From assembly GCF_004121075.1 (NCBI RefSeq), contig NZ_RHLN01000011.1, positions 1 to 64,000 on the forward strand: a stretch of DNA of 64,000 nt, given 5' to 3'. This stretch comes from Lutibacter sp. HS1-25. GTDB lineage: Bacteria > Bacteroidota > Bacteroidia > Flavobacteriales > Flavobacteriaceae. Made by a program: the position numbers and the translations under genes. A model generated the notes under the pieces. The model had not been told where the DNA came from. It saw only the letters and a program-made list of their open reading frames with translations, and made no database searches. Shown one piece after another: positions 1 to 64,000 of this stretch (position 1 is the stretch's first letter; every line of letters starts with the position of its first letter).

Positions 1-424
1 CATCTGTAAATACTTCTTTGAGGGTGACAAGTCCTTCTTCTGCTAAAAGTAAAACAACTTGTTTAAAAATGTCTTTAAAAATAGTCTTCAGTTTTTTACT
101 GCGAAAACGTGCAATAGTATTATGGTCAGCAACTTGTTGCGCAGCAAGCCACATAAAGTTGATGTTCTCTCGCATTGCCTTTTCTATCTTACGGCTAGAA
201 TAGGTATTATCCATATAGGCATAGACCATTACCTTGAGCATCATTTTTGGATGGTAACTTGGTTTTCCTTCTTTACTATATTCTTCTACCAGCAAACTTA
301 AGTCGAGTTGCTCAACTATTCCATTGACTATTCGAACAGGATGATCATCAGCAATAAGCTCTTCAATAGAAGGTGGAAAAAGCCAATTTTGCTGTTGATT
401 ATAGGATTGAAAATTTGTATTCAT
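1..424 (-). CDS. IS1182/IS5-type transposase, N-terminal part (cut by window edge)
   Basis: The reverse complement is open from an ATG at 424 to the window edge, about 141 codons with no stop. It begins MNTNFQSYNQQQNWLFPPSI and carries the blocks DDHPVRIVNGIVEQLDLS, HPKMMLKVMVYAYM and HNTIARFR. These are typical of the InsH/DUF772 N-terminal domain that precedes the DDE_Tnp_1 catalytic domain in IS1182-like elements. The catalytic part would lie outside the window, so I cannot say whether the element is intact. I could not identify a terminal inverted repeat in the 60 bases before the ATG. The family call is from recalled motifs and is fairly firm; the exact IS group is less so. Confidence 0.85.
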   Translation of the reverse strand, partial: MNTNFQSYNQQQNWLFPPSIEELIADDHPVRIVNGIVEQLDLSLLVEEYSKEGKPSYHPKMMLKVMVYAYMDNTYSSRKIEKAMRENINFMWLAAQQVADHNTIARFRSKKLKTIFKDIFKQVVLLLAEEGLVTLKEVFTD

Positions 425-491
425 ATCTTTGATTATCAACACCTAAAGATACAAAATGACCGGTTTTTATACAAATCATTTAATAAAAAAA

Positions 492-512
492 CCGCCTCAG
501 GTTATGAGACGG
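492..512. terminator. Orphan bidirectional hairpin terminator
   Basis: An 8-bp stem (492-499 with 505-512) has a 5-nt loop. It is flanked by an A-run on the left and a T-run on the right, so it could stop transcription either way. On the minus strand all pairs form with one G-U wobble; on the plus strand one pair is a C-A mismatch. No gene in the window obviously ends here: the sigma factor gene starts downstream and the transposase starts upstream. It may belong to a gene displaced by the insertion sequence. Confidence 0.6.
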
Positions 513-584
513 CTTCTTTTTTTTGATAAATTTGTAACAAATTGCTTTTTTACACAACTTATCATTTGAACTTAATATTGGAAA

Positions 585-1079
585 GTGACCAAAGACCTTG
601 AACATAAATTTATTGAAGAATTTCAAGAAAACCAGAATATTGTTCACAAGGTCTGCCGTATCTACACCAACAATCAAGAGGCGCATAACGATTTATTTCA
701 AGAAATTACAATTCAACTTTGGAAAGCATATCCAAAGTTTAGAGGCGAATCTAAATTAAGCACCTGGATGTATAGAATTGGTTTAAACACTGCAATAACA
801 CTGTATCGAAAATCAAAAAGAACCATACAAACACAAGATTTTGAAACAGTTTTACATAAAATTGAATCAACCGAGTATGACGCTACTGAAGAAGAACAAT
901 TAACATTAATGTACAAAGCAATTTACCAACTATCTGACATTGAAAAAGCACTAATTTTTCTTTATTTAGAAGATAAAAATTATAAAGAAATTTCAGAAAC
1001 ATTGGGTATTTCAGAAGTAAATGCACGCGTAAAAATGAACAGAATTAAAACACGCTTAAAAACAATACTAAATCCATAA
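585..1079 (+). CDS. ECF-type RNA polymerase sigma factor
   Basis: A 164-residue sigma-70 family protein with region 2 near residues 10-75 (LFQEITIQLWKAY, STWMYRIGLN) and region 4 near residues 105-160 (LEDKNYKEISETLGISEVN, the helix-turn-helix). There is no region 1 or 3, so it is of the extracytoplasmic-function class, directing polymerase to a small regulon. The start is GTG at 585; no in-frame ATG gives a better N-terminus, and homologues remembered from flavobacteria begin at the equivalent place. The next gene follows after 2 nt and is probably its membrane partner. The target promoter cannot be deduced from this window. Confidence 0.92.
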   Translation: MTKDLEHKFIEEFQENQNIVHKVCRIYTNNQEAHNDLFQEITIQLWKAYPKFRGESKLSTWMYRIGLNTAITLYRKSKRTIQTQDFETVLHKIESTEYDATEEEQLTLMYKAIYQLSDIEKALIFLYLEDKNYKEISETLGISEVNARVKMNRIKTRLKTILNP

Positions 1080-1081
1080 TA

Positions 1082-1720
1082 ATGAAGGAATTAGACTTAT
1101 TAAAGAAAGATTGGAATAAGCGTACCAACGATTTTCCAAAAGTAACATACAACGATATTTATGCTTTAATTCATAAAAAATCTTCCTCTATTGTAAAATG
1201 GATTTTTGTGATATGCATTGTCGAATTTATTTTTTGGACAAGCTTAAACCTTTTAATACCCGAAAGTTATCTAGATATTTACGAGCAGTTTCATTTAAAA
1301 ACATTTTTACAAATATCACAGGTTGCACACTATATTATATTATCCGTTTTTATTTACCTGTTTTATAAAAACTTCAAATCAATTTCAGTGTGCGATTCTA
1401 CCAACATATTAATGCAAAAAATTATTAAAACACGCAAAACAGTCAATTGTTACGTGTACTACAACATTGTATTATATGTAATTATTTCAGTAGTATTAAA
1501 TGTTATCATGCTTTCTAACCCAACATTATTAATAAATTCATTGGGTTTAAAAATAAAAGATTTAGATCCAGACCTATTTCTCTACTTATACATTGCAATT
1601 CAAACCGCAACACTATTTATTATGTGCGGTTTACTATGGCTATACTACAAAATTATTTATGGTATTTTATTAAAAAAACTCAACAAAAATTATACAGAGT
1701 TAAAAAAAATGGAAGATTAA
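1082..1720 (+). CDS. Four-helix membrane protein paired with the ECF sigma factor
   Basis: A 212-residue protein with a soluble N-terminus of about 38 residues (KELDLLKKDWNKR) followed by four hydrophobic segments, near residues 39-60, 75-97, 123-145 and 160-190, and a basic C-terminus. It starts 2 nt after the sigma factor stop, so the two are surely co-transcribed. In flavobacteria a gene of this shape regularly follows an ECF sigma gene. The position suggests an anti-sigma or membrane-sensing role, but no zinc anti-sigma motif (HxxxCxxC) is present, so that function is inference only. Confidence 0.75.
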   Translation: MKELDLLKKDWNKRTNDFPKVTYNDIYALIHKKSSSIVKWIFVICIVEFIFWTSLNLLIPESYLDIYEQFHLKTFLQISQVAHYIILSVFIYLFYKNFKSISVCDSTNILMQKIIKTRKTVNCYVYYNIVLYVIISVVLNVIMLSNPTLLINSLGLKIKDLDPDLFLYLYIAIQTATLFIMCGLLWLYYKIIYGILLKKLNKNYTELKKMED

Positions 1721-1810
1721 ATTTTTACGTTTATAACAAACGTGTCTATTATTATCAATACACTTTTTGGACTTATAGCTTTCAGACTTTAAACTTTGAA
1801 ACTAATTAAT

Positions 1811-1909
1811 TGGGCGCTACCTAAAGGTCGGGCTATACGCTATATCTTTTTTACAATTCCACAAAGTTACATTGTAAAAAAGGATGCCGCTGCTATCCCT
1901 AGCGCAAGT
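1811..1909 (-). ncRNA. Dispersed structured element, copy A
   Basis: Read on the minus strand this segment folds as an outer stem (1900-1905 with 1814-1819, GCGCTA/TAGCGC), a long hairpin (1871-1881 with 1847-1857, 11 perfect pairs) with the 13-nt loop GTAACTTTGTGGA, and a short hairpin near 1819-1828. A second copy at 50962-51076 has the same plan with compensating base changes in the outer stem and distal hairpin. Copy A lies between convergent genes, downstream of the DUF4442 gene. Whether it is a transcribed RNA, a cis element or a mobile repeat is not known. Confidence 0.7.
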
Positions 1910-1993
1910 TTCGTTAAAATTGGAAAATTTTTTTTGCAGAATGCAATCACTGCAATTGACAAGAAACAACTAAACTCAACCTTACAAAGTCTC

Positions 1994-2449
1994 TTAACTT
2001 CGTAACTTTACACTCCATTCAAACTTATATGCAGAAACCTGCTCACCATTTTCATTAACACCAACAGATTTCATAACAATAGTTTGTCCTTCGCCAGTTT
2101 CAATGGTTTTTTGTAAAGCTTCATTTATCAAATCACCATCATTACACGTAAAATTAATTGTCCCAATGGCTTTTTTTGTAAAATCACCAGAGTGACTGGT
2201 AACTAACATCGCTATATTTCTATTGCTTTCCTTAATTTTTTTAATAACCAAAGCGCCTGTAGAAAGTTCGGCAGCCATAGATTGAACAGCAAAATACATA
2301 GACTTAAATGGGTTTGTATTTAGCCATTTATACTTTACGGTAACAACCGCTTTATTGTTATCTATCGTTTTTAACCTAACACCGCACAAATAAGCCGATG
2401 GCAATTTAAACATTAAAAAACGATTCATTTTACTTACAGTAACCTCCAT
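1994..2449 (-). CDS. DUF4442 hotdog-fold protein
   Basis: About 151 residues from the ATG at 2449; a TTG three codons upstream is a less likely start. Its sequence matches the DUF4442 family, which adopts the hotdog fold of acyl-CoA thioesterases: NRFLMFKLPSAYLCGVRL near the start, KYKWLNTNPFKSMYFAVQSM in the middle helix, then a beta-rich C-terminus. Members are cytoplasmic and presumed to act on acyl thioesters, but the substrate has not been assigned to my knowledge. The gene stands alone. The dispersed element copy A lies in its 3' flank. Confidence 0.82.
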   Translation of the reverse strand: MEVTVSKMNRFLMFKLPSAYLCGVRLKTIDNNKAVVTVKYKWLNTNPFKSMYFAVQSMAAELSTGALVIKKIKESNRNIAMLVTSHSGDFTKKAIGTINFTCNDGDLINEALQKTIETGEGQTIVMKSVGVNENGEQVSAYKFEWSVKLRS

Positions 2450-2520
2450 ATTTACCAATTTGAGGTCAATGTATAAAAAGAAAACATATAAATACTCATT
2501 GCTTATTTGTTTTTATCAAC

Positions 2521-3621
2521 TTAAGCACATTCTAAATCAAATATAAAACTACTTCCAACAGCAGGTTCACTTTCTACTCTTATACTACCATTATTTTGAT
2601 TTATAAATTCTTTACATAAAATTAAACCCAGACCTGTACCAGTTTCATTATTGGTTCCTTTAGAATTGTAGTTTTGTTCAATTTGAAAAAGTTTAGTCAA
2701 GTTTTCTTTATTTATTCCTATTCCTGTATCTCTAATTTCAGTTTCAATCATTCTTTTATTATTAATTATTTTCTCTCTTGTTGAAATTGAAATATGCCCA
2801 CCCTTAGGAGTAAACTTAATGGCATTTGAAATTAAATTTCTAACAACTGCTGTTATCATTCTTTCATCTGCATTAATTATAATATTTTCATCAAAATTAG
2901 ATTGAAAATCAATACTTTTTGCCAAAGCTTGAGGAAAATGACCTTCAATATTGTTTAACAATAAATTACTTAGGTTAAATTTATTTTTCACAGATTTTAA
3001 ACTTCCCATTTGAATTCTTGCCCAATCCAACAAATCTTCTAAAATTTCAAGCGTAAAAAGTGCCGAATTATGAATATAACCAACAAACATCTCTAATTTT
3101 TCAGGATCAAGCTCGTGACTACTATCTTTTATCAATTCTGCAAATCCAATAATATTAGCCAACGGATTTTTTAAATCGTGAGATATTATTGAGAAAAATT
3201 TATCTTTTGCTGCATTTTGTCTCACCAATTCTTCCGATTGCACTTTAATAGTAATGTGAGTTTGAATTCTTGCCAAAAGCTCTTCAGAATTAAATGGTTT
3301 TGTAACAAAATCTACACCACCCGATTTAAAAGCTTTATTTACACTTTCTGAGTCTGTATTTGCTGTTAAAAAAATGACAGGAATTTTAGCCAACTCCTCG
3401 TTTTCTTTAATTTTTACACAAGTTTCAAATCCATCCATATCTGGCATTTGAATATCTAAAAGAATTAAATCGGGCGTTGTTTTTTCTAAAACATTCAATG
3501 CCTGCTGACCGCTTTTAGCCATTCTAAATTCATATCCAGCAATTTTTAAAACACCTGCCAATACTTTCAAATTATTGGAATTATCATCAACAATTAGTAT
3601 TGTATATACCTTTTTTTCCAT
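2521..3621 (-). CDS. Receiver-histidine kinase hybrid protein
   Basis: A 366-residue soluble protein with an N-terminal receiver domain (acid pair Asp12-Asp13, phospho-acceptor Asp56 in LLDIQMP, Lys108 in TKPF). It continues into a HisKA domain with phospho-accepting His148 (FSIISHDLKNPL) and an HATPase_c domain (N box near 262-266, DTGIGI near 298, GTGLGL near 328). There is no membrane segment. It starts 4 nt after the larger kinase gene, so the two form an operon. The receiver is probably phosphorylated by, or passes phosphate to, that partner. No DNA-binding output domain is present in either protein. Confidence 0.93.
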   Translation of the reverse strand: MEKKVYTILIVDDNSNNLKVLAGVLKIAGYEFRMAKSGQQALNVLEKTTPDLILLDIQMPDMDGFETCVKIKENEELAKIPVIFLTANTDSESVNKAFKSGGVDFVTKPFNSEELLARIQTHITIKVQSEELVRQNAAKDKFFSIISHDLKNPLANIIGFAELIKDSSHELDPEKLEMFVGYIHNSALFTLEILEDLLDWARIQMGSLKSVKNKFNLSNLLLNNIEGHFPQALAKSIDFQSNFDENIIINADERMITAVVRNLISNAIKFTPKGGHISISTREKIINNKRMIETEIRDTGIGINKENLTKLFQIEQNYNSKGTNNETGTGLGLILCKEFINQNNGSIRVESEPAVGSSFIFDLECA

Positions 3622-3625
3622 AATA

Positions 3626-6600
3626 TTAAGTTTTTAACCAGTTAATTAATTTTTCAAATTCCATTTCATTGATACATTCTTCGATTTCTTTAAATGACTT
3701 ATTAGAATCATTTTCAAGCTCTTCAAGTAAATTTTGTAACAATTCAAAATCGCCCTCTTCTGACGCTTCAATAAATTTATCTTTTAAATGTTGCGGAATT
3801 TCAGAAGCCAATCCGTAATTAATTTCAATTTTTTTCTTAACCTCATAAACAAATTTCACGCCTCCTTTATCAACCATTTGCGCTAATAAATCAACAAAAT
3901 TTACTGGCTTTTTTATAAAAACAGTTGCCCCTATATCCATAACCTCTTGTTGTTCAGACTCTAAAGCACTAGCACTTACAATAAAAATCTTTACATCATG
4001 ATTACCACGCATTTGCAAAATTTGTCTTGTTGCTTCAATGCCATTTAACACCGGCATTACTACATCCATTAATATAATTTCTGGCTTCCAATTTTTATAA
4101 AGTTCTACAGCTTCTAACCCATTTTCAGCTTGTTTGATATCAAAACCTAGCGGGGTAAATTTTTGAAGTAATATATCTCTATTTTCAAGGCGGTCATCAA
4201 CAATTGCTAATTTTAAACCTTTCATTTCAGGAACCAAACTAACCACTTTTAACTCTTCTGCTCCTTCAACATTTTCAGCTTGCTCACTTGCTTTAAATCC
4301 AAATGTAAAACTAAACTCAGATCCTTTTCCTAACTCACTTTCAATGGTAATATCTCCGTCCATTAAATTGGCAAATTTTTTGCTTATTGCCAATCCTAAC
4401 CCTGTTCCGCCACTAACTCTTGCGCCTTTTTGAGCTTGTTCAAACGGTTTAAAAACTGCTTCTTGCTCTTCTTTCAAAATACCTACACCACTGTCTTTTA
4501 CGGTAACATTGATAAAGTTGTCTTTTAAAACTTCAACAGTAATTTTAACAAAACCTTTTGATGTAAATTTTAAAGCATTCCCTATTAGGTTAATAATTAC
4601 TTGTCTTATTTTAGACTCATCAGCAAGAATGTTTCCTGGTATATAATTCTTAGAAATTGTAGTTAATTCTATGTTTTTCTGAGCTGCTTTATGCTTAAAA
4701 AGCCCTTCCACTTCTTTAAGCATAACTGCAAAATTAAAGTCGGTTTCTTTTAATGTTATTCTTCCTGCTTCAATTTTAGACATATCTAAAATATCATTAA
4801 TCAAGGCCAATAAATGCTCTCCACTTCTATTTATAGTTTCTAAATTTTCGTATTGTACTTTTGTTAAATTATCACCGTCTTGTAACAGTTGAGAATATCC
4901 TAAAATAGCATTTAACGGGGTTCTTATTTCATGACTCATATTAGACAAGAAAATAGACTTTGAAAGGTTTGCTGAAATAGCTTCGTTAGTAGCTTTTTTT
5001 AACTTTTCTTCATTTTCAAGACGCTCTGTAATATCTTCTGAAGCCCCTAAAACACCAATTACCTCATTATTATCGTTAAAAAATGGCAACTTACTTGTTA
5101 AAACAAATTGCTTTTTATCTGGGTGGTTTATAACCTCTTGATATTTTATTTTTGGTTGAGCAGTTTGTACAATTTCAAGTTCACTTGCTCTAAATCGTTC
5201 GGCATCTTTTTTAAGATGGATATCAAAATCTGTTTTACCAATAACTTCCTCTTCACTATCAAATCCCATTTCAGTTAAATAGGCTTTATTACAGCCTAAA
5301 AACCTTGACTCAATATCTTTCCAAAAGATCCTGATTGGTATATTATCTAATACTTTTCTTAAAACTTCTTTTGCCAAAGTAGCTTCATTTGTTACTTTTC
5401 TTAACTTTTTATCAGTAGCTTTTTGCAAAGTAACATCTTCTTTAATAGCCATATAATTTGTTACAACTCCATCTCTATTTTTAATTGGCGTAATTGCAAC
5501 TCGTTCCCAATAAAGTTTTCCGCTTTTAGATTTATTTTGAAATTCACCCTTCCATACTTTTCCAGATGAAATAGTTTTCCACATTTCAGCATAATATTCT
5601 TTTGGTTGCGTCCCAGAATTTAAAATTCTTGGATTAACACCTATTGCCTCTTCTTTTGAATAACCTGTTGATTCTATAAACTTTGAGTTTACATATTCAA
5701 TATTTCCTTTTATATCAGTAATCGCAATGGTATTTGAACTTTGTTCAACTGCCAATGAAAACTTTTTTAATTCAAGCATTTGCTTGTTTTTTTCAATTGC
5801 AGAACTTATATAAGTCGAAACAAATTCAAGTAATTCAATATCTTTTTGACTGTACGCATTTGCGTCATCATAACTTTGTACAACAATTGCTCCAATAGCT
5901 TCATTATTAACAATCAACGGAACACCTGCCCAAATTTCACAAGCTGCTCCAACCAATTCTATTTCGCCCGCATCTTCAAGCTCTTTAAATTTTTCCGCAC
6001 CAACCAATAAAGGCTTTTTGGTTTTAATTACATAACCTGTCAATGTTTTGGTAATTGGAAATTCCTCATCAGCTTCTTCTCCTGAAATAAACGGAATTGA
6101 AATTGTTTCTTTCCCTTTATTATAGTAAGCAATGTATGAATTAGAAACATCAATCAACTTTCCCAATTCACTTATAATAAACTTATTATAAGCTTTTAAA
6201 TCTTCTTGCTGATAACCATTTTGTGAGATATTTAAAAGTACTTTTTGAATATCACTTGCTTTTTTTATTTCGGTAACATCACGAACAATACCTTCATAAT
6301 ACAAAAGTTCACCATTACTATTGGTAATATTTTCACCATGATTTTCTACCCAAATAATAGAACCATCTTTTTTATAAAGTCTATGTCTAAATTTTTCGGT
6401 ATCAGAAAAATGATCTACAACTTCTTTTCTATCATTATCATCAACATAAAGTTCTTTTCTAATGTTAACTTTCAACAACTCTTCTTTTGAATTGTAACCT
6501 AACATTTTAACTAAAGCTGAATTTACATTGATAAATTTACCATCAGGAGTGCTTCTGTAAATTCCGTCTAAAGAATTATTAAACAGATTTTCATATTTTC

Positions 6601-6703
6601 TATCATTATGTTGCAAAGCGTAAATTGTTTGCTCTTGCTTTTCAACCAAAGCTAATAATTCAGTTTTTGACAACTCTTTATTTAAAATACCCACAAAACT
6701 CAT
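3626..6703 (-). CDS. Multi-sensor hybrid histidine kinase (PAS-GAF-PAS-PAS-HisKA-HATPase-REC)
   Basis: A 1025-residue protein with no signal peptide or membrane helix. Domains in order: PAS (about 35-150), GAF (about 155-315), PAS (about 318-430), PAS (about 452-570), HisKA with His591 (MSHEIRTPLNAILGY), HATPase_c (about 690-820) and a receiver domain with Asp880 (ILMDVVMPVLNG). A final helical, acidic tail of about 75 residues has no recognisable Hpt motif. It is a cytoplasmic phosphorelay kinase sensing small ligands or redox state through PAS/GAF, though the signal is unknown. It is the first gene of a two-gene operon with the receiver-kinase. Confidence 0.94.
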   Translation of the reverse strand: MSFVGILNKELSKTELLALVEKQEQTIYALQHNDRKYENLFNNSLDGIYRSTPDGKFINVNSALVKMLGYNSKEELLKVNIRKELYVDDNDRKEVVDHFSDTEKFRHRLYKKDGSIIWVENHGENITNSNGELLYYEGIVRDVTEIKKASDIQKVLLNISQNGYQQEDLKAYNKFIISELGKLIDVSNSYIAYYNKGKETISIPFISGEEADEEFPITKTLTGYVIKTKKPLLVGAEKFKELEDAGEIELVGAACEIWAGVPLIVNNEAIGAIVVQSYDDANAYSQKDIELLEFVSTYISSAIEKNKQMLELKKFSLAVEQSSNTIAITDIKGNIEYVNSKFIESTGYSKEEAIGVNPRILNSGTQPKEYYAEMWKTISSGKVWKGEFQNKSKSGKLYWERVAITPIKNRDGVVTNYMAIKEDVTLQKATDKKLRKVTNEATLAKEVLRKVLDNIPIRIFWKDIESRFLGCNKAYLTEMGFDSEEEVIGKTDFDIHLKKDAERFRASELEIVQTAQPKIKYQEVINHPDKKQFVLTSKLPFFNDNNEVIGVLGASEDITERLENEEKLKKATNEAISANLSKSIFLSNMSHEIRTPLNAILGYSQLLQDGDNLTKVQYENLETINRSGEHLLALINDILDMSKIEAGRITLKETDFNFAVMLKEVEGLFKHKAAQKNIELTTISKNYIPGNILADESKIRQVIINLIGNALKFTSKGFVKITVEVLKDNFINVTVKDSGVGILKEEQEAVFKPFEQAQKGARVSGGTGLGLAISKKFANLMDGDITIESELGKGSEFSFTFGFKASEQAENVEGAEELKVVSLVPEMKGLKLAIVDDRLENRDILLQKFTPLGFDIKQAENGLEAVELYKNWKPEIILMDVVMPVLNGIEATRQILQMRGNHDVKIFIVSASALESEQQEVMDIGATVFIKKPVNFVDLLAQMVDKGGVKFVYEVKKKIEINYGLASEIPQHLKDKFIEASEEGDFELLQNLLEELENDSNKSFKEIEECINEMEFEKLINWLKT

Positions 6704-6887
6704 AGTCTAAAATTTGATGTTATTGCTTTTTGAAATACCATTTGATAGATTAAAATTACCATTTATATGCTATTTCATACCAAATATACGTTTTTTTTAC
6801 ACACGGCAGTAATTTTAATGCTAAAATTTTCAATTTAATATCATCCATAAATAATGTTAATATAATGTTAAATTACAGTACTATGTG

Positions 6888-6919
6888 TTGCATACTACTG
6901 TTTTTTATACATATATTTG
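6888..6919 (+). promoter_or_regulatory. Bacteroidota-type promoter for the DUF4870-PadR-PspC group
   Basis: TTG at 6888-6890 and TATATTTG at 6912-6919 are separated by 21 nt. They match the -33 TTG and -7 TAnnTTTG elements of the flavobacterial housekeeping sigma factor. The ATG at 6947 lies 27 nt downstream, leaving a short 5' UTR. Confidence 0.65.
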
Positions 6920-6946
6920 CATAAGATATTAGTAAGTATTATAATC

Positions 6947-7318
6947 ATGACAAATCAAAACGATAAAAATTACAGCACAATTATTCAGCTAAGTACATTT
7001 GCTGGTTTTGTATTTCCATTTGGAAACATAATAGCTCCACTTATTTTGTGGATGGCTAAAAAAAATGAAAGCTCATTTATAGATGCTCACGGAAAATCAG
7101 CCGTAAATTTTCAAATGAGTTTGATGTTATATTCATTTATACTGGCCATTTTAATAATTCCTATAACAATTTTTACTTTAGGATTGGGGTTGATTTTTTT
7201 GATAATTGCAATTATACCCGTTTTTATTTTAAATATGATTTTAATTATTTCAGCAAGTATTAGTGCTAGTAGGGGTGAATATTATGAGTACCCTTTTACC
7301 ATAGAATTTATAAAATAG
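6947..7318 (+). CDS. DUF4870 family membrane protein
   Basis: A 123-residue protein, taking the ATG at 6947 rather than the in-frame TTG ten codons upstream, which lies inside the promoter -7 element. It has three hydrophobic segments (about 12-35, 58-82, 85-110) and the family block SSFIDAHGKSAVNFQMSL, in which a helix ends with the conserved His-Gly-Lys-x-Ala-Val-Asn-Phe-Gln. The function of DUF4870 is unknown. It often sits with PadR and PspC genes, as here, where it is 24 nt upstream of the PadR gene and is probably part of the same transcript. Confidence 0.85.
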   Translation: MTNQNDKNYSTIIQLSTFAGFVFPFGNIIAPLILWMAKKNESSFIDAHGKSAVNFQMSLMLYSFILAILIIPITIFTLGLGLIFLIIAIIPVFILNMILIISASISASRGEYYEYPFTIEFIK

Positions 7319-7342
7319 TAACGCATTAAAAAATCTAAACTT

Positions 7343-7672
7343 ATGAAGATAGAAAACACAAAAGCACAAATGCGAAAAGGAGTTTTAGAGTTTTGCATAC
7401 TTTCCATTTTACAAGATGACGATGCTTACACTTCAGAAATTATATCGCAGCTTAAAGATGCTAAATTATTAGTTGTTGAGGGTACTGTTTACCCTTTACT
7501 TACAAGGCTTAAAAATGCGGGTCTTCTTAATTATCGTTGGGAAGAATCAACATCTGGACCACCAAGAAAATATTACGGAATTACCGAAACTGGCAAATTA
7601 TTTCTATTAGAATTAAACACTACATGGAGCGAACTAACAATTGCCGTAAATCTAATAACTACCAAAAAATAA
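7343..7672 (+). CDS. PadR family transcriptional regulator
   Basis: A 109-residue winged-helix protein of the short PadR type. The N-terminal part (KAQMRKGVLEFCILSIL) leads into the helix-turn-helix, and VEGTVYPLLTRLKNAGLL with SGPPRKYYGITETGK gives the recognition helix and wing that define the family. PadR proteins are usually repressors of the operon they belong to. The gene is 6 nt upstream of the PspC gene, so it likely controls this envelope-related group. The effector cannot be seen in the sequence. Confidence 0.93.
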   Translation: MKIENTKAQMRKGVLEFCILSILQDDDAYTSEIISQLKDAKLLVVEGTVYPLLTRLKNAGLLNYRWEESTSGPPRKYYGITETGKLFLLELNTTWSELTIAVNLITTKK

Positions 7673-7678
7673 ACCAAA

Positions 7679-9430
7679 ATGAATAAGACAATTAGCATAA
7701 ATTTAGGAGGTATCTTTTTTCATATTGATGAATTAGCTTATCAAAAGTTAAAGCTGTATTTAGATGCCATAAGACGATCTTTAAGTGATGATCCACAAGG
7801 TAGAGATGAAATTTTAAACGACATTGAAAACCGAATAGGTGAATTGCTTTCTGAAAGAATCACAGATGTTCGTCAAGTTGTTGATGAAAATGACATTGAT
7901 GAAATAACTAAAATTATGGGGAAACCTGAAGATTATTTAGTTGATGAAGAAATTTTTGAGGATGAAACTGGCTATAATAGAGCTAAAACTTCTAATAAAA
8001 AATTATTTAGAGATACTGACGATAAATTTTTAGGCGGTGTTTGCGCCGGATTGGCACATTACGTTGGAATTGAAGCCATTTGGATGCGACTACTTTGGCT
8101 GGCTTTACTTTTCTTTTTTGGAACAGGATTTTTAGTTTATATTTTATTATGGATTTTAGTTCCTCAAGCTGAAACAACTGCCGAAAAATTACAAATGGAA
8201 GGTGAACCTGTAAACATAAGTAATATTGAACGTAAAATTAGAGAAGAATTTCAAGATGTTTCTGCTAAAGTAAAAGACGGTGTAAATGATATTTCTGAAA
8301 AAGTAAAAAATTCAGATTTTAAAAAAAACTTAAGCGGCAATACCAAATCTGGTTTAAATGAAATAATTGATACACTGGGAACAATTTTAGTAAGCATATT
8401 AAATGTGTTAGGTAAAATAATTGGAGCCGTAATTATATTTATAGCCTCAATTGCAATTATAGGTTTAATTATAGCAGCTTTCTCTTGGGGTAGCTTTGAA
8501 ATGTTAGGTTTTAGCGAAGATTTTATAAACTATCCTCCTTTCTTTTTTGATTCTGTTATACCTGCTTGGTTATTAATAACATTTGCTTTTCTTGCTATTG
8601 CAATTCCGTTTGTAATCTTGTTTTTACTTGGCTTAAAAATATTATCAAGCAATGTAAAATCGTTTAGCACTACAACCAAATTGTCTTTATTAGGTATTTG
8701 GATAATATCATTATTAGGCTTGGGTTTTGCAGGCATTAATTATGCGTCACAAACAGCTTATGATGGTGTTTTTAAGCAAACCGAAGAATTGCCAATTATT
8801 GCTAATGACACACTTACAATAAAAATGATAGCTGACGACAATTTATCTGCCAGAAGCGAATTGAGTAGACAGTACGATTTTGAAACAGTTTACGAAAATG
8901 AGATTCAGAAATTGTATTCTTCAAGAATTAATGTAGACATTAAATCTACTGATAAAACCAATGCTTCTATAAAAATTAGAAAAGAATCTACTGGTAAAAA
9001 TAAGCTTAATGCAAATAAAGATGCAGAGTCTATTGAATATGAATTCAATATTACTGACAAAAATTTATTACTAAACGGCTATTTTTTATCTAATTTCAAC
9101 AATAAATTTAAAGATCAATTGGTTGATATTACCATTTATTTACCCATCAATACAGTTTTGTATCTAGATAATTCAACAAAAAGTTATTTAGACAATGTTC
9201 AAAATGTACAAAACATTTATGATCGTAATATGCCTAAACACCTTTACAAAATGACCATTGATGGTTTGGCATGTTTAGACTGTGATTCATCAATTTTTGG
9301 AGATGATTACAAAGAAAAAAATGAAAAATTCAATCTAAAAATTGATGAAGATGGTGTTGAAGTAAATATCAATAACGGTAAAAAAAATGCGAATATTAAA
9401 GTGGATGAAAATGGTGTTAAAATAAACTAA
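7679..9430 (+). CDS. PspC domain membrane protein
   Basis: A 583-residue protein. A helical N-terminal region (residues 1-95, YLDAIRRSLSDDPQGRDEI) precedes a PspC domain at about 115-170 (DDKFLGGVCAGLAHYVGIE, then a long hydrophobic segment ending LLWILVPQ). Further transmembrane segments lie near 235-265, 285-320 and 335-355. The last ~225 residues are hydrophilic and beta-rich, probably periplasmic. PspC in proteobacteria senses envelope stress; in Bacteroidota the domain is fused to larger membrane proteins of unknown role. It is co-transcribed with PadR. Confidence 0.9.
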   Translation: MNKTISINLGGIFFHIDELAYQKLKLYLDAIRRSLSDDPQGRDEILNDIENRIGELLSERITDVRQVVDENDIDEITKIMGKPEDYLVDEEIFEDETGYNRAKTSNKKLFRDTDDKFLGGVCAGLAHYVGIEAIWMRLLWLALLFFFGTGFLVYILLWILVPQAETTAEKLQMEGEPVNISNIERKIREEFQDVSAKVKDGVNDISEKVKNSDFKKNLSGNTKSGLNEIIDTLGTILVSILNVLGKIIGAVIIFIASIAIIGLIIAAFSWGSFEMLGFSEDFINYPPFFFDSVIPAWLLITFAFLAIAIPFVILFLLGLKILSSNVKSFSTTTKLSLLGIWIISLLGLGFAGINYASQTAYDGVFKQTEELPIIANDTLTIKMIADDNLSARSELSRQYDFETVYENEIQKLYSSRINVDIKSTDKTNASIKIRKESTGKNKLNANKDAESIEYEFNITDKNLLLNGYFLSNFNNKFKDQLVDITIYLPINTVLYLDNSTKSYLDNVQNVQNIYDRNMPKHLYKMTIDGLACLDCDSSIFGDDYKEKNEKFNLKIDEDGVEVNINNGKKNANIKVDENGVKIN

Positions 9431-9525
9431 TTACAGTTGAACCCTAAAAAACAACAACTCAATCAATTCTTTTATATAATTAACTGTTTGAAACATACTT
9501 TTGAATCAACAAAAAAAATGAAAAA

Positions 9526-10260
9526 ATGAAAACTTTATTAAAAATTACGATATTAATTACAACGTATTTAATGCTACTTTTTACAACAACTTCTTGTTTT
9601 TTTGACAACCTTTCGGGCATAAAAGGAAGCAAACATGTTATTTCTGAAGAAAGAGAAATTAGCGCTAACTTCAACACTATTAAAGTACAACAAGGTATTA
9701 CAGTTTACCTAACTCAAGGAAATAAAACCGACATAAAAGTTGAAGCAGATGATAACATTATAGATTTATTAATTACCGAAGTTAAAAACGATGCACTTAA
9801 TATTTATTTTGAAAAAAATGTTAACAAAACAAAAGCACGTAACGTATATTTAACAACTAGTGATATTGAAAAAATAAAAACATCAAGCGGCGCTCGTGTT
9901 CAAACAGAAAATACCATTCAAAATTCATCGTTGGATTTAGATGCAAGCAGTGGCAGTTCAATCAAAATTATTGTGAATACAAATGAAATTAAGAGTGAAT
10001 CATCTAGCGGTGCAAATATTGAAATTTTAGGAAATACAACTAATTTTATTGCAAGTTCCAGTAGCGGAAGCATTATAAATGCCGATAAATTAGAATGTGT
10101 AGATGCTAAAACCAATGTAAGTAGCGGTGCAATTATCAATGTAAATGTATCGGGCATACTAACTGCCAATGCAAGTAGTGGAGGCAACATTAGTTATGAA
10201 GGAAATCCAACAGAAATAGATAAAAACACTTCATCTGGAGGTATCGTATCAAATAACTAA
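9526..10260 (+). CDS. Head-GIN (DUF2807) lipoprotein
   Basis: A 244-residue secreted lipoprotein. The signal peptide ends in a lipobox-like TTTSC around residue 24, so it is probably anchored in the outer membrane. The rest is a DUF2807 auto-transporter-adhesin-like head-GIN beta-helix (ISANFNTIKVQQGITVYL), with repeated Ser-Ser-Gly turns about every 20 residues (SSGA, SSGS, SSGG). The family is common in Bacteroidota near PspC genes. A surface or periplasmic role is likely; the ligand is unknown. It lies 95 nt after the PspC gene and is followed by a strong terminator. Confidence 0.9.
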   Translation: MKTLLKITILITTYLMLLFTTTSCFFDNLSGIKGSKHVISEEREISANFNTIKVQQGITVYLTQGNKTDIKVEADDNIIDLLITEVKNDALNIYFEKNVNKTKARNVYLTTSDIEKIKTSSGARVQTENTIQNSSLDLDASSGSSIKIIVNTNEIKSESSSGANIEILGNTTNFIASSSSGSIINADKLECVDAKTNVSSGAIINVNVSGILTANASSGGNISYEGNPTEIDKNTSSGGIVSNN

Positions 10261-10282
10261 AAAAATTATAAATCATTCATTT

Positions 10283-10316
10283 AAAGCCAATTCTATAAAT
10301 TTGAATTGGCTTTTTC
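10283..10316 (+). terminator. Rho-independent terminator of the PspC/head-GIN group
   Basis: An 11-bp stem (10283-10293 with 10303-10313, AAAGCCAATTC/GAATTGGCTTT), a 9-nt loop and a T-run to 10315. It lies 23 nt after the head-GIN stop codon. Confidence 0.88.
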
Positions 10317-10410
10317 TGTTAATATTTACATTAATTTAAATAAAATATGACATCTATCACTTAAATTAGTTCGTTGTTACTTATTTTTGCACAAACTATT
10401 ACTAAATATT

Positions 10411-12207
10411 ATGACAAAAAAATTTGAAACGCACTCATTTCACATTCCAGTAATGGGGCTTGCATATACTGTTGATAGTCCAATTAAAGTTGCCCAATAT
10501 GGTATTTCATCTGTAATTTCAATTGTAGATGATTTTTTAATTGAGAAAATGAATGAATATTACTCGAACAAATTTAAACTTCCATATCAAGAAATTACAA
10601 CCAAAGTTGAAGATTATAGAGCTAAGAGAATTACTTCATACCTTAATACAGTTGACACTATTGTAAAACAGAAATTTGAAAATCTTAAAAAAACTTTTGA
10701 AGAAAAAGGTGGTGAATTTGATAAATACATGGAAATGTTGCCAGATTTTTCAGAGCTAAAACAAAATTTCACCAAAAAGTTTTCAAATTACAATTTAAAA
10801 GAAGATGCTTTACATTGGATTCACAACAACCTAAAACCAGGAAACATTGATGTGAATATTATGACGAAGTTAGACAAAGCTAACTTTGTAAAAAACGAAC
10901 AACTTCCTACCGAATTCAACGATGCACATGCTGCATTAAGAGGTTTTGCAAATAGCAATTTAGAATCTTCAGTTATATTATCTGCTGGTATGAATCCTAG
11001 ATTGTACAGCTATTTTGAAAACTTTGAAGACTTTTTTCCAACAAAAGAAGGCTATTTAAAAAAGAAAATTACACTTAAAGTAAGTGACTATAGATCTGCT
11101 TTAATTCAAGGTAAATTCCTTGCAAAAAAAGGTTTATGGGTTTCTGAATACCGAATTGAATCTGGTTTAAATTGTGGTGGTCATGCTTTTGCTTCTGATG
11201 GATATTTATTAGGTCCTATTTTAGAAGAATTCAAACAACACAAAGAAGCCTTGATAAGTGATGTTCATGAAATTTTAGTTGCTGGATTAGAAGCCAACGG
11301 TAAAAATATTCCTGAATCTCCTTTAGAATTGTTAATCACTGTACAAGGTGGTGTTGGAACTAACGAAGAGCATGAATATTTAATAAACAATTACAATATT
11401 GATTCTGTTGGTTGGGGTACACCATTTTTATTGGTTCCTGAAGCTACTACTGTTGATGCTCAAACTATAGAAACATTAAAAAAAGCAAAAGAAAAAGATT
11501 TGTATTTAAGCAATGTTTCTCCATTGGGTGTACCATTTAACAGTTTAAATGGAAGTTCTAATGATATTATTAGAAACGCTAGAATTGCTGAAAACAAACC
11601 AGGAAGCTCTTGTCCTAAAAAATTCTTAGCGTTAAGTTTAGATGAAAAAGGGATGCCATTATGTTTAGCTTCAAAAAAGTTCATTTCAAAAAAAGTGGAT
11701 GAAGTTAAATTGGAAAACTTAAGCTCTGAAGAATATGCAAAACAATATGAGCTAATTACAGACAAAACCTGTTTATGCGAAGGTTTGGCCAATGCAGCCT
11801 TTTTAAATTATGATATCAACAAAAAAGGTGAAGATCAAGGTGTGGCAATTTGTCCAGGTCCAAATATGGCATATTATTCAAAAGAATTGACTCTAAAAGA
11901 AATGATACAACATATTTACGGCAAAATCAATGTTGTAGATACTGATGATCGTCCTCATATGTTTATCAAAGAATTTAAAATGTATATTGATTATTTTGCT
12001 AATAAAGTTGATGAGGTTAAAGATTCATATAACGCAAAACAAGAAAAGTATTTAAATACTTTTAAAAATAACATGAATGATGGTATTGAGTATTATCAAC
12101 AATTATTTTCAACTTTTGGAGAAAATAAAGACTACTTACTCAATGATTTAAACCGTCTAAAACAAGAATTTTTAAATATTAAAATTCCAGTTCGAGAAAA
12201 AATTTAA
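10411..12207 (+). CDS. Cysteine-rich TIM-barrel protein, distantly nitronate-monooxygenase-like
   Basis: A 598-residue cytoplasmic protein starting at the ATG at 10411; an in-frame TTG eight codons earlier lies inside a promoter-like TATTTTTG. I recognise it only as a conserved Bacteroidota protein. Residues near the start (SPIKVAQYGISSVISIVDD), the motif Cys255-Gly-Gly-His258 and GGVGTNEEHEYLI followed by VGWGTPFLLVPEA resemble the FMN-binding TIM barrel of nitronate monooxygenases, whose catalytic histidine lies in a Gly-Gly-His. Unlike that family it has Cys401, Cys418, Cys454, Cys456 and Cys481, a possible metal or iron-sulfur site. Flavin binding and any reaction are inference. An Rrf2 gene lies just downstream on the opposite strand. 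Confidence 0.5.
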   Translation: MTKKFETHSFHIPVMGLAYTVDSPIKVAQYGISSVISIVDDFLIEKMNEYYSNKFKLPYQEITTKVEDYRAKRITSYLNTVDTIVKQKFENLKKTFEEKGGEFDKYMEMLPDFSELKQNFTKKFSNYNLKEDALHWIHNNLKPGNIDVNIMTKLDKANFVKNEQLPTEFNDAHAALRGFANSNLESSVILSAGMNPRLYSYFENFEDFFPTKEGYLKKKITLKVSDYRSALIQGKFLAKKGLWVSEYRIESGLNCGGHAFASDGYLLGPILEEFKQHKEALISDVHEILVAGLEANGKNIPESPLELLITVQGGVGTNEEHEYLINNYNIDSVGWGTPFLLVPEATTVDAQTIETLKKAKEKDLYLSNVSPLGVPFNSLNGSSNDIIRNARIAENKPGSSCPKKFLALSLDEKGMPLCLASKKFISKKVDEVKLENLSSEEYAKQYELITDKTCLCEGLANAAFLNYDINKKGEDQGVAICPGPNMAYYSKELTLKEMIQHIYGKINVVDTDDRPHMFIKEFKMYIDYFANKVDEVKDSYNAKQEKYLNTFKNNMNDGIEYYQQLFSTFGENKDYLLNDLNRLKQEFLNIKIPVREKI

Positions 12208-12210
12208 CAA

Positions 12211-12242
12211 AAAAAAGGTCTTTCAAATGAAAGACCTTTTTT
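12211..12242. terminator. Bidirectional terminator between convergent genes
   Basis: A perfect 14-bp stem (12211-12224 with 12229-12242) with a 4-nt loop. A-runs and T-runs at its two ends serve both the cysteine-rich gene on the plus strand and the Rrf2 operon on the minus strand. Confidence 0.92.
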
Positions 12243-12257
12243 TATATATTTAATTTA

Positions 12258-12674
12258 TTACACACCACAATTAAATTCTGCAAGTGTTTTATTTTCTAAA
12301 ATTTTTAATGTGCTATCTCTAACTTCAGCCATTAAAATGTTTAGATTGCAACGTTCTTCACTTTTACAATCGTCACACTTTTTATAATAATTTAAACTAA
12401 CACAAGGTAACATTGCAATTGGACCTTCTAAAAGACGAATAATTGTTGAAATTTTAATTTCCTCAGGACTTTTCACCAAATAATATCCGCCTCCTTTTCC
12501 TTTTTTAGAATCTAAAATTCCATTTTTTTTCAAGGTCAAAAGAATACTTTCTAAAAATTTTTTTGAAATATTTTCAGATTCGGAAATGTCAGAAATTAAA
12601 ATAGGAACATGTTGCTCCTGTTTGGCTAGATAACTTAAGGCTTTTAAGCCGTATTTGGTTTTTTTTGAAAGCAT
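12258..12674 (-). CDS. Rrf2 family transcriptional regulator
   Basis: A 138-residue winged-helix regulator. The N-terminus MLSKKTKYGLKALSYLA and the helix-turn-helix ISDISESENISKKFLESIL with wing KKGKGGGYYL are characteristic of Rrf2. The C-terminal half carries four cysteines in CVSLNYYKKCDDCKSEERC, a C-x8-C-x2-C-x5-C spacing that differs from the C-x5-C-x5-C of IscR. An iron-sulfur or metal sensor is possible but unproven. It follows ctlX by 32 nt and may be the last gene of that operon. It also faces the cysteine-rich gene across a shared terminator. Confidence 0.92.
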   Translation of the reverse strand: MLSKKTKYGLKALSYLAKQEQHVPILISDISESENISKKFLESILLTLKKNGILDSKKGKGGGYYLVKSPEEIKISTIIRLLEGPIAMLPCVSLNYYKKCDDCKSEERCNLNILMAEVRDSTLKILENKTLAEFNCGV

Positions 12675-12706
12675 TTCTAAAATTACTAATTTTCAATGAT
12701 TTTACA

Positions 12707-13645
12707 TTATTCTTTTGGTAAAAATACTTCAGCCATCATACATCTTGCACTTCCCCCACCACAAGCTTCAATAGTATCTAAAGGACTGTAAATTATTTCA
12801 CAATACTTTTCAATAGTGGCAATTTGTTGCTTATTTAAACATTGATAAGCAGCCTGTGACATAACCAAATAACGCTTGTTATTTTCACCTAAGACTTGTA
12901 ACATATTACCTGCAAAATTTACAACTTGCTTTTCATTAATTACAATAATTTCTTTACCATCTTCCTTTAAATGAGCTTTGATATTATTACGTTCCGATTT
13001 ATCATCAATACATTCTAAACAAATTACTGCAAAATTTTCAGCCAAAGCCATCATAACATTGGTATGATAAATTGGCAATCTATTTCCATTTACTGTTTGA
13101 TAAGCTACAAATGAAACTGGCGTATATTCAAAATCTTCACAAAATTCAATAAATAAATCTTCATCGGCTCTTGGAGATAAAGCACAATATGCCTTTTGAT
13201 TTACCCTGTCTAACAATAAACTTCCTGTACCTTCTAAAAATATTCCTTCATCTTCTGCTGAAGAATAATCTACCACATTGTTTATTACAAAACCTTGTTC
13301 TTCTAAGGTTTCTAAAATATCTTCTCTTCTTTCTAATCTCCTATTTTCAGCAAACATTGGGTACAAACCAACATCTCCATTTTGATGAAATGATATCCAA
13401 TTATTAGGAAAAATAGCATCAGGTGTATCCGTATCTTTAGTATCATTTACAACAATAACATTAACCCCTTTTGCTCTCAATTTCTCAACAAAAGCATCAA
13501 ATTCTTGCAAGGCTCTAAATTGAACTGTTTCAGGAGTCAAACTATCTAATACTTTTTGATAGTAATTATTAACTGAAGTTTGCTCGTTCATTCTAAATGA
13601 AACAGGCCTAATCATTAAAATAGTGTTGGTAATTTGTTGTGTCAT
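12707..13645 (-). CDS. ctlX: CtlX-type citrulline/arginine-deiminase-related hydrolase
   Basis: A 312-residue member of the pentein (amidinotransferase/arginine deiminase) superfamily. It matches the CtlX group, linked to citrulline use in Francisella. Motifs: NNWISFHQNGDVGLYPM, the acidic EGTGSLLLDR, HTNVMM with a candidate catalytic histidine, and GGGSARCMMAE with the probable nucleophile Cys302. Penteins of this type hydrolyse guanidino or ureido compounds. The gene starts 3 nt after the DDAH-like gene and is translated with it, suggesting that both act on arginine-derived compounds. The substrate is inferred from the family name only. Confidence 0.85.
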   Translation of the reverse strand: MTQQITNTILMIRPVSFRMNEQTSVNNYYQKVLDSLTPETVQFRALQEFDAFVEKLRAKGVNVIVVNDTKDTDTPDAIFPNNWISFHQNGDVGLYPMFAENRRLERREDILETLEEQGFVINNVVDYSSAEDEGIFLEGTGSLLLDRVNQKAYCALSPRADEDLFIEFCEDFEYTPVSFVAYQTVNGNRLPIYHTNVMMALAENFAVICLECIDDKSERNNIKAHLKEDGKEIIVINEKQVVNFAGNMLQVLGENNKRYLVMSQAAYQCLNKQQIATIEKYCEIIYSPLDTIEACGGGSARCMMAEVFLPKE

Positions 13646-13648
13646 TTG

Positions 13649-14563
13649 TTAATCTCTAATTAATGGCATTGTTGAACATCTTAATAAACCTTCTTGTTTT
13701 GAAATTTCAGCGTATGGTATTTCTTCAACAATAAAACCTTGTAAACGCAACCAATCATTTAATCGGGTAAAATTTTGTTCAGAAACTACGACTTCGGGTG
13801 AAATAGAAAATACATTTGAAAACATTTGATACATTTCATCTTGAGTTGTATGAAACATATTTTCCATTCCAAATAAATTTACCAAGTAATTATAGTCATT
13901 TTCATCTTTAAAACCACCTTTATAAATAATTGCCTTATCCTTTCCAACTGGTTGAAAACAACAATCCAAATGAAGGGCGTTTTCTTTTGCAATGGTATTA
14001 GATTTAACCAAATCAAACTCTTTTACAATTTTATGCGGAAACAATTCTTTAATAAAATTTACCCCTTTCATATTGGTTCTGGCAGTAATAATATCTGCGT
14101 AATCAGCACCTTTATAAGTTCCTATAAAAATGTAGTCATTCCATAAAATAACATCGCCACCTTCAAAATGAATATCTTCTGAAGTTTCAACAATACAATT
14201 TGGATCAATTTCATCTAATACATATTCTATGGCTTCAATTTCATTCTCCCTATTGGGTAAAATGTTTGAAATAATTAATTTATCTTCAATTACAAATGCA
14301 ATATCTCTAGAGAAAATTTGGTTGTAATTATTGATAATATTTGGTCTGTAAACTTTAACTTGATATTTATCAAGCACTTTTTGGAACGCATCCATTTCAG
14401 CTACCATATCAGCTTCTTTAGGGTAAGTACCAGCTTTGATATGCTCTATTGATTTTGGATCATAAGCTTCTTCAATTTTAGGTATTGGGCCGCTACTTAT
14501 TGCTGTCCCCAACACTACAGACCTAAGGCGAGAAGTTTCATCATGAACATTTAAATTTAACAT
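13649..14563 (-). CDS. DDAH-like amidinohydrolase (arginine deiminase superfamily)
   Basis: A 304-residue pentein. Visible features are SRDIAFVIEDKLIISN, the substrate-binding acid block FEGGDVILWND, the histidine motif ALHLDCCF and the probable nucleophile Cys296 in LLRCSTMPL. Relatives include dimethylarginine dimethylaminohydrolase and glycine amidinotransferase; this version is common in flavobacteria and is annotated loosely. It is the first gene of an operon with ctlX and probably the Rrf2 gene. Hydrolysis of a guanidino group of arginine or a derivative is the likely activity; the exact substrate cannot be read from the sequence. Confidence 0.85.
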   Translation of the reverse strand: MLNLNVHDETSRLRSVVLGTAISSGPIPKIEEAYDPKSIEHIKAGTYPKEADMVAEMDAFQKVLDKYQVKVYRPNIINNYNQIFSRDIAFVIEDKLIISNILPNRENEIEAIEYVLDEIDPNCIVETSEDIHFEGGDVILWNDYIFIGTYKGADYADIITARTNMKGVNFIKELFPHKIVKEFDLVKSNTIAKENALHLDCCFQPVGKDKAIIYKGGFKDENDYNYLVNLFGMENMFHTTQDEMYQMFSNVFSISPEVVVSEQNFTRLNDWLRLQGFIVEEIPYAEISKQEGLLRCSTMPLIRD

Positions 14564-14591
14564 ATTATCAATATTTTGGCGTAAAAATAAG

Positions 14592-14619
14592 AAAACCCCA
14601 TAAATTAATATGAGGTTTT
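14592..14619 (-). terminator. gltA terminator
   Basis: An 11-bp stem with one G-U wobble on the minus strand (14609-14619 with 14592-14602), a 6-nt loop and AAAA/TTTT arms. It lies 26 nt after the gltA stop and before the DDAH-like gene, so that operon must have its own promoter in the short space left. Confidence 0.75.
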
Positions 14620-14644
14620 AACAATATTTTAAATTTAAAAATTT

Positions 14645-15931
14645 TTATCTTTTACTTTCTTCAACAAAAGGTCTCAATGTTTCTCCCGTATAAAGTTGTC
14701 TAGGTCTACTAATAGCTTCTTTATTAAGTCTCATTTCTTTCCATTGTGCAATCCAACCTGGTAATCTACCTAACGCAAACATAACCGTAAACATAGGAAC
14801 CGGAATTCCAATTGCTCTGTATATAATACCTGAATAAAAATCAACGTTTGGATATAAATTACGTGATTTAAAATATTCATCATTTAAAGCAATTTCGGCT
14901 AAATTTCTAGCAATATCCAATACTGGATCATTAACTTTTAAATCGTTTAAAACTCTTTCGGCAGTTTCTTTAATAATAACAGCACGTGGATCAAAGTTTT
15001 TATAAACTCTATGCCCAAATCCCATTAAACGGAAAGGATCATTTTTATCTTTTGCTTTATCAATATATTTTTGATAATCACCTCCATCTTCTTTAATAGC
15101 TTCAAGCATTTCAATAACTGCCTGATTAGCACCTCCATGTAGTGGCCCCCAAAGTGCAGAAATTCCAGCAGAAAGAGATGCAAATAATCCAGTATGTGCA
15201 GAACCCACAACTCTAACAGTAGAAGTTGAACAATTTTGTTCGTGATCTGCATGTAAAATTAACAACTTATCTAATGCTTCAACAACCAATGGATTTACTT
15301 TGTAATCTTCAATTGGTGATTCATACATCATTTTTAAGAAATTCTCAACAAACCCAAGTGAGTTATGACCATAGGCTAAAGGTAAACCTTCTTCTTTTCT
15401 ATAAGTCCAAGCTACCAATACTTGAAATTTACCTAAGATTTTACAAACTGCACGATACATATCACCTTCAGAATCAACGTTTACACTTTTAGGATTGAAT
15501 GCCGTAAGTGCACTTGTTAATGCCGATAAAACACCCATTGGATGTGCAGATTTAGGAAAACCATCTAAAATTTTCTTTACATCTTCATCCACTAAAGCTG
15601 TTTTTTGAATATCCTTATGAAATTGTTGCTTTTGAGCAGTTGTTGGCAACTCACCAAAAATTAACAAATAAGAAACTTCTAAAAAATCCGATTTTTCAGC
15701 TAATTCTTCTATTGCATAACCTCTATAACGTAAAATTCCTTTCTCACCATCTAAAAATGTAATTTTACTTTCACAAGAACTGGTGTTCTTAAATCCTGGG
15801 TCAAAAGTAGTTACTCCACCTGTAACAGATCTTAAAGTGCTAATATCAATAGTGGCTTCATTCTCAGATCCAATTAAAATTGGAAATTCGTACTTCTTAC
15901 CATCAATTTCTAAAGTTGCGATTTTTGACAT
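14645..15931 (-). CDS. gltA: Citrate synthase
   Basis: A 428-residue type II citrate synthase, condensing oxaloacetate with acetyl-CoA in the TCA cycle. An N-terminal beta region (residues 1-45) typical of the hexameric Gram-negative enzyme precedes GILRYRGYAIEELAE. The active-site blocks are ILHADHEQNCSTSTVR, GPLHGGANQAVIEML (His), GFGHRVYKNFDPRA (His) and YPNVDFYSGI (Asp). Length and motifs are canonical. The gene is monocistronic, bounded by its own terminator below and by the enolase terminator above. Confidence 0.98.
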   Translation of the reverse strand: MSKIATLEIDGKKYEFPILIGSENEATIDISTLRSVTGGVTTFDPGFKNTSSCESKITFLDGEKGILRYRGYAIEELAEKSDFLEVSYLLIFGELPTTAQKQQFHKDIQKTALVDEDVKKILDGFPKSAHPMGVLSALTSALTAFNPKSVNVDSEGDMYRAVCKILGKFQVLVAWTYRKEEGLPLAYGHNSLGFVENFLKMMYESPIEDYKVNPLVVEALDKLLILHADHEQNCSTSTVRVVGSAHTGLFASLSAGISALWGPLHGGANQAVIEMLEAIKEDGGDYQKYIDKAKDKNDPFRLMGFGHRVYKNFDPRAVIIKETAERVLNDLKVNDPVLDIARNLAEIALNDEYFKSRNLYPNVDFYSGIIYRAIGIPVPMFTVMFALGRLPGWIAQWKEMRLNKEAISRPRQLYTGETLRPFVEESKR

Positions 15932-16050
15932 AACTATAATTTGTATAAATTTAATTTATATAATGGTAGCGAATTTACATTAATTCGCACTATTTTAAAA
16001 GTATTTTTAAGAATGATTTATGATTTATGTTCTAATTGTTACATAAACAA

Positions 16051-16078
16051 AAAAAGCCAAGAATAAACTTGGCTTTTT
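16051..16078 (-). terminator. eno terminator
   Basis: An 11-bp perfect stem (16051-16061 with 16068-16078) with a 6-nt loop and T-runs on both sides, 24 nt beyond the enolase stop codon. Confidence 0.9.
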
Positions 16079-16102
16079 AATAATTCAATAATTTTGAACT
16101 AA

Positions 16103-17464
<1,362 letters not shown>

Positions 17465-17500
17465 CTATTTATACGATAACGTTTTCGTTTTTTTGAATAA

Positions 17501-17534
17501 AAAAAGCCATTAACTAATTTAGTTAGTGGCTTTT
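17501..17534 (-). terminator. carA terminator
   Basis: A near-perfect inverted repeat, AAAAAGCCATTAACTA against TAGTTAGTGGCTTTT with one G-U pair. It lies just after the carA stop at 17539 and carries an A/T run at each end. Confidence 0.88.
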
Positions 17535-17538
17535 ATAT

Positions 17539-18645
17539 TTATTTTTGTGCTGACTTAATGTTTTCGATAAACTGATCAAACAAATAAGACGAGTCATGTG
17601 GTCCTGGACTAGCTTCTGGGTGATACTGTACAGAAAAACAATTCTTATTTTTCATACGCATACCTGCTAAAGTATTGTCGTTTAAGTGCACATGTGTAAT
17701 TTCAAAATCTGGATGTTTTTCAACTTCTTCTTTATTTACAACAAATCCGTGATTTTGAGATGTAATTTCACCCTTACCTGTAATTAAATTTTTAACAGGA
17801 TGATTAATTCCTCTATGACCATTGTGCATTTTATAGGTTGAAATTCCATTAGCCAATGCAATAATTTGGTGTCCTAAACAAATACCAAATAATGGCAAAT
17901 TTCTACTGATAATTTCTTTGGCTACATTTTGTGCATCTTTTAAAGGTGATGGATCACCAGGCCCATTAGATAAAAAGTAACCATCAGGATTAAAAGCACT
18001 CATTTCTTCAAAAGTAGCATTATAAGGAAACACTTTAATATAACATCCTCTATTTGCTAAATTTCTTAAAATATTCTTTTTAATACCAATATCCAATGCT
18101 GAAATTTTTATTGGAGCATCTTCCTCACCAAAAAAGTAAGGCTCTTTTGTTGACACTTTTGAAGCCAATTCCAAACCATTCATATCTGGAACTGCTTGAA
18201 GTTTTGCTTTTAACGCTTCAATATCAGTATCTGTTGAGATAACAGCATTCATAGCTCCTTTATCTCTTATGTAACTAACAACAGCGCGTGTATCAATATC
18301 TGAAATTGCCAATGTATTTTCTTTTTCAAAATAATTTTGAAGAGAACCTTGTGCATTATCTCTAGAATAAAAAAAACTAAAGTTTTTGCAAACCAAACCT
18401 GAAATTTTCATCGAATCGGATTCTACTTCATCATTATTTACTCCATAATTACCAATATGTGCGTTGGTAGTTAACATTAACTGACCAAAATAAGAAGGAT
18501 CGGTAAAAACTTCTTGATAACCAGTCATACCAGTATTATAACAAATTTCTCCAAATGCCGTTCCATCTGTTCCTATTGATTTTCCTTCGAAAACCGTACC
18601 ATCAGCTAAAAGTAAAATAGCCTTTTTTCGTTGTGAATATTTCAT
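17539..18645 (-). CDS. carA: Carbamoyl-phosphate synthase small (glutaminase) subunit
   Basis: A 368-residue glutamine amidotransferase subunit that supplies ammonia from glutamine to CarB for carbamoyl phosphate, needed for arginine and pyrimidines. The N-terminal CPSase domain has LLADGTVFEGKSIG and GEICYNTGMTGYQEV. The class I amidotransferase domain has the nucleophile Cys in LFGICLGHQIIALA and the His-Glu pair in QYHPEASPG. carB is not in this window, so the two subunits are not adjacent here. The gene is a single unit between the rplQ terminator and its own. Confidence 0.97.
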   Translation of the reverse strand: MKYSQRKKAILLLADGTVFEGKSIGTDGTAFGEICYNTGMTGYQEVFTDPSYFGQLMLTTNAHIGNYGVNNDEVESDSMKISGLVCKNFSFFYSRDNAQGSLQNYFEKENTLAISDIDTRAVVSYIRDKGAMNAVISTDTDIEALKAKLQAVPDMNGLELASKVSTKEPYFFGEEDAPIKISALDIGIKKNILRNLANRGCYIKVFPYNATFEEMSAFNPDGYFLSNGPGDPSPLKDAQNVAKEIISRNLPLFGICLGHQIIALANGISTYKMHNGHRGINHPVKNLITGKGEITSQNHGFVVNKEEVEKHPDFEITHVHLNDNTLAGMRMKNKNCFSVQYHPEASPGPHDSSYLFDQFIENIKSAQK

Positions 18646-18745
18646 TTGTTATTTATTTTTAAAATTAATTTACTTGTATATAACTCTATTTTTAAAAAAA
18701 AACAGAACACTTAATATCCCTTTAGTGTTTTACTTTTTCGCTGTG

Positions 18746-18771
18746 CAAAACTAAACTTTACAACAAAACAA
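18746..18771 (-). promoter_or_regulatory. Candidate carA promoter with leader hairpin
   Basis: Minus-strand TAGTTTTG (18746-18753) fits TAnnTTTG, with a TTG at 18769-18771, a rather short 15-nt spacer. Between this and the ATG the leader holds the inverted repeat AACACT/AGTGTT at about 18706-18730, a possible regulatory hairpin. No known pyrimidine or arginine operator is recognised. Confidence 0.42.
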
Positions 18772-18826
18772 AAAAAGGAAATTGACACAATTTTTAATAA
18801 ACAGTTTAAGTTTTGTTTTTACATAC

Positions 18827-18860
18827 AAAAAGGATAAACCGTTTAAAGTTTATCCTTTTT
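18827..18860 (-). terminator. Terminator of the ribosomal protein operon
   Basis: A perfect 13-bp stem (18848-18860 with 18827-18839, GGATAAAC/GTTTATCC core) with an 8-nt loop and A/T runs, 34 nt beyond the rplQ stop. It ends the long rpsL-to-rplQ unit. Confidence 0.92.
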
Positions 18861-18893
18861 AATATTATGAACTATAATTCATTAATTTGTATC

Positions 18894-19370
18894 CTATTTT
18901 TCTTCTGAAGATGTTTCTTTACCAGAATCAACAGTTTCAACTGCATCAGCTTTTTTAGATTTTCCTCTACGAGTAGTTTTAGCCTTTTTCTTTCCATTAG
19001 GATTGTAAGTTGTATTGTAATCAACCAATTCAACCATTGCCATAGGTGCATTATCACCTTGACGATTTCCTAATTTAATGATACGAACATAACCACCTGG
19101 TCTATCAGCAATTTTTACAGATACTTCTTTAAACAATTCAGTTACAGCATACTTATTTCTCAAATAAGCAAATACAACTCTACGATTGTGAGTAGTATCT
19201 TCTTTAGATTTTGTTATTAACGGTTCTACAAATTGACGTAAAGCTTTTGCTTTAGCAACAGTAGTATTAATACGCTTGTGCTCAATTAAAGAACAAGCCA
19301 TATTAGCAAACATAGCTTTTCTATGTGCAGTTTGTCTTCCTAAATGATTAAATTTCTTTCCGTGTCTCAT
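18894..19370 (-). CDS. rplQ: 50S ribosomal protein L17
   Basis: A 158-residue protein of the large subunit. The conserved core ([42 protein letters not shown]) ends near residue 118. It is followed by a lysine- and then glutamate-rich tail of about 40 residues that is absent from the E. coli protein (127 residues) but is common in Bacteroidota. L17 lies near the peptide exit tunnel. It is the last gene of the operon, 38 nt after rpoA. Confidence 0.98.
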
Positions 19371-19408
19371 TTCTATTCTATCTTAACTTAATTAAAACAA
19401 TTGTTTAA

Positions 19409-20401
19409 TTAATCTTTGTCTAATTTATATTTGCTTAAATCCATACCAAAATTTAAACCTTTATTATGAACTAACTCATCTAATTCAGTTAAAGATTTTT
19501 TTCCAAAGTTACGGAACTTCATCAAGTCGTTTTTATTGAATGATACCAAGTCTCCCAAAGTATCAACTTCAGCTGCTTTTAAACAATTTAATGCTCTTAC
19601 AGATAAATCCATATCCACTAATTTTGTTTTCAATAACTGACGCATATGTAAAGATTCTTCATCATAAGTTTCAGTTTGAGCAATCTCATCAGCTTCTAAA
19701 GTAATACGCTCATCAGAGAATAACATAAAGTGATGGATTAATATTTTTGCAGCTTCAGTTAAGGCATCTTTTGGAGCGATAGAACCATCACTTGTAATAT
19801 CAAAAACTAATTTTTCGTAATCGGTTTTTTGTTCTACACGAAAGTTTTCAACAGCATATTTTACATTTTTTATAGGTGTAAAAATAGAGTCTGTAAAAAT
19901 TGTTCCTAAAGCTACTCCAGATTTTTTATTTTCTTCAGCAGGCACAAAACCTCTACCCTTTTCAACTGTAATTTCGAAAGATAACGAAACTGATTTTTCC
20001 ATGTTACAAATTACTAAATCGTGATTTAGTACTTGAAAACTTGAAATATATTTTTGCAAATCACCAGCAGTTAATTGATTTTGATTTGAAATAGTAACAT
20101 TGATAGTTTCTCTTTCAGAATCGTCAATTTGCTTTTTAAAACGAACTTGCTTTAAGTTTAAAATAATTTCAGTTACGTCTTCAACAACACCTGGAATAGT
20201 CGAAAATTCGTGTTCAACTCCTTCAATACGAAGTGAAGTAATTGCAAAACCTTCAAGTGAAGAAAGCAATACACGTCTTAATGCGTTACCAACTGTTAAA
20301 CCAAAACCTGGTTCTAACGGTCTAAACTCGAATCTACCTTGAAAATCGGTAGAATCAATCATTATCACTTTATCGGGCTTTTGAAAATTTAAAATTGCCA
20401 T
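19409..20401 (-). CDS. rpoA: RNA polymerase alpha subunit
   Basis: A 330-residue protein. The N-terminal dimerisation domain ([40 protein letters not shown]) and the linker from about residue 230 precede the C-terminal domain ([34 protein letters not shown]), which contacts promoter DNA and activators. Length is canonical. Its place between rpsD and rplQ is the usual alpha-operon order. Confidence 0.99.
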
Positions 20402-20423
20402 AATTGAATTGGTATCTTTAAAA

Positions 20424-21029
20424 TTATTTAGAGTATAACTCTACTATTAATTGTTCTTTGATATTTTCTGGAATTTGAACTCTTTCTGGTACACTAACAA
20501 AATTACCTTGTTTGGTATCAGAATTCCAAGTAAGCCATTCGTAAACGTTACTATTTTTTGCCAAAGAATCATCAATAGCTACTAACGATTTAGATTTTTC
20601 TCTAACAGCAACAACATCACCAGCGTTTAAAGAATAAGATGGAATGTTTACCAATTCACCGTTTACAGTAATATGACGGTGAGACACTAACTGACGAGCT
20701 GCACTACGAGATGGTGCAATTCCCAATCTGAAAACAACGTTATCTAAACGAGATTCACAAAGTTGTAACAAAATTTCACCAGTTACACCAGTAGATGCAG
20801 ATGCTTTTTTGAAAAGGTTAGAAAATTGTCTTTCTAAAATACCATAAGTATATTTAGCTTTTTGTTTTTCTTCTAACTGGATTGCGTATTCAGATTTTTT
20901 TCCTCTACGTTTGTTAGCTCCGTGTTGTCCTGGAGGATAATTTCTTTTTTCAAAAGCTTTATCATCTCCAAATATTGCCTCGCCAAATTTACGAGCAATT
21001 TTAGTTTTTGGTCCTGTATATCTTGCCAT
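20424..21029 (-). CDS. rpsD: 30S ribosomal protein S4
   Basis: A 201-residue 16S rRNA-binding assembly protein. The N-terminus ([19 protein letters not shown]) lacks the four-cysteine zinc site found in many bacteria, so this is the zinc-free form. The S4 RNA-binding domain ([34 protein letters not shown]) is intact. In E. coli S4 represses the alpha operon; whether it does so here is unknown. It lies 83 nt after rpsK, one of the wider gaps in the operon. Confidence 0.98.
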
Positions 21030-21112
21030 TTTTAATTAATTATGATAGGGATTATGAATTAAGGCTTTCCTTCGATAATCAAACAATCCTATCGGTTAAA
21101 ATTTATTATTTA

Positions 21113-21496
21113 TTAAACTCTTCTTCTTTTTGGAGGTCTACATCCATTGTGAGGCATTGGAGTAATATCGATAATCTCAGATACTTCAATTCCTAAATTA
21201 TGAATTGATCTAATTGCAGATTCTCTACCATTACCTGGTCCTTTCACATAAACTTTTACTTTTCTCATACCTGCTTCGTGCGCAACTTTTGCACAATCTT
21301 CAGCAGCTAATTGAGCAGCATAAGGAGTGTTCTTTTTTGAACCTCTAAATCCCATTTTCCCAGCCGATGACCAAGAAATCACATCACCTTTTTTATTGGT
21401 AAGTGAAATAATAATATTGTTAAATGAAGCTGTAATGTGTGCTTCACCAACTGCTTCAACAATAACTTTACGTTTTTTAGTACTTGCTTTCGCCAT
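21113..21496 (-). CDS. rpsK: 30S ribosomal protein S11
   Basis: A 127-residue platform protein of the small subunit. It shows the typical basic N-terminus ([19 protein letters not shown]), [36 protein letters not shown] and the terminal [12 protein letters not shown]. The gene is preceded by a 109-nt spacer holding two 14-bp tandem repeats, unlike its tightly packed neighbours. Confidence 0.98.
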
Positions 21497-21502
21497 ATTC
21501 TT

Positions 21503-21530
21503 TAGTTTTCAGTTGTTAGTTTTTAGTTGT
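21503..21530. repeat. Two 14-bp direct repeats in the rpsK leader
   Basis: TAGTTTTCAGTTGT (21503-21516) is followed directly by TAGTTTTTAGTTGT (21517-21530), 13 of 14 bases the same, and then by a further TAG. They sit just before the rpsK ATG, in a 109-nt gap of an otherwise compact operon. I see no known operator in them. Confidence 0.7.
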
Positions 21531-21605
21531 TAGAATCCTAAACATTTCTATTTCAAACAGATTCATCTAACTTCTAATCACTAGGTGACTAACGCCTATT
21601 ATTTA

Positions 21606-21980
21606 TTATTTAGTTGCTTTTTTCTTGTTAGCTACAGTTTTACGTTTACCTTTTCTAGTTCTAGAATTGTTTTTGGTTCTTTGACCTCTCAAAGGCAATC
21701 CTGATCTGTGACGAATACCTCTGTAACAACCAATATCCATTAAACGTTTAATACTTAGTTGAATTTCAGAACGTAACTCACCTTCGATAGTAAAATCTCC
21801 AACTTGTTCACGAATGTTATGAATTTCATCATCAGTCCAATCTTGAACTTTAGTATTTTCATCAACTTTTGCTGCAGCTAATATTTCTTTAGCTCTGCTT
21901 TTACCAATTCCAAAAATGTATGTTAATGAGATAACACCTCTTTTATTTTTTGGAATATCAATACCTGCTATTCTTGCCAT
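21606..21980 (-). CDS. rpsM: 30S ribosomal protein S13
   Basis: A 124-residue head protein contacting the P-site tRNA and the large subunit. The N-terminus [19 protein letters not shown] with the helix-two-turns-helix block [14 protein letters not shown] and the basic tail [20 protein letters not shown] are canonical. It starts 2 nt after the rpmJ stop. Confidence 0.98.
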
Positions 21981-21982
21981 AA

Positions 21983-22099
21983 CTATCCTTGTCTTTGTTT
22001 AAATCTAGGATTCATTTTATTGATTACATATAATCTGCCTTTTCTTCGTACAATCTTGCACTCGGCACTTCTCTTTTTTACTGATGTTCTAACTTTCAT
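21983..22099 (-). CDS. rpmJ: 50S ribosomal protein L36 (zinc-free form)
   Basis: A 38-residue protein, [20 protein letters not shown] followed by [18 protein letters not shown]. The C-x2-C...C...H zinc ribbon of classical L36 is broken: the first position is Ser, only one Cys (residue 14) remains, and the later Cys and His positions are Asn and Arg. It fits exactly between infA (13 nt) and rpsM (2 nt), the standard position. Confidence 0.97.
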
Positions 22100-22112
22100 C
22101 GTATTCTATACT

Positions 22113-22328
22113 TTAATATCTGTAAGTAATTCTTGCTTTTGTTAAATCGTAAGGACTCATTTCTAACTTTACTTTATCTCCAGGCAATAATTTAATATAA
22201 TGCATACGCATTTTACCTGATATATGTGCAGTTACTACGTGTCCGTTTTCCAACTCTACACGAAACATCGCATTAGATAATGCTTCTGTAATTGTTCCGT
22301 CTTGTTGTATGGCTGATTGTTTTGCCAT
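22113..22328 (-). CDS. infA: Translation initiation factor IF-1
   Basis: A 71-residue S1/OB-fold protein binding the A site during initiation. The sequence [20 protein letters not shown], then [19 protein letters not shown] and [20 protein letters not shown] is the textbook pattern. Its ATG overlaps the secY stop by one base, so the two are probably translationally coupled. Confidence 0.98.
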
Positions 22329-23665
22329 TATGCTATTGATTTTCTTTTAGTTCCCTTTTTCATTAAACCATCATAATGACGATTTAATAAATGAGAATTA
22401 ATTTGTTGTATTGTATCGATGGCAACACCAACCATAATTAACAATGATGTTCCACCATAAAATAATGCCCAAGATTGTGTTAAACCAAAGTTGATAACAA
22501 TAGCTGGCAAAATTGCAACCAATGCTAAAAACAAAGATCCAGGAAAAGTAATTAAAGATAATATTCTATCTAATAAATCACCGGTATCTTTACCTGGTCT
22601 TATTCCAGGTATAAATCCTCCACTTCTTTTTAAATCATCAGCCATTTTATTAGTTGGTATTGTAATTGCGGTGTAAAAATAACTAAAAATTATGATTAAC
22701 AAAGCAAATAATAAATTATACCACCATCCAAACATATTTGTAAAATGAATTCCAATTGATTTTACAGTTTCATTATTTGAACTTGCTAATAAAGCAGGTG
22801 CAAACATGATAGCCTGTGCAAAAATAATTGGCATTACACCTGATGAATTTAATTTTAATGGAATATAATCTCTTGCTCCAGTAGCAACATTTTTAATATT
22901 ACCAGCAACAGTCTTGCGTGCATATTGAACTGGTATTTTTCTAACAGCAGTCACTAAATAAATACAAACAAGTATTACTAAGAACCAAATAATAATTTCA
23001 ATTAACAACATAATCAAACCACCATTTGAAGCAGATACTTTAGAAACAACTTCTTGAATAAATGATGCAGGAAAACGTGCAATAATACCAATCATAATTA
23101 ATAATGAAATACCATTACCAATTCCTTTATCTGTAATTTTTTCTCCAAGCCACATTGCAAAAATGGTTCCTGCAGTTAAAATTATCATTGAAGTAATCCA
23201 AAACATTGATCCACTAATGTAAAACGCAGATGATGGAATTAACTGATAAATATTGGTAATATAAGCAGGTCCTTGAACCATTGTGATTGCAATTGTTAAC
23301 CAACGCGTAATTTGATTGATTTTCTTTCTACCACTTTCACCATCTTTTTGAAGTTTTTGCAAATATGGTACTGCTATTCCCATCAGTTGAACTACAATAG
23401 AAGCAGAAATGTAAGGCATAATACCCAATGCTACAACAGAAGCTTTTGCAAAGGCACCACCCGTAAACATATCTAAAATTCCTAAAATTCCTCCTCCACT
23501 AGTTTGACCTTTTAATGCAGCTTGCGCAACAGTAATATCAATACCAGGAAGTGGAACTTGAGCAGCAAAACGATAAATTGCCATAAATCCAAGTGTTAAT
23601 AAAATCTTATTTCTAAGTTCTTCTATTATCCAAATGTCTTTAATGGTTTGTATGAATTTTTTCAT
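22328..23665 (-). CDS. secY: Protein translocase subunit SecY
   Basis: A 445-residue integral membrane protein with ten transmembrane segments that forms the Sec channel with SecE and SecG. Diagnostic parts are [20 protein letters not shown] before TM1, the plug segment [46 protein letters not shown] and [14 protein letters not shown]. It sits between rplO and infA as in most bacterial spc operons. Confidence 0.99.
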
Positions 23666-23675
23666 CTATTATAAA

Positions 23676-24128
23676 TTATAACGTTTCAGCTGTTCCACCT
23701 GCATTTTCAATAGCGGCTTTTGCAGTTGCTGTAAATTTATGAACTGTTACATTTAATTTTGCTTTTAACTCACCATAACCTAATATTTTTACTAAGTCAT
23801 TTTTACGAGCTAAACGATTTTCAACTAATATATCAAAAGTTACTGTGTCAGTAATTTTGTTATTATCAACTAATTCTTGTAATTTATGTAAGTTTACACC
23901 AACATATTCTACACGGTTGATATTATTGAAACCAAATTTTGGCACACGTCTTTGCAAAGGCATTTGACCTCCTTCAAATCCTACTTTTCTAGAATATCCT
24001 GAACGAGATTTAGCACCTTTGTGACCTCTAGTAGCAGTACCACCTTTTCCAGATCCTTGACCTCTACCTACACGTTTACCTTGATTTTTAACTGAACCAG
24101 AAGCTGGTTTTAAGTTATTTAATGTCAT
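23676..24128 (-). CDS. rplO: 50S ribosomal protein L15
   Basis: A 150-residue protein. The glycine- and basic-rich extension (GRGQGSGKGGTATRGHKGAK), which runs deep into 23S rRNA, and the block GFEGGQMPLQRRVPKFGF precede a globular C-terminal domain. Length and order (rpmD-rplO-secY) are canonical. Confidence 0.98.
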   Translation of the reverse strand: MTLNNLKPASGSVKNQGKRVGRGQGSGKGGTATRGHKGAKSRSGYSRKVGFEGGQMPLQRRVPKFGFNNINRVEYVGVNLHKLQELVDNNKITDTVTFDILVENRLARKNDLVKILGYGELKAKLNVTVHKFTATAKAAIENAGGTAETL

Positions 24129-24140
24129 CTCTATAAATTG

Positions 24141-24323
24141 TTATTTAACTTCTTCAACAGAAATTAAGTGTTTAACTGTATTTACCATTCCAAGGATTGA
24201 AGGAGTAGCTTCATGCTCAACTACTTGATTCATCTTACGTAAACCTAACGCCTCTAAAGTTCTTTTTTGACTTTCAGGACGTCTAATTTTACTTTTTACT
24301 TGTGTTACTCTTATTTTTGCCAT
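24141..24323 (-). CDS. rpmD: 50S ribosomal protein L30
   Basis: A 60-residue protein of the short bacterial L30 type (MAKIRVTQVKSKIRRPESQK, TLEALGLRKMNQVVEHE, GMVNTVKHLISVEEV). It binds 23S rRNA near the 5S region. Gaps of 12 nt lie on each side, between rpsE and rplO. Confidence 0.98.
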   Translation of the reverse strand: MAKIRVTQVKSKIRRPESQKRTLEALGLRKMNQVVEHEATPSILGMVNTVKHLISVEEVK

Positions 24324-24335
24324 CGTACCTTGCTT

Positions 24336-24860
24336 TTATCCGTTAAATACTTTTTCTAAAGAAATTCCTCTTTCTTTAGCGATCATACTTGCACTACGTA
24401 ATTGTAACAAAGCATCAAAAGTTGCTTTTACAACGTTGTGAGGATTTGACGAACCTTGAGATTTTGAAAGTACATCATGTACTCCAACTGAATCAAGAAC
24501 CGCACGTACTGCACCACCAGCAATAACTCCTGTACCATGAGAAGCTGGTTTTAAAAATACTCTTGCTCCTCCAAATTTACCTTTTTGTTCATGAGGTAAA
24601 GTTTGTTTGATGATAGGAATTCTAACTAAGTTTTTCTTAGCATCTTCTATAGCTTTTGCAATAGCTGAAGCCACATCTTTAGATTTACCTAAACCGTGTC
24701 CAACTACACCGTTTCCATCTCCAACTACAACAATAGCTGAAAAACCGAAAGCTCTACCACCTTTTGTAACTTTAGTAACTCTGTTTACTCCTACTAAATG
24801 ATCTTGAAGTTCTAACCCACTAGGTTTAACTCTTTCTACGTTATTGTATTTATGATACAT
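24336..24860 (-). CDS. rpsE: 30S ribosomal protein S5
   Basis: A 174-residue protein with an N-terminal double-stranded-RNA-like S5 domain ([40 protein letters not shown]) and the S5 C-terminal domain ([20 protein letters not shown]). It shapes mRNA entry and decoding fidelity. It overlaps nothing and lies 6 nt after rplR. Confidence 0.98.
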
Positions 24861-24866
24861 AATTTA

Positions 24867-25220
24867 CTAAAATTTTAATCCTGCTTCTCTTGCAGCGTCT
24901 GCTAGAGCTTTAACTCTACCGTGATACAAAAATCCATTTCTATCAAATGAAACACCTTCAACACCAGCTTTAATTGCTTTTTCTGCGATATTTTTACCTA
25001 CCACTTTTGCAATTTCTAATTTTGAACCTGTAGCTTCAATTTCTTTATCTCTAGATGAAACAGAAACCAACGTTGTACCTGTATTGTCATCTACTAATTG
25101 AGCATAAATTTCTTTGTTACTTCTAAAAACCGATAATCTAGGTCTAGTAGCTGTACCAAAAACAACTTTTCTTACTCTATGCTTAATTCTAACTCTTCTT
25201 TCAAGCTTTGATAATGCCAT
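24867..25220 (-). CDS. rplR: 50S ribosomal protein L18
   Basis: A 117-residue 5S rRNA-binding protein: basic N-terminus [38 protein letters not shown] and C-terminal [20 protein letters not shown] with GLKF at the end, all typical. With L5 it anchors 5S rRNA in the central protuberance. Confidence 0.98.
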
Positions 25221-25234
25221 AATACTTTATATTA

Positions 25235-25780
25235 TTATGCAGATTTACCTGCTTTTCTTCTTAATATTTCACCTACAAATTTAACTCCTTTACCTTTGTA
25301 CGGTTCTGGAACACGGAAAGAACGAATCTTTGCAGCTACAGCACCTACCAATTGCTTGTCAAATGAAGTTAATACTACGATTGGGTTTTTCCCTTTTTCT
25401 GAAATTGTTTCAACTTTTACTTCTGGAGCAACTTCAAGAATAATGTTGTGAGAAAATCCTAAAGCAAGATCCAATACTTGACCTTCGTTACTTGCTCTAT
25501 ATCCAACACCAACTAATTCTAATTTTTTAGTCCATCCTTTTGAAACTCCTTCAACCATATTATTTAATAAAGCTCTGTATAAACCATGGTTAGTTTTATG
25601 GATTATACTATCTGAAGGACGTTCTAAAATAATTGATCCTTCTTCAACTTTAACAGTAATATCATCTTTAATTTCTTGCGTTAACGCTCCCAATTGACCT
25701 TTAACAGTAACTACATTATCATTAATTTCTAATGTAACACCTGCTGGTATAGTTATTGGGTTTTTTCCTATTCTTGACAT
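25235..25780 (-). CDS. rplF: 50S ribosomal protein L6
   Basis: A 181-residue protein with the two tandem L6 alpha/beta domains: MSRIGKNPITIPAGVTLEIN and GLYRALLNNMVEGVSKG in the first, YRASNEGQVLDLALGFSH and the signature VPEPYKGKGVKFVGEILRRK in the second. It lies near the GTPase-factor binding site. Confidence 0.98.
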   Translation of the reverse strand: MSRIGKNPITIPAGVTLEINDNVVTVKGQLGALTQEIKDDITVKVEEGSIILERPSDSIIHKTNHGLYRALLNNMVEGVSKGWTKKLELVGVGYRASNEGQVLDLALGFSHNIILEVAPEVKVETISEKGKNPIVVLTSFDKQLVGAVAAKIRSFRVPEPYKGKGVKFVGEILRRKAGKSA

Positions 25781-25797
25781 CTTTGTTTAGTTCTTTA

Positions 25798-26196
25798 TTA
25801 ATATACAAAACATAAAACTTCACCACCTACATGCTCTTGACTAGCTTTTTTACCAGTCATAACACCTTTAGATGTTGAAACTATTGCGATTCCTAACCCG
25901 TTTAAAACACGTGGCATTTCATCAGCACCAACATATTTACGTAAACCAGGTGTACTAATACGTTGTAACTTTTTTATAACTGAAGATTTAGTTTCTTTGT
26001 CATATTTTAAAGCTATTTTGATAGTACCCTGAACTTTGTCAGCTTCAAATTTATAGCTTAAAATATAACCTTGATCAAATAAAATCTTAGTTATTTCTTT
26101 TTTTATGTTCGAAGCTGGTATCTCTACAACTCTATGCCCCGCCATAATTGCGTTTCTAACTCTTGTTAGATAATCTGCGATTGGATCTGTAATCAT
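25798..26196 (-). CDS. rpsH: 30S ribosomal protein S8
   Basis: A 132-residue central-domain 16S rRNA-binding protein. MITDPIADYLTRVRNAIMAG at the N-terminus and the C-terminal signature GIAIVSTSKGVMTGKKASQE followed by GGEVLCFVY are typical. In E. coli S8 represses the spc operon. Here a 61-nt gap with a short AT-rich stretch separates it from rpsN, but I cannot see an S8-binding mimic by eye. Confidence 0.98.
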   Translation of the reverse strand: MITDPIADYLTRVRNAIMAGHRVVEIPASNIKKEITKILFDQGYILSYKFEADKVQGTIKIALKYDKETKSSVIKKLQRISTPGLRKYVGADEMPRVLNGLGIAIVSTSKGVMTGKKASQEHVGGEVLCFVY

Positions 26197-26257
26197 TCTT
26201 ATTTATTTGCGGTTTTGGTTTTCAAAATTATTTTGAACCTAAAACCAATTTATATTT

Positions 26258-26527
26258 TTACCAACTAGCTTTTTTAACTCCAGGTATTAAACCTTGGTTA
26301 GCCATTTCACGAAATGTTACACGTGAAATTCCAAACTGTCTCATGTACCCTTTAGGTCTTCCAGTTAATTTACAACGGTTGTGTACACGAATTGGAGAAG
26401 CATTTTTAGGTAATTTTTGTAACGCTTCATAATCTCCAGCTTCTTTTAAAGCTTTACGTTTTTCAGCATATTTTGCAACTACCTTTTTTCTTTTAACCTC
26501 ACGGGCTTTCATTGATTCTTTAGCCAT
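26258..26527 (-). CDS. rpsN: 30S ribosomal protein S14 (zinc-free form)
   Basis: An 89-residue S14 of the long, cysteine-poor type: [20 protein letters not shown], an insert ([17 protein letters not shown]) and [19 protein letters not shown] with LPG-like ending [11 protein letters not shown]. The single Cys means there is no zinc knuckle. It lies 2 nt after rplE. Confidence 0.98.
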
Positions 26528-26529
26528 CC

Positions 26530-27081
26530 TTAATTCTTTTTAAATGGTAAACCTAATTCCGTTAATAATGATTTTGCTTCTTTATCAGTTGGAGCAGATG
26601 TTACAAATGTAATATCCATACCACTAATTTTGTTTACTTTATCAATATCAATTTCAGGGAAAATGATTTGTTCAGTAATACCTAAATTGTAGTTTCCTCT
26701 ACCATCAAAACCATTTTCTTTGATTCCGTTGAAATCTCTTACACGAGGTAAAGATGCAGTAACCAATCTATCTAAAAATTCGTACATTTTATCACCTCTT
26801 AAAGTAACTTTTGCACCAATTGGCATACCTTTACGTAATTTAAAGGTAGCAACGTCTTTTTTAGATATTGTTGAAATTGCTTTTTGACCAGAAATTTTAG
26901 TCAATTCTTCAACAGCGTAATCAATTAATTTCTTATCAGCTACAGCAGCACCAACTCCTTTACTAATTACAATTTTTTGTAATTTAGGAACCTGCATTAC
27001 ATTTTTGTAGCTAAATTCTTCAGAAAGAGTTTTTATAACTCTTGTCTTATATTCTTCTTTAAGTCTTGGTATATAAGCCAT
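26530..27081 (-). CDS. rplE: 50S ribosomal protein L5
   Basis: A 183-residue 5S rRNA-binding protein of the central protuberance. Recognised by [56 protein letters not shown] and the Gly-Ile-Thr-Glu-Gln block that follows. Spacing is 2 nt on both sides (rplX, rpsN), consistent with translational coupling. Confidence 0.98.
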
Positions 27082-27083
27082 CT

Positions 27084-27389
27084 CTAAATTGCTTTATCAG
27101 ATTTTTTTGAGAACCTAACTTTTTTCTCTCCTTCAATTCTAAAACCTACTTTAGTTGGTACTCCATTTTCAAGTAACATTAAATTAGAAATATCTATTGA
27201 AGCTTCCTTTTTTACAATTCCTCCTTGAGGATTTTGTGCGCTAGGTTTTGTATGTTTAGATATCATATTGACACCTTCAACAATTGCTCTGTTTTTATTA
27301 GGAATAATAGTAACTACTTTCCCTTCTTCACCTTTATGATCACCTGCCATTACTCTAACAGTATCTCCTGATTTTATCTTTAACTTCAT
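27084..27389 (-). CDS. rplX: 50S ribosomal protein L24
   Basis: A 101-residue protein with an N-terminal KOW motif ([20 protein letters not shown]) and the conserved [11 protein letters not shown]-like stretch [18 protein letters not shown]. It is an early assembly initiator at the 5' domain of 23S rRNA. Confidence 0.98.
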
Positions 27390-27402
27390 ATCTATAAGTT
27401 TA

Positions 27403-27774
27403 TTAAAGCACTTCAGGTGCTAATGATACAATCTTCATAAATTGTTTCTCACGAAGTTCTCTTGCAACAGGACCGAATACACGAGTCCCTTTCATTTCAC
27501 CAGAAGTATTGTCGATCAATACACAAGCATTGTCGTCAAAACGGATATAAGAACCGTCTTTTCTTCTAATTTCTTTCTTCGTTCTAACAACAACAGCTTT
27601 GGCAACTTGACCTTTTTTAACGTTTCCGTTAGGTGTTGCAGCTTTTACAGCTACAACAATTTTGTCACCAATAGTTGCATATCGTTTTTTAGTTCCTCCT
27701 AAAACACGAATTACTAAAACTTCTTTCGCGCCAGTATTATCTGCTACTCTTAATCTTGATTCTGTCTGTAACAT
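27403..27774 (-). CDS. rplN: 50S ribosomal protein L14
   Basis: A 123-residue beta-barrel protein at the subunit interface. [20 protein letters not shown], the signature [31 protein letters not shown] and [20 protein letters not shown] are all present. Length is canonical (E. coli 123). It starts 2 nt after rpsQ. Confidence 0.99.
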
Positions 27775-27776
27775 AA

Positions 27777-28034
27777 TTATTTAGCTCTTTCTAGGATTTC
27801 TACTAATCTCCAACGTTTTGATTTACTCATTGGACGAGTTTCCATTATTCTAACAGTGTCTCCAATATTGCAATCATTTTTCTCATCGTGTGCAACGTAC
27901 TTTTTAGTACTTAACACGAATTTTCCGTACATAGGGTGCTTTACTTTTTTAACTTCAGCAACAACAATAGATTTCTCCATTTTATTACTAGAAACTACAC
28001 CTATTCTCTCTTTTCTAAGATTTCTTTTTTCCAT
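27777..28034 (-). CDS. rpsQ: 30S ribosomal protein S17
   Basis: An 85-residue OB-fold 16S rRNA-binding protein ([60 protein letters not shown]). It lies between rpmC and rplN in the standard order. Confidence 0.98.
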
Positions 28035-28053
28035 CTTTTACTTCTGAATACAA

Positions 28054-28245
28054 TTATTGTAATTCTCTTTTAGTTAATTCAGTAGCTACACGTGCTACAG
28101 TTCTTCTAAGTGCTCTCAATTGCAACGGAGTTTCCAACGGTGAAATAGCGTGAGCCATTTTTAGATCTGTATAGTTCTTCTTTAAACTTCCAAGTTGCTC
28201 TTTTAACTCTTCAGTTGATAATTCTATAATTTCTGATTGTTTCAT
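28054..28245 (-). CDS. rpmC: 50S ribosomal protein L29
   Basis: A 63-residue helical hairpin protein at the tunnel exit: MKQSEIIELSTEELKEQLGS, then LKMAHAISPLETPLQLRALR and RRTVARVATELTKREL. It usually neighbours L23 at the site where nascent-chain factors dock. Confidence 0.98.
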   Translation of the reverse strand: MKQSEIIELSTEELKEQLGSLKKNYTDLKMAHAISPLETPLQLRALRRTVARVATELTKRELQ

Positions 28246-28260
28246 TTTTTGAATCGGTTA

Positions 28261-28689
28261 TTATGCGTTATCAAAATCTCTAGCTACAACTAACTTAGTT
28301 TTCACTGGAAGTTTTTGTGCTGCTAAACGTAAAGCTTCTTTCGCAACGTGCTCAGGTACTCCACCTACTTCGAACATTATTCTACCTGGTTTTACTACGG
28401 CTACAAAATATTCTGGAGCACCTTTACCTTTACCCATACGTACTTCTAATGGTTTTTTGGTAATAGGTTTATCTGGAAATATTTTAATCCATAATTGACC
28501 TTCTCTTTTCATATGACGAGTTGCTGCAATACGCGCTGCTTCGATTTGACGAGATGTAAGTAAGTCTTGTTCTAAAGCTTTGATACCAAACATTCCGTTA
28601 GAAAGTTGGTGACCTCTATTTGAGTTTCCACTCATTGCGCCCTTCCCTTTCTGTACTTTACGATATTTAACTCTCTTTGGCTGTAACAT
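28261..28689 (-). CDS. rplP: 50S ribosomal protein L16
   Basis: A 142-residue protein near the peptidyl-transferase and tRNA elbow sites. [60 protein letters not shown] and [19 protein letters not shown] give a firm match. Spacing 23 nt from rpsC, 15 nt to rpmC. Confidence 0.98.
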
Positions 28690-28712
28690 TTTACTTTCTA
28701 AATTTTAAAAAT

Positions 28713-29438
28713 TTATTTTCTTTTACGAGTTTGTGGTTTTCTTCCAGCTGGTTTTTCATTACCACCCTTCGCTTGTTTTTTAGAAAGTCCTACTAATGGA
28801 GATAACTCTCTTTTTCCATAAACTTCGCCTTTCATAATCCATACTTTTACACCTAAACGGCCATAAGTAGTATGGGCTTCAGCAAGTGCATAGTCAACAT
28901 CTGCTCTAAAGGTAGAAAGAGGAATTCTTCCTTCTTTGTAGTGTTCAGAACGTGCCATTTCTGCACCATTCAAACGACCTGAAATTTGAACTTTAATACC
29001 TTCAGCATTCATACGCATTGTAGCTGCAATTGCCATCTTAATAGCTCTTCTGTAAGAAATTCTATTTTCGATTTGACGAGCAATACTAGCTCCTACAAGT
29101 TTTGCGTCTAATTCTGGACGTTTAATTTCAAATATATTGATCTGAACTTCTTTACCTGTAATTTTTTTAAGCTCTTCTTTTAACTTGTCTACCTCTTGAC
29201 CACCTTTACCGATAATAATACCAGGTCTAGCAGTAGTGATAGTAACGGTTACAAGTCTAAGCGTACGCTCAATAATTACCGATGAAACACTTGCTTTAGA
29301 TAAACGAGCATTTACATACTCTCTTATCTTATAATCTTCAGCAATTTTATCTCCGTAGTTTCTTCCTCCATACCAGTTAGATTCCCATCCTCTGATAATT
29401 CCTAAACGATTTCCTATTGGATTTGTTTTTTGTCCCAT
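28713..29438 (-). CDS. rpsC: 30S ribosomal protein S3
   Basis: A 241-residue protein with an N-terminal KH domain ([20 protein letters not shown], the GxxG loop in [17 protein letters not shown]) and the S3 C-terminal domain ([36 protein letters not shown]). The basic tail rich in Lys and Arg is somewhat longer than in E. coli. It forms the mRNA entry channel with S4 and S5. Confidence 0.98.
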
Positions 29439-29444
29439 TTCTAC

Positions 29445-29855
29445 TTATGATTGATTGCTAACATTTTTACTTCCTAAGACTAAAGTCACGTGATTAGAAC
29501 GTTTTCTAATTCTGTGTGCACGACCTTGTGGTGCTGGTCTTAATCTTTTTAACATTCCTGCGCTGTCTACAAAAATTTCTTTTACAAATAAACCTGCTTC
29601 TTCAATAGATGCATCTTCATTTTTTGCTTGCCAGTTTGAAATGGCACTCAATAATAATTTTTCTAAATTAATAGATGCTTCTTTTACGTTAAATTTTAAA
29701 ATTTGAAGTGCTTTTTCAACTTCAACTCCTCTAACTAAATCTGCAACTAAACGCATTTTTCTTGGTGATGTAGGACACCCCGTAAGCTTAGCAAAAGCTA
29801 CTTGCTTTTTCTCCTCTTTTATCTGCTGTGCTCTTATTTTTTTTCGAACTCCCAT
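29445..29855 (-). CDS. rplV: 50S ribosomal protein L22
   Basis: A 136-residue protein lining the exit tunnel. An N-terminal extension of about 25 basic residues precedes the conserved [20 protein letters not shown]. The beta-hairpin [20 protein letters not shown], which reaches into the tunnel, looks normal, with no macrolide-resistance-type insertion. Confidence 0.98.
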
Positions 29856-29864
29856 GATTTCCTA

Positions 29865-30146
29865 CTATTTTTTACCTTTATTTTTTTTGTCTGCACCATG
29901 TCCTCTGTAAGAACGTGTTGGCGAAAACTCTCCTAATTTATGACCTACCATATTTTCAGTTACATAAACAGGTACAAATTGACGACCGTTGTGAACTGCA
30001 ATTGTTTGTCCCACTGAATCTGGTGTAATCATAGAGGCTCTTGACCAAGTTTTGATTACTGATTTCTTACCAGATTCAAGATTTACTTGTATTTTTTTCT
30101 CAAGTTTATGAGAAACGTAAGGTCCTTTTTTTAATGAACGTGCCAT
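29865..30146 (-). CDS. rpsS: 30S ribosomal protein S19
   Basis: A 93-residue head protein: [60 protein letters not shown] and [12 protein letters not shown] are all canonical. It lies 7 nt after rplB and 9 nt before rplV. Confidence 0.98.
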
Positions 30147-30153
30147 ATATCAA

Positions 30154-30978
30154 TTATTTTTTTCTACGTTCTATAATATACTTATTACTCGCTTTGGTCT
30201 TAGATCTTGTCTTGAATCCTTTTGCAGGTATTCCGTTTCTAGATCTAGGATGTCCTCCTGATGATTTTCCTTCACCACCACCCATTGGATGATCTACAGG
30301 GTTCATAACAACTGGTCTAGTTCTTGGTCTTCTACCTAACCAACGACTTCTACCAGCTTTACCTGAAACTAATAATTGATGATCTGAATTTGACACAACA
30401 CCTATTGTAGCCGAACAAGTTAAAAGAATCATTCTTGTTTCACCTGATGGCAATTTAACAGTTGCATATTTACCATCTCTTGCCATTAATTGAGCAAATG
30501 ATCCAGCACTACGAGCCATAACAGCTCCTTGACCAGGATGTAACTCAATACAAGAAATAGTTGTTCCTAATGGAATTTCACTTAACAACATAGTATTACC
30601 TACGTCAGGAGTAGCTCCTTCACCAGACATTACTGTTTGTCCAACTTGTAAACCATTTTGAGCAATGATATATCTTTTCTCACCATCAGCATAGTTTAGC
30701 AAAGCTATAAATGCTGTACGGTTTGGATCATACTCAATTGTTTTAACTGTTGCAGGGATACCGTTTTTATTTCTTTTGAAATCAATAATACGATATTGTT
30801 TTTTATGACCACCACCAATGTAGCGCATAGTCATTTTCCCTTTGTTGTTTCGACCTCCAGATCTTTTATTCGAAGTAAGTAAACTTTTCTCCGGCTTATC
30901 AGTCGTAATGGTGTCGAACCCATTTACAACTCTAAAACGCTGACCTGGTGTTATTGGTTTTAATTTTCTAACTGACAT
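30154..30978 (-). CDS. rplB: 50S ribosomal protein L2
   Basis: A 274-residue protein essential for subunit association and peptidyl transfer. It has the OB and SH3-like domains ([37 protein letters not shown]) and the C-terminal motif [20 protein letters not shown], containing the conserved histidine near the catalytic centre. Length matches E. coli (273). Confidence 0.99.
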
Positions 30979-30986
30979 TTTGTTTA

Positions 30987-31277
30987 TTATATATTGCTAT
31001 AAAAATCAATGTTTTCCCCTTCAGCCAACTGAACAATTGCTTTTTTATAAGCACCTTTCATAGCTTGTACAATTCCACTTTTAGTGTATTTTGTATTGCG
31101 TTGAACAGGATAATTCATTGTCTTAACACTTTTAATTGTAACACCGTAAGCTTTTTCTACAGCATTTTTAATTTCAAGTTTGTTAGCTTTCTTATTCACA
31201 ACAAAAGAGTAGCGATTAAATAATTCACTATTGTTTGTTGCTTTTTCCGTTATAATAGGTTTTATTAAAATATTCAT
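30987..31277 (-). CDS. rplW: 50S ribosomal protein L23
   Basis: A 96-residue exit-site protein, the docking point for trigger factor and [43 protein letters not shown] and [20 protein letters not shown] are typical. The 11-nt and 8-nt gaps to rplD and rplB are normal. Confidence 0.97.
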
Positions 31278-31288
31278 ATCTGCGAGAC

Positions 31289-31918
31289 CTATTTACTTAA
31301 ATTTAATTCAATACCTTCTAAAGAACTTTCAGAAAGGATTATTTTATTTGCATTCAATAATTCGTAAGTACTTAACCCTGTGCTTGTTACAGTTTTTGAC
31401 TTTTTCAAATTACGCGATGACAAATATACGTTATTATTTGACTCAGCCAACACAAAAAGTGATTTTTTGTTTTCGATGCCAAATGCTTCTAAAATCGCAA
31501 TGAAGTTTTTCGTTTTTGGAGTTTCAAAATTGAAGTCTTCTAAAACTACAATATTGTTCTCTTTTGCTTGAATACTTAATGCTGATTTACGTGCTAATCT
31601 TTTTAAATTTTTATTCAATTTAAAAGAATAATCTTTTGGTCTTGGACCAAAAACACGTCCTCCACCTCTAAATACAGGAGATTTTATACTACCTGCACGA
31701 GCGGTACCAGTACCTTTTTGTTTTTTAATTTTTCTAGTACTTCCAGAAATCTCAGCTCTTTCTTTGGCTTTGTGAGTTCCTTGTCTTTTGTTAGCCAAAA
31801 ACTGTTTTACATCTAAGTAAACAGCATGGTCATTTGGCTCTATTCCATATACAGCATCAGAAAGTTCAACTTTTCTACCTGTATCTTTTCCATGTATGTC
31901 TAAAACTGATACTTCCAT
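31289..31918 (-). CDS. rplD: 50S ribosomal protein L4
   Basis: A 209-residue protein with the extended tunnel loop ([40 protein letters not shown]). In E. coli L4 represses its own S10 operon by acting on the leader. Its start overlaps the rplC stop by one base. The structured spacer between rpsJ and rplC upstream is a candidate control site, though L4 binding there is only inference. Confidence 0.98.
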
Positions 31919-32535
31919 TATTTCTGAATAATTACGTAAGCGTTTTTATGTCCAGGAATTGCTCCTTTGATAACAAGTAAATTCTTTTCAGGAACTACTT
32001 TTAAAACTCTTAAATTTTGAACTGTAACTTTGTTTCCTCCCATTCTACCTGCCATACGCATTCCTTTGAATACTCTAGCTGGATAAGATGCAGCACCTAC
32101 TGAACCTGGAGCTCTTAAACGGTTATGTTGACCGTGTGTTGCTTGACCTACACCGGCAAAACCGTGGCGTTTTACAACACCTTGAAAACCTTTACCTTTA
32201 GAGTTTGCTGAAACATCAACAAATTCTCCTTCAGTAAATAATTCTACTGTTATTTCATCTCCTAATTTGTACTCTTCAGTAAAATCAACAAATTCAACAA
32301 CTTTTTTCTTGGCAGTGGTACCAGCTTTCTTAAAGTGACCATCTAAAGCTTTATTAGAGCTTTTTGCCTTCTTGTCATCGAAACCAAGTTGTAACGCTTT
32401 ATAACCGTCTACTTCTTTAGTTCTGACTTGGGTGACAACGCATGGACCTGCTTCAACTACTGTACAAGGAATGTTTTTCCCGTTAGCGTCAAATAAGCTG
32501 GTCATACCGATTTTTCTTCCTATTAACCCAGACAT
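31918..32535 (-). CDS. rplC: 50S ribosomal protein L3
   Basis: A 205-residue protein reaching the peptidyl-transferase centre. [20 protein letters not shown] at the start and [15 protein letters not shown] with [20 protein letters not shown] later are typical. The glutamine that PrmB methylates in E. coli (in GSIGQNQTP) is replaced here (GSVGAASYP), as is common in the phylum. It is preceded by a 150-nt spacer with two hairpins. Confidence 0.98.
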
Positions 32536-32685
32536 TTAAATTAAATTTAATTATTATTATTCTATTATTATTTCAAAAAAAACAGGGTCAAAAAACACTT
32601 CAACCCTGATGTATTTTTTTTCGTTTTTCCTTCGTCAATCGCTCCGGACATGTAATTGAAAGTTGCCTTTCAACAATTAAAGTAC
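32536..32685 (-). promoter_or_regulatory. Structured spacer between rpsJ and rplC, possible attenuator
   Basis: In transcription order this gap holds a 7-bp hairpin (TTGAAAG/CTTTCAA, about 32655-32673), a purine-rich single-stranded part, then a hairpin CAGGGT/ACCCTG (32583-32608) followed by eight U residues (32575-32582). The second hairpin and U-tract look like a weak intrinsic terminator inside an operon. A premature-termination control step or an RNA processing site would both fit. In E. coli the S10 leader lies before rpsJ, so this location is different. Confidence 0.55.
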
Positions 32686-32991
32686 TTAAACTTTAATCTC
32701 TACTTCAACTCCACTTGGTAATTCTAACTTCATTAAAGCATCGATAGTTTTTGATGATGAACTATAAATGTCTAATAATCTTTTGTAAGAACTCAATTGA
32801 AATTGCTCTCTAGATTTTTTATTTACGTGCGGAGAACGCAAAACTGTAAATATTTTTTTATGAGTTGGTAATGGAATTGGACCATTTACAACTGCTCCAG
32901 TACTTTTTACCGTTTTTACAATTTTTTCAGCAGATTTATCTACTAAATTGTAATCGTACGATTTTAATTTTATTCTAATTTTTTGACTCAT
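32686..32991 (-). CDS. rpsJ: 30S ribosomal protein S10
   Basis: A 101-residue protein that also acts as NusE in transcription antitermination. [40 protein letters not shown] and [20 protein letters not shown] are canonical. It follows fusA by 17 nt, with no tuf between them, which joins the str and S10 operons directly. Confidence 0.99.
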
Positions 32992-33008
32992 CGTTTGTAA
33001 TTTAGAGA

Positions 33009-35126
33009 TTAACCTTTTGCTTTAGCTATTACGTCTTCTGAAATATTTGACGGACATGCTTCATAATGTGAAAATTCCATTGAAGAAGATGCTCTACCTG
33101 AAGACAATGTTCTTAATGTAGTAACATAACCGAACATTTCTGATAAAGGAACTGTTGCTTTTACAACTTTTGCACCTGCTCTGTCATCCATTGCATTTAC
33201 TTGTCCTCTTCTTCTATTTAAATCTCCAACAATATCTCCCATGTTTTCTTCAGGAGTTACTACGTCAATTTTCATAATTGGTTCAAGAATAACTGGCTTA
33301 CAACCTTTAGCTGCAGCTTTGTATCCTAATTTAGCCGCTAATTCGAATGATAATTGATCCGAATCCACCGCGTGGAAAGATCCATCAAACAATTCAACTT
33401 TTAAACTATCCATTTCGTATCCTGCTAAAGGACCATTCTTCATTGCTTCTTTGAAACCTTTTTCAACTGAAGGAATAAACTCTTTAGGAATATTACCACC
33501 TTTAATAGAGTTGATGAATACCAATCCTGGTTTATCATCATCTGCAGGTCCCATTGTAAATTGAATATCAGCAAATTTACCACGACCACCCGATTGCTTT
33601 TTATAAGACTCACGGTGTTTAGTCTCTTGTGTAAGTGCTTCTTTGTATTCTACTTGAGGTTGACCTTCATTTACTTCTACTTTAAACTCACGTCTTAAAC
33701 GATCTACAATAATTTCTAAGTGTAACTCACCCATTCCTGAAATAATTGTTTGACCTGAAGCTTCGTCAGTTTTTACTGTAAATGTAGGATCTTCTTCAGC
33801 TAATTTAGACAAAGCCATTCCTAATTTATCAACGTCTGCTTTTGTTTTAGGTTCAACCGCGATACCAATAACTGGATCAGGGAAATTCATAGACTCTAAT
33901 ACAATAGGGTGTTTTTCATCACACATTGTATCTCCAGTTCTAATATCTTTAAATCCAACACCTGCACCAATATCTCCTGCTTCGATATAATCAATAGCAT
34001 TTTGTTTATTAGAGTGCATTTGGTAAATTCTTGAGATACGTTCTTTTTTACCAGAACGACTGTTCAAAATATAAGAACCAGCATCTAAACGACCTGAATA
34101 TGCTCTAAAGAAAGCTAAACGACCAACATAAGGATCTGTTGCAATTTTAAAAGCTAAAGCTGCAAACGGCTCATTAACAGATGGTTTACGTAATTCTTCT
34201 TTTTCTGTATTTGGATTGATTCCTTTTACACCTTCTTTATCAGTTGGTGAAGGTAAATAACGACAAACAGCATCTAATAAGAACTGAACACCTTTATTTT
34301 TAAATGCAGAACCACAAACCATTGGAATGATAGACATATCCATTACAGCAGCACGAAGCGCAGCATGCACCTCATCTTCAGTAATAGAATCTTCATCTTC
34401 CATATATTTTTCTAAAAGGTTTTCATCATATGCAGCAACTTCTTCAATAAGTTTACCACGTAATTCTTTAGCCTCTTCTTTTAAATCTTCAGGAATATCA
34501 ACAATATCGAAAGTAGCTCCCATAGTATGGTCATGGAAAATTACCGCACGATTCTTAATTAAATCAACAATTCCTTTGAAGTTTTCTTCATCACCAATAT
34601 TGATAACGATAGGCACTGCATTAGAACCTAACATTTCTCTTACTTGTGTACAAACATTTAAAAAGTTTGCACCTTGACGGTCCATTTTATTTACGAAACC
34701 AATTCTTGGAACTTTATAGTTATCAGCCAATCTCCAGTTAGTTTCAGATTGAGGCTCAACACCATCAACTGCACTAAATAAAAATACCAATCCGTCTAAA
34801 ACTCTTAACGAACGATTTACCTCTACAGTAAAATCAACGTGACCAGGAGTGTCAATGATGTTAAAGTGATACCCTTTTGCATCTGCAGTTGGTTCCCCGT
34901 TTTCAGTTGGGAATTTCCATTCGCAAGTTGTAGCAGCTGAAGTAATTGTAATACCTCTTTCTTGCTCTTGCTCCATCCAGTCCATTGTTGCAGCACCATC
35001 ATGTACCTCTCCAATTTTATGAGAAACACCAGTATAATAAAGGATACGCTCTGTACACGTAGTTTTACCAGCATCAATATGAGCTGCAATACCTATGTTT
35101 CTTGTATATTTTAAATCTCTTGCCAT
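33009..35126 (-). CDS. fusA: Elongation factor G
   Basis: A 705-residue translocation GTPase. G1 [19 protein letters not shown], switch [14 protein letters not shown] and G4 NKMDRQGA define the GTPase domain. Domain II, III ([19 protein letters not shown]), IV ([13 protein letters not shown]) and V ([20 protein letters not shown]) follow in order. Length is normal for canonical EF-G rather than the shorter EF-G2. It lies in the str part of the operon, 9 nt after rpsG. Confidence 0.99.
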
Positions 35127-35135
35127 CTTTATTTA

Positions 35136-35612
35136 TTAAAATCTAAGGTGAGAGAATGCTTTGTTAGCATCAGCCATTTTGTGAACATCAATTCTTTTCT
35201 TAACAGCAGCACCTTCTTCTTTTGCAGCAGCTAATACTTCACCAGCTAAACGCTGAGCCATTGATTTTTCATTTCTTTTTCTTGAATAAGAAATTAACCA
35301 TTTAATCGCGATAGAAACCTTACGGTCTGGTCTAATTTGCGATGGAATTTGGAATGTTGCACCACCAACTCTACGGCTACGAACCTCAACTTGTGGCATT
35401 ACGTTACTCAACGCATCTTTCCAAATTTGTAATGATGTCTTTTCGTCATCTTGTTTTTTCTGTTCTACAATGTCTAGTGCATCATAGAAAACTTTGAACG
35501 CTACAGATTTTTTACCATCCCACATCAAGTTGTTCACAAAACGTGTAACTAACTGATCGTTAAATTTTGGATCCGGTAAAAGAACTCTTTTTTTCGCTGC
35601 TCTTTTTCTCAT
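35136..35612 (-). CDS. rpsG: 30S ribosomal protein S7
   Basis: A 158-residue head assembly protein. [60 protein letters not shown] and [20 protein letters not shown] are typical. Length equals the usual 156-158. Confidence 0.99.
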
Positions 35613-35635
35613 GTCTTTACATTAAAGTTTTTAAA

Positions 35636-36010
35636 TTACTTTTTAGGTGCTTTTGTACCATATTTAGAGCGACGTTGTGTTCTTCCATCAACACCTGCAG
35701 TATCTAATGCTCCACGAACAATATGATATCTAACTCCTGGTAAATCTTTAACCCTTCCACCTCTAACTAATACTATCGAGTGCTCTTGTAGATTATGTCC
35801 TTCTCCAGGGATGTAAGCGTTCACTTCATTACCGTTTGTTAACCTTACCCTTGCAACTTTACGCATTGCTGAGTTTGGTTTTTTTGGTGTAGTAGTGTAA
35901 ACACGTGTACATACTCCTCTACGTTGAGGACAAGAATCTAAAGCAGCCGATTTACTCTTCTTAGTTATTTTGGTTCTTCCTTTTCGTACTAATTGCGAAA
36001 TTGTTGGCAT
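35636..36010 (-). CDS. rpsL: 30S ribosomal protein S12
   Basis: A 124-residue decoding-centre protein. Both loops that carry streptomycin-resistance mutations have the wild-type lysines ([18 protein letters not shown] and [20 protein letters not shown]), so no such resistance is encoded. It is the first gene of the rpsL-to-rplQ operon. A good flavobacterial promoter lies 57-86 nt upstream. Confidence 0.99.
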
Positions 36011-36066
36011 ACTAAAATTTTGTTATAAATTACTTTTATTTTTCTTAGGTCTTTTCTAAGAGTCTG

Positions 36067-36096
36067 CAAATGTACAAATTATTTCTTGTTAACCAA
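36067..36096 (-). promoter_or_regulatory. Promoter of the ribosomal protein operon
   Basis: Minus-strand TTG (36094-36096), a 19-nt spacer and TACATTTG (36067-36074) match the -33/-7 consensus of flavobacteria well. The leader of about 50 nt to the rpsL ATG includes a small hairpin CTTAG/CTAAG near 36047-36063. Confidence 0.75.
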
Positions 36097-36167
36097 ACAC
36101 CAAGTTTAATTATTTTTATAATTGATTTTTAAATAGATATCTATATCTTCACACCGTAAATAATTAT

Positions 36168-37859
36168 ATGTTAAAAAGCATTCTTAAATTTTTAGTCTTC
36201 GGATTCATTTTTTTTATTTCTTTTGAAACAATTTTCGCTCAAAACTTAACGCTAATTGTACATTCAAAAGACAGCACTAATATGGCTGTTTTAAAAAAAA
36301 TAGCTTATATAAAGAAACACCCAAATAAAATAAGCGCATTAAATGAGGTTGATTCTATCTCTACAATAATTACAAAATTAGGCTACATTAACAACACCTA
36401 TTTATTAACTGAAAAAGATTCTATTATTGACTGTGAATTTACACTGAATAAAAAAATAGAGATTATTAGAGTTTATTATCCAGAAAATTCGATTGACCAA
36501 AAAATACTTAAGCAACTAGCCTTAAATACAAGCAATTCATATTTTGATATTTTTTTCAACTCCATAGAAAATACCATTTATCAATTAATTCAATATTTTG
36601 AAAATTCAGGTCACCCATTTACTTCAATCTATTTAAGCGATATTTCGCAACAAAATGATTTACTATCAGCAAAACTCAATTTAAATATTTCTTCAAAAAG
36701 AACCGTTGACAATATTATAATTAAAGGATATCCTGAATTTCCTGAAAAATATCTAAAACATTACCTAAACATCAAAACCAACGAAACTTTTAACATCAAC
36801 GATTTAACCAAACTAAGCGAACTTATAAATACAATTCCTTTTATAACTCAAATAAAAAAACCTGAAGTATTATTTACCAAAGACTCCACTTCACTATACC
36901 TTTATTTAACAAAAAAATCTAATAGTAATTTTGACGGTATTATCGGCTTTTCAAATGAAGACAATAGAAGTAGCATTCAGTTCAATGGGTATTTGGATTT
37001 AAATTTAAACAATGTTTTAAACAAAGGTGAATCATTTGGCATACATTGGGAAAACACCCAAGACTTAAATTCATCTTTAAAATTAAACTTCAACTCACCA
37101 TATATATTCAATAGCAATTTTATTTTTAACGGCAGCTTTTCAATTTTCAGACAAGACAGTTCTTATGTAAATACAAACGGACATATAAAGTTGGGGCACG
37201 AAATAAATCAAAAAAATCTAATTACACTCACTGGCTCAAATGAAAAGTCAAATCTATCATCAACATCAAACACAAGCAACAACACCAATAGCTTCACAAA
37301 AAAAATGTTAGGTGTTTCGTACACTTTCAATATTCCAGAAAAATCGATATATAATAATAGGTATAAATTTTATGTTGATACCGGTTTTTTAATTGGCAAT
37401 AGAAAAAGTGAAAATTCAAAAACACAACAAAACATATTTGAATTATCAGCAAACTACATTGCAAACTTAAATACACGAAATTCCATATTACTAAAAACAA
37501 CTACCCAACTTTTAAACACATCAAATCCATTTGAAAATGAGCTTTTCAGAATTGGCGGTATCAACTCAATAAGAGGTTTTAACGAACAAAGCATCCTAAC
37601 ATCAAAATACAACATAACAACAATTGAATATCATTATTTAACAAATAAAACCTCTTACCTATACACCATCACAGATTTAGCTATTCTAAATAACATCAAC
37701 ACACAAACTACAACACAAATTTACGGAGTAGGATTGGGTTATTTTTTAACCACAAAACGAACAATTTTAAATTTAAGCTACGCTGTTGGCTCAAATTACG
37801 ACACCTCGTTTAATATCAACAATTCAAAAATCCACATTAAAATAACTTACCCGTTTTAA
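36168..37859 (+). CDS. Omp85/BamA-like outer membrane protein
   Basis: A 563-residue protein with a signal peptide ending near residue 24 (FETIFAQ). Residues of about 90-240 look like POTRA domains (VDNIIIKGYPEFPEKYLKHY). The C-terminal ~310 residues form a beta-barrel, with the Omp85 loop-6 motif in RIGGINSIRGFNEQSI and a terminal aromatic signal KIHIKITYPF. It is shorter than BamA (about 800 in E. coli) and closer in size to TamA or two-partner-secretion proteins. The cargo or substrate is unknown; there is no partner gene beside it. Confidence 0.85.
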   Translation: MLKSILKFLVFGFIFFISFETIFAQNLTLIVHSKDSTNMAVLKKIAYIKKHPNKISALNEVDSISTIITKLGYINNTYLLTEKDSIIDCEFTLNKKIEIIRVYYPENSIDQKILKQLALNTSNSYFDIFFNSIENTIYQLIQYFENSGHPFTSIYLSDISQQNDLLSAKLNLNISSKRTVDNIIIKGYPEFPEKYLKHYLNIKTNETFNINDLTKLSELINTIPFITQIKKPEVLFTKDSTSLYLYLTKKSNSNFDGIIGFSNEDNRSSIQFNGYLDLNLNNVLNKGESFGIHWENTQDLNSSLKLNFNSPYIFNSNFIFNGSFSIFRQDSSYVNTNGHIKLGHEINQKNLITLTGSNEKSNLSSTSNTSNNTNSFTKKMLGVSYTFNIPEKSIYNNRYKFYVDTGFLIGNRKSENSKTQQNIFELSANYIANLNTRNSILLKTTTQLLNTSNPFENELFRIGGINSIRGFNEQSILTSKYNITTIEYHYLTNKTSYLYTITDLAILNNINTQTTTQIYGVGLGYFLTTKRTILNLSYAVGSNYDTSFNINNSKIHIKITYPF

Positions 37860-37866
37860 GAATAAA

Positions 37867-37888
37867 TTATGTTAAAATTTTAACATAA
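37867..37888. repeat. Perfect 22-bp AT palindrome after the Omp85 gene
   Basis: TTATGTTAAAA is followed directly by its reverse complement TTTTAACATAA, beginning 7 nt after the stop codon. With no loop and mostly A/T it is a poor terminator; a protein-binding site or a chance palindrome are both possible. It lies at the start of the 226-nt gap before the first SusC gene. Confidence 0.6.
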
Positions 37889-38027
37889 CAGAGCCTTTAC
37901 AACAACTTAACACACCTTTCGCATACCATTTTAACATTCAAATACTCAATACAAAACCCGCAAATCGGCTATTTTAACATATATTAATGTTTATTTAACA
38001 TTATTTAAGAATTTAACATATAATAAC

Positions 38028-38058
38028 TTGCTTTATTAACAAATTATTAAGATTTTTG
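38028..38058 (+). promoter_or_regulatory. Promoter candidate of the first SusC gene
   Basis: TTG (38028-38030), a 20-nt spacer and GATTTTTG (38051-38058), a one-base variant of TAnnTTTG at its first two positions. The same arrangement, with the same spacing, recurs before the second SusC gene, which supports its function. Confidence 0.5.
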
Positions 38059-38085
38059 ATATAATTAATTCAAATATTTATATAA

Positions 38086-41000
38086 ATGAAAACAAAGTTT
38101 AATGGTTTTTTAACGCTTTTACTAGCGCTGGCCGTGCAATTAACATTTGCACAAGAAAAAACTGTTACTGGTAAAGTTTCCGACGCAAGCGGAGCTCTAC
38201 CTGGAGTAACAGTTGTAGTTAAAGGTACCAATACAGGTACACAAACAGATTTTGATGGTAATTATTCTATCAAAGCTAAAACGGGTGACATATTACAGTA
38301 TAGCTTTATTGGAATGAATCCCATCTCAAAAACAGTAGGAGCGTCTAACACTATAAACGTAGCAATGACTGAAAGTGCTCAACTACTTGATGAAATAGTA
38401 GTTACAGCATTAGGGATTTCTAGAGATAAAAAATCTTTAGGTTATGCTACTCAAGAAGTAGGCGGAGAGGAATTAACGAGAGTTAAAACTGAAAACTTTG
38501 TAAATTCACTTTCAGGTAAAGTTTCTGGAGTTCAAATCAAAACAAACACAAATATGGGTGGGTCTACCAACGTGGTTATTAGAGGTAATGCCTCTTTAAC
38601 AGGTAGCAACCAAGCTTTATTTGTAATTGATGGTGTTCCAATTAGCAACACAAATAGTAACGACCCTAATCAGGCAGAAGCTACTGGTGGTTATTACGAT
38701 TACGGTAATGCAGCATCAGATATTAACCCTGAAGATATTGAAACTATAAATGTGTTAAAAGGTGCAGCTGCATCTGCATTGTATGGTTCAAGAGCCGCCA
38801 ATGGTGTTATTATGATTACCACTAAAAAAGGGAAAAAGTCAAATGGTTTTGGCGTAACAATAAACTCAGCTGTAACAGTAGGAAATATTGACAAAAGTAC
38901 TTTTACAAAATACCAAAATCAATATGGTGCAGGTTATGGTCCTTATTATGATGGACCTAATAGTCAGTGGTATCTTGAAGACATTACTGGAGATGGAAAT
39001 GACGACCAAGTAGTAGTTTACACCGAAGATGGCTCATATGGTGCAGCCTTTGACCCAAACTTATTAGTTTATCAATGGGATTCTTTTGATGTTGATTCTC
39101 CAAACTATAGAAAAGCAACTCCATGGGTAAACGCAAAAAATGGTCCTATCACGTTTTTTGAAACACCTGTTACTTTAACCAACTCTGTCGCCCTTGACTA
39201 CGGCTCTGAAGAAGGATCTTTTAGATTGGGTTATACAAATTTTGATCAAACTGGTTTAATGCCAAATAGCTCAATTAATAAAAATAATTTTACAATGGCT
39301 GGTAGCTTTAAATTTAAAGAAAAACTAACCGCATCAGCAAGTGCAAATTATGTAAACACAAGAGGTAAAGGTCGTAATTCAACAGGTTATAACGACAACA
39401 TAGTTGGTATGTTCAAACAATGGTGGCAAACAAATGTTGATATTCAACAACAAAGGGAGCAATATTTTGCAACTGGAAGAAATGTAACTTGGAACCCTTC
39501 ATCTTCTGAATCAGGTTCTCAACCAATTTTCTGGGACAACCCTTATTGGACTAGATATGAAAATTACCAAACAGATTCAAGAGATCGTTTTATTGGTAAC
39601 ATTTCATTAACTTATGAAATTTTAGATTGGATGAGCATAACAGGTAGAGTAGCTACTGATACTTATTCTGAACTACAAGAAGAAAGACGCGCTAACGGAA
39701 GTGTACCTAGTGATTTTGGAATTAGCAGAGGAACTGTTGATTCTGGGTATGGAAGAAAAAACATTCAAAATACCGAAACCAACTATGATTTAATGCTTAA
39801 CATTGACAAAGATCTTAGCGAAAAATTCAATTTAAAAGGTATTATTGGTACAAATATTAGAAGAAGCCACTTCGAATCAGTTTACGCTTCAACTGCAGGA
39901 GGATTGAGCGTTCCTAAACTATATTCATTACAAAACAGTATTGGACCACTACCGCTACCTGTTGAAGTTGCAGAAAAAATTGGTGTTGATGGTATTTATG
40001 CCAGTGCATCATTAGGCTATAACAACTTAGTTTATTTTGACGCAACTATTAGAAGAGATCACTCTTCAACATTACCTGAAAAACATAGCACATTTTATTA
40101 CCCATCATTTGCTGGTAGTTTTATATTCAATAAATTAATAAATAAAGACTGGATCTCTTTTGGTAAATTTAGAATTAACTACGCTGAAGTAGGAAATAGT
40201 GCTCCTTTCGATTATTTATACGACACTTACGTTGTAAACATACCACCAGGATCACCAAGCACTTCTGTTGGCAATATCAAAAAGAATCCAAATTTAAAAC
40301 CTGAAAAAACACAAAGTATTGAAACAGGTGTTGAAATGAAATTTTTACGCAATAGATTAGGATTTGATTTTGCTTACTACAAAAACAATTCGATAGATCA
40401 AATATTTGGAGTTCCTGTTTCTAGAGCTACTGGTTATACTTCAAAAGTTTTAAATGCTGGTGAAATTGAAAACAAAGGTTTTGAAATCACTTTACAAGGA
40501 ACACCTGTTCAAAATAATGATTTTAATTGGAATATTGGCGTAAACTGGTCTAAAAATAAAAACACTGTTATTTCATTAGAAGAAGGTGTTGAAAACTTAC
40601 AATTAGGTAATTTCCAACAAGGTATTACAATTAACGCAAGAGTTGGACAGCCATATGGCGTAATTCAAGGTACAGATTACACTTACTTAAACGGACAAAA
40701 AATTGTTGATGCTAATAGCGGAGAATATTTAAAGACTGCAACATCAGATGTGATTATTGGAGATACAAATCCTGACTGGTTAATGGGTATTTCTAATAGT
40801 TTTAACTATAAAAACTTTTCTTTATACATGTTAATTGATATTCAACAAGGTGGAAGTATTTTCTCTCTTGATCAAGCATATGGTTTGGCTACTGGATTGA
40901 ATGAAGAAACTGCATTTATAAACGATCTTGGAAACCCTGTAAGAAATTCACTTGCTGATGGTGGAGGTTTTATAAATAAAGGGGTAAACTCAGATGGATC

Positions 41001-41328
41001 TGTTAATGAAACTAGAATCAACGCAAACAGATATGGAGCATTTGGATACCGAAGAGGATTACCAAATTCAGCTTTTGTATATGACGCTAGCTATGTTAAA
41101 CTTCGCCAAGTTGCACTAACATATAATTTTACAAAAGAAATATTAGATAAAACTTTTTTAACAGGTATATCTCTAAGTTTAACTGGTTCAAATGTTTGGA
41201 TTATTAGCAAAAATCTTCCACATGCAGACCCTGAGTCTGGATTGTCATCTGGTAATTTGCAAGGATATTCTACAGGATCTCTACCTACAACAAGAGATTT
41301 TGGTTTCAATATTAAACTACAATTTTAA
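38086..41328 (+). CDS. SusC/RagA-family TonB-linked outer membrane transporter 1
   Basis: A 1080-residue protein. Signal peptide to residue 22 (AVQLTFA), a CarboxypepD_reg-like beta-sandwich (about 25-100, GKVSDASGALPGVTVVVKGT), a TonB-dependent plug (about 115-235, ending SRAANGVIMITTKKGKK) and a 22-strand barrel to the C-terminal aromatic LQF. It pairs with the SusD-like lipoprotein 9 nt downstream to import oligosaccharides or peptides with TonB energy. No glycosidase, ECF sigma or hybrid sensor lies nearby to reveal the substrate. Its first 98 residues are almost the same as those of the second SusC. Confidence 0.96.
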   Translation: MKTKFNGFLTLLLALAVQLTFAQEKTVTGKVSDASGALPGVTVVVKGTNTGTQTDFDGNYSIKAKTGDILQYSFIGMNPISKTVGASNTINVAMTESAQLLDEIVVTALGISRDKKSLGYATQEVGGEELTRVKTENFVNSLSGKVSGVQIKTNTNMGGSTNVVIRGNASLTGSNQALFVIDGVPISNTNSNDPNQAEATGGYYDYGNAASDINPEDIETINVLKGAAASALYGSRAANGVIMITTKKGKKSNGFGVTINSAVTVGNIDKSTFTKYQNQYGAGYGPYYDGPNSQWYLEDITGDGNDDQVVVYTEDGSYGAAFDPNLLVYQWDSFDVDSPNYRKATPWVNAKNGPITFFETPVTLTNSVALDYGSEEGSFRLGYTNFDQTGLMPNSSINKNNFTMAGSFKFKEKLTASASANYVNTRGKGRNSTGYNDNIVGMFKQWWQTNVDIQQQREQYFATGRNVTWNPSSSESGSQPIFWDNPYWTRYENYQTDSRDRFIGNISLTYEILDWMSITGRVATDTYSELQEERRANGSVPSDFGISRGTVDSGYGRKNIQNTETNYDLMLNIDKDLSEKFNLKGIIGTNIRRSHFESVYASTAGGLSVPKLYSLQNSIGPLPLPVEVAEKIGVDGIYASASLGYNNLVYFDATIRRDHSSTLPEKHSTFYYPSFAGSFIFNKLINKDWISFGKFRINYAEVGNSAPFDYLYDTYVVNIPPGSPSTSVGNIKKNPNLKPEKTQSIETGVEMKFLRNRLGFDFAYYKNNSIDQIFGVPVSRATGYTSKVLNAGEIENKGFEITLQGTPVQNNDFNWNIGVNWSKNKNTVISLEEGVENLQLGNFQQGITINARVGQPYGVIQGTDYTYLNGQKIVDANSGEYLKTATSDVIIGDTNPDWLMGISNSFNYKNFSLYMLIDIQQGGSIFSLDQAYGLATGLNEETAFINDLGNPVRNSLADGGGFINKGVNSDGSVNETRINANRYGAFGYRRGLPNSAFVYDASYVKLRQVALTYNFTKEILDKTFLTGISLSLTGSNVWIISKNLPHADPESGLSSGNLQGYSTGSLPTTRDFGFNIKLQF

Positions 41329-41337
41329 AAAAATATA

Positions 41338-42786
41338 ATGATGAAAAAAATAATAGTATTTATCATAGCAATAGCTTTTGCTTCTTGCTCTTCTGATTTA
41401 GAAAATTTAAATCAGAACATTAAAGATCCAGCAGCTGTTCCTGGAGAGAGTCTGTTTACGGGCGCTCAAAAAAATTTAGCAGACCAAATGGTTGATTTAA
41501 ATGTAAATATCAATAACACAAAGTTATGGTCACAGTATTTACAAGAAACAACCTATACCGATGAAAGTAATTACGATCAAACTACAAGATCAATACCTGA
41601 CACACATTGGAGTGTACTTTACAAAGATGTATTAAAAGATCTTGATGAAGCAGCTAAAGTAATTACAAACACCACTTATACAACTCCTGAACTTGAGGCG
41701 TTAAAACCAAATAAATTGGCAATTATAGAAATATTGAATGTTTTTGCATATGCTGTTCTAATTGAAACTTATGGTGACATACCTTATACTGAATCTTTAG
41801 ACTCAAACAATTTATTACCTAAGTATGATGATGGTGAAACCACCTACAAAGCTCTTATAACAAGATTAACCACGGCTATTAACAACCTAGATACTAGCAA
41901 GAGAAGTTTTGATGGAGCTGATAGAATTTATAAAGGAGATGTAATGTCTTGGAAAAAATTTGCAGCATCATTAAAATTAAGAATGGGAATATTATTAGCC
42001 GACACTGATAATGCATTTGCAAAATCGACAGTTGAAAGTGCTGTTTCTTCTGGTGTTTTTACAAGCAATAGTGACAATGCAGGTTATATATATTTGTCTG
42101 CTGACCCAAACACAAATCCAATTCATGACAATTTAGTTTTAAGTGGAAGACACGATTTTGTTGCAGCTAAAACAATTGTTGATATGATGAATTCTTTAGG
42201 AGATTACAGAATATCATCATACTTCCTACCAACAAGTGATGGAACTTATGTTGGTGGAGCAATTGGTACAGAAGCAACTTTTACAGCTCACTCACAAGTA
42301 ACGCCTCGAGTTGAAAATGCTGTTGAACCAGGTATTATCTTAGATTATGCTGAAGTTGAATTTTTATTAGCTGAAGCTGCAGCCAGAACATTTAATGTTG
42401 GCGGAACTGCAAAAGAACATTATGACAAAGCAATTAAAGCTTCTTTTGAATTCTGGAATGCATCAAACGTAGATGACTATTTAGCTCAACCAAATGTAGA
42501 TTACGCTACTGTTCTTAGTGCAAGCACTGCTACAACACCTTGGAAAGAAGTTATTGGAAATCAAAAATGGCTGGCATTATTTAATCGTGGTCTTGAAGCT
42601 TGGACATCTATTCGACTTCTTGATTTTCCTATCATGGCGCCAGCAGCTGAAGCAGTTTCTGGTTACCCAAATAGATATACTTACCCAGTAGTTGAACAAA
42701 CTTTAAATCCTACAAACTACAATGCAGCAGCAACAGCTATTGGTGGAGATCTTCCTGAAACTAAATTATTTTGGGATAAATATTAA
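41338..42786 (+). CDS. SusD/RagB-family (SusD-like_2) lipoprotein 1
   Basis: A 482-residue surface lipoprotein. The signal peptide IIAIAFASCSSD has its lipobox Cys near residue 17. The TPR-like helices typical of the SusD-like_2 family follow (LWSQYLQETTYTDESNYDQT, ETYGDIPYTESL, MSWKKFAASLKLRMGILLAD). It covers the SusC barrel and binds the nutrient. The start at 41338 or the ATG one codon on cannot be separated. A strong terminator follows, so this SusCD pair is its own transcript. Confidence 0.94.
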   Translation: MMKKIIVFIIAIAFASCSSDLENLNQNIKDPAAVPGESLFTGAQKNLADQMVDLNVNINNTKLWSQYLQETTYTDESNYDQTTRSIPDTHWSVLYKDVLKDLDEAAKVITNTTYTTPELEALKPNKLAIIEILNVFAYAVLIETYGDIPYTESLDSNNLLPKYDDGETTYKALITRLTTAINNLDTSKRSFDGADRIYKGDVMSWKKFAASLKLRMGILLADTDNAFAKSTVESAVSSGVFTSNSDNAGYIYLSADPNTNPIHDNLVLSGRHDFVAAKTIVDMMNSLGDYRISSYFLPTSDGTYVGGAIGTEATFTAHSQVTPRVENAVEPGIILDYAEVEFLLAEAAARTFNVGGTAKEHYDKAIKASFEFWNASNVDDYLAQPNVDYATVLSASTATTPWKEVIGNQKWLALFNRGLEAWTSIRLLDFPIMAPAAEAVSGYPNRYTYPVVEQTLNPTNYNAAATAIGGDLPETKLFWDKY

Positions 42787-42833
42787 TCAATAACCTGTTT
42801 CATTTATCATTTTATTTCACAAGAAATAAAACA

Positions 42834-42868
42834 AAAAAAGGTTCTAAAATTTTTTTAGAACCTTTTTT
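42834..42868 (+). terminator. Terminator of the first SusCD unit
   Basis: A perfect 16-bp stem (42834-42849 with 42853-42868, core GGTTCTAAAA/TTTTAGAACC) with a 3-nt loop and a T-run, 48 nt after the SusD stop. Confidence 0.92.
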
Positions 42869-43191
42869 CATATATTTGATTTGGGCTTTTTATAAAGATT
42901 AACAAATTTACATTTACAACTCTTAAATCTACTTCAAAAAAATTATAACTTAAGAATTGAAAATGACATAGTTAACATATATTTAACAACTTAACGCAAC
43001 CTTTACCACTATTCAGCATCTTTACGGTATAACCACATTAGCACTCAAATACTTAATAAAAATCTATAAATTGGCTATTTTAACAAATATTGATGTTTTT
43101 TTAACATTATTTAAGATTTTAACATATAAAAGTTTGGTTTATTAACAAATTATTAAGATTTTTGGCGTGATTAATTCAAATAATTATATAA
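42869..43191 (+). promoter_or_regulatory. Upstream region of the second SusC gene, duplicated from the first
   Basis: This stretch without a gene is AT-rich. From about 43043 it resembles 37937-38085 before the first SusC, with shared blocks GGCTATTTTAACA, TTTAACATTATTTAAGA, TTTATTAACAAATTATTAAG and ATTAATTCAAAT. It contains TTG (43134-43136), a 20-nt spacer and GATTTTTG (43157-43164), the same promoter candidate as in the first copy. I see no gene or RNA in its first half. Confidence 0.65.
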
Positions 43192-46100
43192 ATGAAAACA
43201 AAGTTTAATGGTTTTTTAACGCTTTTACTAGCGTTGGCAGTGCAATTAACGTTTGCACAAGAAAAAACTGTTTCAGGAAAAGTTTCCGATGCAAGCGGAG
43301 CCTTACCTGGAGTAACAGTTGTAGTTAAGGGTACCAATACAGGTACACAAACGGATTTTGATGGAAATTATTCAATAAAAGCTAAGACTGGAGATGTTCT
43401 TGTATACAGCTTTATTGGAATGAATCCTATCTCAAAAACAGTAGGAGCGTCTAACACTATAAACGTAGCAATGACTGAAAGTGCTGAGGTACTAAACGAA
43501 GTTGTAATTACTGCGATGGGAATTTCTAAAGAAAAGAAAGCGCTTGGTTATGCCGTTGAATCACTTGATGGTGATGAAATAACAGAAGCAAGTGTGGTAA
43601 ATCCAATGAATGCGTTACAAGGTAAAGTATCTGGTGTTGACATCTCAACTGCACCGGGACCTGGAGCTACTCAAAACGTTATTATTCGTGGTGCTTCTTC
43701 TTTTGGTAGCAACCAACCTTTGTATGTTGTAGATGGTTCTCCATTAACTAACGCACAAAACCGTGCTGGTGACAACCTTAACTCTCAAGTCGATTTTGGT
43801 TCTGGTATCAATGCCATTAACCCTCACGATATTGAAAACTTAACAGTGTTAAAAGGTGCAGCAGCAACAGCTTTATACGGATCTCGTGCAGCGAATGGTG
43901 TTGTAATGATTACAACTAAAAAAGGAAAAAGCGGTAAGTTAAATGTTACTTTTGATTCTTCTTACGGTGTTACACAAGTTGGAAGATTACCAGATGTACA
44001 AACTCAATTTGGTCAAGGTTGGAGCGGAGATAGAGCTCTTGATGAAAATGGAAACTGGGGAGCTGCTTATGATGGAGTTGACAGAGTTTGGGGACAAGTT
44101 ATTAACAACAGTCAACAAATTAAACCATATGTTTTTTTAGATGGAACATTTAGAGATTTCTATGAATATGGTGAAAATACTCAAAACTCTTTATCTCTTT
44201 CTGGTGGTAGTGATACAAGTAATTACTTCCTTTCTCTTTCTCAATCGGCTATTGATGGAGTTATTCCTTCTGACAAGGATACTTACAAAAGATATACAAT
44301 TGCAACAAGAGGGTCACATACTTACAATAAATTAACAATTAGTTCTTCTGTAAACTTCAGTTTGGAGAACACGCGTTCTGTACCTTCTGGACAAGGCACA
44401 TCTGTTCACCAATCTTTATACGAAATAGCAAATGACATTTCTATTGTAGATTTAGAAGATTATAAAAATAATCCATTCAATACTTTAGATGGTTACTTTA
44501 CTCCTTATGGTGTAAATCCTTATTATATTTTAGACAATGATGGAGCCAAACAAAAGAAATTTAAATTTTTCGGTAAATTTCAATTAGATTTTGACATTCT
44601 TGAAAATTTAAAAATGTCTTATAGATTTGGTGGGGATTTTGAAACAAGTACAAGTGATACCCACAAAGGAATTATTGCATTTAGTCCTGATTCTCCAAAC
44701 TTTGGCTCAAGTTCTGAAACTCCTGGAAATTATTCAGAACAAAGAATTAACAGAGCTCAAATGGATAATGATTTCAGTTTTAAATACAATCAAGCTTTAA
44801 ATGCTAATTTTGACTTAAATGCCATAGTAGGTTTAAACGTAAATGATAGAGAAACCAATTCATTAACTGGAAGAATTACTTCTATTGACGTACCTGGTTT
44901 TTACAATTTAAACAACAGTTTAACTCCTGCAGAAGCTAGCCATACACACGATCACAGAAGATTGGTGGGACTTTATGCAAGTTTAGATTTTTCTTTTAGA
45001 AATTACGCTTATTTAAACCTTACTGGTAGAAACGACTGGTCTTCAACATTACCAATAGACAACAATTCTTTTGCATATGGTGGTGCTACATTGAGTTTTA
45101 TACTTACTAGTTTCCTAAAAGATCAAGATGTAAATACTGGCATCTTTAATTTCACCAAATTAAGAGTTGCTTATGGTTCTACAGGTAATGATCCTGAACC
45201 ATATGTTGTCTATGACAGATACGTTCCTGGATACTCAACAAACCCTGGATTTCCTGATGTAGATGATCTAACTTTCCCATTAGGTGGTGTAAACTCTTAT
45301 ACAGCATCTAATGTTTTAGGAAATTCTTCAATTAAACCTGAATTTACTACTGAATTTGAAGTCGGAATTGAAAACTCTATGTTAGACAATAGAATAGGTT
45401 TTGATTTTTCTTATTATAATAAATTTACAGAAGGTTTAATTGCTGCTTTACCTCTTGATCCATCAACTGGTTACACTTCAATAACTTCAAATTTAGGTGA
45501 TGTAAGAAATAAAGGTTTCGAGGCTAGTTTAAACCTTGTACCTGTAAAAACCGAAAATTTCACTTGGGATTTAAATATGAACTACTCTCAAAACACAAAT
45601 ACAGTTGAAAAACTTGATGTTGGTGAAGTATTTTTAGGAGGATTTGGAACTGGAGGTATATATGCAATTGAAGGAAAATCTTTAGGTCAATTTAAATTTG
45701 CTGTTGCTGAAAAAGTTGATATTAACGGTGAAGAATTCACAGTTGTTGACGGTACAGGAATACCACAACACACTACAGATCAAGAATTGTTAAATAAAGA
45801 CATCAATGAAAAGTTTAGAGCAGGTTTAACCAATACTTTTACTTGGAAAGACTTATCTCTTTCTGCTACTTTTGACTATAGAGATGGAGGATATATGTTC
45901 TCTGGAACTAAAGATTATATGCACTGGACTGGAAGCTCTCCAGAAAGTATTTTAAACGACCGTAATCCATTTATTATTCCAAATTCTGTAAAAAGAAACG
46001 CAGATGGATCTTACAGCGAAAATACAACTCCTGTTGACCCTACAGCTTTACATACATTTTATAGCAATGGTGGTTTAAACGGAGATGACTATGCTGTAAT

Positions 46101-46356
46101 TGATAAATCTTACCTTAAATTAAGAAACATCACTTTAGCTTATAATCTTCCACAAAGTATGATTGAGAGCTTAAATGTTAACACTATTAGATTTTCACTA
46201 ACGGCAAGTAATTTCTTATTATGGACTCCAGGTGAAAATGCTTATATTGATCCAGAGACTACTACATTTGGTAATGATGTGGCAGCTAAATTTGGTGAAT
46301 TTAGAGCAAACCCAACTAATGAAACTTTCACTTTCGCTCTAAGTATTAATTTCTAA
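43192..46356 (+). CDS. SusC/RagA-family TonB-linked outer membrane transporter 2
   Basis: A 1054-residue protein with the same order as the first: signal peptide, CarboxypepD_reg-like domain (about 25-100), plug (about 115-235, ending SRAANGVVMITTKKGKSG) and barrel ending ALSINF. Residues 1-98 differ from the first SusC at only three positions (28, 69, 71); after that the proteins diverge strongly and must bind different ligands. It leads a four-gene unit with a SusD and two small lipoproteins. Confidence 0.96.
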   Translation: MKTKFNGFLTLLLALAVQLTFAQEKTVSGKVSDASGALPGVTVVVKGTNTGTQTDFDGNYSIKAKTGDVLVYSFIGMNPISKTVGASNTINVAMTESAEVLNEVVITAMGISKEKKALGYAVESLDGDEITEASVVNPMNALQGKVSGVDISTAPGPGATQNVIIRGASSFGSNQPLYVVDGSPLTNAQNRAGDNLNSQVDFGSGINAINPHDIENLTVLKGAAATALYGSRAANGVVMITTKKGKSGKLNVTFDSSYGVTQVGRLPDVQTQFGQGWSGDRALDENGNWGAAYDGVDRVWGQVINNSQQIKPYVFLDGTFRDFYEYGENTQNSLSLSGGSDTSNYFLSLSQSAIDGVIPSDKDTYKRYTIATRGSHTYNKLTISSSVNFSLENTRSVPSGQGTSVHQSLYEIANDISIVDLEDYKNNPFNTLDGYFTPYGVNPYYILDNDGAKQKKFKFFGKFQLDFDILENLKMSYRFGGDFETSTSDTHKGIIAFSPDSPNFGSSSETPGNYSEQRINRAQMDNDFSFKYNQALNANFDLNAIVGLNVNDRETNSLTGRITSIDVPGFYNLNNSLTPAEASHTHDHRRLVGLYASLDFSFRNYAYLNLTGRNDWSSTLPIDNNSFAYGGATLSFILTSFLKDQDVNTGIFNFTKLRVAYGSTGNDPEPYVVYDRYVPGYSTNPGFPDVDDLTFPLGGVNSYTASNVLGNSSIKPEFTTEFEVGIENSMLDNRIGFDFSYYNKFTEGLIAALPLDPSTGYTSITSNLGDVRNKGFEASLNLVPVKTENFTWDLNMNYSQNTNTVEKLDVGEVFLGGFGTGGIYAIEGKSLGQFKFAVAEKVDINGEEFTVVDGTGIPQHTTDQELLNKDINEKFRAGLTNTFTWKDLSLSATFDYRDGGYMFSGTKDYMHWTGSSPESILNDRNPFIIPNSVKRNADGSYSENTTPVDPTALHTFYSNGGLNGDDYAVIDKSYLKLRNITLAYNLPQSMIESLNVNTIRFSLTASNFLLWTPGENAYIDPETTTFGNDVAAKFGEFRANPTNETFTFALSINF

Positions 46357-46367
46357 AAAATAAAATA

Positions 46368-47888
46368 ATGAAAAAACATATATTAAAATTTACATTGATT
46401 GCGTTGATGTTTGTTACAGGGAGTTGTGGCGAATATTTAGACATAAATCAAGATCCTGATGTACTCGGCTCAACCGATGCGCCAGAAATTTTACTTCCAT
46501 CTGCACAAGTAGGATTAGGAAATAACCTAATGGGATGGGATCTTGGCTTTGGAGGCGGATATTGGAGTCAATATTACACACAATCTTACACTGCCTCTCA
46601 ATTTAAAAGTCTTTGTGAGTATCAAGAAACTAGTTTTTCTAATGCTTACCAAGGATTAACAACTGGTACACTGGTAGATTTAAAAAGAATTAAATCATTA
46701 TCTCAGGATCCAGAAAATTTAGGATACTATTATATTGCTGAAGCAATGTCTATTTTTACTTGGCAAATAATGACAGATCTTTGGGGTGATATCCCATACA
46801 CAGAAGCCCTAAGAGGTGACGAAGGTATTAAATCTCCTGTTTTTGATAAAGGTGAAGATATTTATGCAGATTTAATGGTTCGTATTGATGCTTTATTAGC
46901 AATTGACCCAACAAGTGCAAGTGTTAAAGAAAATTTTGATTTTCTTTATGGAGGAGACTTAAATCAATGGGTGAAATTTGCAAATTCTGTTAAATTAAAG
47001 TTGATGATTCGTCAATCTGAAACATCAAATTACAACAATGGAACAGCACTTGCTTTTGTTAAATCAAAAACATTTTTAGATACTTCTGCTAAAATTGCAG
47101 GTACTTATTGGGATGACACAAAAGAAGGTAAAAAACACCCGATGAGAGAATTCTCTACAGGTGGTGCAAATTATTTATCTACAAACGTAATTGGATGTAA
47201 AAGTTTTATCGACTATTTAAAAGTAAATAGTGACCCTCGTATTGATGTATTATTTGAAGCTCCAGATGGTGGTCATTTAGGTGCTTTCTTTGGTGATTTT
47301 GACTCTAAAGAAGACTCTAGTCTTAGTGGTACAAAGGACGAAGATGAAGACTATAGCCAGACTGTTTATACTGCAGATATGGATTTAATGATAATGTCTG
47401 ATTGGGAAGTTAATTTTTATATTGCTGAAGTTTATGCAAGAGCTAACGATTTAGTTAATGCTAAAATGTACTATGACAAAGCAGTAACAGCTTCTTTAAC
47501 TCAAAATAAGATTGATGATATGACAATTATTACTTCTGGATATGCGATGTGGGTAAATGGTACAATGGAAGAAAACATCAAACAAATTGCGATGCAAAAA
47601 TGGGTAGCAAATGCTAATTACCAACATATTGAATCTTTCTTAGAGCGCAATAGAACTAAATATCCTGCTGTTAACAACATAGATATTAAAAGTGATAGAA
47701 ATGCTGCATATTTAGCATTCCCTGTTGGTGATTTAACAATTTCTGTAAATGGTAGAGATAAAACAAATGGATTCCTTCCTGCAGCTCCTGTTTATCCAAA
47801 CAATGTGTTAACCAGAAATAATAACGCACCTAGTCAAAAAGTTGATTTATTAGAGAAAATCTGGTGGAATCAAAAAGTAGGAAAATAA
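46368..47888 (+). CDS. SusD/RagB-family (SusD-like_2) lipoprotein 2
   Basis: A 506-residue lipoprotein. Signal peptide with lipobox FVTGSCGEYLDINQDP (Cys about residue 20). Helical repeat regions contain YWSQYYTQSYTASQFKSL, TDLWGDIPYTEALRG and QWVKFANSVKLKLMIR. It starts 11 nt after the second SusC and should form a complex with it. Similarity to the first SusD is limited to family motifs, unlike the 5' ends of the SusC genes. Confidence 0.94.
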   Translation: MKKHILKFTLIALMFVTGSCGEYLDINQDPDVLGSTDAPEILLPSAQVGLGNNLMGWDLGFGGGYWSQYYTQSYTASQFKSLCEYQETSFSNAYQGLTTGTLVDLKRIKSLSQDPENLGYYYIAEAMSIFTWQIMTDLWGDIPYTEALRGDEGIKSPVFDKGEDIYADLMVRIDALLAIDPTSASVKENFDFLYGGDLNQWVKFANSVKLKLMIRQSETSNYNNGTALAFVKSKTFLDTSAKIAGTYWDDTKEGKKHPMREFSTGGANYLSTNVIGCKSFIDYLKVNSDPRIDVLFEAPDGGHLGAFFGDFDSKEDSSLSGTKDEDEDYSQTVYTADMDLMIMSDWEVNFYIAEVYARANDLVNAKMYYDKAVTASLTQNKIDDMTIITSGYAMWVNGTMEENIKQIAMQKWVANANYQHIESFLERNRTKYPAVNNIDIKSDRNAAYLAFPVGDLTISVNGRDKTNGFLPAAPVYPNNVLTRNNNAPSQKVDLLEKIWWNQKVGK

Positions 47889-47906
47889 ACTTAAATATAA
47901 AAAACA

Positions 47907-48581
47907 ATGAAAAAATTCATTTATAAAATAATACCAGTAGTACTTATTTTTATCACATTTATTTCTTGTGATAAAAATGATACTCTAGGTGTTTCAAGAA
48001 TAACCTATTACAACGAAATTGAACTTATTGGTGATGAAAATTATGTTGTAAATAATGGAGATCCATACGTTGAACCTGGTGCTATAGCTACCGAAAACGA
48101 AGAAGATGTAAGTGAAAATATTGTAATTACTGGAGATGTAGACACTTCAACAAATGGTTACTATTCTGTAAGCTATTCAATTAAAAATGTTGATGGGTTT
48201 TCGAAAGTTATTACAAGAAATGTATTTGTATTGCCTAAAGACAGATCTAAATCAAACATTTATGTTGGTACATATACTGGAGAAGTAAGTACTGGAGTTC
48301 ATGCTGATGCTACTGAAATTTCACACTTAGGAAATGGTTTATATTATTGTACCGACTTTATTGGAGGCCGCTATAATATAGGTTTTGGATACGGCCCAGT
48401 ATATAAACTTAGTGGATATTTTTATGTAAACGGTGATGGATTAAGTCACAATGCATTAATTATAAATTCTGTTTGGGGTAATTGGGATATGCATAGTCCA
48501 ACATTATCAGGAACTACATTTAGCCATGGAGTATCTTTTGGTGGTGGTACTATTAGATCTGTAAAATTAATTAAACAATAA
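47907..48581 (+). CDS. Ig-like (DUF5011/DUF5012-type) lipoprotein
   Basis: A 224-residue lipoprotein (lipobox in IFITFISCDKND, Cys about residue 21). Residues of about 30-110 form an immunoglobulin-like domain, with YVNN-type spacing and the pattern VVNNGDPYVEPGAIA, VSYSIKNVDGFSKVITRNVF seen in DUF5011/DUF5012 surface proteins. The last ~110 residues are aromatic- and glycine-rich (YVGTYTGEVSTG, HNALIINSVWGNWDMHSP). Genes like this follow SusCD pairs and are thought to be surface-exposed accessory binding proteins; the ligand is unknown. Confidence 0.8.
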   Translation: MKKFIYKIIPVVLIFITFISCDKNDTLGVSRITYYNEIELIGDENYVVNNGDPYVEPGAIATENEEDVSENIVITGDVDTSTNGYYSVSYSIKNVDGFSKVITRNVFVLPKDRSKSNIYVGTYTGEVSTGVHADATEISHLGNGLYYCTDFIGGRYNIGFGYGPVYKLSGYFYVNGDGLSHNALIINSVWGNWDMHSPTLSGTTFSHGVSFGGGTIRSVKLIKQ

Positions 48582-48591
48582 ATTAAGAAAC

Positions 48592-49263
48592 ATGAAAAAA
48601 AATATAATATATATAGTACTTCTGTTCTTTTCATTTACAATAATTTCTTGTGATGAAGAGTTAGACATCTTTGATAGCAATACATTAAGTTATTCAGGGA
48701 CTTATTTTTGGCAACTTTTGGATGAGACAAATACCGATGTTTATGTAGACTATGATCATAACATACAACTTCTAATTTACAACACTTCAGACAACGTAGA
48801 AAATGAAGTGTGGATTGAAGATACTGACCATGTTTTTCCTTTAAAAAGTAAATTCTTTTTAACCGGAACTTCAACATCTTTTAAATCTAGTACTGAAGAT
48901 TTTAATAATTTACCTAATAACTTACTTGCTGTTGAAGCACCAGATGATAAACCTACTGGTTTAAATCAAACAACAACAGATGCTCGTGATTATGTTAGAA
49001 GTTTTATTGTAGAAGGTAAAATTTTACCAAAAGCTGCTACAACCATTAGCGGAAATCCAGTTGACAGCATTTATGTTAAAATAAAACTACTTAGTGGTGA
49101 TGTTACTTTTACAAGTTACAGTGTACCTGTTGAAGAAAGAGCTGATCCTGAAGTAGAAGAATTCGATTGGAAATTTGCTTCTGCAACTTATGACAATACT
49201 TTAGATGAAACTTATGTTATTTCTGGTCACAGAAAAACAGGTTTTGCTGAAGACGATCATTAA
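48592..49263 (+). CDS. Lipid_bd-type (PF12888-like) accessory lipoprotein
   Basis: A 223-residue lipoprotein (lipobox SFTIISCDEELD, Cys about residue 20). It has the form of the Bacteroidota family named 'lipid-binding putative hydrolase': SGTYFWQLLDETNTDVYVDY near the start, two beta-rich sheets and the C-terminal motif YVISGHRKTGFAEDDH. Despite the family name, no catalytic residues are established. It is the fourth gene of the SusC2 unit, 10 nt after the Ig-like lipoprotein, and is followed by a terminator. Confidence 0.78.
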   Translation: MKKNIIYIVLLFFSFTIISCDEELDIFDSNTLSYSGTYFWQLLDETNTDVYVDYDHNIQLLIYNTSDNVENEVWIEDTDHVFPLKSKFFLTGTSTSFKSSTEDFNNLPNNLLAVEAPDDKPTGLNQTTTDARDYVRSFIVEGKILPKAATTISGNPVDSIYVKIKLLSGDVTFTSYSVPVEERADPEVEEFDWKFASATYDNTLDETYVISGHRKTGFAEDDH

Positions 49264-49283
49264 TTGATTTTTTTTAATAAAAT

Positions 49284-49312
49284 AAAAACCACTGCACTTG
49301 CAGTGGTTTTTT
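49284..49312 (+). terminator. Terminator of the second SusCD unit
   Basis: An 11-bp stem (49285-49295 with 49300-49310, ACCACTGC/GCAGTGGT core) with a 4-nt loop and a run of seven T, 21 nt beyond the lipoprotein stop. Confidence 0.92.
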
Positions 49313-49329
49313 TATTCCCATAATATAAC

Positions 49330-49337
49330 TACATTTG
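49330..49337 (+). promoter_or_regulatory. Candidate -7 element for rlmB, very close to the ATG
   Basis: TACATTTG matches TAnnTTTG but ends only 4 nt before the rlmB ATG at 49342. If it is used, transcription would begin at or next to the start codon, giving a leaderless mRNA. No good TTG lies at the expected distance upstream, so confidence is low. Confidence 0.35.
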
Positions 49338-49341
49338 CTGC

Positions 49342-50085
49342 ATGGAAAACGAGGAATCAAAAATATTTGGAATACGCGCTGTTATTGAAGCTATCAACGC
49401 AGGTCAAACAATTAGCAAAGTCTATTTACAAAAAGGCTTAACTGGTCATTTATTTTCTGAATTAAATTCATTAATAAAAGCAAACAATATAGCCACTAGC
49501 TATGTACCTGTTGAAAAATTAAACAGACTTTCTAAAAATAGCAATCACCAAGGTGTTGCTGCACAAATATCTCCTATTGAGTTTATAGATTTAGAAAAAT
49601 TAATTGAAACTACTTTAGAAAAAACAGCAACTCCCCTATTTTTATTACTTGACCAACTTTCTGATGTTAGAAATTTTGGTGCTATTATTAGAACTGCAGA
49701 ATGTACTGGTGTAGATGGCATTATTATTCAAAAACAAGGCAATGCACCTGTTAGTGCAGATACTATTAAAACATCAGCTGGTGCGGCATTTAAAGTTCCT
49801 ATCTGTAAAGTTGACCATATCAAAGATGCTATTTTTCAATTACAAGCTGCCGATATACAATTGGTTGCTGCTACTGAAAAAACAGAGCAATTAATTTACG
49901 ATATTGACTTAAAGGCTCCTACTGCTATTGTAATGGGTTCTGAAGATAGAGGTATCAATCCTTCTATTTTAAAAATTGTAACTCATAAAGCTAAATTGCC
50001 GTTGCTAGGTACCATAGAATCATTAAATGTTTCTGTTGCCTGTGGTGCTTTTTTATATGAAGCTACCCGCCAACGTTTAAAATAA
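49342..50085 (+). CDS. rlmB: 23S rRNA (guanosine-2'-O-)-methyltransferase, TrmH/RlmB family
   Basis: A 247-residue SPOUT methyltransferase. The N-terminal substrate-binding domain (FGIRAVIEAINAGQTISKVY, NHQGVAA) precedes the trefoil-knot domain with the three SpoU motifs: LSDVRNFGAIIRTAECTGVD, IVMGSEDRGINPSI and ESLNVSVACGAFLYEATRQR. It most likely methylates the ribose of G2251 in 23S rRNA using S-adenosylmethionine. It is monocistronic between two hairpins. Confidence 0.93.
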   Translation: MENEESKIFGIRAVIEAINAGQTISKVYLQKGLTGHLFSELNSLIKANNIATSYVPVEKLNRLSKNSNHQGVAAQISPIEFIDLEKLIETTLEKTATPLFLLLDQLSDVRNFGAIIRTAECTGVDGIIIQKQGNAPVSADTIKTSAGAAFKVPICKVDHIKDAIFQLQAADIQLVAATEKTEQLIYDIDLKAPTAIVMGSEDRGINPSILKIVTHKAKLPLLGTIESLNVSVACGAFLYEATRQRLK

Positions 50086-50100
50086 GACTCTATCATAAAT

Positions 50101-50145
50101 TTCAAAAGTCGGTCGACTTATAAAATAAGTCGACCGACTTTTGAA
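50101..50145. terminator. Perfect 20-bp inverted repeat between convergent genes
   Basis: TTCAAAAGTCGGTCGACTTA and its exact complement are separated by 5 nt. It lies 15 nt after rlmB and 55 nt before the end of the rhomboid gene on the other strand. It is much longer than the other terminators here and is flanked by short A/T runs, so a bidirectional terminator is likely. A small mobile palindrome is the alternative. Confidence 0.75.
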
Positions 50146-50160
50146 AAAAGTTGTACAACT

Positions 50161-50191
50161 AATTTTAAAAGGTGTACATCTTTTTAAAATT
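50161..50191. repeat. Second inverted repeat with GTACA core
   Basis: AATTTTAAAAG and CTTTTTAAAATT flank the sequence GTGTACAT, directly after an AGTTGTACAACT palindrome at 50149-50160. Together with the 20-bp repeat this makes three palindromic units in 90 bases between rlmB and the rhomboid gene. It could be the rhomboid gene terminator. Confidence 0.6.
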
Positions 50192-50199
50192 GTTGCACA

Positions 50200-50883
50200 T
50201 TAATTAAGTTCAGACAACTCATCTTCTTTATTTTCTTCAGGTTCAGGTGGATTAAAATTTCCATTTTCATCAAATAATTTTTCAAATTCAGGATTTTCTG
50301 AATAACTAAATTTTTCGGGCTGTGGTCCTTCTTTTTTGAATATAAAAGCAAAAAGGAATCCAACAAAAAAACCAGACAAATGTCCTTCCCACGAAATACT
50401 TTCTTCAACAGGAAAAACATACCAAATCATACTTCCATATAAAAAAACAACTACCAGAGATAAAGCTATTAAGCGGTAATATTTTCTAAAAACACCGCTA
50501 AAAAATATAAAACTTACCAAAAAATACACAACGCCACTTGCTCCAATATGATAAGATGAACGAGCAAATGACCAGGTTAAGATTCCTGTAAACAACAACC
50601 CAGTAATAAGCACTTTATTGGCTATTTTACTGTAGAAATAATACAAACTCCACAGCATAGCTAACAACGGAATTGAGTTGTTAAATAAATGTTTTGCACT
50701 ACCATGAATAAACGGTGAAAAAATTACCCCTCTTAAACCTTTTATGGTTTGTGGGTAAATGCCATATTTATTGAAGTTGAATCTGAACTGAATTTCAATA
50801 AAATATAGAAACCAAATTACAACTACTGCTATAACAGGAATGTATAATGATTTTGATTGAAATGAAAACTTAGTATCAGACAT
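50200..50883 (-). CDS. Rhomboid family intramembrane serine protease
   Basis: A 227-residue protein from the ATG at 50883. Six hydrophobic segments hold the catalytic dyad Ser116 (HIGASGVVY) and His168 (SWEGHLSGFFVGF). The early motif FIHGSAKHLFNNSIPLLAM is the rhomboid signature before TM2. The last ~45 residues are hydrophilic and strongly acidic (PEPEENKEDELSELN). It cleaves membrane-spanning substrates; the target is unknown. An alternative ATG five codons upstream is possible. Confidence 0.93.
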   Translation of the reverse strand: MSDTKFSFQSKSLYIPVIAVVVIWFLYFIEIQFRFNFNKYGIYPQTIKGLRGVIFSPFIHGSAKHLFNNSIPLLAMLWSLYYFYSKIANKVLITGLLFTGILTWSFARSSYHIGASGVVYFLVSFIFFSGVFRKYYRLIALSLVVVFLYGSMIWYVFPVEESISWEGHLSGFFVGFLFAFIFKKEGPQPEKFSYSENPEFEKLFDENGNFNPPEPEENKEDELSELN

Positions 50884-50921
50884 ATTACAAACATACAATT
50901 TATTATGAATTGAAAAAAAAC

Positions 50922-50954
50922 AAACCTAACAGGTTTCTGAAACCTGTTAGGTTT
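50922..50954. repeat. 15-bp perfect palindrome between divergent genes
   Basis: AAACCTAACAGGTTT and its complement are separated by only CTG. It lies between the divergent rhomboid and rarA genes, where no transcript should end, and directly beside the dispersed structured element copy B. It therefore looks like a small palindromic repeat rather than a terminator. Confidence 0.8.
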
Positions 50955-50961
50955 TCAGATT

Positions 50962-51076
50962 GAAACTTTGCGTTAGGGATTGCAGCGGTATCCTTTTTTT
51001 GGTATGTAACAAAGTGGAATACCTAAAAAAGATTTAGCGGAAAGCCCGACACAAATGCAATGTAGTGTAACGCCCA
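50962..51076 (+). ncRNA. Dispersed structured element, copy B
   Basis: Same plan as copy A at 1811-1909 but on the plus strand. Outer stem GCGTTA (50970-50975) with TAACGC (51068-51073); long hairpin (50994-51005 with 51019-51030) closed by GGTAT/ATACC, with the 13-nt loop GTAACAAAGTGGA; then ACAC/GTGT near 51050-51067. Conserved single-stranded segments shared with copy A include GCAGCGG and AAGCCCGAC or its close variant. It ends 28 nt before the rarA ATG and so would be in the rarA leader if transcribed. Confidence 0.7.
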
Positions 51077-51103
51077 AAACAATATTATTACTATTTTTAC
51101 AGT

Positions 51104-52378
51104 ATGAATGAACCTTTAGCAGAGCGAATTCGTCCTAAAAATTTAGACGATTATATTAGTCAGCAACATTTGGTTGGAAAAACTGGCGCATTAACGCAAC
51201 ATATTAAGCGTGGTATAATTCCATCGCTTATTTTATGGGGGCCTCCTGGTATTGGAAAAACTACATTGGCAAATATTATTGCCCAAGAATCTAAGCGTCC
51301 GTTTTATTCATTAAGCGCAATCAATTCAGGTGTAAAAGATGTGCGCGATGTTATTGACAAAGCGAAACAAAGTGGCGGCCTATTTACAACAAAAAACCCT
51401 ATTTTGTTTATTGATGAGATTCATAGATTTAGTAAATCACAACAAGATTCGCTGTTAGGAGCCGTTGAAAAAGGTTGGGTTACGTTGATTGGTGCAACTA
51501 CCGAAAATCCGAGTTTTGAAGTAATACCCGCACTACTCTCTCGTTGCCAAGTGTATATTTTAAATTCGTTTAGTAAAATCGATTTAGAGGCCTTGTTAAA
51601 ACGTGCTTTAGAAAAAGATGACATTATATCTAAAAAACAAATTGAAATAAAAGAGACAGAGGCTTTATTACGAATTTCGGGAGGTGATGCTCGTAAATTG
51701 CTCAATATTTTTGAATTGGTAGTGAACTCTGAAGATGAGCCGATAGTAATTACCAACGACTTGGTTTTGGCTAAAATTCAAAAGAATACTGTTTTGTACG
51801 ATAAAACAGGAGAACAACATTACGATATAATTTCGGCTTTTATAAAATCAATCAGGGGAAGTGATCCCAATGGAGCTGTTTATTGGCTGGCTCGCATGAT
51901 TGAAGGCGGAGAAGATGCAAAATTTATTGCAAGAAGGCTGTTAATTTTAGCTTCGGAAGATATAGGAAATGCAAATCCTACAGCTTTGATTTTGGCAAAT
52001 AACACTTTTCAGGCAGTAACAACCATTGGTTTTCCTGAATCTCGCATTATTTTAAGTCAGTGTGCTGTGTATTTGGCTACCTCACCAAAAAGCAACGCTT
52101 CGTATGAAGCTATAGGCAAAGCACAAGCTTTGGTAAAAGAAACAGGCGATTTATCTGTTCCATTGCATTTAAGAAATGCACCAACCAAATTGATGAAAGA
52201 ACTGGATTATGGCAAAAATTATAAATATGCCCATAGTTTTGAAAACAATTTTGCTGAACAAGAGTTTTTACCCGATGAAATAAAAAACACTACATTTTAT
52301 GAACCTGGAAATAATGCTCGCGAAAATAGCTTTAGAGAGTTTTTAAGAAAACTTTGGAAAGGTAAATACGGTTATTAA
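51104..52378 (+). CDS. rarA: Replication-associated recombination protein RarA (MgsA)
   Basis: A 424-residue AAA+ ATPase that acts at stalled replication forks. [20 protein letters not shown] at the start, Walker [21 protein letters not shown], Walker [17 protein letters not shown], sensor 1 [19 protein letters not shown] and sensor 2 [14 protein letters not shown] are all present. The tetramerisation domain ([20 protein letters not shown]) follows in the C-terminal half. Length is canonical. Confidence 0.97.
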
Positions 52379-52441
52379 TGTTTATTGATTTGCTGAATTA
52401 TTTTACCTGATAAATTATAAAATTCGTACTTAGTTAAAAGT

Positions 52442-52470
52442 AAAAAGGCTTCCAAATTGGAAGCCTTTTT
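52442..52470. terminator. Bidirectional terminator between rarA and dnaK
   Basis: A perfect stem AAAAAGGCTTCC/GGAAGCCTTTTT with a short loop, 63 nt after rarA and 22 nt before the end of dnaK on the other strand. It serves both convergent genes. Confidence 0.92.
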
Positions 52471-52491
52471 TATCAATTATAAAATAAACTA

Positions 52492-54396
52492 TTATTTTAC
52501 TTCTTCAAAATCAACATCTTCAACGTGGTCTGAACCTCCGTTAGGTTGTGCTTGTCCAGCATCACCTTCAGGTGCGCCTTGTGCTTGACCTGCTTGCTCT
52601 GCTTTGTACATTTCTTCACTAGCAGCTTTCCAAGCTTCGTTAATTTTCTCCATTGCAGCATCAATTAAAGCCAAATCTTTAGATTCGTGTGCTTTTTTCA
52701 ATTCTACCAAGGCAGCTTCAATAGGCTCTTTTTTATCAGCTGATAATTTTTCACCAAACTCTTTCAATTGCTTTTCAGTTTGGAAAATCATAGAATCTGC
52801 AGCATTTACTTTTTCAGCAGTTTCTTTTGCTTTTTTATCAGCATCTGCGTTAGCTTCAGCATCAGCTTTCATTTTTTTGATTTCTTCTTCTGTTAAACCA
52901 GATGAAGCTTCAATTCTAATATCTTGCGTTTTATTAGTAGCTTTATCTGTTGCTGTTACGTGAATAATACCGTTAGCATCAATATCAAAAGTTACTTCAA
53001 TTTGAGGTGTACCTCTTTGTGCTGGTGGAATACCATCTAAATGGAAACGACCAATTGTTTTGTTATCGGCTGCCATAGCACGTTCACCTTGTAACACGTG
53101 AATTTCAACTGATGGCTGATTGTCTGCAGCTGTAGAGAATACTTGAGATTTCTTAGTAGGAATCGTAGTATTAGCCTCAATCAACTTAGTCATTACGTTA
53201 CCCATAGTTTCAATACCTAATGAAAGTGGTGTAACGTCTAACAACAATACATCTTTTACATCACCAGATAAAACTCCACCTTGAATAGCTGCACCAATTG
53301 CAACAACTTCATCAGGATTTACCCCTTTTGAAGGCGCTTTACCAAAGAATTTTTCAACAGCTTCAACAACCGCAGGAATACGTGTTGAACCACCAACTAA
53401 AATAATTTCGTCAATATCACCAGTTGATAAACCAGCATTTTTCAAAGCTGTTCTACAAGGCTCAATAGTTCTTTTAATTAAATCGTCTATTAACTGCTCA
53501 AATTTTGCTTTTGTTAAATTACGTACCAAATGTTTTGGACCTGTAGCGGTTGCAGTAACATATGGCAAGTTAATTTCAGTTGAAGCAGAAGAAGACAATT
53601 CTATTTTTGCTTTTTCAGCAGCTTCTTTTAAACGTTGTAAAGCCATTGGATCTAAACGTAAATCAATACTTTCGTCAGCTTTAAATTCTTCAGCTAACCA
53701 ATCAATAATTTTTTGATCAACATCATCACCACCTAAATGTGTATCACCATCTGTTGACAATACTTCAAAAACACCATCACCTAATTCTAATATTGAAACG
53801 TCATGCGTTCCACCACCAAAGTCAAATACAACAATTTTTTGATCTTGACCTTTTTTATCTAAACCATAAGCCAATGCAGCAGCAGTAGGTTCGTTGATAA
53901 TACGACTTACTTTTAAACCTGCAATTTCACCTGCTTCTTTAGTAGCCTGACGTTGAGAATCGTTAAAGTATGCTGGTACAGTTACAACTGCTTCGGTTAC
54001 TTCAGTACCTAAATAATCCTCAGCAGTTTTCTTCATTTTTTGAAGAATCATTGCTGAAATTTCTTGAGGTGTGTACAATCTTCCGTCAATATCTACTCTT
54101 GGAGTATCGTTGTCTCCTTTTACTACTTTGTAAGGCACACGTTCAGCCTCCATTTTACTTTCAGAATATTTATTTCCCATAAAACGTTTAATTGAATAAA
54201 CTGTTTTTGTTGGATTTGTAACTGCTTGACGTTTTGCAGGATCACCTACTTTTCTTTCACCATCCTCTAAAAATGCTACAATTGATGGCGTTGTTCTTTT
54301 TCCTTCTGAATTAGGAATTACAACTGGCTCATTACCTTCCATTACAGAAACACAAGAGTTTGTTGTACCTAAATCAATTCCTATTATCTTACCCAT
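52492..54396 (-). CDS. dnaK: Molecular chaperone DnaK (Hsp70)
   Basis: A 634-residue Hsp70. Nucleotide-binding domain motifs [55 protein letters not shown] and [16 protein letters not shown] are intact, followed by the linker [15 protein letters not shown], the substrate-binding domain and a C-terminal lid ending in acidic EDVDFEEVK. dnaJ and grpE are not adjacent. The 453-nt upstream region contains repeated TGTCA/TGACA half-sites and a TTGACA-17-TAATCA arrangement, a possible heat-shock promoter. Confidence 0.99.
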
Positions 54397-54849
54397 AATT
54401 TAATATTTTATATTGTTTCTAAATTAATTTTTTAAATCTACACCTAGCAAATGACAATGATTATGCCATTACAAAAAATATGTCAACTTGTCAGAATTAT
54501 ATTTAATCTTTAATCTTACTGTCACAAACAAAAACAATTATACTGTAATAATTTCCGAAAATTGGCACTTATTTTTATTACAATAATAGTATGCATTAAA
54601 ATTAGATTGACAATTATGACATTTAAACCTGATTTGGATTGTTCAATATTTAATGCAAGATAAATAGTTGTAAAAAAATATATAATTTAATATTTGAACA
54701 TTTACAAAACCACCTTATTTAAAGTAAAGTAATATTAAAGACTATTGACCTAAATAAAATAATTGGTATTGTAAAAATAAATTACCTCTTTTAATAAATA
54801 TTATTTATATTTGAGGATAACACTTTATTAATTTAAAAAATAATTACTT
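54397..54849. promoter_or_regulatory. Divergent intergenic region of dnaK and the DUF2853 gene
   Basis: This 453-nt stretch holds no gene. On the minus strand TTGACA (54481-54486), a 17-nt spacer and TAATCA (54458-54463) could be a dnaK promoter. TGTCA occurs at 54481, 54489 and 54520, and in the other orientation TGACA at 54608 and 54617, making paired half-sites on each side. On the plus strand TATATTTG (54806-54813) is a -7 candidate for the DUF2853 gene, but no TTG stands at the usual distance. The rest is plain AT-rich sequence. Confidence 0.4.
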
Positions 54850-55185
54850 ATGAGTAAATTCGATGAAAAAGTTGCACAATACGAAGCTGAAATGCAAAAA
54901 TTAGGTCTTAACTGCGACATAGATTTATTAACTAAAGTAACAAAAGGCTTGGGACCTTCAATATACAAAGCTGATGCCGAAACGGTATCAGGAAGTGATC
55001 AAAAAGAGCTTGATACTGTAAAAAACAACTTTTTAATTAAAAAGCTTGGACTTGCTGATGGTGCAAATTTAGACAATGCCATTGCTAGCGTTATTGAAAA
55101 AGTTGGAAAATCTAACAGAAATAAATACAGAGCAATTTTTTATTATTTATTGGTAAAAGAATTAGGTCAAGAATCTAAATACTAA
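54850..55185 (+). CDS. DUF2853 family protein
   Basis: A 111-residue soluble, helical protein. MSKFDEKVAQYEAEMQKLGL, LTKVTKGLGPSIYKADAETV and NKYRAIFYYLLVKELGQESK match DUF2853, a small family known from structural genomics with no assigned function. It stands alone with a terminator behind it and dnaK divergent to it. Its place beside dnaK does not by itself show a stress role. Confidence 0.9.
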   Translation: MSKFDEKVAQYEAEMQKLGLNCDIDLLTKVTKGLGPSIYKADAETVSGSDQKELDTVKNNFLIKKLGLADGANLDNAIASVIEKVGKSNRNKYRAIFYYLLVKELGQESKY

Positions 55186-55211
55186 CACATTACACTAAAT
55201 AATTAAACATA

Positions 55212-55238
55212 AAAAAACCCGCAAATTGCGGGTTTTTT
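55212..55238. terminator. Bidirectional terminator after the DUF2853 gene
   Basis: A stem AAAAAACCCGC/GCGGGTTTTTT with an AAATT loop lies 26 nt after the DUF2853 stop and 2 nt before the end of the acidic-protein gene on the other strand, so it terminates both units. Confidence 0.92.
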
Positions 55239-55240
55239 TA

Positions 55241-55537
55241 TTATATATCTTCATCTGAATCTTCATCAACAATATCATCAATATCATCTGGATCGTGAAC
55301 ATCGTCAAAGTTATCTTCATCAGCATCGTAATCTTCCATAGTTTCTTCTAATTTTAAACTGATTTTTACCAAATACATGGTATCTTCAGTTGAAACTTCT
55401 ACTGCTCTAATGTTTTCTCCTTTTGCATTTTTAAAATTAATAATGTCTTTATAACCGTATCCATTAGGAAATTTTTCAACCAACATATTTAAAATGTCTT
55501 CGGTTAGTTTACTATAATCTACAATAACTCTTTTCAT
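55241..55537 (-). CDS. Small acidic protein at the end of the polyamine operon
   Basis: About 98 residues from the ATG at 55537. The first ~65 residues form a mixed alpha/beta region (KRVIVDYSKLTEDILNMLVE, then FKNAKGENIRAVEVSTEDTM). The last 30 are almost wholly Asp/Glu (DYDADEDNFDDVHDPDDIDD). I recognise it as conserved in flavobacteria but with no known function. It starts 6 nt after the deoxyhypusine-synthase-like gene, so it is the fourth gene of that transcript. A polyamine-binding acidic tail is a tempting idea but only a guess. Confidence 0.75.
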   Translation of the reverse strand: MKRVIVDYSKLTEDILNMLVEKFPNGYGYKDIINFKNAKGENIRAVEVSTEDTMYLVKISLKLEETMEDYDADEDNFDDVHDPDDIDDIVDEDSDEDI

Positions 55538-55543
55538 TATCAA

Positions 55544-56518
55544 TTACATGTTTAATAAATAAGCAAAAATTAAGGGTGCAACAATAGTAGCATCAGACTC
55601 AATAATATATTTTGGCGTATTGATATCTAATTTACCCCAAGTAATTTTCTCATTTGGAACAGCTCCTGAATACGAACCATAACTTGTTGTTGAATCCGAT
55701 ATTTGGCAAAAATAACTCCAAAAAGGTGTGTCAGTTCGCTCCATATCTTGATACAACATAGGAACTACACAAATTGGAAAATCACCAGCAATACCACCTC
55801 CTATTTGAAAAAATCCGATCCCGTTTTCAGAATTTTGAGTATACCAATCAGCTAAGAAAGTCATATACTCAATACCAGATTTCATAGTGCTTGCTTTTAA
55901 CTCACCTTTTAACACATATGATGCAAAAATATTACCCATAGTACTGTCTTCCCAACCTGGAACAACCATTGGTAAATTAGCTTCAGCAGCAGCGATCATC
56001 CAGCTATTTTTTGGATCAATTTCATGGTATTGGTCTAAAACACCAGAAAGCAATAATTTATACATAAACTCATGTGGAAAATAGCGTTCACCTTTGTCTT
56101 CAGCATCTTTCCAAATTTTAAAAATATGCGCTTGCAAACGTCTAAATGCCTCTTCTTCAGGAATACAAGTATCTGTAACCCTATTCAAGCCTTTTTCTAA
56201 TAAATCCCACTCATCCTGAGGTGTTAAATCTCTGTAGTTAGGAACTCTTTTGTAATGTGAATGCGCTACTAGATTCATAATATCTTCCTCTAAATTAGCA
56301 CCTGTACAAGAAATTATTTGTACTTTATCTTGGCGTATTACCTCAGCAAAAATTTTTCCTAATTCTGCTGTACTCATAGCACCAGCTAATGAAACCAACA
56401 TTTTAGAACCTTTAGCTAACTGATTTTCATATTCTTTTGCTGCATCAACAACAGTTGCAGAATTGAAATGCAAATAATACTTTTCAATAAATTGAGAAAT
56501 TGCTCCTTTTTTATTCAT
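55544..56518 (-). CDS. Deoxyhypusine-synthase-like protein (probable polyamine aminobutyl/aminopropyl transferase)
   Basis: A 324-residue NAD-binding protein of the deoxyhypusine synthase family. Bacteria lack eIF5A, so it must use another acceptor; some bacterial members make homospermidine. Visible are LVSLAGAMSTAELGKIFAEV, ISCTGANLEEDIMNLVAHSH, GGGIAGDFPICVVPML and the catalytic Lys296 in KITWGKLD. The Lys-His-His motif that follows GGG in the eukaryotic enzyme is replaced by Ala-Gly-Asp. It begins inside the end of the agmatinase-like gene (ATGAATAA overlap of 8 nt), so translation is coupled. The product of the reaction is inferred, not shown. Confidence 0.85.
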   Translation of the reverse strand: MNKKGAISQFIEKYYLHFNSATVVDAAKEYENQLAKGSKMLVSLAGAMSTAELGKIFAEVIRQDKVQIISCTGANLEEDIMNLVAHSHYKRVPNYRDLTPQDEWDLLEKGLNRVTDTCIPEEEAFRRLQAHIFKIWKDAEDKGERYFPHEFMYKLLLSGVLDQYHEIDPKNSWMIAAAEANLPMVVPGWEDSTMGNIFASYVLKGELKASTMKSGIEYMTFLADWYTQNSENGIGFFQIGGGIAGDFPICVVPMLYQDMERTDTPFWSYFCQISDSTTSYGSYSGAVPNEKITWGKLDINTPKYIIESDATIVAPLIFAYLLNM

Positions 56519-57446
56519 AATCTTCGTCTTCAAATTTTGAGTTTTTTTGATTTGGATCTTTAAATCCATCTACATCTTCATAGTCATTTGCTTCTGAGTT
56601 TTCAAACTTATAACTCAACATTTTATAATATAATTTAGCGGCTACTAAATCAGATGATTTGTTCTTTTCATTTGGACACAATTCAGCGATATCAAAACCA
56701 ACTACATTTTTTTCATTGAAAGTTTTTTGTAAAAACTCCAATGTTTCAAACCAAAGTAAACCTCCTGGTTCAGGAAAACCTGCAGATGGCATAATTGAAT
56801 GGTCAAAACCAGCTAAATCTATGGTTATAAACACATTTTCTGTCATTAAATCAATGGCATTTTCCATCCAATAATCGTCTTGAGCCAACTGATGAGCAAA
56901 AAAAGTTTTTTCTTCCTCAATCATAGTTTTCTCAATCTGACTCATACTTCTAATACCAACTTGAATTAAATTTGTATTTTGACTAGCTTCGTACAATGCA
57001 CATTTACGATTTGCAGATGATCCTTGATATTCCTTCTTTAAATTGGTGTGAGCTCCAATATGCACCACTGTTAGGCTATTAAAACATTCATTAAATGCTT
57101 TTATAGAACCAATTGACATAGAATGCTCTCCGCCAAAAAGGGTTACAAACTTATTTTTTTTAATATAAAATTTTGTCAATGTATGAACTGCCTCTACCAT
57201 TTTTTCAGGAGATGCATTTTCAGTCACAGGATCAGCTAAATAAATTCCATTTTTATAAACTTCAGAGTCTGTTTCAATATCATACAACTCAATATTTTCT
57301 GATGCTTTCAAAAAAGCCTCAGGACCATTGCTAGCTCCTTTTTGCCAAGTACTTGTTCCGTCATAAGGAACTGGTATTAAAACTATTTTTGAAGTTTCAA
57401 TTTTACCAAATTGTTCAGGAATTCCTGCATACGTTCTTTTATTCAT
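56511..57446 (-). CDS. speB: Agmatinase-family (ureohydrolase) protein with degraded metal site
   Basis: A 311-residue ureohydrolase homologue. The fold-defining blocks are present: VLIPVPYDGTSTWQKGASNG, TLFGGEHSMSIGS (His108), IMPSAGFPEPGGLLW and VVGFDIAELCPNEKNKSSDL. Agmatinases bind two Mn ions through His, Asp-x-His-x-Asp and Asp-x-Asp. Here the second motif reads Gly131-Ala-His133-Thr-Asn135 and the third Asp210-Leu-Ala212, so three of six ligands are lost. The nearby histidine is Arg147. Hydrolysis of agmatine therefore looks doubtful. The gene is overlapped by 8 nt at both ends within the polyamine operon and ends in an acidic tail. The symbol marks family and position, not proven activity. 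Confidence 0.8.
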   Translation of the reverse strand: MNKRTYAGIPEQFGKIETSKIVLIPVPYDGTSTWQKGASNGPEAFLKASENIELYDIETDSEVYKNGIYLADPVTENASPEKMVEAVHTLTKFYIKKNKFVTLFGGEHSMSIGSIKAFNECFNSLTVVHIGAHTNLKKEYQGSSANRKCALYEASQNTNLIQVGIRSMSQIEKTMIEEEKTFFAHQLAQDDYWMENAIDLMTENVFITIDLAGFDHSIMPSAGFPEPGGLLWFETLEFLQKTFNEKNVVGFDIAELCPNEKNKSSDLVAAKLYYKMLSYKFENSEANDYEDVDGFKDPNQKNSKFEDEDYE

Positions 57447-58836
57447 AACCTAATATTTTTAAAAAGTCATTTGCTGTTTGTTTTTCTTTAAAAACTTTAT
57501 ATTCTAATTTATTTTCGCTATTTTTTGATATAATAATATGTTGTGGCTGTGGTATTAAGCAATGTTGCAAGCCTCCGTAACCACCCAACGATTCTTGATA
57601 AGCACCTGTATTAAAAAAACCTATATACAATGGTTTATCTTCTTTATATGTTGGCAAATAAATGGCATTTATGTGTTGGTCTGAGTTGTAATAATCATCA
57701 CTATCACAAGTTAAACCTCCTAATAAAACACGCTCATAATTATCATTCCATCTATTTAATGGCAATAATACAAAACGCTTATTAATTGCCCAAGAATCTG
57801 GTAAAGTTGTAATAAATGAAGAGTTAATCATATTCCATTTTTCTCTGTCATTTTGCTTTTTTTGGTATAAAACCTTGTAAATAGCACCACCACTTTCACC
57901 AACTGTATAACTACCAAATTCTGTAAAAATATGTGGAACTTGTACTTCTGCTTCTTCACAGGCTAATTTTATTTGAGAAATAATTTCATCAATCATATAC
58001 TCATAATCGTAATCAAACGCCAGCGAATTTTTTATAGGAAAACCACCACCTATATTTAAACTATCTAATGATGGACAAATTCTTTTAAGACTGATATAAA
58101 CCTTCAAACATTTATTCAACTCGTTCCAATAATAAGCATTGTCTTTAATACCTGTGTTTATAAAGAAATGCAACATTTTTAAACTTACTTTGCTGTTTTC
58201 TTTAATTTCACGTCTATAAAAATCTACAATGTTTTTGTATCCAATACCCAATCTTGAGGTATAAAATTCAAATTTAGGTTCTTCTTCAGAAGCGATTCTA
58301 ATTCCGATATTGATTTTTTTTCGAAGCCCTTCAGTTAACAAACCAATTTCTTCATAATTATCAATAATAGGAATACAGTTTTTATGCCCGCTATTTATTA
58401 AACTTTGAATATTTTTAACATACTCTTCGCGTTTAAAACCGTTACATAAAACAAAGGTTCTATCAGAAATTTTACCGTCTTTTTTTAAGCTTTCAACAAT
58501 ATTAATATCAAAAGCTGAAGAAGTTTCAATGTGGATATCATTTTTTAAAGCCTCATCTAAAATATGTTTAAAGTGAGAACTTTTTGTACAATAACAATAA
58601 TTGTATTTACCTTTATATTTGTGCTTGCGCATAGACTTGGCAAACATTTCTTTTGCTTTTTGTATGTTTTCGCTAATTTTAGGTAAATATGTAAATTTTA
58701 AAGGTGTGCCATACTCTTCTACCAATTTCATAGTATCAATATCATGAAAATGTAAATTTTTTGCAGTATCTACCTTAAATTCTTCTTGAGGAAAATCGAA
58801 TGTTTGATTGATTAAATCTATATATTTTGTATTCAT
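57439..58836 (-). CDS. speA: Biosynthetic arginine decarboxylase (PLP, alanine-racemase fold)
   Basis: A 465-residue enzyme converting arginine to agmatine, the first step of polyamine synthesis. The PLP lysine is Lys85 in YCYCTKSSHFKH. The phosphate-binding LNIGGGFP, FTEFGSYTVGESGG and the second active-site block GGLTCDSDDYYNS with Cys377 match the flavobacterial type of fold-III decarboxylase, which is much shorter than E. coli SpeA (about 658). It is the first gene of the operon. The stop overlaps the next start by 8 nt. Confidence 0.9.
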   Translation of the reverse strand: MNTKYIDLINQTFDFPQEEFKVDTAKNLHFHDIDTMKLVEEYGTPLKFTYLPKISENIQKAKEMFAKSMRKHKYKGKYNYCYCTKSSHFKHILDEALKNDIHIETSSAFDINIVESLKKDGKISDRTFVLCNGFKREEYVKNIQSLINSGHKNCIPIIDNYEEIGLLTEGLRKKINIGIRIASEEEPKFEFYTSRLGIGYKNIVDFYRREIKENSKVSLKMLHFFINTGIKDNAYYWNELNKCLKVYISLKRICPSLDSLNIGGGFPIKNSLAFDYDYEYMIDEIISQIKLACEEAEVQVPHIFTEFGSYTVGESGGAIYKVLYQKKQNDREKWNMINSSFITTLPDSWAINKRFVLLPLNRWNDNYERVLLGGLTCDSDDYYNSDQHINAIYLPTYKEDKPLYIGFFNTGAYQESLGGYGGLQHCLIPQPQHIIISKNSENKLEYKVFKEKQTANDFLKILGYE

Positions 58837-59139
58837 TTAGTATTAAAATTATAATTGATAAGCACTTTTAAAGGTTCCAAAAAAGTTAAATGTGTATTAC
58901 ACTCTTATAACTAAATAAGTTTTATTAAATCTCACAATTTTTAATGGATTGTACAACTTTAAAATATGGACAAAAGAAGTCATTAAATCTTTTAATCTGC
59001 TTTATAAATATTACTAAATAAATTTAAACAACTTAACAATCAATCTATTAAGTTTATAAAAAACGTTGTTTTTACATGTATTATTAATACCGTGGCAAAC
59101 TTATATAAAAAAACAATACAAATTTAAAAAAACATGTTA
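58837..59139. other. AT-rich intergenic region without recognised features
   Basis: This 303-nt stretch lies upstream of speA and downstream of yaaA, both on the minus strand. It must contain the speA promoter and the yaaA 3' end, but I see no clear TAnnTTTG with a matching TTG, no strong hairpin and no coding sequence. Confidence 0.5.
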
Positions 59140-59898
59140 TTATCTTGTAAAAACCAACTCATTATTTGATGATAAATTACTATCAAAGGCATAGCAATCA
59201 CTATCAAAACCTTTCAAATCTGTTACATTTTCAATATTATTATCTACAATATATCTTACCATTAAACCTCTGGCTTTTTTAGCAAAAAAACTTATGACTT
59301 TTAATTTACCGTCTTTATAATCTTTAAATACAGGTGTAATTATTTCTGCCTTTAATAATTTTGGTTTAATTACCTTAAAATACTCATTACTTGCCAAATT
59401 TACAAGAACCTCTTTATCCGATAATTCGTTATTAATTGCTTGCGTAACTTTTGAGTCCCAAAACTGATATAAATTATCTTTAGTACCTATTTTTAATTTG
59501 GTTCCCATTTCTAAACGATAAGGCTGAATTAAATCTAAAGGTTTTAACAAACCGTACTGACCCGATAAAATTCTTAATTTTTGTTGCAATTGAAGTATTT
59601 TTTCTTCAGAAAGTGAGTAAGCATCTAACCCTGTATACACATCGCCACTAAAGGCAAAAATTGCTTGTTTTGCATTTTCTAAAGTAAAAGGCAATTGCCA
59701 ATTTTGATTGCGTTGCCAGTTTAACTCACCTAAATTTGATGAAATATGCATCAATTCAGCTAATTTTTGTGGCGTTTGCTTTTTTAAAACACTGCTTATT
59801 TTTTCAGTTTCACTTAAAAATATGCCTTGAGTATATTGCAATGTTGGCACCGCTGTTTCAAAATCTAATGATTTGGCCGGAGAAATGACTATTTTCAT
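59140..59898 (-). CDS. yaaA: Peroxide stress protein YaaA
   Basis: A 252-residue DUF328 family protein. MKIVISPAKSLDFETAVPTL, AIFAFSGDVYTGLDAYSLSE, LRILSGQYGLLKPLDLIQPY, LEMGTKL and VNLASNEYFKV are the standard blocks. In E. coli YaaA lowers intracellular iron under peroxide stress and binds DNA. Length is usual (E. coli 258). It stands alone, 43 nt after the pseudouridine synthase gene. Confidence 0.95.
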   Translation of the reverse strand: MKIVISPAKSLDFETAVPTLQYTQGIFLSETEKISSVLKKQTPQKLAELMHISSNLGELNWQRNQNWQLPFTLENAKQAIFAFSGDVYTGLDAYSLSEEKILQLQQKLRILSGQYGLLKPLDLIQPYRLEMGTKLKIGTKDNLYQFWDSKVTQAINNELSDKEVLVNLASNEYFKVIKPKLLKAEIITPVFKDYKDGKLKVISFFAKKARGLMVRYIVDNNIENVTDLKGFDSDCYAFDSNLSSNNELVFTR

Positions 59899-59941
59899 AA
59901 ACGATATTATTTTTTAAGAAAACTTCAACTTAATTTAATTC

Positions 59942-60973
59942 TTAAAATTCTTCTTTTTGATTTACGGTATAAGTTCTCCATTTTTCAATACAATCAACCA
60001 TATCTTGTGGTATTTCAGAATTAAAACGTAAAAACTCTTTGGTAATTGGATGTTCAAATCCCAAGGTTTTAGCGTGCAAAGCTTGTCTTGGCAACACTTT
60101 AAAACAATTGTCTACAAACTGCTTATATTTGGTAAAAGTTGTTCCTTTTAAAGCTGTATCACCTCCATAACGTTCATCATTAAATAAAGTATGACCAATA
60201 TGCTTAAAATGCGCTCTAATTTGGTGTGTTCTACCAGTTTCTAATTTACATTGCACCAAAGTAACATAACTAAAACGCTCTATAACTTTATAATGCGTTA
60301 CTGCATGTTTCCCAAAATCGCCCTCAGGAAAAACACTCATTTGCAACCTATTTTTTAAACTTCTACCAATATTACCTTCAATTGTACCTTCATCTTCTTC
60401 AATATTTCCCCAAACAATTGCGTAATACAAACGCTCTGTTGTACGGTCGTAAAATTGCTTAGATAAATGCGCCATAGCAAATTCTGTTTTGGCAACAACC
60501 AACAATCCACTGGTATCTTTATCTATTCTATGTACCAAACCCGGGCGCTCATTTGAATTTGTTGGTAAATTTTCGATATGGTGAATTAAACCATTAACCA
60601 AAGTTCCGCTGTAATTTCCATGACCTGGATGAACGACCATTCCGGCTGGTTTATTAACAACAATTACCTGATCATCTTCAAACAAAATCTCTAAAGGAAT
60701 ATCTTCAGCAACCAATAAATTTTCGTGAGGTGGATGCGATAATACCACTCTAACAACATCATTTGGTTTTACTTTATAATTGGATTTTACAGCAACGTCA
60801 TTTACCAATATATTACCTGCTTTTGCAGCTTGCTGAATTTTATTACGAGTTGCATTTTCAATAAAATTCATTAAAAATTTATCAACTCTTAAAGGTTCTT
60901 GACCTTGTTTAGCGATACAATTAAAATGCTCGTAAAATTCTTCTTGTTCTATTTCTATTTCTTCAACACTCAT
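59942..60973 (-). CDS. rluD: RluA/RluD-family pseudouridine synthase
   Basis: A 343-residue enzyme. An N-terminal S4 domain (EPLRVDKFLMNFIENATRNK, AGNILVNDVAVKSNYKVKPN) is followed by the RluA catalytic domain with the nucleophilic Asp in PGLVHRIDKDTSGLLVVAKT, plus VVNKPAGMVVHPGHGNYSGT and CKLETGRTHQIRAHF. The S4 domain and length favour RluD, acting on helix 69 of 23S rRNA, but RluC cannot be ruled out. It overlaps the PASTA gene stop by one base, so the two are coupled. Confidence 0.9.
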   Translation of the reverse strand: MSVEEIEIEQEEFYEHFNCIAKQGQEPLRVDKFLMNFIENATRNKIQQAAKAGNILVNDVAVKSNYKVKPNDVVRVVLSHPPHENLLVAEDIPLEILFEDDQVIVVNKPAGMVVHPGHGNYSGTLVNGLIHHIENLPTNSNERPGLVHRIDKDTSGLLVVAKTEFAMAHLSKQFYDRTTERLYYAIVWGNIEEDEGTIEGNIGRSLKNRLQMSVFPEGDFGKHAVTHYKVIERFSYVTLVQCKLETGRTHQIRAHFKHIGHTLFNDERYGGDTALKGTTFTKYKQFVDNCFKVLPRQALHAKTLGFEHPITKEFLRFNSEIPQDMVDCIEKWRTYTVNQKEEF

Positions 60974-61587
60974 TATTCAATTTCTTCTGTTTCAATTACT
61001 TCAATATCATCACTTACACCTTCTTCTTTTTCAGCACCTTCTCCGTCACCTAGTTTTAACGTAATAACAGAATTTCTGGCAATTTTATCACCTGTATTAA
61101 AATCAACGCCGTTTATCAAAAGTCCTCTAACAACATCTTTTGCAATATCTGGAATGTAAACTTTTGCAGTATCAACCCTAAATCCAACAGCAATTAATTG
61201 CGAAGTAGCTTGTCTTTTTGTTTTTCCAAAAACCGAAGGAATCGCAACAACTTCGTAGCCCGATGGATTTAATGTTAAATATATTTTTCGGTCTGCTTTT
61301 ACAAAACTTCCAGCTTCAGGACTTTGCTCTATCACAGATTGTGGTGGGAAATCTGGATTGTAACTTGCAGAATCTATCACAACAAAATTTAAATTTAAAT
61401 CTTCCAGCAAATTTTCAACATCCATTAAACCTAATTTTTCTAAACTTGGCACCTCAATTTTTTGATCGTGATTGGTTGTAATATTTAACCATTTTACCAC
61501 AGCAAAAGAAAAAACAATAAAAGCCACAAAGGCAATAATCAATTGTTTTACAAACGATTTAGATTTTAGAAACTGAAATAAACTCAT
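60973..61587 (-). CDS. PASTA domain membrane protein
   Basis: A 204-residue protein with one N-terminal membrane anchor (about 15-35, LIIAFVAFIVFSFAVVKWL) and about two to three PASTA repeats: VPSLEKLGLMDVENLLEDLN, VIEQSPEAGSFVKADRKIYL and IPSVFGKTKRQATSQLIAVG. These repeats bind muropeptides in kinases and penicillin-binding proteins, but here there is no kinase or transpeptidase domain. It precedes the pseudouridine synthase gene and faces ddl across the intergenic region, which hints at a cell-wall context. An acidic tail ends the protein. Confidence 0.92.
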   Translation of the reverse strand: MSLFQFLKSKSFVKQLIIAFVAFIVFSFAVVKWLNITTNHDQKIEVPSLEKLGLMDVENLLEDLNLNFVVIDSASYNPDFPPQSVIEQSPEAGSFVKADRKIYLTLNPSGYEVVAIPSVFGKTKRQATSQLIAVGFRVDTAKVYIPDIAKDVVRGLLINGVDFNTGDKIARNSVITLKLGDGEGAEKEEGVSDDIEVIETEEIE

Positions 61588-61650
61588 CTTTAAATTATTA
61601 TATTTTGCAAAGATACTTTTTTTGTATTGAATTGCGTAATGGTATAGTGG

Positions 61651-61706
61651 TTTAATGGTTGAATAGTTTAATGGTTGAAAGGTTAAAGGTTGAAAGGTTA
61701 AATAGT
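61651..61706. repeat. Degenerate 15-16 bp tandem repeat upstream of ddl
   Basis: Units TTTAATGGTTGAATAG, TTTAATGGTTGAAAGG, TTAAAGGTTGAAAGG and a partial TTAAATAG follow one another. They lie in the 218-nt gap between the divergent PASTA and ddl genes. Such low-complexity tracts are frequent in flavobacterial intergenic DNA and can vary in copy number. Confidence 0.75.
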
Positions 61707-61775
61707 GTAAGACTTTGACTTTTAACTTTTACAAAAAAATAAAACTCCAAATTTAAAACTTTAAACTAAAAAAAG

Positions 61776-61783
61776 TAAGTTTG
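61776..61783 (+). promoter_or_regulatory. Candidate -7 element for ddl-coaD
   Basis: TAAGTTTG fits TAnnTTTG, 22 nt before the ddl ATG. A clear TTG at the expected -33 distance is absent, so this is a weak prediction. Confidence 0.45.
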
Positions 61784-61805
61784 TACTAACAGAATAGATC
61801 AAAAA

Positions 61806-62783
61806 ATGAAAAAAAATATTGCCATAATTATGGGTGGTTACTCTTCGGAATTCGAAATTTCATTGAAGAGTGGAAGTGTTGTATATCAGCACATTTCAAA
61901 AGAAATTTACAATACATACAAGGTTCATATCTTTAAAAACAAATGGGTATTGGTTGATGACTTTGATGTGGAATACCCAATTAACCGACACGATTTTTCT
62001 GCTGAAGTTAATGGCAAAAAAATAACTTTCGATTGTGTTTTTAACGCCATACACGGTACGCCCGGTGAAGACGGAACCATTTTAGCTTATTTTGACTTAA
62101 TTGGTTTAAAACATACCTCTGCTCCTTTTTATCAAATGGCACTTACTTTTAACAAACGCGATTGTTTAAGTGTGGTAAAACAATATGGTATTAAAACTGC
62201 TACTTCATTTTTTTTAGATAAAGGCGATACTATTTTTGTTGAAGAAATTATAAAAAAAGTAGGTTTACCTTGTTTTGTAAAACCTAACAATGCGGGGTCT
62301 AGCTTTGGAATTTCTAAAGTGAAGAATTTAGAAGAAATGATGCCTGCTATTGAAAAAGCCTTTAAAGAAGACAAAGAAATTTTAATCGAAGCTTTTTTAG
62401 ATGGTCCTGAAATTACCATTGGTGTATTTGAATTTGAAGGAAAAATAAAGGTTTTACCAATGACAGAAATTATAACAGAAAATGACTTTTTTGATTATGA
62501 AGCTAAATACTTAGGAAAATCTAAAGAAATAACGCCTGCCGAAATTTCGGATGAATTACACAAAAAATTAGAAATTGTAGCTACACAAGTTTACAAAATA
62601 TTAAATATGAGTGGATTTTCAAGATCTGAATATATTATTGTAAAAGGTGAACCCTATTTTTTAGAAATGAATACCGTACCCGGCTTGACTTCTGCAAGTT
62701 TAATTCCTCAACAAGCTGCTGCTGCCGGAATTAGCTTACCAACACTTTTTCATAACGCTATTGAAATGGCCTTAAAAAAATAA
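61806..62783 (+). CDS. ddl: D-alanine--D-alanine ligase
   Basis: A 325-residue ATP-grasp enzyme that makes the D-Ala-D-Ala of peptidoglycan precursors. IAIIMGGYSSEFEISLKSGS, NAIHGTPGEDGTILAYFDLI, LPCFVKPNNAGSSFGISKVK, FLDGPEITIGVFE and YFLEMNTVPGLTSASLIPQQ carry the Mg and substrate-binding residues. The protein is of normal length. coaD follows 2 nt later, so the two genes share a transcript. Confidence 0.97.
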   Translation: MKKNIAIIMGGYSSEFEISLKSGSVVYQHISKEIYNTYKVHIFKNKWVLVDDFDVEYPINRHDFSAEVNGKKITFDCVFNAIHGTPGEDGTILAYFDLIGLKHTSAPFYQMALTFNKRDCLSVVKQYGIKTATSFFLDKGDTIFVEEIIKKVGLPCFVKPNNAGSSFGISKVKNLEEMMPAIEKAFKEDKEILIEAFLDGPEITIGVFEFEGKIKVLPMTEIITENDFFDYEAKYLGKSKEITPAEISDELHKKLEIVATQVYKILNMSGFSRSEYIIVKGEPYFLEMNTVPGLTSASLIPQQAAAAGISLPTLFHNAIEMALKK

Positions 62784-62785
62784 TT

Positions 62786-63241
62786 ATGAGACGCGCAATT
62801 TTTCCTGGATCTTTTGACCCAATTACTTTAGGCCACGTAGATATTATCAACAGAGCTTTGCCTTTATTTGATGAAATTATTATTGCAATTGGTGTAAATT
62901 CTGATAAAAAATATATGTTTTCATTAGAAGAACGCATTCAGTTTATTAAAGAAAATTACAAAGGCGAACCTAAAATTAAAGTAGAAACTTATACTGGATT
63001 AACCACAGAATATTGCGAAAAAGTAAACGCCAATTTTATTTTAAGAGGCCTAAGAAATCCTGCCGATTTTGAATTTGAAAAAGCCATTGCCCAAACCAAC
63101 AGAAAATTATCGGGTATTGAAACAATATTCTTGTTAACTTCAGCAAATACCGCTTTTATAAGTTCAAGTATTGTTCGTGATGTGCATAGACATGGTGGAG
63201 ACATTTCTGGGTTTGTTCCAGAAAGTGTCACAAAAAAGTAA
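62786..63241 (+). CDS. coaD: Phosphopantetheine adenylyltransferase
   Basis: A 151-residue nucleotidyltransferase that forms dephospho-CoA from 4'-phosphopantetheine and ATP, the penultimate step of coenzyme A synthesis. The T/HxGH motif is seen in FPGSFDPITLGHVDIINRAL, followed by LRGLRNPADFEFEKAIAQTN and SANTAFISSSIVRDVHRHGG, all canonical. It lies 2 nt after ddl. Confidence 0.98.
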   Translation: MRRAIFPGSFDPITLGHVDIINRALPLFDEIIIAIGVNSDKKYMFSLEERIQFIKENYKGEPKIKVETYTGLTTEYCEKVNANFILRGLRNPADFEFEKAIAQTNRKLSGIETIFLLTSANTAFISSSIVRDVHRHGGDISGFVPESVTKK

Positions 63242-63271
63242 TGAACTGAGGCTCGTCAAAAGTAAATTTAA

Positions 63272-63344
63272 TGTCATATTGAGCCTGTCGAAATATATTG
63301 ATATACTGTTAATCAGTCTAAACTTCGACAAGCTCAGTTTGACT
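63272..63344. repeat. Imperfect inverted repeat of the 'TTCGACAAGCTCAG' type
   Basis: Arms 63272-63292 and 63324-63344 are complementary at 17 of 21 positions, with the core GAGCCTGTCGAA against TTCGACAAGCTC and a 31-nt AT-rich loop. I recall intergenic palindromes with this core in many Bacteroidota and other genomes. It lies 31 nt after coaD and before its terminator. Confidence 0.8.
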
Positions 63345-63390
63345 AAACGGATTTTAATAACTTTTCTGCCATCCTCATCAAATTTCAAAA

Positions 63391-63420
63391 AAAAGCTTGG
63401 TAAATCACCAAGCTTTTCTT
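63391..63420. terminator. Bidirectional terminator between coaD and the SDR gene
   Basis: A stem AAAAGCTTGGT/ACCAAGCTTTT (63391-63401 with 63406/7-63416) with a short loop and T-runs, between convergent genes. Confidence 0.88.
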
Positions 63421-63431
63421 TTTATAACCAA

Positions 63432-64000
63432 CTACCAATCTATTGGCATATAATCTTTTAAGAATTTTCCACACCAATGTTTTCCTGTATTGATACCGTC
63501 AAACAAAGGATCCATTACACGTGCAGCACCATCAACGATGTCTAAAGGTGGTTGAAAATCGTGAACTTCAACTTTTTTCTTCGACAATTCAACAGGGTCT
63601 TCATCGGTAACCCAACCAGTATCAACTGCATTCATATAAATACCATCTTTTGCAAAAGCTGATGCACTGGTATGTGTCATCATATTTAAAGCTGCCTTTG
63701 CCATATTGGTATGTGGATGACGGTCTTGCTTTTTAAAACGGTGAAACTTACCTTCCATAGCCGAAACATTGATAATATGTTTCATTCCTGTGTTTTCTTT
63801 CTTCATAATATTTGAAAGTCGGTTACACAATACAAACGGCGCCACAGAATTAACCAACTGAACTTCAATCATTTCAGTAGTTTCAATTTCACCCAATTTC
63901 AATCGCCAACTATTGGTTTTACGCAAATCAACTTGTTGTAAATCTGCATCTAATTCGCCTTCTGGAAAAACTTCACTTGCTTTTAAAGAATTATCAAAAC
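63432..64000 (-). CDS. Short-chain dehydrogenase/reductase family protein (partial, start beyond window)
   Basis: The frame is open from the stop at 63432 to the window edge, about 189 residues, so the N-terminal Rossmann glycine motif is not seen. The SDR core is visible as [49 protein letters not shown] and [15 protein letters not shown]. In the usual Tyr-x3-Lys site the lysine is present (NMAKAALN) but the position four residues before it is Thr, not Tyr. The preceding His may take part. Substrate and activity are unknown, and it could be a non-classical or inactive SDR. Confidence 0.85.

Follow-up and report, generated by a model that had tools for sequence, protein, structure and literature searches.

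Flavo-1 copies in a Lutibacter genome as the probable folded core of a non-autonomous mobile element

Two folded elements, copy A and copy B, in the window, by which we mean the whole 64,000-nucleotide stretch of Lutibacter sp. HS1-25 DNA that was analysed, are ordinary members of Flavo-1 (RF01705), a known, real and well covarying family. They are two of about 41 dispersed copies in this genome, and they probably represent the folded core of a non-autonomous mobile element rather than regulators of their neighbours. What is new is that in close relatives, probably also Lutibacter, the Flavo-1 core is carried in elements bounded by TIR and TSD, with IS1595 as a named partner family; our analysis thus adds a tested account of this carriage in the relatives, from which we infer the route of the window's own copies. 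In the literature, Flavo-1 has figured as a probable RNA since 2010 (Weinberg et al. 2010, PMC2864571), and a review counts it among the abundant bacterial small RNAs (PMC9029176). Within the portions of the literature that were searched, we found neither a published function for Flavo-1 / RF01705 nor an account of it as MITE cargo, nor papers on MITE with TSD in Flavobacterium or on a link between terminators and MITEs. If Flavo-1 is mobile DNA, the automatic annotation of hundreds of matches as small RNAs is misleading. The same reading, if true, would offer an example on which to study how a structured fold is maintained inside a mobile element, and its proposed partner, the IS1595 family, can be put to the test.

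Identity and covariation of the folded unit

In an Rfam cmscan of the window, copy A matched RF01705 at 60.7 bits (E = 9.2e-11) and copy B at 56.9 bits (E = 9.9e-10), both above the gathering threshold of 42 bits, so that the element itself is not new. The novelty claimed in the original prediction, which had itself named Flavo-1, therefore falls with this match to a described RNA family. The parts of the two copies are as follows.

1814..1905, minus strand: copy A, whole folded element from outer stem to outer stem (sequence; RF01705, 60.7 bits)
1822-1908, minus strand: copy A, Rfam Flavo-1 match (RF01705 model)
1900..1905, minus strand: copy A, 5' arm GCGCTA of the outer stem P1 (sequence; P1 covariation in 37 copies)
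1814..1819, minus strand: copy A, 3' arm TAGCGC of the outer stem P1 (sequence; 37-copy alignment)
1830..1899, minus strand: copy A, long arm P2; its internal loops are rich in purines and its end loop is GTAAC-NNN-GTGGA (sequence; 37-copy alignment)
1853-1857 with 1871-1875, minus strand: copy A, distal stem ACAAT/ATTGT (sequence)
1819..1828 (1819-1822 with 1825-1828), minus strand: copy A, third hairpin P3 ACCT/AGGT (not in the Rfam model)
50970..51073, plus strand: copy B, whole folded element (RF01705, 56.9 bits)
50965-51055, plus strand: copy B, Rfam Flavo-1 match (RF01705 model)
50970-50975 with 51068-51073, plus strand: copy B, outer stem GCGTTA/TAACGC (sequence)
50976..51047, plus strand: copy B, long arm P2 (sequence; 37-copy alignment)
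51049..51068 (51049-51052 with 51065-51068), plus strand: copy B, third hairpin P3 ACAC/GTGT (sequence)

The outer stem, distal stem and third hairpin that had been predicted for both copies are all present, the distal stem of copy B being GGTAT/ATACC, as is the fixed loop GTAAC-NNN-GTGGA, which reads GTAAC-TTT-GTGGA in copy A and GTAAC-AAA-GTGGA in copy B. The covarying unit spans about 90-105 nt and comprises three helices, P1 (GCGTT/AACGC and variants), P2 (the Rfam core) and P3. Thus, the window copies resemble the Rfam family in scoring above its threshold and in having the same P2 arm with its internal loops, whereas the Rfam model of 76 positions is without the outer stem P1 and the hairpin P3. 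The GTTA outer stem and the variable arm also brought an integron attC site to mind, but this was rejected on inspection, since the boxes stand in inverted order and a hairpin is present in excess.

The original prediction that the paired parts differ yet stay complementary holds beyond the two copies, across the genomic family. In an alignment of 37 copies, from which identical copies and the length variants C9:26047, C35:4512 and C25:11563 were excluded, 98.6% of the 1036 cells (28 pairs, 37 copies) were paired, compared to 90.6% after shuffling, and sliding the 3' partners dropped pairing to 35-61%. Two-sided changes were found in 17 of the 28 pairs, amounting to 65 cells versus 12.0 after shuffling, and none of 500 shuffles reached either the observed pairing or the observed two-sided count, which bears out the prediction that the fold is maintained. 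P1 displayed two-sided changes at all 5 modelled pairs, with no G-U cell and one A-C cell, while the distal arm of P2 and P3 vary in length and sequence and are mostly still paired. Moreover, covariation was also observed across 105 distinct copies of two relatives.

Such a strongly maintained fold would suit a trans-acting small RNA family, in which each copy is an independent small RNA gene that is kept since its RNA folds and binds a partner, and the Rfam type of RF01705 is indeed 'Gene; sRNA'; the evidence presented here, in contrast, points to mobile DNA. In two relatives, G001 and G010, G-U cells outnumbered A-C cells (58 vs 16; 26 and 9 when the distal arm is left out), which is what an RNA role of the plus strand would predict. 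However, the two were equal in the window's genome, with G-U in 5 and A-C in 4 of 1036 cells (1 and 2 without the distal arm). The ratio of G-U to the sum of G-U and minor Watson-Crick cells was 0.059 in the window's genome and 0.129 in G001 and G010, relative to 0.147 in 15 tRNAs of the same loci. The predicted folding energy was lower for the plus strand in 31/40, 33/49 and 41/53 copies, and despite this more frequent advantage of the plus strand it is the minus strand that shows more G-U.

Distribution and genomic setting

The search for further genomic copies that had been proposed with the original prediction gave 43 covariance-model matches in the window's genome, 41 of them above threshold; the 43 include two contig-overlap duplicates, leaving 41 copies with distinct flanks. 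A DNA search with copy A alone recovered 38 genomic places including copy A itself (E <=1.6e-14), and copy B, which the covariance model finds, was absent among the places listed for that search. Of 40 genomes examined, counting the window's own, 27 contain Flavo-1, and none of the 14 control genomes gave a match. Within the genus the copy number ranged from 0 to 81 matches per genome, values that are to be read as lower bounds given that 89 candidates were scored per genome; for example, the elements C23, C40 and C82 of G001, a genome of the same genus as the window's, were found by their ends and are absent from the list for G001. G001, G005 and G010 share about 95% identity over one locus of 1.5-1.8 kb. 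Carriage by phages or plasmids was considered and rejected: no phage records were found, plasmids gave one weak match (75% identity over 65% of the query), and IMG/VR contained one contig for one exact pattern.

Crude ORF calls showed no overlap with an ORF of at least 90 aa for 41 of the 43 copies and an overlap for the other two. Thirty-seven copies are flanked by an ORF on each side; the two ORFs converge in 15 cases, diverge in 7 and run in tandem in 15, the tandem cases being almost evenly split in orientation (8 in one and 7 in the other). Because the copies keep no constant position or orientation relative to genes, a conventional riboswitch is disfavoured, in agreement with the original judgement that a simple riboswitch is unlikely, and the fixed upstream position and orientation of a riboswitch or cis-regulatory leader were not seen for copy A either, which lies between convergent genes. 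The neighbours of the two copies are as follows.

585-1079: ECF-type sigma factor gene (sigma-70-type), upstream of the 212-aa ORF
1082..1720, plus strand: 212-aa ORF without Pfam match, converging on copy A (ORF/Pfam)
1994..2458, minus strand: DUF4442 protein gene, converging on copy A from the other side
51104..52378, plus strand: MgsA/RarA-type AAA+ ATPase gene, downstream of copy B

Copy A, situated between the 212-aa ORF and the DUF4442 gene, is missing between the same flanking genes in all four relatives that were measured (G002, G016, G024 and G041), in which these genes are 68-92 bp apart compared to about 290-300 bp in the window. The presence of 43 similar copies in one genome and of none between the flanking genes of copy A in four relatives is unlike the behavior of a small RNA gene, and so is the lack of a fixed position or orientation to genes. 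In addition, according to the one transcriptome study that was found (PMC9723704), Flavo-1 has no consistent orientation to transcripts, the matches in F. psychrophilum being sense or antisense to transcripts and many lying outside them, and for this reason of orientation the study could not explain Flavo-1. We therefore consider a trans-acting small RNA family improbable. Of the two possibilities that had been left side by side in the original prediction, a small RNA family and a mobile structured repeat, the second is the better: the range of copy numbers in the genus and the TIR- and TSD-bounded elements of relatives favor the mobile repeat, while the small RNA is Rfam's label.

The 15 of 37 copies between convergent ORFs would fit a mobile cis-acting 3'-end element (a terminator extension, mRNA stabiliser or insulator) that is retained at its landing site, and so would the terminator-like hairpin that abuts Flavo-1 at the same end in 6 of 7 copies of G036 and 4 of 8 fetched copies of G028. 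However, in the window's genome such hairpins are no commoner on that side (8/43) than on the other (10/43), 7 of the 37 copies lie between divergent ORFs, and the MgsA/RarA-type ATPase gene has its start codon 30 bp past the outer stem of copy B. Likewise, one orthologue of a G028 copy (L274 in G162) looks decayed by eye. Retention of the copies as 3'-end elements thus appears quite unlikely.

Two further features were noticed in the window. A palindrome, AACCTAACAGGTTTCTGAAACCTGTTAGGTT, occupies 50923-50953 and precedes the outer stem of copy B by 16 bp; since similar palindromes flank a RAYT-type gene in G002 (L100), AACCTAACAGGTTTCTGAAACCTGTTAGGTT may be the REP of that RAYT. An S4-Flavobacteria ribosomal protein leader (RF03141, 46.7 bits) was found at 21050-21080 on the minus strand.

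TIR-bounded elements of relatives and the IS1595 family

Several Flavo-1 copies of G001 are nearly identical and are bounded by GGCTAAGTTCTATTTATAACAGCA on one side and the inverted GGCTTAATTCTAATAAGAACAGCA on the other. Analysis of 113 stretches, most of which had been fetched for Flavo-1, revealed 22 distinct TIR pairs, 163-349 bp apart, every one with a Flavo-1 motif inside, including the 8 pairs from loci that had been fetched by TIR alone. The 8-bp direct repeats flanking these elements agreed at 8/8 bases in 10 of the 22 elements and at >=7/8 in 18, compared to 0 and 19, respectively, of 462 mispaired flanks; the remaining four elements match at 5, 4, 2 and 2 of 8 bases. The elements L240, L241 and L245 share one repeat and probably represent one old insertion in three species. 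The target DNA of the relatives' elements is AT-rich. A clean empty site was provided by the comparison of G001 C4 with G010 C32, in which a 179-bp insertion in G001 consists of a 171-bp element plus the TSD AATAATCT, present in two copies around the element and in one copy at the empty site. A second G001 copy (C19) is also missing at its G010 site, with poorer flanks. When up to 3 mismatches were allowed, the TIR occurred at 30 places in G001, 29 in G003 and 3-6 in each of five other genomes, relative to 0-1 matches in each direction for a reversed-pattern control, and at none in the window's genome (G000) or G006. As a separate observation, a short insert in P2 breaks the fold in L240, L244 and L266 (e.g. 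CCTTCGGCTCCGCTCAGGATAAATTCA in L244), and these MITEs retain their ends and 7-8 of 8 bases of the duplication.

A scan of genome contigs with the TIR pattern yielded 39 stretches, three of which place the TIR beside IS1595-type genes of other Bacteroidota. L315 has an IS1595-type transposase gene (PF12762, 40 bits) whose end is overlapped by the TIR, and the opposite end falls outside the contig. In L311, it stands at one end of a 1.07-kb stretch with broken transposase frames that include PF12762 (31 bits), the second end having 7 mismatches and no visible duplication. L306 was assigned by its zinc-ribbon sequence and shows one end only: here the TIR precedes by 20 bp the start of a zinc-ribbon protein resembling the first part of the L311 transposase, and the contig stops short of the place where a PF12762 domain would be expected. 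The IS1016 group within the IS1595 family is reported to have TSDs of 8 bp (PMC10045372). Taken together, the TIRs, the 8-bp TSD and the occurrence of the same ends at IS1595 transposase genes make Flavo-1 in the relatives' clade look like MITE cargo moved in trans. An IS1595-family DDE transposase would move the Flavo-1 MITE, and the cognate IS1595 element would be expected to have the ends GGCTWARTTCTAWWWAKAACAGCA.

A search with the L315 transposase, a 278-aa fragment that was run without a positive control genome against mostly fragmented assemblies, gave no match in G001, G003 and 13 other Flavo-1 genomes, so that the trans-acting step is deduced from the ends and not from a resident enzyme. 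PF12762 was matched in 3 of 11 genomes searched (G001, G006 and G028). The intact IS1595-type gene on C10 of G001 has no convincing TIR nearby, the best matches having 6 mismatches, and seems, by eye, to possess a different inverted repeat. PF01610 (ISL3) gave one match among 6 genomes, in G023. The relatives' elements share with IS1595-family MITEs the TIR pattern, the 8-bp TSD, the length of 163-349 bp and the occurrence of several near-identical copies; unlike a plain IS1595 MITE, their interior is a covarying fold that is also found in copies without such ends, in the window's genome, G028 and G036. Other taxa contain IS1595-type MITEs that have the same ends, other interiors and no Flavo-1 match, so that the MITE may only have captured Flavo-1. 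Two IS1595-type MITEs of a Flavobacteriaceae MAG (L331 3083-3326 and L335 3757-3993) have exact 8-bp duplications and a different long hairpin inside.

In the window's genome, no long conserved flank was seen around the 43 copies, and no direct repeat at a fixed offset stood out among 41 copies when all offset pairs (0-44 left, 0-69 right) were compared with shuffled pairings in eight settings for lengths of 3-9; for 8-mers with 1 mismatch the maximum was 3, versus 2 in each of three shuffles. The copies may be too old to show a target duplication. As these ends and duplications are lacking and no cognate transposase was found, the route of the window's copies is a matter of extrapolation: they could have spread in the same way as those of the relatives, through an older carrier with ends that have since decayed, or by a different mechanism. 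The fold itself would owe its maintenance to a role in the element, at the level of single-stranded DNA or RNA, and not to any importance for the adjacent gene. ERIC, RUP and Correia-type elements are intergenic folded repeats of about 100-150 bp that are thought to be MITE-like, and Flavo-1 is likened to them here by description only.

REP/BIME elements are dispersed intergenic palindromic repeats present in tens of copies, properties shared by Flavo-1, and a REP/BIME-like element moved as single-stranded DNA by a RAYT (Y1, HUH) transposase would be compatible with a folded intergenic repeat that is without TSD in the window's genome. Furthermore, across the 40 genomes a Y1_Tnp match was present in 10 of 10 genomes with >=34 Flavo-1 matches compared to 8 of 30 others. 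As a rule, a RAYT gene has repeats of its own on its flanks. However, Flavo-1 is a three-helix unit and not a short palindrome, and it was not found beside RAYT genes: just one of 22 Y1 loci (L117) had an above-threshold Flavo-1 in its stretch, some stretches ending at contig ends, and this copy is about 2.2 kb from the gene, whereas other palindromes adjoin most of 21 Y1 genes inspected by eye. In addition, the target duplications, where present, are of 8 bp, and HUH transposition is not known to make such duplications. We take the co-occurrence of Y1 genes and Flavo-1 to reflect a general load of mobile DNA, have rejected RAYT/HUH mobilisation as a candidate and regard it as very unlikely. 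The Bacteroidota RAYT-type genes themselves (L056, L057, L098-L114) mostly have, as judged by eye, their own palindrome on one or both sides, e.g. CACGGATTGCAAATCCGCGC and AGTCGGGAGACTTCG, and constitute a set of RAYT/REP pairs.

Other settings of the core and comparison of orthologous sites

While an IS1595-type MITE is the carrier suggested for the relatives, Flavo-1 cores also occur in other contexts. In G036, 6 of the 7 copies form the 3' end of a dispersed repeat about 400 bp long (L218-L224, 6/7 loci), which is interrupted in L224 and carries, close to its start, the inverted repeat AAACACACC...GGTGTGTTT. Since these contexts and those in G028 differ from the MITE, the core has been dispersed in more than one setting.

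The fate of cores at orthologous sites was analysed for 20 G001 copies placed in G010, 17 of which could be compared after omission of 2 sites without the element and of C1:5305, which had a poor left alignment. At 12 of the 17 sites, at least one of the two cores had its orthologue as nearest relative, and at these loci the cores differ at 26 of 1010 positions (2.6%) compared to 6.9% in the left and 5.2% in the right flanks, sums that omit the misaligned left flank of C84 (119/200) and lean towards low core divergence because the loci were chosen for orthologous cores. This lower divergence could reflect a function at the site, as proposed by the 3'-end reading discussed above. However, over 15 script-defined loci the core (92.8% identical) was not better conserved than the right flank (94.0%; left flank, 89.8%).

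At the other 5 of the 17 sites, both cores were closer to copies elsewhere than to each other. The flanks of these replaced loci are clean at C38 (193/200 and 177/200) and fair at C86 and C9 (left 82% and 86%), and at C60 and C26:27007 other sequence breaks up the left flank; six further pairs, with fewer or guessed flanks, were left out of this count. We read the replacement as conversion-like exchange, the other reading being differential loss of nested copies. An extension of this idea, possible though rather unlikely in our estimation, would treat Flavo-1 as a self-maintaining parasitic fold, with a DNA or RNA core that is passed between carriers and exchanged between dispersed sites by conversion-like replacement. 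Its carriers would then be the arms of IS1595-type MITEs in some Lutibacter and the repeat of about 400 bp in G036, with bare copies elsewhere, and the near-strict Watson-Crick covariation in the window's genome would reflect either that both arms are rewritten together or a requirement at the DNA level. At the G001 and G010 loci, P3 seems to act as an insertion site for further palindromic repeats (CCGCCAGCTGGCGG, CCTGCCGGCAGG), which are nested in several layers.
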